From: Rhizophagus irregularis
Taxonomy: Eukaryota > Glomeromycota > Glomeromycetes > Glomerales > Glomeraceae
Direction of reading: 5' to 3'
NCBI RefSeq assembly: GCF_026210795.1
Contig: NC_089444.1
Span: 734,501-798,500 of the forward strand
Length of the DNA stretch: 64,000 nt
The notes under the pieces are model-generated. The model saw only the letters and a program-made list of their open reading frames with translations. It did not search any database and was not told the DNA's origin. Made by a program: the position numbers and the translations under genes. The stretch's first letter is position 1. Each line of letters starts with the position of its first letter. This document shows, in pieces, positions 1 through 64,000 of this stretch.

Positions 1-65
1 ATACCAAAATATTATTATTATGATAACTTACTTTATATAGAACTTAAATTTTTTTTCTGCATATT

Positions 66-1010
66 TTATTTTATTTGACAGTCTAAACAATCGGAAAGAC
101 CTTTCGTAAAAGGATTAAGCAATTTAGATGTAAAGCTATACTGATTATAAGCGGGCAATTGGTTATTTTTGATGGATGAAAGATTTGCTATTCTGAATTC
201 TTCTGCTTTTCTAATTATCTCATTAATATTCATAATACTCTCATTTCCATCTGCTTTTGTTATTTTATTTTCATTTGTTTTAGTAATTTCATTTTCATTT
301 ATTTCTGTAGTTTTGTTTTCATTTGATATTGCAGTAACGTTAAGCATACCCTGCATTCTATTTATCTCTTCAAACTGGGCATATATTTCAATAGAGTTTG
401 GTCTATTGCCCGGATTCAAATCCCAGCATTTTTTCATTAAATCAACGTAAATCTTTGGCACTCCTAGCTCATTAATTTCAGGTCTAATTCCTTTACATAT
501 TTCTAATGCTAAAAATTCATCATGAGCACGATCAGCAAAAGGTTGTTTTCCAGTTGCTACAAAATACATAATCATACCAAAACTATATATATCTGCTGCT
601 TGAGTATAAGATTTTCCCCTTAATACTTCAGAAGCTACATAAGGCATAACTCCATAAACATTTGTTTCATCTATATTATCAATTTTTCCGCATAATCCCA
701 TATCTGAAATAGACAATATATTTCTATCAAAATTTATGCCATTTGCAAAAAATAAAATATTTCCTGTATGTAAATCACGATGAATCATTTGTTTTTGATG
801 AATACATTTAAGACCATTACTAATACCAAGTAATACGTTCATTTTAATTCCCCAAGAAAAAATTTTATAGTTATTTTTCATCCAATTATCAAAACTTCCA
901 CCTTTTGCATATTCAAGAACAATAATATATTCTTTACTATTAGGATTTTAAGATATTCCATATATTTTGAGAATATTATTATCGTTCTGATTTATTGAAT
1001 ATTCTTTAAC
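66..1010 (-). pseudogene. Protein kinase C-lobe exon, locus A, with in-frame stop
   Basis: This is the last exon of a kinase locus on the minus strand. The acceptor AG lies at 1011-1012 and the exon opens with VKEYSI, then a KIYGIS strand, VLEYAKGGSF hinge, catalytic loop HRDLHTGN, ISDMGLCG in place of DFG, and helices down to the stop at 66-68. Two defects show. A TAA at 948-950 replaces the Gln of the usual GISQNP motif, and the APE motif reads ASE. The intact sister exon at 57280-58176 has Gln and APE at these places. The catalytic-loop residues themselves are kept. I read it as a recently disabled copy; a readthrough or assembly error at 948 cannot be excluded. Confidence 0.8.
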
Positions 1011-1743
1011 CTATTAATTTATAAAAAATATAAATATATTAAAAAATAAGTCAAATTAATTCATAAAAATACCTCATTCAAAAATTAACACAGAGATAAT
1101 CTTTTGTTGGGCATTTTTTACAAAAGTAGTTATTTTTATGTCAATCATTTGTCAATCATTTTATAAATTTATCAAATTTATTAATTCGAATATATGTACA
1201 TCGTTTCTTAATTTGATATTTACCCACATGCAGAATTGCCATGAAATTGAAAAAAATTTCCTTTTTGGTAAAAAAAGGTCCATCAAATCTTTATATAACT
1301 TATGTACTTGTACATGTACATGTACAGTACATAGACAGTCAATCATAATGTTAACTTTTTGCACTGAATTTAACTGTGCTACTAAAGATGAATGTTAATT
1401 TGATAGATCACGAATAAATCACATTTTTTAATATTATGTCAATCAATTTTTGTTCTTGCACAAAACAAAAATTTAATTTTTCCAATATTTTTATTTACAG
1501 TTAAAAACTAATTTATCCAAGGATTCTTAGATATAAAACCCTTAAGTAATATGATTGAAAATTCATGTTCATTTAAATATTTTATGTATTAGCTGTTATT
1601 TTCATTTCGCATTCTCTAAGATCTTGTATTGCACTTTGGGTGGCGCAGTAGATATTGGAACATCAAGTAAATAACAAATCTGCCCGAAGGGCTGTCCTTA
1701 AAAAAAAGAAAAATTCGCAAGAATTGCGAATTTTTCTTAATTT
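1011..1743. other. Intron segment without gene; TGTACA run and hairpin
   Basis: This lies between the C-lobe exon and the satellite. It holds a palindromic TGTACA-type run at 1303-1331 and a perfect stem at 1707-1737 (arms AGAAAAATTCGCAA and its complement, loop of 3). I see no coding exon here. Confidence 0.5.
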
Positions 1744-2460
1744 TATTATAAAACATGTTAAAATAACGTCAAATAACGTTATATAACGTTCTTTTATTAT
1801 AAAACATGTTAAAATAACGTCAAATAACGTTATATAACATTCTTTTATTATAAAACATGTTAAAATAACGTTAAATAACGTTATATAACATTCTTTTATT
1901 ATAAAACATGTTAAAATAACGTTAAATAACGTTATATAACATTCTTTTATTATAAAACATGTTAAAATAACGTTAAATAACGTTATATAACATTCTTTTA
2001 TTATAAAACATGTTAAAATAACGTTAAATAACGTTATATAACATTCTTTTATTATAAAACATGTTAAAATAACGTTAAATAACGTTATATAACATTCTTT
2101 TATTATAAAACATGTTAAAATAACGTTAAATAACGTTATATAACATTCTTTTATTATAAAACATGTTAAAATAACGTTAAATAACGTTATATAACATTCT
2201 TTTATTATAAAACATGTTAAAATAACGTTAAATAACGTTATATAACATTCTTTTATTATAAAACATGTTAAAATAACGTTAAATAACGTTATATAACATT
2301 CTTTTATTATAAAACATGTTAAAATAACGTTAAATAACGTTATATAACGTTCTTTTATTATAAAACATGTTAAAATAACGTTAAATAACGTTATATAACG
2401 TTCTTTTATTATAAAACATGTTAAAATAACGTTAAATAACGTTATATAACGTTCTTTTAT
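1744..2460. repeat. 51-bp satellite, block 1 (about 14 units)
   Basis: Tandem units of 51 bp are nearly identical. Each contains the palindromes ACATGT and AACGTT (two or three per unit) and a TTTTATTATAAAA spacer. Because 51 is divisible by 3, each unit reads as 17 codons in every frame, which produces long but meaningless repeat ORFs on the minus strand. The block lies inside the large intron of kinase locus A. Confidence 0.95.
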
Positions 2461-2700
2461 TACTAGGAAACGGGAACCGTTGTAAGTCCGGAGCGAGGTA
2501 TAATAAATAAAGATGTAGCGATATTCTACTAATTATTAGCAGCATAACGCTTTGGAATTCCGGTAATTTTCTGCTGATTAGCAGCATAACGCCTTGGAAT
2601 TCCTGGACAGAGAAACTCACGTGATTGAAAATTTACACGTTATTTCCATAGATCATCATAGTGCGTAGACATATATAGTCCTTCGCTTCGCTCCGGACAA
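2461..2700. mobile_element. Insertion interrupting the 51-bp satellite
   Basis: About 240 bp of different, more GC-rich sequence splits the satellite. An 11-bp inverted repeat, GTCCGGAGCGA at 2486-2496 and its complement at 2688-2698, lies near the two ends. Inside, a 26-bp direct repeat with the core GCAGCATAACGC occurs at 2536-2561 and 2578-2603. It could be a small terminal-inverted-repeat element or an older spacer. No target duplication is certain because both flanks are satellite. Confidence 0.5.
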
Positions 2701-4240
2701 TAAAACATGTTAAAATAACGTTAAATAACGTTATATAACGTTCTTTTATTATAAAACATGTTAAAATAACGTTAAATAACGTTATATAACATTCTTTTAT
2801 TATAAAACATGTTAAAATAACGTTAAATAACGTTATATAACGTTCTTTTATTATAAAACATGTTAAAATAACGTTAAATAACGTTATATAACGTTCTTTT
2901 ATTATAAAACATGTTAAAATAACGTTATATAACGTTATATAACGTTCTTTTATTATAAAACATGTTAAAATAACGTTATATAACGTTATATAACGTTCTT
3001 TTATTATAAAACATGTTAAAATAACGTTATATAACGTTATATAACGTTCTTTTATTATAAAACATGTTAAAATAACGTTATATAACGTTATATAACGTTC
3101 TTTTATTATAAAACATGTTAAAATAACGTTATATAACGTTATATAACGTTCTTTTATTATAAAACATGTTAAAATAACGTTATATAACGTTATATAACGT
3201 TCTTTTATTATAAAACATGTTAAAATAACATTATATAACGTTATATAACGTTCTTTTATTATAAAACATGTTAAAATAACGTTATATAACATTTTTTATC
3301 ATAAAAAATGTTAAAATAACGCTAAAATAACGTTTTTTTTATCATAAGAAATGTTAAATAACGTTAAAATAACGTTATACAACGTTTTTCCATTATAAGA
3401 CATGTTAGAATTACGTTTTTTTATTATAGGACATGTTAAAATAATGTTAAATAACGTTATTTAACGTCATATAACATTTTTTTATTGTAAAACATGTTAA
3501 AATAACGTTATTTAACGCCATATAACATTTTTTTATTGTAAACCATGTTAAAATAACGTTATTTAACGTCATATAACATTTTTTTATTGTAAAACATGTT
3601 AAAATAACGTTATTTAACGTCATATAACATTTTTTTATTGTAAAACATGTTAAAATAACGTTATTTTAACGTTATATACCATTTTTTATTATAAAACATG
3701 TTAAAATAACGTTATTTAACGTCATATAACATTTTTTATTATAAAACATGTTAAAATAACGTTATTTAACGTCATATACCATTTTTTATTATAAAACATG
3801 TTAAAATAACGTTATTTAACGTCATATACCATTTTTTATTATAAAACATGTTAAAATAACGTTATTTAACGTCATATAACATTTTTTATTATAAAACATG
3901 TTAAATTAACGTTATTTAACATCATATAACATCTTTTATTATAAAACATGTTAAAATAACGTTATTTAACGCCATATAACATCTTTTATTATAAAACATG
4001 TTAAAATAACGTTATTTAACGTCATATAACATCTTTTATCATAAAACATGTTAAAATAACGTCATACTGTATAACATTTTTTATTATAAAACATGTTAAA
4101 TAACGTTATTTAACGTCATATACCATTTTTTATTATAAAACATGTTAAAATAACGTTATTTAACGTCATATACCATTTTTTATTATAAAACATGTTAAAA
4201 TAACGTTATTTAACGTTATATACCATTTTTTATTATCATA
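2701..4240. repeat. 51-bp satellite, block 2, homogeneous then diverged
   Basis: Units continue from 2701. The first ~12 units are almost uniform at 51 bp. From about 3293 they diverge in sequence and length (TTTAACGTCATATAACAT variants, small indels) and fade out near 4240. The gradient from uniform to diverged units is typical of an array that expands from one side. It lies in the intron of kinase locus A. Confidence 0.9.
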
Positions 4241-4299
4241 GTTAATTTAAAAAAACATTAAAGTAACGTTAAAATAACGTTTTTTATCATGGTTAATTT

Positions 4300-4620
4300 T
4301 AGTTAGTTTAAACTATATGTAAATATTATATAATAAAGTAATAATAGAATTAAATAATAAATAAATAATTTTTTAAATAAAGAATTTAGTTAAATTACAT
4401 GTAAATATTATATAAATAAGCAATAATAAATAACTTATAACTTACGATCTATTAAATAAAGAATTTAGTTAGTTTAAATTATATGTAAACATTATATAAA
4501 TAAAGTAATTATAGAATTAAATAAATAACTTATAACATTTGTAGTAAGTAATAATAGAATTAAAAATAACTTGCTATTAAATAATTTTTAAATAAAGAAT
4601 TAAAAAAATGTTAATTTAAA
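4300..4620 (-). repeat. Remnant of the microexon-intron unit, minus strand
   Basis: Read on the minus strand, this stretch repeats the intron unit of the 20-25 kb array (TTTACATATAATTTAAAC, ACTAACTAAATTCTTTATTT). One copy still has the full acceptor-triplet-donor arrangement: TAG, then ATC at 4446-4448, then GTAAGTTATAAG. The neighbouring copies have lost the triplet and donor. It lies in sense orientation inside the large intron of kinase locus A, between the last N-lobe exon and the C-lobe exon. Confidence 0.75.
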
Positions 4621-5186
4621 AAAACGCAACATTGATCGGCAATCATGTGACAAACCCATATTTTAATTACCAATCAGTCGGTTCATCACTTGACAAGTTA
4701 TCATTGATCAAGCAAACATTACAAAATTCACAATGCAAGCCAGAATGTATAGTGCTGGCCAGACAATTTCGGCCTGAATTTTGACTTTCGGCAGAGTTTC
4801 AGTTTCGGGAATTGCTGTCCTAAACTGAACCTGAAATTATGCCGAAATTACTGAGTCAACTACTGTATTTTGAAAACCAACTAAAATGAACAGAATGCTA
4901 TGAATTTCACAGCTCCTCATGAATGATGGACTCTTGTTTGGTATAAAATAATTTTCTAGGATTTTTTTTAATAACAATATATCAGTAATAGACAATTAAC
5001 TTATTAACTGAAGTTAATAATTGTTTTTAGTAAGATTTTTTTTTAGTTCACAGTAACACTAATATTAATAATAAGTAATGATAATAAAAGATTTTTATAA
5101 CAATAATTACATTTAATAAGGTTCATATTGTTATAAAAAAATCTTTTATTAATTTATTAGTATACTTTTAAAAATAAACTCACTCA
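4621..5186. other. Intron segment with inverted repeat
   Basis: No exon is seen. A near-perfect inverted repeat (arms 5083-5104 and 5127-5150, core AAAGATTTTTATAACAAT) could be a small hairpin element. At 4740-4860 lies TTTCGGCAGAG-type sequence that resembles the repeat inside the element at 44611-44853. Confidence 0.45.
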
Positions 5187-5681
5187 CTATATCCAAAAGT
5201 ACACTAGTTTATTAGTAATATTTTGTGAGTCATGTAAACACTTTAAAGCAACTGTCATATTTGGCTGCTGTCTCACATATTTTTTAATATTATAACTATT
5301 AAATCTTAATGGGCCACTTTTCCATTTTGCTGAGTATACTGTAGCAAAGCCACCTTTGCCTATTTCATTAATTTCATCAAATTGATTATACGGTATCCAT
5401 TCAAATAGTATATCATGAGAACTATCAATTTTTAATTGCATTTCTTGAATTAAGTTATCAATTACTTTATTTCCACTGGTCCAATCTTTAAATAGGTCTC
5501 TCATATGGCACGATTTACACCATGTATAATCATCCGGATATTTTTCACCACATATTTCACAATACATTCGAAAATATTCATCATTAAGAACCACAAGATA
5601 ATTATTTGTATTTTTATCTTGGGATATTCCATATATACTTACTATTTTACGTTCTTCAAAATTAATTGTATATTGTTTAAT
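5187..5681 (-). pseudogene. Locus A N-lobe exon 5 (proximal), damaged 3' end
   Basis: The exon opens after AG at 5682-5683 with IKQYTI and a SIYGISQD strand. It runs through a Cys4 ribbon (YCEIC ... WCKSC), the WTSGN-VIDNLIQEMQ linker and EWIPYNQF, then an intact glycine loop IGKGGFATVYSAKW and the VALKCL lysine. All sister exons end in FLNE followed by a GT donor. Here the sequence departs after ITNK and runs into a stop at 5187. The nearest donor-like GTGAGT (about 5185-5190) would leave the wrong phase for the C-lobe exon. This damage and the stop at 948 both argue that the locus is dead. It is the only locus A copy with a normal glycine loop. Confidence 0.8.
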
Positions 5682-5745
5682 CTATAAAATAAAAATTATT
5701 ATCATATTAAAATAAAAAAAGATTTAAGCTAAATTAATATAATAC

Positions 5746-6219
5746 CTCATTTAGAAATTCATCCATAACATTTTGCGAATTATGTAAATATTTTAAAACA
5801 ACTTTCTTTGATGGTTGTCTAATATATTTCTTGTCTTTCTGCGTATTCCAATGTAATGGACCATTCTCCCATATAGCAGAATATATTGTGCTTTTAATTA
5901 TTTGTTTAATATTACTAAACTGGCTAAATGGTATCCATTCAAATATCATATCCTCAGGGTTATTAATTTTTAATTGCGTTTCTTGAATAATTTCATTAAT
6001 TTTTTCATTTCCACTCCAATTTGTAAAATTTTCTTTTAAATGATTTATTTGGCATAAATTACACCATTTATAACCCGAATATTTTTCACCACATATAACA
6101 CAATATGTTCCAAAATATTTATCATCTAAAACCATAAGATAATCCTTCGTATCTGGTTTTTGAGAAATTCCATAGAATTCAAAAATACAATGATAATAAT
6201 GAAAGGGATATTTTTCAGC
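5746..6219 (-). CDS. Locus A N-lobe exon 4 (phase-0 repeat exon)
   Basis: 158 codons, open throughout, with an acceptor at 6220-6221 and donor GTATTA after GAG at 5746. It carries an EFYGISQKP strand, a zinc ribbon (YCVIC ... WCNLC), a WSGNEKINEIIQE linker, EWIPFSQF and VVLKYL with lysine. The glycine loop is lost (IIKSTIYSAIW), so this copy cannot bind ATP like a canonical N-lobe. Being phase 0 at both ends, it can join to any sister exon. Confidence 0.75.
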
Positions 6220-6292
6220 CTATTAAAAAATAAAAAATTATCGTTACTGTATATAAAAAAGTAATTTTAATTAAGAATAACTTTCATACTAC

Positions 6293-6799
6293 CTCATTTA
6301 ATAATTGATCAATATTATTTTGTGAGTTATGGAAACATTTTAAAGTAACCGATGTGTTTAAATTTTTTGAATATTTTCCATCAGGACCATCCCAGTATAA
6401 ATATTCTTTCCATTTTGCTAAATATACTATAGCTAAATTATTTTCATTCACTTTTTTAACTTCATAAAACTGATTGTATGGAATCCATTCAAATGGTAGA
6501 AATTCTAACTGTTTTTCTTGAATAAAATTATCAATTTTTTCATTTTTGCTGGTCCAAGTTACAAAATTTTTTTTCAAATAAATTATTTGGCATTGCTTGC
6601 ACAATTTAGTAAGCCCACCTGTATATTTATAACAAATTATACAATGTGCATCAAAGTAATTATTACCAAAAATCATAAAATAATTTTTTGTATCTTGATT
6701 TTGAGATATTCCATATAATAGTGATTCTTCAAAAATTTCATCAAATTCTATTTCTTTATCAAAAGACATATTATCAATATAATTCAGATATTGTTTAAC
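6293..6799 (-). CDS. Locus A N-lobe exon 3 (phase-0 repeat exon)
   Basis: 169 codons, open, starting VKQYLNYI after AG. It has a GISQNQDTKNYFMIF strand, a ribbon with HCIIC and LCKQC, a WTSKNEKIDNFIQEKQ linker and EWIPYNQF. The N-lobe is degenerate (VNENNLAIVYLAKW) and keeps VTLKCF with its lysine. It ends LLNE before donor GTAGTA. Confidence 0.75.
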
Positions 6800-6861
6800 C
6801 TAAAAAAGAAATTATATTAAAAGAAAAATATTTGAAATTAAATCCGTTTAGAAATTCATAC

Positions 6862-7338
6862 CTCATTTAAAAATTGATCAATAGTATTTTGTGAATCATG
6901 CAAATATTTTAAGACAACTTTTGCATCCGACATTCTTAAATGTTTCTTATAATTCATATCAAAATATACTGGCCCGTCCTTCCATTCTGCTGAATAAAAT
7001 GCAAAACATTCATCTTTATTTATTTCCTTAATTTCATTAAACTGATTGTATGGTATCCACTCAAATATATATACCGGATCAAGTATGGATTTTGATAACC
7101 TTCCTTGAATGAAATTATCAACCTTTTCATTGCCACTCCGATTTATAAAATTTAATTTAAAATCTTTTATTAGGCATGGATTACATAATCGATGATAGTC
7201 ATATGAATTACCACATGTTACGCAATATGATTGTAAATATTCATCATTAAAAATCATAAAATAATCATTTGTATCTGGATTTTGAGATATTCCATAAATA
7301 TAAAACTTATCACTAGTGACATGAACTCTTCGTTTAAT
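6862..7338 (-). CDS. Locus A N-lobe exon 2 (phase-0 repeat exon)
   Basis: 159 codons, open, starting IKRRVH after AG. It contains the GISQNPDTNDYFMIF strand, ribbon YCVTC ... LCNPC, EWIPYNQF, a degenerate loop (INKDECFAFYSAEW) and VVLKYL. It ends FLNE before donor GTATGAAT. Same module order as its neighbours. Confidence 0.75.
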
Positions 7339-7399
7339 CTATTAAAATAAAGGATTATTATTAGATAAAAAAGGATCAATTTAAAGAAAAATTTCTTAC

Positions 7400-7801
7400 C
7401 ACATCTAAAAACTGATCAATATTATTTTGTAAATTATGCAAACATTTCAAGATAACTCCTACATCTAATTTTCTTAAATGTTTTCCACTATCTTTATCCC
7501 AATATAATGGACCATCTTTCCATTTTGCTGAATATATTGTAGCAAAATCATATTTCTTAATTTTTTTAATATCAATCAATTGATTATATGGTACCCATTC
7601 AAATATTGAACCCTGTTCGTTATTAGAGTTTAATTGCCTATTTTGAATAAAATAGTCAATTTTTTCATTTCCGCTGGAACAATCTTTTTCTTGATGTATT
7701 TGACATAGTATACACCAATCATGCAGGTTATTCATATGACTTCTACCGCATTTTTCACACAGCTTACGTTTAAAGATTTGCGATAAAGTTCGATTGCTCA
7801 T
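7400..7801 (-). CDS. Locus A first coding exon (zinc ribbon + N-lobe)
   Basis: The likely start is the ATG at 7799-7801 (MSNRTLSQIF), which leads directly into the ribbon (LCEKC ... WCILC). An in-frame ATG upstream exists, but it gives an unfamiliar hydrophobic extension. Then come SSGNEKIDYFIQ, EWVPYNQL, a degenerate loop (IKKYDFATIYSAKW), VILKCL and FLDV before donor GTAAGA. It lacks the GISQNPDTKDYI strand at its front that later exons carry, as expected for a first exon. It marks the 5' end of the locus, which then runs to 66. Confidence 0.65.
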
Positions 7802-10800
7802 AACGTAATTTAAAAAATTCAAAATGAAATGAATATTTTGTTCAAATTTAAATGAATACCAAATGCAGGTCATAAGAATGTCAAAAAAAATACATGACCC
7901 AAATATTTATCAAATTATCACACCTTCACTTATGAGTATCACAACCGTCATTAGAATAAACAGCATTTTTAATAAAAATTTCCTCGACATAAACTTTTCC
8001 AAACGTGCTTGCAAAAGTTCTATCACATCACATAACACGTAACTAAAATTTTATGAAGGGTTTTCATTTTTTTTTTTCTAATTCGAGGTACAAGCAGTCC
8101 TTTTTGACTAATTACTTTTTTTCTTGTCACTGCTTTTTTGACGCAGCGTGAACGTATTAGGAAAGTTCTAAATACCAATAGGATTATAGAAAGATTGCGA
8201 AATATTTTCATCAATGATGATTGTATAACATTGACGACGCGGCTAAGGCCAAATATTTAGAACCAAGAAATGCAAATGGTTGTCCACATATAGTAGTTAA
8301 TGAGTGTCGATCAATCAAGATTCTTGATATAGTTATATAATAATCAGAAAGATGAAATAAAGACTTCGTACAAAATCTGCGAATAAGAATAATGTCAGCA
8401 TTCCTTATAAGGTAAAAAAAGAATTTATTATTTAAATTTCATAATAAATAACAACAACTAAGTTATCGTAAAGCTTATAAAGATTGACAAAGTTTGTTCT
8501 TCGGAGAGAGAAGAGTATACATTATAAGATTTTATTGCGTTACAAAAGAAATTTTAAATGAAATTATTATTTTTACGAGAAAACAAACCAGGAATCATTC
8601 ATGAAAATTTTGTTCAAATGTAATATTAATATGTAAAATAAATTCATTTGATTATAAATATTTTCGGTTAAATTTATAATGATTTACAATACATTTAATA
8701 TTTGCTAATGAAGAGAATATCTTAGAAGGTCCGAAGTACAGTATTTTTAATTTGTTTTAGTATATACTGTATATCCAGTTCTACATTTTAGTATAATTGA
8801 TTAAACTTATAAATTGAGCACTATTCTATTCATGATTTTTCGTAAATAAATAAACATATTCGCCGGTAGTCGTTACCTAAATCGTATCACATGATTATTA
8901 TTGCTCGTGATCTTGTTCCACATCAACTTATTTTATTAATGATTATAAAACCATTAAAAAGATTAAATGGTGGTTATAAAATGTGAAATTATTATTAGGA
9001 TATATTCTAAATACACCTCATTTAAAGCAGTTAGTAGTGTAATTAAATAATATAAATTTGTTTTGTTGTGAAATAATTAATATAATAATATTAAGAGTTA
9101 AGACTTAAATTATTTTAATGAAGTCATTATAATATTTTTGTAAAAACATTAAATACCATATGACATATTTACATATTTACCATATTTACACAAAAATTAA
9201 ATCAATCAAATTTAACCACTTTTGGCATGATATATAATCATATTGCAATGGATAAATAAAAAGATTTTAATACTTAACCTAAAAAAAACCTAAATAACTA
9301 AAATTCAAGTTAGTAAGATTTGTATATAATGGTGCATTTGGTGAAATTTTATGCATAATCACATGATTAATATAATAAAACATCTCCTGTGGGAATAATT
9401 ATATTATTGATTTATAACAACAATTTTTCATTCTCTGACTATGATCAGATGATATATCTATTTTTAATCCATTATTTCTATTATGAGTTACAAAGGGTTA
9501 GAGAAATTCATTTATTGTTTAGACGGCTATAAAAACTTCCTCCTTTTCCCCTCCTTAATTATTTTTTATTTTCCTCTTCATTTTTAAGAGAACTGAAAAA
9601 TTAAAATATATGCAAACAGAAAAAAATTATGTAAAGAAAATTTATTAGAATAATTAAATTCTTTTACATTACAAAAAAAAATTATTTTTTATATAATGAT
9701 CTTTTTAACACTGTGACTATTCAGGTAATAATAATTATGACTCAAAATAATTATGTGATAATGACTGCTCATTTTTGATTTGATAACTGGATTATGCAAG
9801 AAATGCACAAGCAAATACTGAACATGTATTAGTGTAATGAAGAAGAACATATTATAAAATAACTAAACGTCCAAATATAAACAAAGTACATTTATTAATG
9901 GATAAAGATTTGAAAAATAGATAACACAAATAAAGAGCATAAAATGTTCTGATGAAAATCAGGCATTCATCTGTAATATTGCAAATAATTTTCATCAGGT
10001 TAAGATGATGAAAATTTCATAATTACAATTAGTGGCATGAGCAAGTTTGTTGACAACTGTATAGTATTAATAACATTAAGATTTGACGCAAATTGGTTCC
10101 AGAATTACAAAAATCACTCGTGCCAAGTTTTCAACTGTCCAATGGGCAAATAACAAGGTGTGCATGCATGGAAACTGTCTTCAAGGTGTTGATAGTAGTT
10201 TTCCTTCTGTAACCTATTTAAATACTGCTTGAAGTCAATAAAACGGGAAGTTGCCTTAAAAATATATTAATCTCATCAAAGTTTATGGATAAAAAGACTG
10301 TGAGCTAATACCGCCTAATAGATAGTATGATTAACAAGATGAATTATGGCATATTTTTCTTTTTTACTATAAGATTATTTACAGTATAATCTTGTTAATA
10401 TGATTTTCACTATGAGGTATTAACTAGTTAATTGAAAAAAAAACAGAAAATATTCAAAAGAACTCTGGATTCTATTAAATTGGTTCGGATGTATATTTTT
10501 TTAACTATAAATTGAGAATCAGCAGAACTAGATAATTTTATTTTAGTATTTAGGAATTAGGATGAACATACAGAGCAAAATAGCTCTTCAAAACAAATTT
10601 CTATCCCATTTTGACCTCTACTATAATACTACATCTTACAGGCTCATAATGAAGATGAAATTAATGTAACCTTGTTGGATCTTGATGTTGATCATTTACG
10701 TCTTCAAAAAGTTATTGTATTTCTTTTTATACTTCATTATTATTCACTATTTAGTAAATCTTTTTTGTGCCACAGACTTTGAACCCAACTATCAAAGGAC

Positions 10801-11547
10801 TTCTCAACATTAAAAAAAGAATAGCAAGATATAGGATTAATTCTTACCATACTTGTTTGTTGAAAAGGAATTAACAAGAGTGAAATCAAACTGGAGAAAA
10901 GATTATGTTTTAATTTATATGCAGATTTCTTTTTTCTATATTTATATCAACAATTAATTACATGTTCTAGATAGAGGAGATAATTATGAGCTTTCTTCCG
11001 TTATTTGAATATAACTTTCAATCTTTTGGAAAAATATGACAATGCAATTTTATAAATGAAGTATTACTTGATTTATTTTATGTTGATCTGAGTCCATTAA
11101 TTATCAAGTTCCATTTAAAAATAATTGTTTATTCACAAGAGATTTGATACTAAGGTGAACTCAACAAGTGTGTACAGCCTTGTAAGAATACCTATAGCAT
11201 AATTTATAATTAATTATTTTTCAGAATATCATGAAATATGGACCACAAGTTTATGTATCCCTAGGAATTAGAAATATTTTTTGAAAAAAACCTTTGAAAC
11301 AAATGATAAATTGCAGAATTTTTAAAGTAATTGATAATATTTTTATATTTATATTTTAAAATGAGTATAATATAATTATGTCGCATATAAAAGGCTTTTA
11401 TTTAATTTTTACGAATACTTAAAGTGAATTAATTATATGAATTATGTCAAAATTATAACCAATTATTTGGTTTATTTTTTATTTATTTATTTATTTATTT
11501 TTTTAATGAATAAATTCGTAACGATTTCTGCATGATAATTTAACCAG
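7802..11547. other. Intergenic, AT-rich, no supported gene
   Basis: Both strands are broken by stops in all frames. One short open piece between about 10640 and 10705 (after ACAG, AHNEDEINVTLLDLD) looks exon-like but has no partner exons. Nothing else can be assigned. Confidence 0.5.
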
Positions 11548-11624
11548 GTTTGGCAAGAACCGAAGATCGTGATATTTTACAATCAATATTACATAATGAA
11601 ATTCCTTTTTTACATCCAAATACG
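11548..11624 (+). pseudogene. Orphan exon-like fragment
   Basis: A 77-nt open stretch lies between an acceptor (TAACCAG) and a donor (ACG then GTAATT). It reads LARTEDRDILQSILHNE and onward with coding-like composition in AT-rich surroundings. No adjoining exon in matching phase is seen. It may be a relic of another gene or an upstream exon of the ubiquitin hydrolase that I cannot connect. I do not recognise the peptide. Confidence 0.25.
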
Positions 11625-12278
11625 GTAATTATAAATACAAGGACTTGATAGTTGATACATTTCATCGTAAATATGTAATTAGCGCAAACTCGAAATGGGA
11701 TGTATTTTTTAATTATAAATGTACAACACCTTTTTGCGTCATATTTATATATTTATACATAGAAAATTTCTAACATTTTATCTCTCTTATGATGGTTATC
11801 TATTAAGGTTTCAATGCTTTTACAAATTAATAGATTGAAATATAGGATTTAAGCCAATTTTTTTTTTTTAAAAAAAAATAAAAACGCCATACGCAGTCCA
11901 AAATTAAATGCACGAAAAAACGATGAGGCTTATTTTTGAAAATAAACAAATAAACATTGAAAGAACATGAACTTAATTTAGTTTTCTCGCGTGTAAATCA
12001 TCATGCATTATGTTGATCTTTCAATAAAGCATGATGCGCCAAATCATGTGATCATCTATATATAATCCCGAAATTAACAGTAATATAATTTTCTTTCTCG
12101 TTAATTTAATTGATAGCCTGATTATAATTTTTTTGACAAATTTCTGACAAAAAGATTTATTTGACTTACTATAGCTTTAAATAATAAAGATTATACAAAA
12201 TCTTCTTGACTATTAATGAATCATTACGTTTTTTTTATCAAAAGACGAAAATAATAATCGATTAAATCATTCCCCATC

Positions 12279-17356
<5,078 letters not shown>

Positions 17357-18234
17357 TATACTATTAAATTAACTGTATCGAGAACATATTTTATAGTCAT
17401 TTTATTTTAATTTAAATGTAAGACGAATGATATTTATATTATTACAAGAAGGATAGGACTAATAATAATGATAATAATAACTAGCATTTAATATATTTAT
17501 TTAGTTTATTATCTGAAATCATTATTGAAATTTTTTTTTGCAATTAAGAAATTAAAAATTGAATATATAAAGTATCGTATTATTATTAATATACTTTATA
17601 AAGTCAAACTATATTAATACATTATATATAGTAGTAAAAATTATAATAAATTTTCTTATAGAATTCTATTTAATTGTTCATTGATTTAAGTGTTCTTTAT
17701 ATTAAAGTACTGTATCAACAATTTGCCATAAAAGCTCCTAAATAAATCTATTAAAACAACAAAATATTATTTTTTGAGTGAAAGGCGTAATGCTCTAATA
17801 TAATATTATTTAAAGTCAATTTATTATTATACGATCTAGAAGCGCAAAACCTTCAAATATTCATTTACAAACCAGTAATAAATAAGGTGTTAATGTACAG
17901 ATAATAATATAATTTTTGATATATTTTTGTTTTCATTAATTATAAAGTAGCAATTTTTTCTTTATAGAATATATAAAATATAATCATTTTGTAACTGAGC
18001 AAATTACTTTTTAAAATTATTATTAATCGTAAAATTTTAACAAAAATAACTATTCCAAATTTTATAATTTTGTTGTTATACTACTGTACAATCATTTTTC
18101 TAACATATTAAAAGTATGACACATAATCCTATACCATTAAAACAATTCTTCCATATTGTAATTAAAATGTTAAAAATATACTTTTAGATATATTATCTGT
18201 TATAACAAAAGAGTTTAAAATTTGCTACTTATGA
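17357..18234. other. Intergenic, AT-rich
   Basis: Very AT-rich sequence after the ubiquitin hydrolase stop. I see no exon, hairpin array or tandem repeat. Confidence 0.6.
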
Positions 18235-18625
18235 AATATCCAGAATCTGTAAGTATTTTAAAGCAGCTTTTTTATCAAAATGTCTTTTCGTTTGTATTAT
18301 AATATAAAGAACCATCCTTATATATTTCTGAATACACTTTAGCAATACCACTTTTATCTATTTCTTTAATATCATTAAACTGATCATATGGTATCCATTA
18401 AAATATAATATCAAATGAGCTGCTAATTTTTAATTAACAGTATTTGTTTTTAAATATTCTAATTGACATAATTTACACTATTTATAACATAATACACTTC
18501 ATTACAGTTCTCGCACAATATTTTTCAAAATATTTGTTATCATATATTAAGATATAATCTTTTGAATCAAGATTTTATATATTTTAATAGAAACATTAAT
18601 AGTATCATGTTTTCTGATCTATTAA
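18235..18625 (-). pseudogene. Decayed single zinc-ribbon/N-lobe exon
   Basis: Read on the minus strand, fragments NLDSKDYILIY, KYFEKYC, YHMISLM-like shifts and KAALKYLQ appear in different frames with several stops. The nucleotide sequence is clearly related to the proximal exon at 58259-58753, sharing for example the SKDYILIY and TKRHFDKKAALK stretches. No C-lobe exon is nearby. It shows that this exon can move or be copied alone. Confidence 0.7.
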
Positions 18626-20027
18626 AATTTAAAAAAATATTATATTATTATAAAACAAGTTTACAACTTATTTGAAAATAAATAAAGGATATGATTAGAT
18701 ATCGTTTTATGAAACCTAAATGCGAAAGCTCTTTCACTCTTTTTTTTATTCTTATATATAAATACTATAAATAAGTAATTCAACTTTGAAAGATCGTGAA
18801 TTTCTGATTATTCCATATAATATGAATAAATTTCGTATTAAAATTATTTAAATTAATTAAATTAGTAATTGAACTTTCTCTAATAAAAATGGTTTAAAAA
18901 TGTTTCATAGTAAACAATCAAAATTTTAGTATTGGAAAATAATTAATTTTCGGGAAGAAAATAAATCATTTAACCAATAATTATTTATAAAAAAAATCAT
19001 TACATCCTGCCTATGTCTTAATGTATACCGAAAGCATAGAAATGCAATATTAAATAACCCAGAAGTATTTTTAACACAATAAATTTAAGCACACATAATA
19101 CTATTGTGTTTGTAATATTGTGGATGGTTCAAAATGGATCTGGTGGTAACAAAGTTGAAGCACATCGAATGGATCGGCAAAAAAATCCAGGGAGCCATTA
19201 TAAATTTTTGATTCTGATGATTTATCCCTACAGTTTTAAACGTTCTTTAATGTGCCAACAATTATGTGTTATCTTTCAAGTTTGGTAAGATTAAAATATT
19301 ACGCAATTAAGTAATAAAAAGACATAAGACATATTGTTTCAAAGAAATGTGTCTTGTTTTCACCAAAATTCTTTTCTTTATTAACGCTGCTTTCAGAATC
19401 GTGTTACCCGTGCAAATCACTTAATAAAATAAAATTACCACATTACAGGACATAAACCGGACAAATTTTCTGCAATTATAATCACTCAGTAATCACAACG
19501 TCTGAAAACTGCAATAATAAATTTAAAGTAATTAGAGCTTATAATTGAAAATCATTGGTATTCAGAATAAGGCGCAAGATGTCTCGAAAGGACCTGGAAA
19601 AGTCTCATGTAGGTAAGTTACTGTATTTGAGATAAGGATTTAAATCTTCTTGTCCTCCCATTAACAAATTTTACTGCGGAATTATTATGTTTTGTAAAAA
19701 TTTAGTGAAAGAGTTTTTTTTTATATTAATTTTCATATTGAATATTAATATAATTCCCCAGGAAGAAAATTTAAAAAATCTTTCCCATAATTTGATAATG
19801 ACAAAGCAACCTCATATTTTGAAAAAATTACCCAAAAATTGGGATCAAAATTATGATCAGCAAATTAAATTCCAGATTTATACAGATTAACAATTTAATT
19901 TCTAAATTTATTTTTGATTTTTTTACATAAACGTTATAATGGTTTCTAGGCGTTTAATAAAAAAAAAAGATATTTACATTATCTTTCCAGTTAGAGAGAA
20001 TTTTAATATAAATATAATTATATAATA
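18626..20027. other. Mostly unassigned; possible alternative first exon
   Basis: At 19579-19612 an ATG opens MSRKDLEKSHV and ends one base into a codon before GTAAGTTA, the same phase as exon 1 at 20028. It could be an alternative 5' exon of the microexon gene. A 67-codon ORF at 19687-19890 (IPQEENLKNLSHNL and onward) has coding-like composition but no matching neighbours. The rest is AT-rich with nothing to report. Confidence 0.3.
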
Positions 20028-23000
20028 ATGGCTCACAGTAATAAAAAAGGTAATAATCATATATATATAGCATAAACATTTAACACAATTAAAATTATGA
20101 ACAAATTTTCAATATAACAAAACTAGGTGCCTCTGAAGAATTTGAAGAAAGTATTGAGAAATTTGAAGAAAACAGTACCAAGGAATTTGAAGGTATGTTG
20201 AACAAGCCAAAATATTAAATTTTATTTGTAAATGCACTTAAATACTATCTATAATAATTATATTTTATATAATATACAAATATGATTTAAACTATCTATA
20301 TTATACAAATGGAAATTATATCAAATAATTTAGCTCGTAAGTTAATAATATAAAGTTATCTTATAATTGAATAATAATGGGATTACTTATTATTTTAATT
20401 ATATTTCAAAATGATTCATTTAATGCTTAACAATACTGTAGTTGGTAAGTTATCAGTTATTCAAATTTTTGGTTCTTTACTTTACTTATTTTATAAAATA
20501 TTCAAATAACTAAATTCTTTATTTAAATAATTAATTATGATATTGCAGTAGGTAAGTCACAACATAATATTTAATTATTAATTTTATATAATTCAATTAA
20601 TTATATTCTTAATTTAAATAATTAGATTGTAAGTAATATATTTAATTTACAGTAAATACTTCTGTATTATGTTACATCTTATTAATTAACAATTAATAAT
20701 ACTACAGGGTGTAAGTTATATCTATATTTCTACTATCAATATAATAATTTAAACCAACTAAGAGTTTACTTAAAAATTATTTTATAGATGGTAAGTTATT
20801 TATTTAACTCTTATTTATATAATAATTACATTTAATTTAAACTAACTAAATTCTTTATTTAAAAATTATTTAATAATGTAGTTTGTAAGTTATTTATTTA
20901 ATTCTATTATTACTCTTTTATATAATATTCACATATAATTTAAATTAATTAATTCTTTATTAAAAAATTATTTAATAATATAGTTTGTAAGCTATTTATT
21001 TAATTTTATTATTACTTATTTATATAATATTTACATATAATTTAAACTAACTAAATTATTTATTTAAAAATTATTTAATAATATAGCTGGTAAGTTATTT
21101 ATTTAATTCTATTATTACTTGTTTATATAATATTTACATATAATTTAAACTAACTAAATTCTTTATTTAAAAAATTATTTAATAAAAAGCCCGTAAGTTA
21201 TTTATCTACTAATTCTATTATTACTTATTTATATTATTTATATAATATTTACATACAATTTAAACTAACTAAGTTCTTTATTTAAAAACTTATTTAATAA
21301 TATAGCTTGTAAGTTATTTATTTACTAATTCCATTATTACTTATTTATATAATATTTACATATAATTTAAACTAACTAAATTCTTTAAAAAACTATTCAA
21401 TAATATAGCTCGTAAGTTATTTATTTGATTCTATTAATATTTATTTATATAATATTTAATATTTACATATAATTTAAACTAACTAAATTCTTTATTTAAA
21501 AAATTATTTAATAATATAGTTCGTAAGTTATTTATTTAATTCCATTATTACTTATTTATATAATATTTGCATATAATTTAAACTAACTAAATTTTTTATT
21601 TAAATATTTATTCAATAATAGCTCGTAAGTTATTTATTTAATTCTATTATTACTTGTTTATATAATATTTACATATAATTTGAACTAACTAAATTCTTTT
21701 TTAATTAATAATATAGGGAGTATGTTATTTATTATTTATATAATATTTACATATAATTAAAGGGTTTTGTTTTTTATCGCCATGGCGATGCATCGCCAGT
21801 GTCACGTGATTTTATAATTCCGGCCGGAATTAAAAGATCGTCAAAGAAATATCCTTTTTTGGAAGTTTTGTGTAATAAAAACTTGAATTTTGCTGAAAAA
21901 TAAAATTGCCTTTTTTGGATTGTGTAACGTTACCTAAATCTCCAAAAAAGGATATTTTGGCCAGCGTTATAAAATTTGGCCGAGATTAAGCATGTGATGT
22001 ATATGGAGTGACGAATAGTATTTTTTGCACTGAAAAAATTCAAGTCCCCAGAATAAATAATAAAAATGGAAAACTAGAGGATGTGACGCGGGGTGACAAA
22101 TGATTCACATATGTAAAGTCACGTGACACTTGCGACACATCGCTATGGCGATTTTTTATAAAATCCATAATTAAAACTAACTAAATTCCATCTTTATTTA
22201 ATAGATTGTAAGTTATAAGTTATTTATTGTATTTTATTATTACTTATTTATATAATGTTTACATATAATTTAAACTTCTTTCGTTTAAAAAATTATTTTG
22301 TAATTTTGTTTAGTTGGTAAGTTATATGCTATTTATTTTAATTCTAATATTACTTAATTATATAATATTTATATATTTTAAACTAACTAAATTTTTTATT
22401 TAAAAATTTATTTATTAATATAGTTCGTAAGTTACTATTTATTTAATTCTATTATTACTTATTTATATAATATTAACATATTTTAAACTAACTAAATTCT
22501 TTATTTAAAAAATTATTTAATAATATAGAGAGTAACTTATTTAATTCTATTATTATTTGTTTATACAATATTTACATATAATTTAAACTAGCTAAATTCT
22601 TTATTTAAAAAATTATTTTATAGATGGTAAGTTATTTATTTAATTCTATTATTACTTATTTATATAATATTTACATACAACTTAAACTAATTAAATACTT
22701 ATTTAAAAAATTATTTAATAATATAGATTGTAAGTTATTTATTTAATTCTATTGTTACTTATTATATAATATATTACATATAATTAAACTAACTAAATTC
22801 TTTATTTAAAAAATTATTTAATAATATAGCTCGTAAGTTATTTATTTAATTCCATTATTACTTATTTATATAATGTTTACATATAATTTAAACTAACTAA
22901 GTTCTTTATTTAAAAACTTATTTAATAATATAGCTTGTAAGTTTTATTTACTAATTACATTATTACTTATATATATAATATTTACATATAATTTAAACTA

Positions 23001-26000
23001 ACTAAATTCTTTATTCAAACAATTATTTAATAATATAGCTGGTAAGTTATTTTTTTGATTCTATTATTACCTATTTATATAATATTTACATATAATTTAA
23101 ACTAACTTAATTCTTTATTTAAAAAATTATTCTATAGATGGTAATTTATTTACTTGATTATAATATTTATATATAATTAAACTAATTAAATTCTTTATTT
23201 AAAAAATTATTTATTAATATAAGCTCGTAAGTTATTTATTTAATTCTATTATTACTTATTTATATAATATTTACATATAATTTAAACTAACTAAATTCTT
23301 TATTTTAAAAATATAGCACGTAAGTTATTTATTTAATTTATTATTACTTATTTATATAATATTTACATATAATTTAAACTAACTAAATTCTTTATTTAAA
23401 ATTATTTAATAATATATAGAGAGTAAGTTATTATTTCTATCATTATTTATTCATATAATAGGCCGCCCCAATTTGATTGTTTGTTTAACATCCAGAATTT
23501 ATGAAGAATTTGAGGGGGGAGGAGTCTACAATAAACAAACAAACATAATATAACTTTTGGGAAATTCTCAAAATTCTGAAAAATCGTAATTTAAATTTAG
23601 AGGGGACTATATGTTTAATAGAATCCAGATTTTGAAAAACTAGGTACATTAAACAAATAATTAAATTGGAGTGGCCATATTTACATATAATTTAAACTAA
23701 GTTCTTTATTTAAAAATTATTTAATAATAGTTCGTAAGTCATATATTTAATTTTACTATTACTTATTATATTATATTTACATATAATTTAAACTAAATTT
23801 CTTTATTTAATAGATCGTAAGTTATAAGTTATTTATTTAATTCTATTATACTTATTTATATAATATTTACATATAAATAAATTAACTAAATTCTTATTTA
23901 AAAAATTATTTAATATATAGGGGGTAAGTTATTTTTTAAATCTGTTATTATTTATTTATATAATATTTACATATAATTTGAACTAACTAATTTCTTATTC
24001 GATAGATCGTAAGTTATAATTTATTTATTTAATTCTATTATTACTTATTTATATAATATTTACATATAATTTAAACTAACTAATTCTTTATTCAAAAAAT
24101 TATTTAATAATAGGGAGTAAGTTATTTATTTAATTCCATTATTACTTATTTATATAATATTTACATATAATTTAAATTAACTAAATTCTTTATTCAAAAA
24201 ATTATAATAATATAGCTGGTAAGTTTTTTTTTAATTCTATTATTACTTATTTATATAATATTTACATATAATTTTAAACTAACCAAATTCTTTATTTAAA
24301 AAATTATTTTATAGATGGTAAGTTATTTATTTAATTCTATTATGGCCATGACTAATATTTTAGAGGATGCAAAATCTTACGTGACACAAAATTAAGCATT
24401 TTTATTGGTTAAAATTAGTACTATATGTATAAATGAATATTATTGGTTAAAAGATCTTACCTGGGGGTGGATAAAGCTCCTTATGAAACTAATATTAGCT
24501 AATATATTTCACTGCCCTTATTACTTATTTATATGATATTTGCATATAATTTAAACTAACTAAATTCTTTATTTCAATAATATAGAGAGTAAGTTATTTA
24601 TTTAATTCTATTTTTACTTGTTTATATAATAATTATATATAATTTAAACTAAATTCTTTATTTAAAAATTTATTCAATAATAGCTCGTAAGTTATTTATT
24701 TAATTCTATTATTACTTATTTATATAATATTTACATAGTATAGTTTAAACTAACTAAATTCTTTATTTCTAAAAATTATTTAATAATATAGCTTGTAAGT
24801 TACTTGTTGTTTCTATTTTTATATATTTTATATAATGTTTTGTTAATTGAGTTCTTTATTTAAAATTCTGTTACTTTAGTTGGTAAGTTGTGAAATACAG
24901 GTTATTATTATATATTTACGAAAAAACTAAGACATATATTATATTAAATTTCATTTAAATTATAGAGTAAGTTGTTAATTTTAATCTGTAATTTTTAATA
25001 TAAACTTTAATATAATTTTAATTATTTAAATTTATAGATTTGGAAAAAGTGGAAATAAAATTATTGATAATTTTATTTTGGAAAAAAAATTAAAATGGCT
25101 TCCTTATGATAAATTCAAAAATGTTGTATATCTTGATAGAGGCGGATTTGGTACTATATACAAAGCTATTTGGCTAAATGATGATGGTGATAAAGAAGTA
25201 ATTCTTAAATGTCATAGTAATTTATGTGAAAATTTAAATGAATTTTTAAATGAAGTATGATAATAATGTATTTTTAATTTAATTAATTTAAATTATAATT
25301 TATTTATACTAATACGTTATTATTTTTTTATAGTGGAAATATCATGAAAGTTGTTTAAACTCATATAGAATTATTAATTTTTATGGATTTACAAAAGATC
25401 CAGATACCTTGAAATATATGGTAGTAATGGATTATGCAAACAATGGTAATTTAAGAGTAAACTTAACAAGAATAATTAAAATTAATTGGTATCAAAAATT
25501 ATATATGTTACATGATATTATTTCTGGACTTTATGATATACATCTACAAAATCTTGTTCATTGTGATTTTCATGATGGCAATATTTTAAATCATAATGAG
25601 AGGAAAATTTATATTAGTGATTTAGGATTATGTCAACCTGTAAAATCATTTTTGAAAAAATATGATATATTTGGTGTTATACCATTTATGGCACCCGAAG
25701 TTTTAAGAGGTAATTCTTATACTCCAGCTAGTGATATATATAGTTTTTCTATGATTATGTGGGAATTTACATCTGGGGTACCACCATTTAATAATATAGC
25801 ACATGATTTTCAACTTAGTTTAAGTATTTGTGAAGGTGAGCGTCCTGAAGTTATTAAAAATACTCCACAATGCTATAAAGATTTAATGAAAAAGTGTTGG
25901 AATGAAGATCCATTAAAAAGGCCATCATCTGAAGAAGTGTACAATATTATTAAAGGATGGGTTCTTCCTCCTAATGAAATTAAAAATATTAATGAAGAAT

Positions 26001-26212
26001 TAAAATGCAATATTATGGAATTTATAAATGCACCAATTGAGAATAACAATCTTGTTACTGAATTTCATCCACAAACATGTTATATAAGTCGTTTACTTGA
26101 CTTTACTAGTAAAGAATTGAATGAAATTCTTGAAAGTGAAGATTCACAAACTTATTATGTAAGCTATTCTTCTACTGGTATAACTGAAGATTTGGATGAC
26201 TGTAAAATTTAA
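20028..26212 (+). CDS. Kinase gene with tandem microexon array
   Basis: Model: exon 1 20028-20049 (MAHSNKK), exon 2 20127-20192 (acidic, EEFEESIEKFEEN), 39 exons of 3 nt between 20334 and 24882, one 1-nt exon at 24966, kinase N-lobe exon 25038-25254, C-lobe exon 25334-26212. The total is 1302 nt, 434 codons including the stop. The N-lobe has LPYDKF, LDRGGFGTIYKAIW, VILKCH and EFLNE. The C-lobe has HCDFHDGN (HRD Arg is Cys), ISDLGLC, APEVLRG and a C-terminal tail. Exon 2 ends in phase 1 and the N-lobe exon begins in phase 2, so direct splicing is out of frame. Inclusion of the full array (118 nt) puts it in frame with no stop. The microexons would encode a ~40-residue linker between an acidic N-terminus and the kinase. 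There is no transcript proof. Confidence 0.65.
21762..22166. mobile_element. MITE 1 inside the microexon array
   Basis: About 405 bp with long terminal inverted repeats: GGGTTTTG then ATCGCCATGGCGATG on the left, ATCGCTATGGCGAT then TTATAAAATCC on the right, both followed inward by GTGTCACGTGA. The target duplication ATAATTAAA lies at 21753-21761 and 22167-22175. An 8-9 bp duplication fits hAT or Mutator-type mobilisation. It carries the AATTCCGGCCGGAATT palindrome seen elsewhere in the window. It sits in an intron and leaves the flanking splice signals intact. Confidence 0.85.
23461..23676. mobile_element. MITE 2 inside the microexon array
   Basis: A 216-bp element with ~27-bp terminal inverted repeats (GGCCGCCCCAATTTGATTG against GGCCACTCCAATTTAATTA). 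The target duplication is ATA at 23458-23460 and 23677-23679. The short duplication and GGCC ends fit a Harbinger-like origin, by inference. It interrupts an intron body, not an exon. Confidence 0.8.
24344..24517. mobile_element. MITE 3 inside the microexon array
   Basis: A 174-bp insertion in the intron body. The ends GGCCATGACTAATATT and its imperfect complement form weak inverted repeats. TTAT is duplicated at the junctions, or TTA if the element starts one base earlier. The interrupted unit sequence CTATTATTACTT is restored when it is removed. Confidence 0.7.
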
Positions 26213-29200
26213 AATTAGGTATGTTATATATAGTATTAAAGAAAAACTAATTTTGCAAATTATTTATATGGATTAATTTTTATTTATTAATTATTCAGGT
26301 ATTAAAACAGAAGAAATCAACTAAGAATTAAAAGTTATTTGTTTTGATGTATTCAGTTTTTTATTTTATTTTTAGATTTATTTAAACACTAAGACTAGAG
26401 TAGTAAAATATTTACAGTTTCTTAATTTGTAATTTAAATAATTCCTTTTTTTTATGACTTATCCAATTACAAATATTAAATATTTATATTCTCTTTATTT
26501 TTTTAATTTACTTAGAATTATTTAAACACTAAGACTAGAGTAGTAAATATTTTACAAGTTTCTTAGTTTGTAATTAAATAAATCTTTTTTTTATAATTTT
26601 AGTTATCAAAATTTGCCATATGGGGACTTCATTCCCATAGTTAAATTTTTATTTTTGTTATTTTTTTATAAATATTTATTTTTTTGTATTTTTTTATATA
26701 CATATTCTTTATTACCATTTATTATTTTTTTTCTTTTCGCACTTTATCCAGATGTTGAAAAGAAAATACTAAATAAAATTGATAAAAGTTATTTTCATTA
26801 ATTTACTGTATTTAGTTAATATTAGCTAATGCGTTTATTTATTCATTTCTTAATATTTTATAATTTATTTTGTCTCAATACTTTTATTTTCTTAAATTTA
26901 CAAATTTACTCAAAAATAATTTAATTAAAAATTTAATAATTTAATAATTTAATATTGTTTTATTATATAATCACTCATTAAAAAATAAAATATTACTAAA
27001 CCAATCTTAAGAAATTAGTCGATACATTGTTAATTAATACCCTAATGCATATTTCAATAATTTCTTACCTTACGTAAGTAATTTTAAAACTATGAAAATA
27101 AAGACGGTGCCCAAAAAATTATTTTTGATTTCATTTTCAATCAAATCTGCCATATTAATTTTTCAAAAATAATTGCAGTTATATAGTGGTCAGTTTATAA
27201 AATTTTGCCATACAACTGTTATAAATTAGTATTGTCTGATTACTGTCCAAAAACATGATAATTATAACGAATATCGAACTGCCTGATAATTTAGTGATAT
27301 ACAAAATTTAATTCCTTTGTAGTTTCTTTCAAATTAGTTTAAAAACATAATTCAAACATCGAAATCAAATTAGTGTGTAATATTAAATTTTTTTCAGTTT
27401 GTTATTTCTATGATACATCGAAAAATCTTTAAAAGATAAAAAAATAACCATATTAATTAAAACTATAATAATTCTATATTTTAAAAATTTAAAAAGCAGT
27501 AAAAAATTGTCCAAAGTATTTCAAAATTACTAATGAAATCATGCAATAATAATAATGTCATAATTAATACTAGTTTAATAAAGCAAAATTAATTATTAAT
27601 TTTGATTTTAAGTAGTGAAGAAGTTTACGGAATAAATCACGTGTAAAAACTTAGTTCATGAATATTTACATTATTAAATTTCAAATAAATTATTGTTGTG
27701 AATTACGATCAAGTAATTTACAATTAATCTCTTAATGTCACCTGTACGTCACTTCGGAAGAAAAAAAATTAAGATTTTAGTAATGATGAAAATATTCTTG
27801 CTTCACATTTATTTACATTAAATTTTATATTATAATTTCATAAATAAGTAAACATATAAATCATTTGATAAACGTTTATTGCACGAATAAGTCGAATAAT
27901 CAATGATCGGCGGTAACTCTGGCCAAGCTTATAATTCCGGCCAGAATTAAAACTTCAATTCAATCATATGTCACGTGATATATAAGTTCGTAATTCGGGC
28001 CGGCACTATAGTTTCGATTTTTTATTCGATGATCGATTCCTGATCGGATTTTCGATTATTCAGTAAATTCAAAAACAATTCGGTAAAAGTTTATTATTAT
28101 AAAATTGTTATTTTATTCATTTCTTGTGATATACTTTTATCTTATATAATATTGCATTAAGTTTATTGATTAAATAATATCATAGTTTATAAAATCAAAT
28201 TAATACATCCCTATCCCTATAAAACCTATTCCATATTTTTTTATTCCATGTTATTTCCGTAAATGTAGTCATATTCACAGAGATTTTTACAGAAATTACG
28301 GATAAAAATTTTTATAGGGTAGGATGCAAAAGGAGTATTGAGAAATCAAAACACTATTACCTAATATCATATGTAAGTATTTTTTCATTGGCAATTTGTT
28401 AATTTGTGGTATAGAATTTCGTCTTTAACTGATCAATTGTTTCATATCTACTATTGAATATCGGGATATTACCTTCGGGATTCTGAGCTTCGGATTTTGT
28501 ACCAAATCCATTTATCCAGGGTAACTACCCGGGATTTTCTTCATATGCCACATAGTATGATAGTCATATTTATTAACTTAGTACAGTAATTTTTCTATCG
28601 TACGTGCTAAATTTATTAATCATACTATACTGATTTACTATATACCACTGTTATTCCTATCCTCATTATTTTTTTTTAAAAAAAAAGAAATGTAAGATGT
28701 AACATGGAAATTATATTTGTTATCTGATGAATTTTCTAACTAATGTTGTTAAATATGGGAATGTTAACTTGCTCAAACAGTATAAAGCTGAACTTTAATG
28801 GAACAACTATTAAGAAATTGAGCTTGATGTTTAATTTAGGCATGTTAAGTATAAATTAAAATTTTGTATCGTTTTCTGATTTAAATTTAAAATAAATACC
28901 CATTTTTATATACGAACCTTCTCTAGTGATAATCAATTGCAAATTAAGGAATTGTGGATTATTGGCATACTAAACTTGACGATCTTTAAAATTCGTTTAC
29001 ATATGAAAATTACTGCACTACAATAAATCTGAATCGATTGAATGATTTCTAAATTCTTATTTCTTATGAACTTAATATCTAACTTTCTTCCGAATATAAC
29101 GTAGATTGGTTAAGTGAGTAACGTGAAGTCACATGTTTATCTACTACTCGCTATAATAGCATTTGCATACACTTCGGATCTTATGCAACAAAAACTGGTT

Positions 29201-29893
29201 TATATATCTATTACACTATTGAAACGCTAATAAAATGCGTTAACTCTCCAAAATTGCTATAATAAAACAGAAAACCCTAATTTAGAAATTATTAATTTAT
29301 ACATAACCCCAAATTTATATTGTTATAGCATATCATTTAATATTTTTATCATTTTTAGCGGTGATGAGTCGTTAAAACAAATGTCGATGAAACGTTTGTG
29401 CGCTTGTCAGTGAACCGTTTTCCGGTGAAATTTCCAGAAAAATATATATCATCGCATGTGATATTCGGACTTAGTTTAAATTCGATTGTAATAAATTGTA
29501 ATAGGTCAATAAAATATTAAATTGAATACAAGCCATCTTTACCTCGTATAATGAAAGGTCCGTACTCCGTAGTCTAGATAAGGAATGATTATAGCACAAT
29601 TATGTTCATTTTCTGATGGATCTTAAGGGGTAAAATTTCAAAATAGGAAATAATGGTTAACGATTAAATTATACAGCCTAGATTCTGCCGATCGTGTAAC
29701 AAATGAAATATACAAAATTAAATTTTCATTTTTATTTTTTTTTTATTTTCCTGCAATATCCCTAAAATAATGCCAGTATTGGATGTTTAATGTGGTAATA
29801 TTATTCCGATATATATATATATATATAAAACTAGCAGAATAAAAGTTCCTATAATTATTCTTCTTGGTTTTACTAAACAAAATCTCATCAATC
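26213..29893. other. 3' region of kinase gene and intergenic repeats
   Basis: A ~60-bp direct repeat (TTTAAACACTAAGACTAGAG) occurs at 26381-26440 and 26521-26582, probably in the 3' UTR. At 27900-28060 lie CCGGCC palindromes with CACGTGA. At about 28206-28326 a small element has CCCTATAAAA-type inverted ends. A TATATATATATATATAAAAC box at about 29812-29830 precedes the secreted-protein gene. No other gene is seen. Confidence 0.5.
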
Positions 29894-30518
29894 ATGAACC
29901 ACATAGCTTTTATTATTGTATCATTTCTTATATTCTACAAAACTTTTGCTTTTAAATATTTTAACAATTGTAGTGGTAAGTCATCTAGTAAGAACGATTT
30001 TTATTTATTTTTCCAAGGTAACTAATATTAATAATCCATCTATTTTTTAAAAAGATGGTCCTGCTTTTGATGGCATTGACGACATTGTATTCCTGTCAAA
30101 TCATCAGATTGAATTAATATTAGAAGGACCAAAACAAGCAGAAAATTCCGGTAATTTCCCATGTTGTTTGCAACAGGGACCAATGATTATTAGTAATTAT
30201 ACCTTTTATAATAGAAATCACTCCCTTATATATACTATTATACCAGAAAAAACAAATGAATGGGTAAATGAATACACTGAGAACAGTATCTTAAATGTGG
30301 ATGATTGTACGAATGGAACCTTTAATTGTAATACAATTTATCAAGGACAATATCATTACACGCGGGCTGACAATTATGATCCCAACCATTTTTTCTCTCC
30401 AGGAGAGAATATCGGGGTTGGATTAACTGTATATGCTAAATGTTTTCAACATATAGAAACGGTTTGTTTAACTTCTTGTTGGTTTACCGCTGGCATAATT
30501 TATAATCCACCATCATAA
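29894..30518 (+). CDS. Small secreted Cys-rich protein
   Basis: Two exons, 29894-29975 and 30055-30518, give 181 aa. The donor GTAAGT follows one base of a codon and the acceptor is AAAAAG. The N-terminus MNHIAFIIVSFLIFYKTFAF is a clear signal peptide with a hydrophobic core. The mature part has several Cys (NNCSG, FPCCLQQ, DDCTNGTFNC, KCFQHIETVCLTSCW) suited to disulphides, and N-glycosylation sites such as NGT and NYT. A TATA run lies about 70 bp upstream. I do not recognise a family. In a mycorrhizal fungus such genes are often effector candidates, but nothing here shows a target. Confidence 0.75.
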
Positions 30519-33500
30519 ATGGATTTTTTTATTCTTGTGATGATTATTTTTATAACATCTGTACGATTAACTTACAATAGTAATTTTACTTATTTTACAT
30601 CTAGTCAATACTTATGATAATATTTATATCGTTAACAAAAATTTTTTTTTTTTTTTTGAAACAATTCCGCCGATCTAAGAATCGGCCTTTCAAAAAAAAA
30701 TAAACAATAGAAATTTTTTTTTTAAAAAAAATACTAAATTTCTTTATAGTGTTATACAGTGATTAAGATTTATATTACTAATATATTGATTTTTATCTAA
30801 AAGAAATAACTTTGATTATATTGTTATTTTTGAAATAAAAAAATTTGTTTTATAAAATGTGTATAAACAACGTGAAATTTAATTTGAAATTCTTAATAGG
30901 TTTATCATTATATAACCAAAAAATTTTAAGAAAGTTTTAGATAGATCGATTCACATAATTCCTATCGGGACATGCGGAATTCTATGAATCATGTGAAATT
31001 TCATATACAGTATAATCATTTGGTGAATAAATTTCCAATAACCACATGAGGAAATTTTTTTTCGATGTAAGATCTACAGAGAATCAATTAAGAAAATCCT
31101 AAGACACATGGAAGTGGATCTACAGATTTAGAGTTCGTTACACATGGATTAATTAGGGAGTACTATGAAGAAATTGTTAATTTATTACGGAGAAACATTA
31201 ACTGAATATTTATGTATGGAGAAATCATATGAAATGTTATGGGAAATATTTAGGGTATACGATGATCATTTTGATTTGTAATTCACTGTCTAAAAGAGTA
31301 ACGTGGTTTTTTGTAAAGACATAAAATTTTTTTGAAAAATTAAAAACCTTTTACAACTTTACAAAGTATTATTTACTTGTTATATTATTTACTTGTTATA
31401 AGAAAAGTTTATATGTTAGTATTTTAAACGCAAAACTATTAATAATATAAAGTAGTAGTATTTGCATGGGTTGAGTTTTTTCACATGAACGAACCATATT
31501 AATAAATATATAAAGTAGCATATCAACTGCTTAAAAATCATTATTTTATTAATATATATAATATATTTATAAACTTTAATTATTAGTCATTATGTATGAA
31601 ATAATATTACATTAATACCTGATTACTTTAATTACTTCTTATTTCAATCTTTCTTTCTGACGTTCTTTCTTTTTTTGTAATATTTTTTCGGTTAGTGTAA
31701 TTCCTCATAATTTATAAATCTCCCTATCGCTGATCAAGAAGTACCCCATTTTTTTGAGGGATGTTCTGATCATGAGGGTATCATGCATATCAGCTGATCA
31801 AGTAAATATCCGCAGTAAAAAGTTTCGTAAATTTTATTTATTCTATCATTATATAATTATAAAGACTTAAAATACCTTTACTTCTTCAAATATTTAGCAA
31901 TTAAAGCTCATTAAAATTTATAATTATTCTAATAACTATCCTAAGAAATTTATTATTGAATACTGAATCTGGACAGCGCTATACTTATCATTAACGAAAT
32001 TAACGAAGAATATTTGTTATATATCTATCATTCATTTCAAACACTTCAATAAATCTATTTGGAAAAAGTTTAGGAAAAAAGATAAGTTTAAAAATAAAAC
32101 CTGAACTATATAATATTGAAATTACACAGAAAAATAAATAGGGCACACGAGATCAGTCGATATAGATTATAAATGACAAACATGGTAAGAGATTTATCAT
32201 TTTGAAACATAAATTTATTCTTATTAGACAAAACATAATTAAAATATCATTTTTTGATTTACAGTATATACATTATAAATAGTTTTATTTAAGAACAATA
32301 ATTTACTTACTAAATTGCGAAAAGAAGTCTTTTGTAAATGATGCTGTAATACAATCTATATATTTTATTATAATGTACTTGCAACAGATATTCTAGAATT
32401 CAAATGATTCAAACATGGCTTTGCAATTATCTGATTTCCTGTATCAGTCGTTGGATTAAATTTAGGAATTTTATTTAAAAAACAGACAATTAAAGTGACT
32501 TTAATTTTCTTAATTTGATCATCATGATACTTGGATATTTTTTCAATCTAAATATTAAGATAAATTATTATTTAATAATTAAGAAATCAGAGTAATCCTC
32601 ATATTTATTTGTAACGCAGTACAGAAAAAAATATACAGTACATACCATTAAACTAATAGCAGAACAAAAAAAAAGCATCCCATTGGCCAGATTGTATCAT
32701 TAGTCGCATGTGCTCTGGTTGTCTTTGAGTTTATTGAGATGGATATTTATTTCTGAAAATAAATCAGCAATCATATATTTCCAGTATGGCTATATGTTTA
32801 TTAATACCATTAATAAATACAAAAAAAAAGAAATAATAAAATTCTTAAATATACCTTAATCAAATCAATATTATTCTTGCAATTTCTAGAACCTTTAAGT
32901 GAATTGCCAACATCAATTTTCCAGTTTTCCACTTGATTTTATGAGGTTTTTTAATGAATCCAATTCTTTAACATCAGTTTATGTTCTTGACATATTTTCA
33001 ACAACATTTAAAGAATTGGAATTGATTCTACAAAATGAATTTGATTTGCAAACAACTAAACATTAATATTGAATGTTTATTATAATATTTGATATATTAC
33101 CTTGTGAAGAAGGTTTGTGAAATAGAATATGATTAATTTTCATTTCTGTTCCTATCAGATTCTTGATCTGAACCACTAGAATAAAATTCATTTTCTTCAT
33201 AATTTAGTTTTTGATTTTCAAGAAATTGAAGAAATTTTTTTTTTTTCAGCAACTATGTATTTAAAATAATTCTTCTTTGATGGTTGGTATCTTGCATTGA
33301 ACTTTCCATACTAACTTTTTCATTTTCATTAAGATGATCATTTGCTTGAATTGGTGGCGTAATAATTTCAGAAAATAAAGTTGTTTTTTGAAACAAATTG
33401 AATAATTGTTCTTTTTCCTTTGAAGTTCTCTTTGGAATATTTTCATGAATATGTTCATCGTTTGTTCCTGAGATGATAGTTTGGATGATGAGAGTATATT

Positions 33501-34328
33501 TCATTATCATTATTTTGTTTCTAAAATTGGTTTTCTTATTTTCTTTTATCTTGCAATTTTGTATTATTTGTATAATTATTTTTCTTGAGAATTTTTTAGT
33601 AATTCTATCACTATGGTGTTATGGTTTTGTTTTGTCATATTATTTTCTTGAAATTTTTCATTATTTTTAATTATTGGAAAAGAAAAAATTATTGGAAAAT
33701 AAAAATGAAAAATAAAAAAAAAATCATTAAAGTCTATTTATAGCCAATAAAGTTTAATTTGCATATGATAATTACTTCTTTGTGTTACACAAATTATTAA
33801 TTTATATCTCAAAAGAAACCTTATATTTATCAGATTAATTTTCACAGCAGAAATTTTACAAATAAGAAAAAAAAGTTAATCCAATTCTATCAGTTCAACA
33901 AAATTATTTATCAGTGTAAATATTCATTAAATTGCTATGTATTTCTATAATAAAATTTTTAACTTCTAATATTCTAAGGCACATTTTTTTATTTTATATA
34001 AATAGAATGAAGTTTACATTTAATAATTGTGGAATTTTTTAATAAAGGAACTCATGAGTTAACATTACTTGGTTTTGATCAATTAGCAATAAAAATTAAT
34101 ACAACGAATTAGGGCATAATAATACCAAAAAAAAAACCTTATTATTTGTTATTTGGTGACTATTACTATAATAACCTCAAAATAATTTATTTTTACGACT
34201 CTCTGAAAATTGATCTTAAATTTGTTTTCTTCTCTTAATGGTTTCCACTTAATTTTGGGTCCAACAAACTACCATTGTATTTTAGATAGAAATAATAAAC
34301 AATATCTGAAATTCACTTGGAAAAGAAA
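30519..34328. other. Intergenic, AT-rich, a possible relic ORF
   Basis: Around 33170-33510 on the minus strand there are two coding-like pieces in different frames: IITPPIQANDHLNENEKVS and YEENEFYSSGSDQESDRNRN. They may be remains of an acidic low-complexity protein. No splice arrangement joins them cleanly. A short stem CCGATCTAAGAATCGG lies near 30672. The rest shows nothing. Confidence 0.35.
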
Positions 34329-35280
34329 ATGGGTGTAACTGTTGGTCCAGAGAAAAGGGAAAAAAATGAAAAAAATGATACGATTATTGAGGACGAAGAT
34401 GATGAAGAAAATTCAATGATTTCTGCGGTGCGTATGAATTATAAATTTATTTTGATACTTGTAATTAATATTTTCTTTTTTTTTAGGCTTTTAGCTCAGA
34501 GGATGATCCAACATTATCATATTTGACATTTAGGTTTTGGGTTTTGAGCACGGCGAGTACATGTTTTTCATTATATCATTGGAAAACTATAATGACCCAT
34601 AATTTTATATTTAGTTTTTCACATCACTTTGCGCAGCAATATCACAATTCTATCATTTTCATCCAAATAATGGAGATTTTTCACCTTTTTTGTGGTGTTT
34701 GTATCTTATGTTGCTGGAAGATGGATGGCAAGAGTATTACCAACGCAAAAATTTCAAATTTTGCGATGGAGCTTTAGTCTCAACCCAGGTTTGGTTTAGT
34801 TGTATTTTGAGAAATATTTATAATATTCTCAACAATGATGATATTCAATTATTGTTTTTTTACTTTTGTTTGACAGGACCATTCAATATCAAAGAACACG
34901 TTTGTATATTTGTAGCGACAGGTGCTGGCGGTGGTTCAGCTTACGCTACGGTATGTTTTAAGCGTTTCTACATGTCAAATCATTAACTAATAAGGCAGGA
35001 TTATATAATAGGATATTATTTCCATACATACAAGAGCTTTTTTATCATCACTCAATCAATTTTGGTCAAGGTTTTCTTTTGCTTATGAGCACACAGATTA
35101 TAGGGTATGGTTTCACGGGATTTCTTAGAAAATGTAAGATTAGCAGGAATGACCGAAATTTGGAAATACTTGATTTTTTATTTTTATTTGTATTTTATTT
35201 TATTTATATTTTATTTTATTTTATTTTATATAACAATAGATCTTGTTCATCCACCAAGTATGATTTGGCCATCCAATCTT

Positions 35281-38200
35281 CACCCCAGCCAAATGATCGG
35301 TATAGTTTCTAAGCTAAGTGGGCATGCACTACATCCTAGCTTATAAACTGCCCATGGGCCAGATTAGCCCACGAGATCTGATTGGTCCAAACAACTTACC
35401 AACATTTTAATTACAAATAAGGCAATTTTATAACTTTTGACTGGATATTTACTTATAAACTCATAGTCAAGGATTGCATTAATGTACATTTTGTACCACC
35501 TTGTAACTATAAAGAAGGCAAAAATTTTTTTAAGGTTACACATTAATTTGGCCAGAATTAAGATAATTTCGCCCAGCAAAATTTGGCCGGAATTATAAAA
35601 CAGACATAAATGTCCATTTGCAAATTTGGCCAGAATTATAAAAACGGACATAAATTTAGCCGGAATTATAAAACGGACATAAATGTCCGTTTGCAAATTT
35701 GGCCAGAATTATAAAAATGGACATAAATATAAATTTGGCCAGAATTATAAAAACGGATATTTATGTCCGTTTTTGTAAATTTGGCCAGCATTATGAATGT
35801 AAATATTTTAACTAATTATTCAGTAATCATGAATAAATAAATTATATTTTGTTGTCTTTGTCTCATCAAAATATGCTAAATAGTGGAATTTCTATTATCA
35901 ATAAATAAAAGTTATTAGCATTTATAAATATTTAAAAATATAAAAAATTATTTCAAGAAAATGTTAATATTTTATTATTTATTTATTAATCCTAAAGGTA
36001 TAAAACTGCTACCATTTAAAATATCTCAAAAAAACAATCTAACAAGCTATATATATTTTATCTTTCTATTTGTAATTACTTGATTTCAAGCTAAAGCAGT
36101 TTAGCTTTTAGCAATTTAATGTAAATATTTAATCAGATAATAGACATTTGTTTTTTTTTAAATCAGAATACTAGATATTGTTTTATAATTTATTTAATAT
36201 ATAAAAGTTATATGAACATTGTGTTTTATAAATATTATATGAAAATTTTGTAAAGAAAATTTACAAAAATTTATAATTGATATAATTAATTAATAATTTA
36301 ATTTATTATTCTAATTGTTATAAAATAATACATTACATGCTATTTATAGAAGTTTACTACTTTAATATAATATATATATATTACATTAAGAATATATAAA
36401 TAAATTATTTAATTATCCAATTCATTATATACTATTTATTTAATGTTATTTGGCATTTAAAAAATTGGTTTATTGAAAAAATATTGACTTTTGGTTTTTT
36501 TATTTTTAAAATTGCCAAAAAATTAGATCTTTTAATTATTAATACACAGTGAAATTCGATAAACCAGATCTATCGGTTCCACTAAAAATATCCAGTTTAT
36601 CGGGATATCCAGTTTAGCGAAAAAATTTCGATATATTGAAAATCTATTATATTGAATTTTTAAAAAATTTTCATGCTAATAAAACTAATATACACTATAA
36701 TTTGATTTTTTCATGTTATAGAGGTCATGAAAATGAATATAAAATATTTTAATTGAATATATAAGTAATACTTAACTTCAGCCGGAATTAAGATTTTTAT
36801 AATTCTGGCCAAATTTAAGATTTACCGAATCACGTTACTTAAATTTTATTGGTTCCCAGTCACGTGATCCAGTTTATCGAATCATTTTTACTATAGCTGG
36901 TTAGAAAATTGATCCGTTATAGCGAATATTGAGCTTTTACTAGTAAACTCTGGTATATCGAGCCTATTTTAATATACGTGATTTGGTTCCAGCAAAAAAG
37001 TCTGGTTTAGGTCCAAATCTGGTTTATCGAATATCCGGTTTATCGAATTTCACTGTGTATATTAAATATATGTGGAAGTTACATATATAAATATACCTAT
37101 CTAGTATTTAGTAGTAAATTAAATATATGTGAAAGTTATATAAACATATTGGTATTTGGTATTTAAAATTATTTTATTAATTAAAATATTTTTTTTATTA
37201 TTAGATACAAATTATTTTAAAAATTGTCAAAAAATTAGATTTTTTAATTATTAGTACATTACATATGCAATTTAGAAATTGAAAAATTATTTTATTAATA
37301 GGTCATTGATTTTATTTTAGTTTTATTCTTTTTTTTAATTAGATATAATTTTTTTAAATATTATTAGAAAATTAAATGATTTGATTCTTTTAATTATTAG
37401 TATATTATTATATCTATAGAAGTTGAATAAACATATCTATTTAATGGAATTTAATATTTAAATTATTTTATTAATATAAAATTTAATTTTTGTTTTGTTT
37501 TTATTTACAGTATTTTTTATTTTTTTATTTTTATTTATTTTTTATTAGATACAAATTATTTTAAATATTGTTAGAAATTGGATCAACAAAATCATTTATT
37601 AAAAAATTTGGATTTGCAAATAATTGCAATAAATGTTTATCAGTACATTTCGCAAATCCAAATTTTTTTTAATGAATGATTTTGTTGATCCAATTTCTAA
37701 CAATATTTAAAATAATTTGTATCTAATAAAAAAAATAAAAATAAAAAAATAAAAAAATAGTAAATAAAAACAAAACAAAAATTAAGTTTTATATTAATAA
37801 AATAATTTTAAATATTAAATTCCATTATTAAATAGGTATGTTTATCTAACTTCCATAAATATATAATGTACTAATAATTAAGAATCAAATCCTTTAATTT
37901 TCTATCAAATTTTAAATAATTTAGATCAAATAAAAAAAAATTAATAAAATCAAAATTAATCAATGTTAATTGCTAAATTACATTAAATAAGTATGTTTAT
38001 TTAACTTCCATAAATATGTAATGTATTAATAATTGAAGGATTTAAATTTCTGACAATTTTTAGATCTAATAAAAAAAGTAAATAAAAAACAAAAAAATTA
38101 ATGATTTAATTAATAGCATAATTTTTAAATAATAATTAAAAGATATAATTTTCTGCATTTTTGAAATAATTTGTATTTAATAGTAAAAAATAAAAACAAA

Positions 38201-39032
38201 AAATCATTTTTTAAATGTTAAATAACTTAAATTTACAATAAAAAAATTTTTTTTTAGTTAAAATATACCAAATTGCTAAAAGTTAAATTGCATTAACTTG
38301 TCATCAAGTAATTGTAAAAAAATAATACATAGCTTGTTGGATTGTATTGAGATGTATTAAATGGTAGGAGTTTTATACCTTTAGGATTAATAAATAATAA
38401 GATATTTACATTGTTTGAAAAGAATTTTTTTGAATTCTTAAATATTTCCAAATGCCAATAACTTTCCATCTATTGATGATATAAACCACAATTTAACAAT
38501 TTAACATGTCTTGATGAGACAAAGCTAACAAGTTTTAATTTGTTTTTTCTATGATCACTGGATTATGATAAATTGATGCAATTTATAATATTTGCATTTA
38601 TAATGCTGACCAAATTTACAAAAACAGACATTAATGTCCATTTTTATAATTCCGGCCAAATTATGTCCGTTTTTATAATTCTGGCCAAATTTGCAAACGG
38701 ACATTTATGTCTGTTTTATAATTCTGGCCAAATTTTGCTGGGCGAAATTATCTTAATTCTGGCCAAATTAAAGTGTAACCTTGAAAAAATTTTTGCCTTT
38801 TTTATAGTTACAAGGTGGTACAAAATGTACATTAATGCAATCCTTGACCATGAGTTTATAAGTAAATATCCGGTCAAAAGTTATAAAATTGCTTTATTTG
38901 TAATTAAATGTTGGTAAGTTGTTTGGACCAATCAGATCTCGTGGGCTAATCTGGCCCATGGGCAGTTTATAAGCTAGGATGTAGTGCACGCCCACTTAGC
39001 TTAGAAACTATGTCGATCATTTGGCTGGGATG
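35281..39032. mobile_element. 3.75 kb foldback element in the OPT pseudogene
   Basis: Ends CACCCCAGCCAAATGATCGG and the complement of CATCCCAGCCAAATGATCGA are inverted. The 8-bp target duplication CCAATCTT lies at 35273-35280 and 39033-39040. The outer ~500 bp of the arms are near-identical and carry repeated TTTGGCCAGAATTATAAAA and GGACATAAATGTCC motifs. The arms continue, more diverged, to a centre near 37630, where a tight stem (about 37548-37615 against 37645-37735) closes the fold. No transposase is present, so it is non-autonomous. Confidence 0.85.
36545..37057. mobile_element. Nested pogo/mariner-type MITE
   Basis: A 513-bp element with terminal inverted repeats CACAGTGAAATTCGATAAACC, flanked by TA at 36543-36544 and 37058-37059. 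CAGTG-type ends and TA duplications are typical of Tc1/mariner-pogo elements. It is inserted in the left arm of the foldback element, which partly explains why that arm is longer. Confidence 0.85.
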
Positions 39033-41307
39033 CCAATCTTGTAATCGCGTCCATGTATAATACACTTCATGGCAGCAAGTCTGAAATACGTGACAGACTT
39101 CGGATATTCGTTATCACATTTTTAATCATGTTCGTTTGGCAATTCATGCCAAGGCACATGTTCACTTAACAAGTATGGCTATATTATGCATAATAGCTCC
39201 ATATAGTAGGATAATGAAGATATTAGGAAGTGGTTATCATGGTGTAGGGAACCTAAATTTTACATTGGATTGGAATGCAATTGGACAACCCAGGCCGTTA
39301 TATATTCCATGGTTGGTAATAGACAAAAACCTATAAAATTGAGTTCAAATATTTATCAACTATAAAATGTTTTGTTTAGGTGGGCTCAAGTAAATCATTA
39401 TGTCAGTATAATTATTGGTGTATCATGTATGGATCATTACCCGCTTTTATATCATTTTAATTTCTTGTAAGAATCAAAATTTTCGTTCGAATTTGTTTAT
39501 GATCGTTTTGTATATTTAATTGTTTCAACATAATTAAATAGGAAAGCACAAAGATTTCCATTTTCATCCACACTTCCTTTAGACAAATATGGACAAAAGT
39601 AAGCGATACGGTTTGATTCCAAAACTTTGAATATCAACATAAAGATTATAAACTAATAAAAATTTTTTTTTTTAATAGATATAATCAGACATTAATTATT
39701 GATAGGACAACCAGATTTTTAAATGTTACAGCTTATGATAATTATAGCCCAGTATATTTATCAGCCACCTTTGCTGTTAATTATCTATACTCTTTCATTT
39801 CGATTACCGCAGTCATGAGTTATGTGTTCTTATTTCATGGTAAAGATATTTGGAAAAGGTTCAAATCTAGTCAAGATGAAAAGAGACATGATATTCATTC
39901 CAAGTTGATGAGCGTTTATCCAGGTATATTGTTGAAATTTTACGCTAATACAGATGTTGTGGATAATAAATCATTCAAATTTTAGAAATTCCAAATACTT
40001 GGTATTTTACAATATTCTTCATTATGTTATTAATCGCAATCGTACTTGGGTATATGATGACGGAGGTGAATTTACCGTGGTGGGGATTGCTTATGGCTAT
40101 AAGATTATCAATAATTATGGTGCTTCCAATTGGGTTGAATGTGTTAGCTGAAATAATTTGTGGTTACGTCCTCCTTGACCGGCCTATCGCCAATGTATAC
40201 TTTAAATGTTATGGTTTTGTAATAATGTATCAATGCCTTTTCTTGGTTTCCGATCTTAAACTTGGTAATATAAATAGTGTTTTAATTGATTCATGTGTAT
40301 ATTGTTAATCAATATCTATTTCTTTATTCAAAAGTCATTATATGAAAATTCCTCCATGTTCTATGTTTATTTCTCAATTATATGGCACAGTTGTCGGAGA
40401 TTTTATGAATTATTGGGTTTTAAGACTTATTATTTCTTCAAAACGACAATTTCTTGATGGTACAATGGAAGATCCAACCGGTCAAGTAAGTTTCAAGTAT
40501 TTCATGTTTTTTTTCTTTAACTTGAAATTAACAATTCGCACCTTTTGAAAAATAATAGGTATCAGGGTATCATACACAAGTTATTAATACAGCTTCAATA
40601 GTGTGGGGTTTGATTGGACCTGCAAGAACATTTGGTGTAAGAAAATCTAATTATTTTTAATGTTATTTCTCGCACAATTAAATGTTCTAATTAGATCTTT
40701 TTTAATATAGCCAAATTCCCTATATCGCCCGCTTCTTTGGGGTTTTTTAATTGGAGTCTTTGTGCCAATTCCATTTTATCTATTACATCGAAAATATCCA
40801 AAATATAGATTTGATTTAGTGAATGTACCTTTAATTTGTAATGGATTACAAATAATTCCTGAATCTTATACAAATTTTATTATTATGGGATTCTTAGCAA
40901 GTTTTGCAAGTCAATTCTATACCTATAGATACAAGAATCAGTGAGTTATATAAATTGAAATTATATTTAAAGTTTTTATTTTCTAATAATACATTTCTTT
41001 TTTTTTTTAATATTTTATAGATTATGGAAAAAATAGAAGAGCTTATTCCTTTATTATAATCATTGATTTGATCGAACATTTTCACATTTAATACTTGATT
41101 TTTTTTAGATATAATTATGTGATTTCTGCATTGTTCGATAGTGCAACTCAAATGGTCAGTCTGGTTATATTCATATTTTATAACGGGATTATCCAGGTAA
41201 AAATATAATTTGATGTATCAACTGATAGCTTTATTTTTATTTTTAAAGTTATTGATATATATTTGTAATTTAAGATTAAATTTCCAGAATGGTGGGGAAA
41301 TAACTGA

Positions 41308-41837
41308 GAATCTCAGGGAGAATAATGTTTTGCTGCAGATTAATAATATTTATAATATTTATTCATTAGGGTTTTTTTTTTAAAAAAAAGGACATTGCCA
41401 GAGTGTTGAGAGTTTAAAGGCGTGACATGGATTTAAAAGCTCGATTTTATTTATTCTATTTGCAATCTTTAACATATCATATGTAAAAATAAACAATTTA
41501 CAGAGCAGGATATATATAAATAAAGCACTAAAACAATTATTTAATTTATTTATTTTAAATATAATAACTTCTTTAATATGTCCAATGTTTAAATTTTATA
41601 ACTGTCAATAAAATCAACAATAATTAAGGAAAAAGATATTAGCTGATAGTCGGTGTTCTCATGTTTTTTATGTTAATATATTTAATCGCACATATCTGTA
41701 TGCCTAAGAAAGTCGTATTGTATTAAAAAGTGGTATCTTTGAAATACTTTATAGCTATCGTATGATTACTTTTTCGTTGATTGTAATTATTTGTATTCCA
41801 GTTTTTTTTATTCAATTTACAAGAATATTATGCTTTA
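41308..41837. other. Convergent intergenic stretch
   Basis: AT-rich sequence between the end of the OPT pseudogene and the stop of the minus-strand lysidine synthetase. I see nothing assignable. Confidence 0.6.
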
Positions 41838-43785
41838 TCAGGTGATAAAACTATTTTCAATGAGTTCATCTATGCCAATAAGAGTATTCCCACGAAATTT
41901 GGCCCAACAAGAGATACTTTCCGGATTCAGGAATATTCCCAAAGTAGGTATACTAATAATTTTCTCTCTTTCACATAAAATATTGTCTGAGGAAACAAAA
42001 TATGACTTTTCAATAACTACCGGAATGCTAAATCTAGCAATGGGGGGTACACTTTTTTTATATCTTTCAATTATATCTTTATAAGTAGCATGAATTGCTT
42101 CCATTTTCATTTCAATTATATCATAAATGTCTTTATTACATAATCTTCTTATATAATATTGTGGTTGTAAGGAAATTGAATTGTTGTTATCCTTCAATGT
42201 TTTTTTCTTATTTTCCTGTGAAACAAAATTTATACCAACAAAAAATCTTTTATCCCATAATACAACTTGACCATTCTGAATTATTACAATATTTTTTGTT
42301 TCTTCTTTAGATGTAAATGGTTGTCTACAAAATGTCAAATTTCCATAAGGTATGTCCGAAACGTAATTAACTTTTTTTTCATAACATAATAAAACATTAT
42401 TCAATGTAATATTGTTGTATCTTGAAGTCTTGTTATGTGAAAGGAGAATTTGAGATATTTTAGAAGATAAAGTGGAAAAAGACAATATATGATCATAAAA
42501 TCTCAATACAGATTCTAATCTTGGAGGTTGTTCCAAACATTTAACAAATGTTATTATTTTACTTATTATTCTTGTAGCTAAATATTTCTGTAATATCCAA
42601 TGAAAAGATGGAATTGGATCAGGTAAAATTAATGTACAAATTCCATTATTCTTATCAAATTTAATCCTTGAATGATTTATGATTTCATTCGCTGTGATAT
42701 AAAAAAAAAAAATTATTTAATTAAATAAGATAAATCTTGCATATGCATATTTTTTTCCAAATACCTTCTGAATTTACACAATTTTTATGATATTCCATGT
42801 GGCTCATGAACCTTGATAATCCTTCTGTAGTTAAAGGTTCATATTCTTCTTTTCCTTCAATATAATATTTTTTATTAAATTTATTCAATGAAAATCTTAC
42901 AACATTTCTTTTATGATCCATTGATTGATTTGAAGGATCTTCAACCCAAGGAATATTAGCCTTAATACAAGTTTCTTTCAATCTATCCTGATAAGTATAT
43001 ATTTATCAATTAGAAAGAAATGGAAAAAACACCAATTTTTGATGAGTAATACCTTTGTTACAAATAATAATGGTCTAACAGTTTGTAATCCAATAGCTTC
43101 AATATTTCTTATAACAGGAAATTTACTTATAATAGACATTGAAGCCAATCCATTAATTCCACTTCCTCTTGATAATCTCATTAATAAAGTTTCTAATTGA
43201 TCATTTAAATGATGTCCTACAAATAATGATGAAATTTTATACTCATTACATCCTTTTGCTAATAATTTATATCTTTCAATTCTAGCAAATGTTTCATACT
43301 GTGATTGTGTAGGAAATGGAGAATTAGAATTATTAATTGTTAAATCTGAAAGGTCAACCCTTTTCCATTGAATTTTCATTATTTGATTGTTAATCTCTAA
43401 ATAAAAAAATGTAAAAAATGTATTGTTAATTTTATCAATATAAATTAGTATTTAAAGTTTAAAAGTTTACCTAATGTAGATAAAATATTAGAAACTTGAA
43501 ATGCTTCTTTTGTGCTCTCTTCTCTTAATTGATGATCAATGATAAAAGCTGTAATCTGATTTCCTGATTTTTTACAATATTGATTTAATAAATAACATAA
43601 TGCCATACTATCTACTCCTCCTGATACTGCAACTCCTATTAAAATTGAGTGACATTTATTTCATTAAATAGGAAATTGAATGAGAAAAAAAAAAATTCTA
43701 TACCTATTCTTTCTTTATACTTTAAATTTACTTTACTCATGAATCCTGAAAATTCTTTCACAGAAATTGGTAATCTTGAAGTCAT
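41838..43785 (-). CDS. tilS: tRNA(Ile)-lysidine synthetase, TilS type
   Basis: Five exons on the minus strand, all phases consistent, 555 aa: 43704-43785 (MTSRLPISVKEF), 43471-43635, 43053-43396, 42765-42987, 41838-42691. The PP-loop ATP-binding motif SGGVDS follows IGVAV. The family signatures ITAFIIDHQLREES, VGHHLNDQLETLLMRL-SRGSG and WVEDPSNQSMDHKRNVVR follow in order. TilS enzymes attach lysine to C34 of the CAU-anticodon tRNA(Ile). In a fungus the substrate would be the mitochondrial tRNA, by inference. The C-terminal ~280 residues are less conserved. The ATG at 43783-43785 gives a short, weakly basic N-terminus whose targeting I cannot judge. Confidence 0.88.
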
Positions 43786-44610
43786 TTTTTTTTAAAGTGA
43801 AAAAGTGAGTTACAATAAAAAAAAATATAGGAAGGTTATTCCTGACCAGGACTAATATTATTATCTATAAAAATAACAATTTATTGAACTTGTAATAATA
43901 AATTTATTTTAAATGAATCAGATATTTTTTTAAAAAAACTTCCTATTTAACATTCTATGTATAAAGGGATTATTATGGTGAGAGGTTGGTTAATAAAACA
44001 TTGTAATTTCATAAAAATAGTAATTTATGATATATTTGTATATGATTAGTAATCCGATCGTCTATATATATACAAAGTAAATTCAAACAATTAAACATCT
44101 GCAATCATGAAAAATTTCTCCTTTTGGAAGGTTTCACTAATTCCCACATAAATTGTGCTTCACAATAAGAATGCTTGCCAAAACTATTTTTTCAAAATTT
44201 TAGTTTAGTCAAAATTCAATCCAAAACTATTTTTTATAATAAATTTAATTGCTGAAAATGTTTTTATGCTTTTCCAAAACTAATTATAATTTAGGAAAGT
44301 TTCAGATTTACCAATTTTTTCATTAAAAATAAAGTTTTTGAGTTTCAGATTTTTTTGAATTTTATCATTAAATAAGTTTTGGCAGCAACATTACTTCACA
44401 ATATAAAATAAGATGTATAATAAAATGATTTTATTAATTTAACTGATCAATTAATGAAATGTAAAAAGTCTTCCAGAAGATTTAAAATTAATATATATTA
44501 TAATAAAATGCTTAAATTTTTATTGCAAATATGTATTACTTAATAAAGGCTAGTAAAGTGCTTAATGTTTTAAAATGTTTTTAAAATGCCAAAATTGTTT
44601 TATTCACAAC
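43786..44610. other. Intergenic, no gene seen
   Basis: Upstream region of the lysidine synthetase. It has AT-rich sequence and several AAAACTATTTTT / TTTCAGATTT pieces, and no open exon. Confidence 0.5.
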
Positions 44611-44853
44611 TAAGGTTGCTTGTCTAAACCTCTTCAAAATCCTACGATTAGTTTCATCAAAATTTTACTATAGATTTATTATAGTTTCGGCAGAGTTTTG
44701 GCAGTTTTGGCATTTATAATAAGTTTTGGCAGTTTCGTCTTTCTCCAAAGTTTCGCCAGTTTTTTAATATAACTTTAATATAGTTTTGGCAGAATTTCGC
44801 TTTTCGGCAAAATGCCATCTTGCCTAAACCCTAGGTTTCGGCAAGCAACCTTA
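44611..44853. mobile_element. hAT-like MITE with TTTTGGCAG repeats
   Basis: Ends TAAGGTTGCTTG and GCAAGCAACCTTA are inverted. The 8-bp target duplication TTCACAAC lies at 44603-44610 and 44854-44861. The inside repeats GTTTTGGCAGTTT / TTTCGGCAGAG. Related sequence occurs at 4740-4860. Confidence 0.8.
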
Positions 44854-44861
44854 TTCACAAC

Positions 44862-45605
44862 ATATTTATTATTGAATTAATGACATACCAAGCAAGTTTA
44901 TTTCATTAGTTTCTTTATTTACCATATTTTTGCCATATTATTTGACAGTATTTCTCTTAAAACTGTTCAGTTGGCTAGAAAATTTAAAAGAAAAATGGCA
45001 GAAAGACCTAATATTGGAATTCATAGTATTATTTCAGGTAAGAAAAGGGACTGTAGAGAAAGTACAAAAAAAATGTTTGAACAAATTCAAAAATGTATTT
45101 TATATAGAATGAAACAAAAATCATACCTTTTGATCTAAAGGGAAAAACAATATCCTTACACATATTTATCTAATACTGATTCTCACTATTTGGATATTTG
45201 GAATAAGTTCTGAGTTCATTCTAGATCTTTTTGCTGTAAGCAAATTTCCTGCTGAAGGAAAAAAAAAAATTTTTTTTATAAATAACAAAGAATTGTGTTT
45301 CAATAGTCATATGGTAATTTCGTGGTTATTATATAAAATAAGTAAATTTTAATCTGCTATTGATCTGCTATAAGATATGATAAAATTTCCTAATTTATAT
45401 TAAAAATAAGTATTGTCAACTTCTTACTATCTTGAAATTTGGTCAAAATTATGCAAAATGAAAATCGGACCTTTTAAAAAATTTTGATGATTTTATGCAA
45501 ATAAAAAATCTTGCATCTGAAAAGGGTATTAAGTTGGTTACGTATCTAATTCCCTGACCTATATACTAATAGCTCAGGGTCCTGGTCATGTGTTAATCAT
45601 GTGTT

Positions 45606-45636
<31 letters not shown>

Positions 45637-47411
45637 CTAAAATATAAAACATTAACTTCTATACTAACTAAATATCATTAATTAACATTAATTTCTGTAT
45701 AATCTATCCTATATCTTCGGTTACAATATAATCCATCCAGCACACAACCACTCCTAGAATAGCATGTTATACCTCTGAACTACCATTAGCACCATCAAAA
45801 ATGCACAAAATTCAATTCCCCTATTTGACTACATACTATGAATTAGAGCTTCGCACGGTTGGGTCGGGTTACCTGGTTAACCTGAACCAAAATTTTTTTT
45901 CAGGTCAGGTCAGGTCAGATAAACTGTTCTGACTCAACCTGACTCATATAACCTAAAAGTATTCAGGTTACTTTGAGTAACTCAGGTTACCTAAAGTTTT
46001 ATTATTAAATATTGTAAAAAAATGTTTTGTAACATTTTTTACTTTTTGTTTTATATATAAAATGCTGAAACTATTTGTTTTGGCATTTTTTCTTTTGATT
46101 TTACATGTAAAAATGCTAAAACTGATAGTTTTGGCATTTTTTTTTGATTGTATATGTAAAAACACCAGAATTATTATAAATTTCGGTATTATTTAATTTA
46201 TTTGACCCAAATATATGTCAGGTCAACAGGTCAGGTCAGGTACCAACTAGCACTGACCCGACCTGTGTCAGGTTATGAATTTGATGACCTGACCTGAATA
46301 TTTTGGGTCAACTCATCAGGTCACTTGATCTGTCAGGTCAGGTTGCGGAGCTCCACTATAAATAATAAACCTAATTCAAAAAGACCTCCAAAAACTTTTT
46401 AGTATTGTGCAGTCCAGCCACTAAGGAACTTTTTAGTGTCATGCATAAAGCTTCAAACAGTTTGGTTCAGTTCCATTTTTTAGTTCTTTTCTGATTGGTC
46501 AGAATCCGTTTTGCACAATAACACACCATCCAGTAATCGTAGAAATCTGATCTATAGCTCGTTGGAATAGTCTCATTGAGACAGTTCAATTGGTACCAAA
46601 TGCATCTTTCTAGCACCGATAGATGGCGAGTTATTTTTTGAAAAATTGGCAAAAATAACTCGCCATCTATCGATGCTAGAAAGATGCTTTTGGTACCATT
46701 CGAACTGTCTTGATGAGATGATTCCAACATCAGCAAGTTTTAAACAGGCGTATAAAGTGTTGAAAAACACCATGTGTTGCTTAACGCCAAAAAACATAGG
46801 GAAACGAACCCTTTGTCAATCAACACCACTTAAAAATGTTTAAAAACGTGTAAAATAACACCCATTTAAGTGTAAAGCTACACATAGTAAAACAACGATA
46901 GTTTAAAAATGCGTATACAATGTATAAAAACGCGTATATTGATATTAAAAACACGTATAGCAACGGTAGCAATGGTATTTTTTAATCATCGTACGATAGT
47001 TAACTTTAATTGTAGTATTAGTAATTTATTAACATATATATTATTGTATATTATTAACGTGTATATTTTAAAATTTTTAAATTGTAAAACATTGTAAATT
47101 TATTTATAGAATACAGTACAATACAAATACAATATCTAATCATGTAAAATTGTAAAAATTCATCCTCTTGTTATAATTGGATTGCTGCGGATTTTTAAGC
47201 GATCAACGTACTAAAATTCCGTTGACATAGCGCCCCTGGTGATACAACCATAACAAGGTGGAAATATGAACTTTCCCTCGATAATTATATTAATATTATG
47301 CTCCTTCATGATAAAAATCAAAACCAAATCTCGTCGTATGTGTCTTAACAACATCAAGTGGTTTAATATTCACATTGAGGATTGAGGAATTATCTTCCAT
47401 TATTCATTCGC
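44862..47411. repeat. Repeat-rich intergenic region
   Basis: There is a pentanucleotide run (CTAAA)n at about 45610-45641. A repeat rich in AGGTCAGGTCAGGTCA and its partial complements lies at about 45850-46360, with inverted ends near GAGCTTCGCA and GCGGAGCTC. A long hairpin lies at 46561-46728. CGCGTATA-type repeats lie at 46900-46970; similar sequence occurs at 55980-56110. No gene is supported. Confidence 0.55.
46561..46728. repeat. Long near-perfect hairpin
   Basis: Arms of about 80 bp (GTTGGAATAGTCTCATTGAG against its imperfect complement ending ATTCCAAC) enclose a loop of ~10 bases near 46640. Stems contain AACTCGCCATCTATCG. If transcribed it would fold into a long double-stranded RNA. 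It may be the core of a foldback MITE; related flanking sequence occurs near 56150-56240 in the other orientation. Confidence 0.75.
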
Positions 47412-48408
47412 TCAAGGGTCGAAATAACCATCAAGCTGACCTACAAAAGAAAAATCCAGAGCGCCAAAAAGAAAATCTAGGCCTACAAAAAAAAGAGAAA
47501 CGTTCAGTTAGAACGTTTCTTAAAGAATAAAATTAAAAAAAATAATTAAAAAAATGTAAGTTTCGAATATCGAAACTTACCATATCGGCATATCCAAGTC
47601 CCAAAGCCGAAGAATCGATACCTACAAAAAGAAAAGAGAAAATTAAAAAAAAATAAAAAAAATAAAAATAAAAAACGTGTTTTATTCAAAACTTACTGAT
47701 TCTTTGGGTTTTCCGTTCTTCGGAAGCCCACCCGAACCTATAAAAAAATACAAGAACGGTTAGTTAACCGTTCTTAATAATAAAAAAATAAAAAAAAAGT
47801 TAAGATTCGTACCATACCTTACGAATCTTTGGGTTTTCCGTTCTTGGGAAGCCCACCCGAACCTATAAAAGAAAAAAGAAAGAACGGTTAGTAAACCGTT
47901 CATAATAATAAACAAAGAAAGAAAAAAAATAAAGATTCTTACGAATCTTTGGGTTTTTCCGTTCTTGGGAAGCCCACCCGAACCTATAAAAGAAAAAGAA
48001 AGGAACGGTTATTAGTAACCGTTCATAATATTAAAAAAAAATAAAAAAAACCAAACCAAGATTCGTATATACTTACGAATCTTGGTTCTTTTCCGTTTTT
48101 CGGAACCAGGAAGCCGCCCGAAACCTAAAAAATAGAAGTAAAGAACGGTTATTAGTAACCGTTCATAATATTTTTTTAAAAAAAAACAAAAAAAACAAAA
48201 CCAAGATTCGTATATACTTACGAATCTTGGTTCTTTTCCATTCTTCGGAACCAGGAAGCCGCCCGAAACCTAAAAAAAACAAAGAACGGTTATTAGTAAC
48301 CGTTCATTAATAATATTAAAAAAAAAAAAAAAAATTAAAACAAGATTCGTACTTATCTTACGAATCTTGGTTTTTCGTTCTTCAGAACTCGGAAGCCCAC
48401 CCGCTGAC
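47412..48408 (-). CDS. Mini-exon repeat gene (3' part), 5' splice sites in hairpins
   Basis: Eight exons on the minus strand: 48362-48408 (47 nt), 48222-48269 (48), 48077-48124 (48), 47943-47983 (41), 47823-47862 (40), 47697-47737 (41), 47581-47621 (41), 47412-47482 (71, ending TGA). Each begins after TAG and ends at GTAAG; introns are 75-98 nt. Although exon lengths differ in phase, the frame fixed by the last exon stays open for 124 codons. It reads repeats such as QRVGFRVLKNEKPRF, VSGGFLVPKNGKEPRF and VRVGFPRTEKPKDS, then RFFGFGTWICRYG and a tail ending DGYFDP. No start exon is visible upstream, where a hairpin array and an LTR element lie. I do not recognise a function; the gene may be truncated. 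Confidence 0.55.
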
Positions 48409-48420
48409 CTAAAAGAAGAA

Positions 48421-49016
48421 AGGAAAAAAAAATGAAAAAAAATTATGAAACGTTAATAAGCGTTTCGTTAAAAAATGTAATAAAAAAAAATCGGAACGTT
48501 AGCCAACATTCCGATTAAAGAAAAAATCAAAAAAAAAGTTTCGAAACGTTAAAAAACGTTTCGTTAAAAATGAAATACAAAAAAAATCGGAACATTAGCC
48601 AACGTTCCGATTAAGAAAAATAAAAAAAAAATGTATTTTCGAAACGTTAAAAAGCGTTTCGTTAAAAAAAAATGAAAAATAAAAAAATCGGAACGTTAGA
48701 CAACGTTCCAATTAAAGAAGTTAAAAAAAAAGAATAAATGAAACGTTTTTCAACGTTTCGTTAAAAAGTAAAATAAAAAAATAATCGGAACGCCAACGTT
48801 CCGATTAAAAAAAATTAAAAAAAATTGTTTCGGAATGTTAAAAAACGTTCCGATTAAAAAAAAAGAAAAAAAAATATTTTCAAAACGTTAAAAAACGTTT
48901 CGTTAAAAATGAAAAATCGGAACGTTAACCAACGTTCCGATTAAAAAAAAATAAAACAAATATTTCGAAACGTTAAAAAACGTTTTGAAAATAATTTTAA
49001 TGAAAAATCGGAACGT
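48421..49016. repeat. Alternating hairpin array, left part
   Basis: About 12 short palindromes are separated by A-rich linkers. Two kinds alternate: CGGAACGTTAGCCAACGTTC-type and CGAAACGTTAAAAAACGTTT-type, with paired changes in both arms (for example CGTTTC/GAAACG and GTTCCG/CGGAAC). The last palindrome is cut by the LTR element at 49017 and continues at 54874. Confidence 0.85.
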
Positions 49017-50271
49017 TGTAAACGGCCGAATATCAAGCATGAGAAGATGATAAAACACCACCGCCAAATGTAATTATCAAGTATTAAGAACGAACAAATT
49101 AATCGTGGATTGGTGTGGATGGATAAATAATTAGCCGAAGAGGATAAACATTTAAGAAGAGTAATGATCTACATGATGTAATATTTATCAAATGATTGAC
49201 AAAGAACCAATAGGATAAATAGAGTCGATCAATTGCGGCTTGGCGATCTTTAACAACAAGAACGATAAGAAAGAATAATTATAAGCCACAAAAGATAGAT
49301 TATAAGCAAAACACATAAAGTGGATTAAAAGAACATATAAAATAATGTCGGAAAGATTAAAGAACACAAAATAATATAAAAGATAATATGAAAAGATAGT
49401 AAAAAGATGGAATATAAAAGATAACATATTAAAAAGAACATATATAAAAAGATAACACAGCCACAAAAGATGAATTATATCTTTACGACATAATATTTGA
49501 AAGATTATTTTAAAGAAAAGATAGCACAGCCATAAAAGATGGGTTATAAATTATTTCTTTACGATGTAATATTTGAATAATAGAAAAGATAATATATAAA
49601 ATAATATATAAGATAGCATAATATATAAGATAGCATATTAAAAGATAGCGTATTTAAAATATAGATAGTATATTAGAAAGATAGTTCAAAGATAATATGT
49701 AAAGAACATAAAAGATAGTATATAGATAGAATAGAAAGTAGCATAAAAATTGTATATATAGAGAACGGAATTCAAAGTAATTCCATAGTTCGCATCCACA
49801 GAACTCAATAAAATATAAGTTTTATTTTTTAATTATTAATGAAGTTTAATATTAATTAAAGGTAATAGGTTCGCCCTAAACTTTAATTAATGTTTGATTA
49901 ATTAATTTTAATTAATGAAAATTTAAGATGAATTAAATATATACCTTTGGAAGATAATAATTCGTAGCGAGAGCTATCGCAGTTTGAAATCGAAAGTGGA
50001 TATAAATTGAGGAAAATTCGGAGAAGTTAATTTTATTTTATACCGTTCAATGCTTTATATTACTAACGCTATTTATTTTGTGAACCAAGAATGTTGTTGT
50101 ATATTGCTCGCTGATGTTGTTGTTCGTTAATTATGTTTTGATCACGTGTTTGTTCGTTTGATTGCTCGTTCGTTCGTTTGTTTGTTCGCTCATTCGTTCG
50201 TTCGACCATGAGAATGCCCGTTCGATGTGGCAACCTTGTAAATTGATGACAGGGGGAATTGGGGGATCTCA
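49017..50271 (+). repeat. 5' LTR
   Basis: 1255 bp, TG...CA. It contains a GAACGAACAAACGAACGAAC-like run near 50150-50210 and many AAGATA/AAAGATAG repeats. It looks identical to the 3' LTR. Confidence 0.95.
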
Positions 50272-51750
50272 TATGGTGCATGCTCGCAAGAAAGGAAATG
50301 ATCATCATCACATGATTATTAATATGAAAATTTAATTTCGTTAGTAAGTCACTGATAGGTATTATTAATCAATATTTTATTTTAGAATTTATTTTTAGAT
50401 TTCAGGTTTTGACGAGTTCAAAAGGAACCAATAAATCAACGAGGATTTAATCGAGTTAAAAACTTGAAAAGGTGAAAGATTGGAGTTTGTTGTTGTGCAA
50501 GTAATCACTTAATCGATAGAAAGCACAAGAATATTTCTTTCGGGAATAAAGTACCTGAGAAATTTCATAAGGAGATGTGGAAGTTAAAGATAAATTTTGG
50601 AATAAAGATTAATAATAGGAGAACACCAATGTATTGTCCGGGGTTCATCTGTGTGGTATGGGTTACCTCTGAGTTTGGATTTTGGATAAATGCTCAAGAT
50701 TGGAAAATTTTTATTCTTCGACATTAAAGATTATAACGTATGGGTTACGTCAAATCTGGATACCCAGCTCAATAACACGTGAATTGCTTTGGGGACGGGG
50801 AATGAAGATTGTAAAGACACCTACTATCAAGAAACATTGGATGGATAAAATGGGACAAACCTGTAAACTATCATGCTTTGACCGAAGGGAAAAAGATAGA
50901 GATAAGCCCAGTATAGGTCCACCAATTTAAGAAAGTTGGTTTAGATGAGTTTTATGGATAGCTGATGACTTTTGAAACTGGATTTCGGAAGATTAGATTC
51001 ACCCGTTAAGAGACGAGTCGGCCAACGAAGGAGGAAAAGACGGATATGTTGTATTGTTACAGGTCCTAGGCTACATTTCAGATGAGGGTTCCTGGTGTAG
51101 TGTCCTAGTTCACGCTTTCATTACAATGTTCCGTTAAAAGAAGAAAAAATAGAAGGATATTTACACATTAACGAGCCGTATAATGAATATTACGTGCAGT
51201 ATTTAATAATAGAGTAAAATCCGAAAAGAAGGACATTTATTTAAAAGAAGAACATTTATTTGAAAAAGAATATTTATTTGAAAAGGAACATTTATTTGAA
51301 AAGAAAGACATTTATTTGAAAAGAACGACATTTTGTGTGTTATAGATTAATTTATATAATATAGAATATATAGTAAGGAGGATTTATGTGGACGATAAGA
51401 AAGATTGGAAATTCGCAAACCTTAAAACTCCAAAATTTTCGTAAAGTTTGTGATATGTGAAATTATGGATCTTGGTGACAAAAAGATGTGACAAAAAGAG
51501 GTGATAAGTGAAACTATGAATCACGGTGACGAAAAGATGTGACATGTGAAATTAGGGAAATCGGTGATAAAAGATAAATTTTATGGCGCAGTAAAAAACC
51601 TCCGCAGCCTGAGGAGATCGTGGACTTAGAAAAATTTTTGAAATTTCGAGGCGCAGCAAAAATTAATAGTAAAATGTGACGAAGTAAATATATAGAACCG
51701 AAAGATGGAATCGAAAGATTGGAAGAAGCGATCTATTTAAAGATAAAAGA
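50272..51750. other. Retrotransposon leader, no clear ORF
   Basis: Begins with the primer-binding-like site and is then frame-broken. Short repeats GAACATTTATTTGAAAAG occur at 51235-51330. It probably represents untranslated leader and decayed gag. Confidence 0.6.
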
Positions 51751-53466
51751 ATGCTTAGAAGATTGAAAATAGAAATGATAAGATGGATGAATGATATGTT
51801 TAGATTAGGAGGAACCGTATGCAAAGATTGTGAAGAAGAGGATATCGATGAAATTGATAATCGGGTAAAAAGATTACAGAAGATTTTTGGAGATATTGGA
51901 ACGATAACAACTGAAGAAGAATTGTTAAGATTGACTAGTATGGGATATGATGTAGAAATAACGGAAATTGAAAGAACAAGAAAATTTGGAGTAACTGCAA
52001 AGATAATAACAACATATGAAATTATGAGGAAATATTTAACAATATGGAATCTTGAAGATGAAGTGGAAGAGGATATAAAAGGACCCGAAATTGGCTCGAG
52101 TAAAAATCAAAAAGCAAAAAGGAATGCAAGAGTGAATATGACAGGTGAATATGATGACCAAGAAAAGTGTGATTATAATGAAAATGGATATGAGGAACCA
52201 CAATACGATGGAGTATATTATACACAAGGATATTACGATGATTATGAAGATGGAGAATTAAATTATCATAGTGAATTGTATGCAAAAGATAACGCAGTAA
52301 AAATAAGAAGACAAACAAGAAGGACGAATCCAACAGCGGGATATAAAAATAATAATGAAGAAGGAAATTTACAAGAAGAATTAAGAGGAGCAGGAAGTAG
52401 AATGGATGATAGAGAAATACCAAGTGGTACAACGACACCAAATTATATACCTGAACGAACTGAACAGAATTGGGATAAACCGATAGGACCACGAAAAATG
52501 AAATGGAGTAATAAAAGACAAGATTATTATGACCCAACAGAAGGACTAAGAAAATGGAGAGAAGCAGGAGGACCAACAAAACCCAGAGAGTATGGACCAA
52601 GATTAACTGATGAAATACGACCTTATGACATTGAGGGAGACGTGAAAAATTGTAGAGCGAATATAACATATGGACAATTAATAAATGAGAGTACAACTTG
52701 GTGCGAAAGATGCGAAATAAGATGGGTAATGGAATTACAGCAATATAATTTCAAAGTAGTACATAGGTCAGGAAAAGAAAATACGAACGCCGACGCACTA
52801 AGTAGATTATTAAAGATAGTAGAGGATCAACCAGAAATAGTAATAATTGACGGGGTAGATGGATTGGGAAAAACAAGTATAGTACAAAATTTAATTAAAG
52901 AATGGGAAAAACAAGGATTAAAAGCAAGATTCAATACTTATAGAAGAAGAAGAAAAGATAAAGATGAATTTCACGAATCAAAGATGGATACAGAATGGAA
53001 ATTTAGAAAAGAAGTAGTGGAACAAATAAATAGAAGAATGCTAGAATATGACGAAGATACAGATATAATAATTTTAGACAAATCACCATATTGTGAATAT
53101 TATTATCAAAAGACGAAAAGTTTTGACAGAGGATTAATTACTCCGCATGGAAATCATGAGATGGAAAAAGAAATATTCAGATTGAAAGAAACAATAGATA
53201 AATCAATAGTGATATTTTTAGAAAAAGATGGCGACGTATGTTGGAAAAATTATATTGGAAGAGAAACAGAGAAAATGGAAAAATCATCATACCCAACATT
53301 AAAGAAGGATGAATATTTGGACATGGTTAGAATGTTTGAAGAAAATCAGGGCGTGTACAAAGATACTAAGAGATACAGCCGAGTAAAAGTTAAGAATGAC
53401 AATAGTAGTTGGAGAAAAGTATTTAAAGAGGTGGAAAAATGGAGAATGGTTAAAGAAATTTTATGA
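51751..53466 (+). CDS. Retrotransposon ORF: gag/pol remnants fused to a thymidylate-kinase-like domain
   Basis: 571 codons, uninterrupted. Residues 1-290 are charged, Tyr/Asp/Glu-rich, gag-like. At about 300-310 comes RANITYGQL, a motif I associate with gypsy gag-protease junctions. At about 330-352, WVMELQQYNFKVVHRSGKE and NADALSR match the tail of gypsy RNase H. So protease, reverse transcriptase and most of RNase H are missing, with the frame kept. From about 362 a P-loop NTPase begins: IVIIDGVDGLGKTS (Walker A of the dTMP/deoxynucleoside kinase type), then IIILDKSPYCEYYYQ, where the family has a DR motif, and a helical C-terminus. It might phosphorylate nucleotides for cDNA synthesis. That role is inference; the Arg of DR is Lys here. 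Confidence 0.8.
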   Translation: MLRRLKIEMIRWMNDMFRLGGTVCKDCEEEDIDEIDNRVKRLQKIFGDIGTITTEEELLRLTSMGYDVEITEIERTRKFGVTAKIITTYEIMRKYLTIWNLEDEVEEDIKGPEIGSSKNQKAKRNARVNMTGEYDDQEKCDYNENGYEEPQYDGVYYTQGYYDDYEDGELNYHSELYAKDNAVKIRRQTRRTNPTAGYKNNNEEGNLQEELRGAGSRMDDREIPSGTTTPNYIPERTEQNWDKPIGPRKMKWSNKRQDYYDPTEGLRKWREAGGPTKPREYGPRLTDEIRPYDIEGDVKNCRANITYGQLINESTTWCERCEIRWVMELQQYNFKVVHRSGKENTNADALSRLLKIVEDQPEIVIIDGVDGLGKTSIVQNLIKEWEKQGLKARFNTYRRRRKDKDEFHESKMDTEWKFRKEVVEQINRRMLEYDEDTDIIILDKSPYCEYYYQKTKSFDRGLITPHGNHEMEKEIFRLKETIDKSIVIFLEKDGDVCWKNYIGRETEKMEKSSYPTLKKDEYLDMVRMFEENQGVYKDTKRYSRVKVKNDNSSWRKVFKEVEKWRMVKEIL

Positions 53467-53618
53467 TCGAGGGAGATTTACACCAAAAATAGTAATTAAA
53501 GGAAAAGAGGTATTCGATAAGACCCGAGTTCGATTCAATTAGAATTATTATGAACGAGACCCGAGTTCGATTCTTTTAAAGTTATTTGTGAGGTCACAAA
53601 TAGCGAAGAGGGGGATAA

Positions 53619-54873
53619 TGTAAACGGCCGAATATCAAGCATGAGAAGATGATAAAACACCACCGCCAAATGTAATTATCAAGTATTAAGAACGAACAAA
53701 TTAATCGTGGATTGGTGTGGATGGATAAATAATTAGCCGAAGAGGATAAACATTTAAGAAGAGTAATGATCTACATGATGTAATATTTATCAAATGATTG
53801 ACAAAGAACCAATAGGATAAATAGAGTCGATCAATTGCGGCTTGGCGATCTTTAACAACAAGAACGATAAGAAAGAATAATTATAAGCCACAAAAGATAG
53901 ATTATAAGCAAAACACATAAAGTGGATTAAAAGAACATATAAAATAATGTCGGAAAGATTAAAGAACACAAAATAATATAAAAGATAATATGAAAAGATA
54001 GTAAAAAGATGGAATATAAAAGATAACATATTAAAAAGAACATATATAAAAAGATAACACAGCCACAAAAGATGAATTATATCTTTACGACATAATATTT
54101 GAAAGATTATTTTAAAGAAAAGATAGCACAGCCATAAAAGATGGGTTATAAATTATTTCTTTACGATGTAATATTTGAATAATAGAAAAGATAATATATA
54201 AAATAATATATAAGATAGCATAATATATAAGATAGCATATTAAAAGATAGCGTATTTAAAATATAGATAGTATATTAGAAAGATAGTTCAAAGATAATAT
54301 GTAAAGAACATAAAAGATAGTATATAGATAGAATAGAAAGTAGCATAAAAATTGTATATATAGAGAACGGAATTCAAAGTAATTCCATAGTTCGCATCCA
54401 CAGAACTCAATAAAATATAAGTTTTATTTTTTAATTATTAATGAAGTTTAATATTAATTAAAGGTAATAGGTTCGCCCTAAACTTTAATTAATGTTTGAT
54501 TAATTAATTTTAATTAATGAAAATTTAAGATGAATTAAATATATACCTTTGGAAGATAATAATTCGTAGCGAGAGCTATCGCAGTTTGAAATCGAAAGTG
54601 GATATAAATTGAGGAAAATTCGGAGAAGTTAATTTTATTTTATACCGTTCAATGCTTTATATTACTAACGCTATTTATTTTGTGAACCAAGAATGTTGTT
54701 GTATATTGCTCGCTGATGTTGTTGTTCGTTAATTATGTTTTGATCACGTGTTTGTTCGTTTGATTGCTCGTTCGTTCGTTTGTTTGTTCGCTCATTCGTT
54801 CGTTCGACCATGAGAATGCCCGTTCGATGTGGCAACCTTGTAAATTGATGACAGGGGGAATTGGGGGATCTCA
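53619..54873 (+). repeat. 3' LTR
   Basis: Same length and ends as the 5' LTR. It is preceded by the purine-rich tract at about 53601-53618. Confidence 0.95.
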
Positions 54874-55312
54874 ACGTTAGCCAACGTTCCGATTAAAAAA
54901 AATGAAAAAACAAATATTTCGGAACGTTAGACAACGTTCCGATTAAAAAAAATAAAACAAATATTTTGAAACGTTAAAAAACGTTTCGAAAATATTTTTA
55001 ATGAAAAATCGGAACGTTAGCCAACGTTCCGATTAAAGAATTTTTTAAAAAACAATATTTCAGAACGTTTTTCAACGTTCCGATTAAAAATGAAGTAAAA
55101 AAATTAATCGGAACGTTAGCCAATGTTCCGATTAAAAGAATTTAAAAAAAAATAATATTTCGGAATGTTTTTCAACGTTCCGATTAAAAATGAAATAAAA
55201 AAAATAATCGGAACGTTAGCCAACGTTCCGATTAAAAGAATTTTTTAAAAAAATATTTCGAAACGTTAAAAAACGTTTCGTTAAAAAATGAATAAATAGT
55301 TTTGCAACGTTT
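54874..55312. repeat. Alternating hairpin array, right part
   Basis: Continuation of the array at 48421-49016 with about 8 more palindromes of the same two kinds, including variants with a TTTTTC loop. The first one is the half cut by the LTR element. Confidence 0.85.
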
Positions 55313-57279
55313 CGTTGCGAAACTCACCAAACTTTTTTCCGTAAAAGGCTCATATCTCTGGAATTAATGACCTTATATTACGGAATTTATCCACTTATTA
55401 CATTTTCTGTGAATGGATCCGTGAAGGCTCATTTTTACGGAGTTTTTATAGAAATAACGGATAAAACTTTTATAAAGGAAAGGGGAGAAAGGGGAGAACG
55501 AAAGGGAAAAGAACGAAATGAAAGAAAAGGGGAGAAATAAAGGGTAATGGGAAAATGAAAGGGAAGGGGAGAACGAAGGGGAGAACGAAGGGGTAATGGG
55601 AAAACGAAAGGGAAGGGGAGAACGAAGAAAAGCAAAAAAAAATTAAGCTTTGCTAAAAAAAGCTTAATTTCTTTTTTTGCTATACCGCAGTCTGCAGCAG
55701 TAATCCAGTATCACGTGATACATGTGATATAGAGTACGGCCATTATAGTATTGCCAAAATGATTTTTTTTTTAAATACTAATTTTAATAAATGTATATTA
55801 TACTTAAATTAAATAGTACAGTGGTTAGATCGTGAGATATGATATTGTAAGTTGAGGTAACCGGTTCGGTTCCTAAGGTGAGTAAAAATAAATAAATAAA
55901 TATAATTTAATTAAAATATACACATGTAATCATATATATGCGTTAATATACAGTGCGTTGAACAACAATGCATAATGTGTTGCACTATAAATTAGAGTTG
56001 AACGACGCGTATATTAACATTATGCGCTGATATACTCCAATATATGGGTGTTGATTAATATTGTTAATCATGTTGAACAACTAGCTGGTGTTGATCAACG
56101 CGTATACTGGTGTGAATCAACGCTTTTCAAACTTGCTGATGAACGAGCTATAGATTGGGTTTCTACGATCACTGGATGGTGAGTTATTGCGCAAAACGGA
56201 TTCTGACCAATTAGAAAAGAACTGAAAAATGGAACTGAACTAAACCGTTCAGAGCTTTAGTCGTGCAATTCCAACAGGGACACCCACCTCATTTTGAACA
56301 ATTTCTAACAGAGGACACCCACCTTATTTTGAACGGTCCATCAGCCTGAGATCTACCTAGATAAGTCAATTCAATGATAGTCCAACATGTGATACTTTGA
56401 TTGGCATACTACAAAAACTGCGGTACCCAACCTGTCACCCCCTTATTACCCAAGTGATCATTGATTTTGAAAATGTAACACCAAGCCACCATGACAATCA
56501 AATTTTCCAGTATCCTTCCACCCTCCAAAGAAAATAAAGTTACACCAAAAAAAGTGACCAAGAAAAATAAAAAGCAAAAAATAAAAACATAAATCTCAGA
56601 AAAACTTGAAGTGCAATGAGAAAACCTGAGTAAAAAACACCAAATATGCATCTCAACACCGTCTCCTTATATTAAAAAACTAACTCCCCATTAATAAACA
56701 TCAACTGGTAAGAAATACGTTGGTCGATGAGCTTCTTCCAAGAAATAATGGTCCAGCCTGTGAACCACTTGGCCAGTTAGACTTTAAAGGCATAGGAACT
56801 ATGACGGATTACTTTTAAATCTTTCAGAAAGCCCAGGGAAACGTTCATATGGAGCTGCCATCTTACATTATTGTTGGTAACTCCAAGACTCATGATAACA
56901 GTCCTAACTCAATATAAGCCATAAGGAGTTTGGTGAAACTAAAGACCTCAGTAATAACTTCATAAAACTTTTAAAAGTCCTTTTACTATCATAAAAGGCA
57001 AAAAGTCATCATACTTTTCATCCATATCTTCTTTGGAAAAAATGGGCAGAGTCCAACAGGAGATGATCGCTTAAGTCACACTTTTAGGCAAACATGGCAT
57101 AGTAGCCTTTATCTTTATTAATATTTTATTGAACTTTACAAATTTACATATAAGAAAAAAGGAAAATAAAATAAACACTAACTAAAAACAAAGCTATATA
57201 GTTCCTAGAAAGAAATTAAAATTAGTATTGAATAATATTTATCTGTTTTAAAAATAATGTATCTTAGTAAATAAATCAT
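55313..57279. other. Repeat-rich intergenic region
   Basis: There is a purine-rich stretch of GGGGAGAACGAA repeats at about 55480-55630, and a stem AAATTAAGCTTTGCTAAAAA and its complement at about 55635-55672. A tRNA-like segment lies near 55815-55881. Sequence related to the 46.4-47.0 kb repeats lies at 55950-56250, and two copies of GGACACCCACCT-ATTTTGAAC at 56276-56330. No gene is recognised between 56340 and 57279. Confidence 0.5.
55815..55881 (+). repeat. tRNA-like / possible SINE head
   Basis: AGTGGTTAGATCG resembles a pol III A box and GGTTCGGTTCC a B box, about 30 bp apart. A full cloverleaf acceptor stem is not evident, so a tRNA-derived SINE or a dead tRNA is more likely than a working gene. 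Confidence 0.35.
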
Positions 57280-58176
57280 TTATTTTATCTCACAGGATAA
57301 ACATTCAGAATTATTATCATTATATTTTGGAAGTTCTTTGGTAAAAGAATTAAGCAATCGGGATATATAAATTGCTTGTGGATGAATAGTTGATTGATCA
57401 TTTTCATTTGATAATTGGTTAACTATTCTGTATGATTCCACTTCCTCAAATTGTTTTTTTATTTCTATTTCTTCATCATTTATTACTGCAATTAAAATAT
57501 TCCCTTTATACGCCTTGTGAAATTGTAAAAATGATTCATATATTATAGTAGAATTTGGTCTATTTTTTGGATCTGAATCCCAACACTTTTTCATTAAATC
57601 AATATAGCATTTTGGTGCTTCTTGCTCATTAATTTCAGGTCTAATTTCATTGCATATATCTAATGCTAGAAGCTTATCGTGAGCACAATTAGTAAAAGGT
57701 TGTCTCCCAGTTGCTGCAAAATACATAATCATACCAAAACTGTATATATCTGCTGATTGACTATATGGTATTCCTCTTAGTACTTCTGGTGCAACATAGG
57801 GCATAACTCCATAAATCTTTGTTTTATCTGTATTATCAACTTCGCCACATAATCCCATATCTGATATAAATATATTATCACCAAAAATGTTGATCTTGCT
57901 TATACTGTTTGTAAAAAACAATATATTTCCTGTATGTAAATCACGATGAAATATTCGTTTTTGATGAATCTCTTTGAGGCCATTACTGATATTAAGTAAT
58001 GTAATTATTTTAGAGAACCAAGAAAAATTTTTAAAATTATTATTCATCCATTTATTAAAATTTCCACCTTCTGCATATTCAAGGACTATTATATATTCTT
58101 TTGTAATTGGATTTTGAGATAATCCATATATTTTAAGGATATTACTACCATGCTTATCTATTGAATATTCTTTGAT
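57280..58176 (-). CDS. Protein kinase C-lobe exon, locus D, intact
   Basis: Last exon of the second kinase array, 298 codons plus stop, acceptor TAG at 58177-58179. In order: IKEYSIDKHGSN, KIYGLSQNPITKEYI (beta4-beta5), VLEYAEGGNF hinge, HRDLHTGNIL catalytic loop, ISDMGLCG, VAPEVLRG, DIYSFGMIM, CWDSDPKNRP, and a tail with HPQAIYISRLLNSF. All catalytic residues expected for this family are present, unlike its sister at 66-1010. It joins in phase 0 to the exon at 58259-58753. Confidence 0.85.
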   Translation of the reverse strand: MKEYSIDKHGSNILKIYGLSQNPITKEYIIVLEYAEGGNFNKWMNNNFKNFSWFSKIITLLNISNGLKEIHQKRIFHRDLHTGNILFFTNSISKINIFGDNIFISDMGLCGEVDNTDKTKIYGVMPYVAPEVLRGIPYSQSADIYSFGMIMYFAATGRQPFTNCAHDKLLALDICNEIRPEINEQEAPKCYIDLMKKCWDSDPKNRPNSTIIYESFLQFHKAYKGNILIAVINDEEIEIKKQFEEVESYRIVNQLSNENDQSTIHPQAIYISRLLNSFTKELPKYNDNNSECLSCEIK

Positions 58177-58258
58177 CTACCAAATACAAAAAAAAAGCAT
58201 TATATATATATTATATATTAAAAAAGGATTTAAATTAAAAATTATAAATAATTCTTAC

Positions 58259-58753
58259 CTCATTTAAAAATTCATTAGTAATATTTTGTGAATTATATAA
58301 GCATTTTAAGGCAACTTTTTTATCATTGTTTCTTATATATTTCTTTTCATTATTATTATAGTATAAAGGACCATACTTCCACATCGCTGAATACACTGTA
58401 GCAAAACCACCTTTATCTATCTCTTTAATATCATTAAACTGGTCATATGATATCCACTCAAATATAATATCAAATGGGTTACTAATTTTTAATTGCATTT
58501 CTTGAATGAAATTATCAATTTTTTCATTACCATTACTGCTGGTTTTTAAATATTCTAATTGACATAATTTACACCATTTATAATAAATATACATGTTATT
58601 ACAGTTCTCACAATATTTTTCTAAATATTTGTCATTATAAATTAAAATATAATCCTTTGAATCAAGATTTTGAGATATTCCATATATTTTAATAGTAACA
58701 TTAGTATTATTATCCTTATTTGATTGCTCTTCATTTATTGAATATTTTCTGGC
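58259..58753 (-). CDS. Locus D N-lobe exon 1 from the C-lobe (proximal, intact glycine loop)
   Basis: 165 codons, open, acceptor TAG, ends FLNE before GTAAGAAT. Modules: ARKYSI, KIYGISQNLDSKDYILIY, ribbon YCENC ... WCKLC, GNEKIDNFIQEMQ, EWISYDQF, IDKGGFATVYSAMW, VALKCL. It is the only copy of this array with a GGFATVYS glycine loop, and it adjoins the C-lobe exon, so the two make the working kinase. Confidence 0.85.
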
Positions 58754-58816
58754 CTATTAAAATTTAGAAATATTATTATAAAATAATTCAAGAAATAAAG
58801 ATATAAAGAAATTTAC

Positions 58817-59284
58817 CTCATTTAAAAGTTCATCAGTATTTTGTAAACATTTTAAAATGACATTTATATCTTGATGCCTTTTGTATATTCTAGAATTTTC
58901 GTCCCAATGAAATGGACCATTCTTCCATTTTGCTGAATATATTGTAGAAAAATCATCTTTATTATTTACTTTATTAATGTTAAAAAATTGATTGTTTAAT
59001 ATCCACTCAAATATTGTATCTGATGGGTTATTAATTTCTGATTGTTTTTCTTGAATAAAGTTATCAATTATTTCATTTCCACTGGTCCAATTTATAAAAG
59101 TTTTTTTTATATCTTCCATTTGACATGATTTACACCATTTAGAATTTTTATGTAAATATATGTTATTACATTTACTACAACATTTTGTAGGATAATCTAA
59201 TTGATTTAAAATCATAATATAATCATTTGTATCTGAATTTTGAGATATTCCATGTATTTTAAGATTGATTGAATGAGCTTTAAC
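58817..59284 (-). CDS. Locus D N-lobe exon 2
   Basis: 156 codons, phase 0 at both ends, starts VKAHSI and ends LLNE before GTAAATTT. Ribbon CCSKC ... WCKSC, WTSGNEIIDNFIQEKQ, EWILNNQF. The loop is degenerate (VNNKDDFSTIYSAKW); VILKCL is kept. Confidence 0.8.
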
Positions 59285-59351
59285 CTATTAAGTAGAATGA
59301 AAAATTATTATTGCATTAAAAATAAACTTAGTTTATAGGAAAATTTTATAC

Positions 59352-59816
59352 CTTATTTAGAAATTCTTCAATATTTTGTAAATTATGTAAATATTTCAAA
59401 GTAACACTGTTATGACATTTTTTGTATTTTTTACTATGCCTATCCCAATATAATCTATTCTTCTGCATTGCTGAATATACTGTAAAATCGTCATTATTAT
59501 CTACTTCATTAATGTCATAAAATTGATCATATGGTATCCACTCAGATATTATACTCTTTGAGTCATTAATTTTCAATTGTTTTTCTTGAATAAAATTATC
59601 TATTTTTTCATCTCCACTGGTCCAATTTACAAAATCTTTTTTTAAATTATTTATTTGACATTGTCTGCACCATTGACTTTTTACATCTGTATAACCTTTA
59701 TTACATTTTATACAGTAATTTCCATTATTGAAATCTATTAAAACTAAAATATAATCTTCAGTATTTGGAAATTGAGATATTCCATATACTTTAAAATTGG
59801 TTGAATGTACTTTAAC
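59352..59816 (-). CDS. Locus D N-lobe exon 3
   Basis: 155 codons, open from VKVHST to FLNK before GTATAAAA. Ribbon YCIKC ... WCRQC, WTSGDEKIDNF, EWIPYDQF, degenerate loop VDNNDDFTVYSAMQ, VTLKYL. No ATG begins it, as expected for an internal exon. Confidence 0.8.
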
Positions 59817-59889
59817 CTATTAAATATAAATAAATAAATTATTGTATATTCAAATTAAAAATGATTTAAGTTTATAGAAAACTTTATAC

Positions 59890-60363
59890 CTCATTTAGAA
59901 ATTCTTCAATATTTTGTAAATTGTGTAAATATTTCAAAGCAACTTCATTATTTTTGTTATCTTGATGCCTTTTGTATTTTCTACAATTTTCGTCCCAATG
60001 TAATGGACCATTCTTCCATTTTGCTGAATATACTATAGACAGGTCATCATTATTTACTTCATTAATGTCAGAAAATTGATCATATAGTATCCACTCAAGT
60101 ATTGTACTCTGTGGGCCATTAATTTCCAATTGTTTTTCTTTAATAAAATTATCTATTTTTTCATTTTCACTAGTCCAATTTATGAAATTTTTTCTTAAAT
60201 TGTTTGTTTGACATTGTTTACACCACTTACAAGTAATATTTGTATAAGCTTCATTACATTTTATACAATAACCTTTATCTTGTAAAACTATAATGAAATC
60301 ATCTATATTTGGCATTGAAGATATTCCATATATATTAAATTTGGTTGAAGTTGAATGTATAAC
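59890..60363 (-). CDS. Locus D N-lobe exon 4
   Basis: 158 codons, starts VIHSTSTKF and ends FLNE before GTATAAAG. Here GISQNP reads GISSMP. Ribbon YCIKC ... WCKQC, EWILYDQF, loop VNNDDLSIVYSAKW, VALKYL. Confidence 0.8.
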
Positions 60364-60440
60364 CTGTTAAGTATAAATAAGTTAGTTACCATTATATATT
60401 CAGATTAAAAAATGATTTAAGTTTATAGAAAACTTTATAC

Positions 60441-60920
60441 CTCATTTAGAAATTCTTCAATATTTTGTAAATTATGTAAATATTTCAATGCAACTTCATT
60501 ATTTTTGTTATCTTGATGCCTTTTGTATTTTTTACTATGCTTATCACAATCTAATGGACCATTCTTCCATATTGCTGAATATACTGTAAATGAATCATTA
60601 TTATCTACTTCATTAATTTCAGAAAATTGATCATATGGTATCCACTTAAGTATTGTACTCTGTGGGCTATCAATTTCCAATTGTTTTTCTCGAATAAAAT
60701 TATCTATTCTTTTATCTCCACTAGTCCAATTTATAAAATCTTTTTTTAAATTATTTATTTGACATTGCCTGCACCATTTACTTTTTACATCTGTATAACC
60801 TTTATTACATTTTATACAGTAATTTCCATAATTAAAATCTATTAAAACTAGAATATAATCTTTAGTATCTGAATCTTGAGATATTCCATATACATCAAAA
60901 TTGTTTGAATGCATTTTAAC
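60441..60920 (-). CDS. Locus D N-lobe exon 5
   Basis: 160 codons, starts VKMHSNNFDVYGISQ and ends FLNE. Ribbon YCIKC ... WCRQC, KWIPYDQF, loop VDNNDSFTVYSAIW, VALKYL. Phase 0 at both ends. Confidence 0.8.
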
Positions 60921-60998
60921 CTATTAAATGAAGTATAGATAAATAAGTTATTGTATGATCAAATTAAAAATGATTTAAGTTTATAGAAAACTTTATAC

Positions 60999-61490
60999 CT
61001 CATTTAGAAATTCTTCAATATTTTGAAAATTTTGTAAATTATGTAAATATTTCATAGTAACTTCATTATTTTTGTTATCTTGATGCCTTTTGTATTTTCT
61101 ACAATTTTCGTCCCAATGTAATGGACTATTCTTCCGTTTTGCTGAATATACTATAGAAAAGTCATTATTATCTATTTCATTAATTTCTGAAAATTGATCA
61201 TATAGTATCCACTCAAATATTATACTCTGTGAGCTATTAATTTCCAATTGTTTTTCTTGAATAAAATTATCTATTTTATCATTTCCACTAGTCCAATTTG
61301 CAAAATCTTTTCTAAAATTATTTATTTGACATTTTCTGCACCATTTGCCAATTATATCTGTATAACCTTTATTACATTTTAAACAGTAATTTCCATACAT
61401 AAAATCTTCTATTAAAACTAAAATATAATCTTTAGTGTTTAAAATCTGAGATATTCCATGTAATTTAAGATTGATTGAATGTATCTTAGC
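60999..61490 (-). CDS. Locus D N-lobe exon 6
   Basis: 164 codons, starts AKIHSINLKLHGISQ. Ribbon YCLKC ... WCRKC, EWILYDQF, loop IDNNDFSIVYSAKR, VTMKYL. A small in-frame duplication gives NLQNFQNIEEFLNE at the end. Confidence 0.8.
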
Positions 61491-61558
61491 CTATTAAGTA
61501 TAATAAAAAAATTATTATTGTATTAAAAATAAATTGAGCTTATAGGAAAATTTTATAC

Positions 61559-62032
61559 CTCATTTATAAATTCTTCAATATTTTGTAAGTTACGTAAATA
61601 TTTCAAAGTAACTTCGTTATTTTTGTTATTTTGATAATTTTTGTATTCTTTAATATTTTTATCCCAATATATTGGTCCATTCTTCCATTTTGCTGAATAT
61701 ATTATAGACAAGTTATCATTATTTACTTCATTAATGTCAGAAAATTGATCATATGGTATCCACTTAAGTATTATACTCTGTGGGCTATTAATTTCCAATT
61801 GTTTTTCTTTAATAAAATTATCTATTTTTTCACTTCCACTAGTCCAATTTATAAAATCTTTTTTTAAATTGTTTGTTTGACATTGTTTACACCATTTGCA
61901 AGTAATATTTGTATAAGCTTTATTACATTTTATACAATAACAATATCTATCTTGTAAAACTATAATGTAATCTTTTATATCCGGAAATTGGGATATTCCA
62001 TATATTTTAAAATTGATTGAATGTACTTTAAC
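61559..62032 (-). CDS. Locus D N-lobe exon 7
   Basis: 158 codons, starts VKVHSINFKIYGISQ. Ribbon YCIKC ... WCKQC, KWIPYDQF, loop VNNDNLSIIYSAKW, VTLKYL, ends FINE before GTATAAAA. Confidence 0.8.
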
Positions 62033-62108
62033 CTGTTAAGTAAAAATAAATAAGTTACTATTGTATATTTAAATTAAATATGATTTAAGTCTATAGAAAA
62101 CTTTATAC

Positions 62109-62570
62109 CTCATTTAGAAATTCTTCATTATTTTGTAAATTATGTAAATATTTCAAAGTAATTTTATTATTTTGATAACTTTTGTATACTTTAATATTTT
62201 CATCCAAAATACGATCATTCTTCCATTTTGCTGAATATACTGTAGACAAGTTATCATTATTTACTTCATTAATGTCAGAAAATTGATCATATGGTATCCA
62301 CTTAAGTATTATACTCTGTGGGCTATCAATTTCCAATTGTTTTTCTTGTATAAAAGTATCTATTTTTTTATCTCCACTAGTCCAATTTATAAAATCTTTT
62401 TTTAAATTATTTATTCGACATTGTTTACACCATTTATAAGTAATATTTGTATAAACTTTATTACAATTTATACAATTACAATATCTATCTTGTAAAACTA
62501 TAATGTAATCTTTTATATTTGGAAATTGAGATATTCCATATATTTTAAAATTGATTGAATGTATTTTAAC
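62109..62570 (-). CDS. Locus D N-lobe exon 8
   Basis: 154 codons, starts VKIHSINFKIYGISQ. Ribbon NCINC ... WCKQC, KWIPYDQF, loop VNNDNLSTVYSAKW, a shortened insert, ITLKYL, FLNE. Confidence 0.8.
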
Positions 62571-62645
62571 CTGTAAAGTATAAATAAATAAGTTATTATT
62601 GTATATTCAAATTAAAATGATTTAAGTCTATAGAAAACTTTATAC

Positions 62646-63098
62646 CTCATTTAGAAATTCTTCAATATTTTGTAAATTATGTAAATATTTCAAAGTAATT
62701 TCATTATTTTGATAATTATTATCTTTTTTAATATATTTATTCCCATATATTGGACCATTCTTCAATTTTGCTGAATATACTGTAGAAAAGTCATCATTAT
62801 TTACTTGATTAATGTCAGAAAATTGATTATATGGTATCCACTCAATTATTGTACTCTGTAGCAATTGTTTTTCTTTAATAAAATTATCTATTTTTTCACT
62901 TCCACTAGTCCAATTTATAAAATCTTTTTTTAAATTGTTTGTTTGACATTGTTTACACCATTTACAAGTAATATTTGTATAAGCTTTATTACATTTTATA
63001 CAATAACAATTTTTATCTTGTAAAACTATAATATAATCTTTTATATTTGGACATCGAGATATTCCATATATTCTAAAATTGATTGAATGTACTTTAAC
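62646..63098 (-). CDS. Locus D N-lobe exon 9
   Basis: 151 codons, the shortest copy; about five residues are missing before the EWIPY segment. GISQ reads GISR. Ribbon with YCIKC ... WCKQC, EWIPYNQF, loop VNNDDFSTVYSAKL, ITLKYL. Confidence 0.8.
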
Positions 63099-63174
63099 CT
63101 GTTAAATATAAATAAATAAGTTACTATTGTATATTCAGATTAAAAATGATTTAAGTTTATAGAAAACTTTATAC

Positions 63175-63648
63175 CTCATTTAGAAATTCTTCAATATTTC
63201 GTAAATTGTGTAAATATTTCAAAGTAACTTCATTATTTTTGTTATCTTGATGCCTTTTGTATTTTCTGCAATTTTCGTCCCAATGTAATGGACCATTCTT
63301 CCATTTTGCTGAATATATTATAGTCAAGTCGTCATTATTTACTTCATTAATGTCAGAAAATTGATTATATGGTATCCACTCAAGTATTGTACTCTGTGGG
63401 CTATCAATTTCCAATTGTTTTTCTTGAATAAAATTATCTATTTTTTTATTTCCACTAGTCCAATTTGCAAAATCTTTTTTTAAATTATTTATTTGACATT
63501 GTTTACACCATTTATAAGTAATATTTGTATAAGCTTTATTACATTTTATACAATTATAATATCTATCTTGTAAAACTATAATATAATCTTTTGTATTTGG
63601 ACATTGAGATATTCCATATATTTTAAAATTGATTGAATGTACTTTAAC
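63175..63648 (-). CDS. Locus D N-lobe exon 10
   Basis: 158 codons, starts VKVHSINFKIYGISQ. Ribbon NCIKC ... WCKQC, EWIPYNQF, loop VNNDDLTIIYSAKW, VTLKYL, FLNE before GTATAAAG. Confidence 0.8.
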
Positions 63649-63723
63649 CTGTTAAGTAAAAATAATAAGTTACTATTGTATATTCAAATTAAAAATGATT
63701 TAAGTTTATAGAAAACTTTATAC

Positions 63724-64000
63724 CTCATTTAGAAATTCTTCATTATTTTGTAAATTATGTAAAAATTTCAAAGTAATTTCATTATTTTGATAATTTTTGT
63801 ATTCTTTAATATTTTCGTCCCAATATAATGGTCCATTCTTCCATTTTGCTGAATATACTGTAGACAAGTTATCATTATTTACTTTATTAATGTCAGAAAA
63901 TTGATCATATGGTATCCACTCAAGTATTGTACTCTGTGGGCTATTAATTTCCAATTGCTTTTCTCGAATAAAATTATCTATTTTTTTATCTCTACTAGTC
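63724..64000 (-). CDS. Locus D N-lobe exon 11, cut by window end
   Basis: The 3' part of a further copy: DKKIDNFIREKQ, EWIPYDQF, loop VNNDNLSTVYSAKW, ITLKFL, FLNE before GTATAAAG. The ribbon lies beyond 64000. The array and the true first exon continue outside the window. Confidence 0.8.

Follow-up and report, generated by a model that had tools for sequence, protein, structure and literature searches.

Results

A run of candidate one-codon exons upstream of a kinase

We analysed a 64,000-nt window of the Rhizophagus irregularis genome (contig NC_089444.1, positions 734,501 to 798,500). In window coordinates, a gene on the forward strand is predicted to be built as follows.

20028..20049, + strand: exon 1, 22 nt, ATG start, MAHSNKK; paralogues have a similar first exon
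20127..20192, + strand: exon 2, 66 nt, EFE-rich tail, phase 1 at its end
20334..24882, + strand: putative array of 39 three-nt exons with ~100-nt introns, predicted peptide ALVDWYVFSAPSLPRNFVQNDSPSDAPQIHRDRTDETPF(E)
Array exon starts 1-10, + strand: 20334, 20442, 20549, 20626, 20708, 20788, 20882, 20984, 21087, 21190
Array exon starts 11-20, + strand: 21306, 21409, 21520, 21622, 21717, 22205, 22314, 22424, 22529, 22624
Array exon starts 21-30, + strand: 22727, 22830, 22934, 23039, 23138, 23224, 23317, 23420, 23731, 23814
Array exon starts 31-39, + strand: 23921, 24006, 24114, 24216, 24315, 24586, 24684, 24792, 24880
24966..24966, + strand: one-nt exon (A), in the context AG-A-GTAAGT
25038..25254, + strand: kinase exon 1, 217 nt; FGKSGNKIIDNFILEKK... 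GGFGTIYKAIW... VILKCH
25334..26212, + strand: kinase exon 2, 879 nt, to the stop codon; HCDFHDGN, DLG and APE motifs (read by eye); PF07714
21750..22180 (approximate limits), no strand assigned: inserted element within the array intron of 485 nt, read from the sequence
23460..23672 (approximate limits), no strand assigned: inserted element within the array intron of 308 nt, read from the sequence
24345..24515 (approximate limits), no strand assigned: inserted element within the array intron of 268 nt, read from the sequence

The preliminary description had counted, ahead of the kinase exon, 39 exons of three nt and one of a single nt, and 39 chained AG-NNN-GTA(A/T)(G/C/T) sites were indeed found between 20193 and 25037, the first triplet occupying 20334-20336 and the last 24880-24882. 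A raw pattern scan likewise gave 39 matches with a three-base exon (k=3), yet one of these (22078) is a chance match in an insert and the unit at 23138 (GTAAT) lies beyond the scan; the total is still 39. The donors start with GTAAG, except for GTATG (unit 21717), GTAAC (22529) and GTAAT (23138). Between exon 2 and the kinase exon there are 41 introns with a median length of 100 nt (range 71-485), and the three long ones (485, 308 and 268 nt) hold the inserted elements. Complete introns with a GTAAGT-type donor, an ACTAAC branch-like site and a TAG acceptor had also been described; the length of ~100 nt held, but the acceptors of the exons at 21190 and 23224 read AAG, CAG precedes at least two exons (20549 and 20708), and the ACTAAC site is degenerate in several units. 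Zero-length matches, with AG directly followed by GT, numbered two in the raw scan of the array region, one of them being exon 2's own end. The array units form a tandem repeat. Comparison with the phage collection gave no match.

Exons 1 and 2 together measure 88 nt and end in phase 1, and the first base of the kinase exon at 25038 is a third codon base. Joining 20192 directly to 25038 breaks the frame, whereas the 118 nt of micro-exons (39 triplets plus 1) restore it into the kinase exon without a stop, and reading the triplets in either of the other two frames hits stops. The exon lengths agree with the earlier proposal that skipping the array would lose the frame and that full inclusion (117 + 1 nt) would regain it. 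Kinase exon 2 matched PF07714 (PK_Tyr_Ser-Thr) in a Pfam profile search, with 119.5 bits against a curated cut-off of 23.1 (E 2e-34), and kinase exon 1 by itself gave no Pfam match. The array is predicted to read into an active-looking, TKL-type kinase.

A genome-wide family of arrays

A near-exact unit pattern matched 1,994 times in the R. irregularis genome. The whole genome perhaps contains ~6,000 units, and there are perhaps 80-150 paralogous genes with arrays. What had been described in a single gene is found in a genome-wide family of kinase genes, in which these exons form the hypervariable part. We screened 20 stretches at 19 places (L041 and L042 adjoin) and omitted L033, L036, L045 and L048, which hold 1-3 units or a kinase remnant only; the 16 arrays analysed are that of the window and 15 others, from contigs C1-C4 and the window. 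The same kinase exon lies downstream in 15/15 of the other arrays. In all 14 genes with nameable first exons, these exons end in phase 1 at lengths from 19 to 172 nt, with boundaries set by hand; this covers 14/16 genes, since exons 1-2 of L031 and exon 2 of L044 could not be named confidently, and it includes L041/042, where the base pair ahead of exon 2 is GG rather than AG. The first triplets of the predicted segments give (D/N)W in 14/16, and FE stands immediately ahead of the kinase exon in 9/16, with FK in 2 further. Relics of units also occur apart from intact genes, at window positions 4298-4600 and in L033 and L036.

Among the public protein models of the window gene family (25 found, 12 examined), the variable segment was present in none of those examined; in these, short scraps link the kinase exon either to exon 2 or to a chance start. 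Published Nanopore RNA reads of R. irregularis were, at one stage, mapped by minimap2 with a maximum intron length of 3000 (PMC10234402). A protein database search with the L044 segment returned one candidate, and none was scored. We looked for an intronless (retroposed) copy, which would preserve the spliced message as a fossil, at nine kinase-exon starts with promising open frames or matches. None was uninterrupted in the eight that were readable, all of which carried the usual last triplet (7 TTG, 1 TTA) and the one-nt exon; the ninth (L052) had a wrong anchor and falls outside the count.

Exon lengths in an unguided splice parse

The 16 arrays were parsed for splice sites with a scoring scheme that ignores exon length, permits exons of 1-40 nt (zero unscored) and makes AG and GT/GC obligatory. 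The AG-NNN-GTA(A/T)G units themselves served as the training set for the donor and acceptor models, and the start donors were placed by hand. The parse yielded 669 exons, 643 of them 3 nt long, 17 of 1 nt and 9 of other lengths. Applied to first-order Markov surrogates, the parser found 4.24 exons per array, with 3 nt in 7/339. AG and GT/GC intron ends follow from the construction of the parser, hence only the free positions are informative; there, the donor was GTAAGT in 566/643 and a T preceded AG in 94%.

The total exon length was 3n+1 in 10/16 arrays without guidance, 9 of which were stop-free into the kinase, and in 12/16 (11 stop-free) when a bonus was given for 3-nt exons. The kinase exon is disrupted by insertions in L034 and L046, L049 shows two stops as well as 4-nt exons, the parses of L039 and L041/042 include spurious exons, and the frame of L040 depends on doubtful exons.

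A pattern permitting 0-20 nt at the position of the one-nt exon found exactly 1 nt in 82/82 genome matches (77 A, 3 T, 1 C and 1 G). In the genes examined, one-nt exons adjoin runs of 3-nt exons. The frame is lost if the one-nt exon is skipped.

Stop codons are avoided between neighbouring triplets

In the predicted phase, joins of neighbouring triplets produced a stop in 0/601 pairs, compared with 24.1 (sd 3.8) in shuffled arrays (0/5000 shuffles). The parser's own units gave 1/618 against 21.4 expected, the lone case arising where the parser had skipped two weak-donor units. Across the same junctions, the 601 pairs gave 93 stops in the other phase. With a slash marking the join, the depletion fell on combinations that make stops (T/AA, 0 vs 5.7; T/AG, 0 vs 14.4; T/GA, 1 vs 4.0) and spared those that do not (T/AT, 43 vs 46.3; T/GG, 41 vs 31.7). 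It was confined to lag 1: at lag 2 we counted 18 stops against 20.5 expected, and lags 3-8 were also near expectation. By the neighbour count and the lag test, the lack of in-frame stops across junctions goes beyond chance, as expected of protein-coding exons. Because the triplets alone (phase 0) are almost stop-free too (1/643), the argument for phase 1 depends on their order and on the flanking frames. Avoidance between direct neighbours only argues that the triplets are spliced together in the order they have in the genome, and that the product is translated. The earlier proposal that the 3-nt exons are included, add 3n+1 nt and regain the frame is backed by the parse, stop, phase and one-nt-exon tests, as is joining in order.

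These counts bear on two other readings of the array. Were it a minisatellite without coding function, all 4.8 kb would be one intron or be bypassed by an internal start, and AG-NNN-GT would be a mere repeat unit. Such a reading would account for the tandem repetition, the relics away from intact genes, the annotated proteins that bypass the array in the cases examined, and the almost stop-free triplets, but not for the broken frame on direct joining, the 0/601 junction stops, the single-base exon of exactly 1 nt at 82/82 places, or the GC content of 37% in the triplets against 9% in their surroundings. We regard it as extremely improbable and rejected a non-coding satellite as contradicted by the frame, junction-stop, lag and one-nt-length tests.

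The second reading is combinatorial alternative splicing, in which each transcript would take only some triplets and each gene would yield very many in-frame isoforms, or exons would be mutually exclusive, as in Dscam, with one chosen per cluster. Stops avoided between direct neighbours, with lags 2-8 resembling shuffles, weigh against it, as does the loss of frame if the one-nt exon is skipped, even though almost all exons are multiples of 3, so that the frame survives a skip, and donors and acceptors are each alike. Neighbour avoidance implies that neighbours would be joined together, which differs from the Dscam pattern. We consider combinatorial splicing unlikely. Skipping had also been expected to generate many protein variants; important coding products of that kind should show stop avoidance at lag 2 and beyond, and the counts at lags 2-8 show otherwise. 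Skipping may occur, but its coding signature is not seen in the lag test, and we rejected free exon choice, or skipping, as the selected output.

Uniform introns around variable exons

Where all 80 of 80 flanking bases were identical, the exon still differed in 40% of the 135 pairs taken within a gene and in 91% of the 57 taken between genes. Exon variation was highest at codon positions 1 and 2. The usual rule is inverted here, the introns being uniform and the exons variable.

Near-identical introns around differing exons, at these frequencies, could also be explained by introner-like elements, which are intron-making elements. One of these would have been inserted repeatedly into a pre-existing coding stretch, and the arrays would not stem from duplicating an intron-exon unit in tandem; at issue is their origin, not their present splicing. 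Insertion at every 3 nt, dozens of times over and in numerous genes, is difficult to envisage, however, and blocks of units look tandemly duplicated, for example in L041/042 and L049. Moreover, neighbouring genes lacking an array read F-x-NW-TSGN where array genes end x-FE/FGKSGN, and have no stretch of matching length. There is perhaps a slim chance that the arrays arose by such insertion.

Discussion

Very small exons are considered hard to splice, as their two splice sites crowd each other, and isolated 1- and 3-nt exons have been published as curiosities. We know of no precedent for tens of consecutive 3-nt exons, in which skipping would be expected. Our search of open-licence PMC papers found no earlier report of single-codon exon arrays. 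Judged from its DNA, the R. irregularis genome seems to contain several thousand 3-nt exons, arranged in runs that reach ~80, along with a shared one-nt exon at dozens of places.

Several known systems resemble parts of this arrangement. As described in PMC4350168, schistosome micro-exon genes (MEGs) have a coding region made mostly of very small, symmetrical, frame-keeping exons and encode variable proteins, with alternative splicing generating a pool of similar proteins. The R. irregularis genes share such exons and variable proteins with MEGs as described there, but each of their exons is a single codon, as many as ~80 follow one another, they belong to a kinase gene, and the selected product, by the lag test, joins neighbours in order. 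Nor are small symmetrical exons most of the coding sequence in the window gene, the bulk of which is the two kinase exons (217 + 879 nt) against 118 nt of micro-exons. One-nt exons needed for the frame are described in excerpts on plant APC11 and VPS55 and on Fusarium CYP621A (PMC4674806, PMC8831610, PMC12940212), the last termed the first in a fungal gene (PMC12940212). In those excerpts they are isolated, whereas in R. irregularis they are common to 82 genome places and lie beside runs of 3-nt exons. In Drosophila recursive splicing, as excerpted, an acceptor and a donor are juxtaposed at ratchet points and one intron is removed in segments (PMC8605326, PMC6110457). The likeness to this excerpted description lies in an acceptor and a donor so close together that every splice restores a donor and removal can go stepwise, but each step in R. 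irregularis would leave exactly one codon; 3 nt are left at 643/669 sites where recursive splicing has a zero-length exon. Plant micro-exons, of which one rice transcript has a neighbouring pair (5 and 12 nt), share the very small size and are missed by annotation, and single-codon arrays do not appear in the excerpted text (PMC8831610).

Taken together, we consider it highly probable that the array consists of genuine one-codon spliceosomal exons, joined in genomic order by stepwise 5'-to-3' splicing, with the phase mended by the one-nt exon, in a kinase family whose variable segment of ~20-80 residues separates the kinase domain from a short, acidic N-terminal tail. Computation on the DNA shows the length, order and frame of the exons, the avoidance of stops, the extent of the family and the variability of exons among homogeneous introns, while strictly sequential splicing, recombination as the origin of the diversity, and a role of the segment in recognition or regulation are inferred. 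The pre-mRNA would be spliced stepwise from 5' to 3', each ~100-nt intron offering a near-invariant GTAAGT donor, a branch region and a TAG acceptor, and after every step the growing exon would abut the next donor. The one-nt exon would then mend the phase, and the message would run on into the kinase. Because each unit adds exactly 3 nt, unequal exchange among the near-identical introns could add, remove or swap codons with the frame intact, and the array would act as a frame-safe generator of protein diversity.

More tentatively, the arrays might form a genome-wide codon-cassette system in which introns serve as recombination handles and single-codon exons as interchangeable letters, spliced strictly in order, with selection or a targeted process maintaining letter diversity. 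The segments could be kinase-attached intracellular recognition segments, a large and fast-changing set in a syncytial fungus, used, for instance, to distinguish self from non-self or a partner from a stranger. The array genes make the lower limit of exon size and the order and fidelity of splicing directly testable. If our reading is true, a large kinase family would be mis-annotated at its most variable part in this model arbuscular mycorrhizal fungus.

Predicted single-codon exons in the window gene

In the window, 39 triplets lie between the end of exon 2 (20192) and the start of the kinase exon (25038); AG stands directly before every triplet and a GTAAGT-type donor directly after it. A 40th micro-exon, the single base A, is flanked in the same way, and the median length of the 41 introns that lie between exon 2 and the kinase exon is 100. 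The predicted gene is arranged as follows.

20028..20049, + strand: exon 1
20127..20192, + strand: exon 2
20334..24882, + strand: triplet array
24966, + strand: one-nucleotide exon
25038..25254 and 25334..26212, + strand: kinase exons

Exons 1 and 2 together comprise 88 nt and thus enter the array in phase 1. The 39 ordered triplets plus the single A give the predicted product ALVDWYVFSAPSLPRNFVQNDSPSDAPQIHRDRTDETPFE, which runs on into the kinase residues FGKSGNKII; both other readings of the triplets contain stops. The preliminary description had claimed 39 three-nucleotide exons and one one-nucleotide exon, entered in phase 1 and open into the kinase upon full inclusion, and sequence scans and splice parsing bear this out.

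Exon length and intactness across 16 arrays

We utilized a purpose-written splice parser that scores donor, acceptor and branch region, leaves exon lengths of 1-40 unweighted, and has site models trained on 622 AG-NNN-GTA(A/T)G units from the analysed loci themselves. Across 16 arrays (the window array and 15 others), the parse yielded 643 exons of 3 nt and 17 of 1 nt, together with three of 6, two of 9, two of 4, one of 8 and one of 23 nt. Several odd-length exons are inserts or parser errors; the 4-nt units of L049 (L031-L049 denote genome stretches around other unit places) are present in the sequence as it stands. In Markov surrogates, the same parser returned 7 three-nucleotide exons out of 339.

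The unguided parse gave a total of 3n+1 in 10 of the 16 arrays, 9 of them stop-free into the kinase; with a 3-nt bonus, the figures were 12 and 11, L040 among the latter being doubtful. L049 carried 4-nt exons and two stops, and the parses of L039 and L041/042 were spoilt by spurious exons, those of L041/042 lying within an inserted element. A small inserted element occurs in L041/042 around 7300, 9040 and 10730 (sense coordinates), with gtgctgtcagatattacctaatatt at one end, and seems to have been carried along by tandem duplication of array blocks. The L049 array also consists of repeated blocks of units, and eight of its units have GC donors (GCAAG), seven after TTG exons and one after TTA. 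The predicted segments showed (D/N)W near the start in 14/16 arrays, and FE before the kinase exon in 9/16, with FK in 2 more.

Extent of the family in the genome

The unit pattern ATAGNNNGTAAGTTATTTATTTAATTC was searched with at most one mismatch on both strands of the genome (146,748,485 bases, 32 contigs), giving per-strand totals of 977 and 1017 matches; its reversed control had 0 on either strand. Because 211 of the 643 three-nucleotide exons in the analysed arrays match this pattern, the genome may hold about 6,000 units, relics included, if the sample is typical. We sampled 20 stretches around listed places on contigs C1-C4, representing 19 places. Substantial arrays were found at 15 of these, all 15 with a kinase exon of the same type downstream (damaged by insertions in L034 and L046); L033, L036, L045 and L048, with 1-3 units or a kinase remnant only, were excluded from the counts. 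A protein search returned at least 151 matches to the kinase exon, with 150 of 3440 candidates scored. All 12 public protein models examined pass over the array. Other repeats in the window are listed below.

1741-4236: minisatellite, 51-bp period, ~49 copies
4298-4600, - strand: decayed array relic with three profile hits, some donors missing, and pieces 77-81% identical to array parts
48424-48984 and 54873-55296: arrays of a short palindromic unit (AACGTTagccAACGTT), ~50-bp period
49017-50271 and 53619-54873: two direct repeats of 1255 bp with 100% identity, separated by 3.3 kb; the pair looks like a recent LTR-type insertion

Triplet order and translation

A phase-1 codon comprises the last base of one triplet and the first two of the next, and it spans the junction, so stops depend on neighbour order. 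Direct-neighbour joins contained no phase-1 stops in 601 pairs (units defined by plain pattern rather than by the parser), whereas within-gene partner shuffling predicted 24.1 (sd 3.8), and none of 5000 shuffles reached the observed value. With the parser's units, 1 of 618 joins was a stop vs 21.4 expected; this one, in L037, disappeared once two weak-donor units missed by the parser were included. Counting repeated pairs once per gene, or removing duplicated blocks, each left 1 stop vs 19.4 expected. The other cross-junction phase had 93 stops in 601 pairs and, with the parser's units, 100 vs 85.4 expected, indicating that avoidance is absent there. Joins of T with AT, GG, TT or CT were likewise without avoidance.

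Each triplet read alone (phase 0) gave 1 stop in 643. This rarity is independent of order and therefore neither favours nor rules out phase 1; stop absence alone could not separate the two phases, and it is the neighbour-order effect and the flanking-exon frames that point to phase 1. The preliminary description had further proposed that skipping yields many protein variants. The stop counts gave this no support: avoidance was limited to direct neighbours, with 18 stops vs 20.5 expected when one triplet intervened (lag 2), 24 vs 19.7 at lag 3, and counts close to expectation at lags 4-8. The simplest reading is that adjacent triplets would be joined and translated in genomic order, skipped forms being too unimportant for selection against their stops.

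Frame at both ends and the one-nucleotide exon

In 14/14 genes with nameable first exons, whose boundaries were set by hand, these exons lead into the array in phase 1; their coding length ranges from 19 to 172 nt. In L041/042, GG rather than AG precedes exon 2. The one-nucleotide exon lies shortly 5' of the kinase exon, at 72 bases in the window and, by hand, at about 84 (C2:708760/708863), 81 (C18:320244/320344) and 61 (C4:772325/772405) elsewhere. A pattern allowing 0-20 nt between AG and GTAAGT found 82 places in the genome (controls, 0 and 1), with exactly 1 nt in all 82; the base was A in 77, T in 3, C in 1 and G in 1. Constant length with a free base is what a putative phase corrector would require.

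Variable exons between uniform introns

Introns vary much less than exons. Entropy at the three exon positions was 1.84, 1.32 and 1.99 bits, compared with 0.0-0.3 at donor positions 1-6 and 1.2-1.5 at some deeper intron positions; GC content was 37% in exons vs 9% in flanks. Among unit pairs with 80 identical flanking intron bases, the exon differed in 40% of 135 within-gene and 91% of 57 between-gene pairs. Under the phase-1 reading, codon positions 1 and 2 correspond to the most variable positions of the exon. The variability hints at diversifying selection or at exons being exchanged among uniform introns. Triplets also pair with intron ends, TTG with AATTTCTTTTAG in 32/92 and GGA with TTAATAATATAG in 36/73, as if a limited cassette set had been reshuffled.

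Kinase relatives and the predicted protein

A PF07714 match (E 2e-34) falls in the second kinase exon, and VILK, HCD, DLG and APE are kept, by eye, across the two kinase exons. Examples of sequence from nearby array-less kinase-like repeats are DFINWTSGNEKIDNFIQ, DFINWTSG and NWTSGNE...IDNFIQEKQ. A small alignment of 9 hand-selected sequences places the F-x-NW-TSGN of these repeats on x-FE|FGKSGN of four predicted proteins, so the last-triplet phenylalanine is common to both. Mid-array codons (456 counted) encode Arg (15%), Asn (9%), Asp (9%), Tyr (7%), His (5.5%) and Trp (5%).

57280-64000, - strand: neighbour gene in which ten open stretches, arranged in tandem with a period of about 550 bp and 153-175 codons long, fall within the window, each resembling a degenerate kinase N-lobe and most carrying NWTSG..., then a single C-lobe (298 codons)

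Similar runs occur at C16:694-699 kb and elsewhere. Exon 1 of L032, and similarly of L044, starts with MGQCISK, which we take to resemble a candidate N-myristoylation/palmitoylation signal; other members start with MDQ, MAL or MAQS.

Splicing and nearest known systems

The donor is GTAAGT in 566 of 643 units; that of exon 2 is GTATAT in 9/16 genes and another non-GTAAGT sequence in 6 (exon 2 of L031 was not located). A strong donor independent of exon pairing would fit freely variable exons. We propose sequential 5'-to-3' splicing via intron definition, in which every step would leave the lengthened exon abutting the donor that follows. The nearest known systems, from the accessible parts of the literature, are schistosome micro-exon genes, isolated 1-nt exons in plants and Fusarium, Drosophila ratchet points and plant micro-exons. 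Those parts describe no runs of single-codon exons, and literature searches on micro-exons or short exons in Rhizophagus or mycorrhiza gave nothing apparently relevant. Arrays of single-codon exons are apparently undescribed, as far as the literature searched shows. Judged by the DNA tests, arrays of the window type appear to be real, coding and family-wide, and our guess is that the variable segment serves in recognition or regulation.
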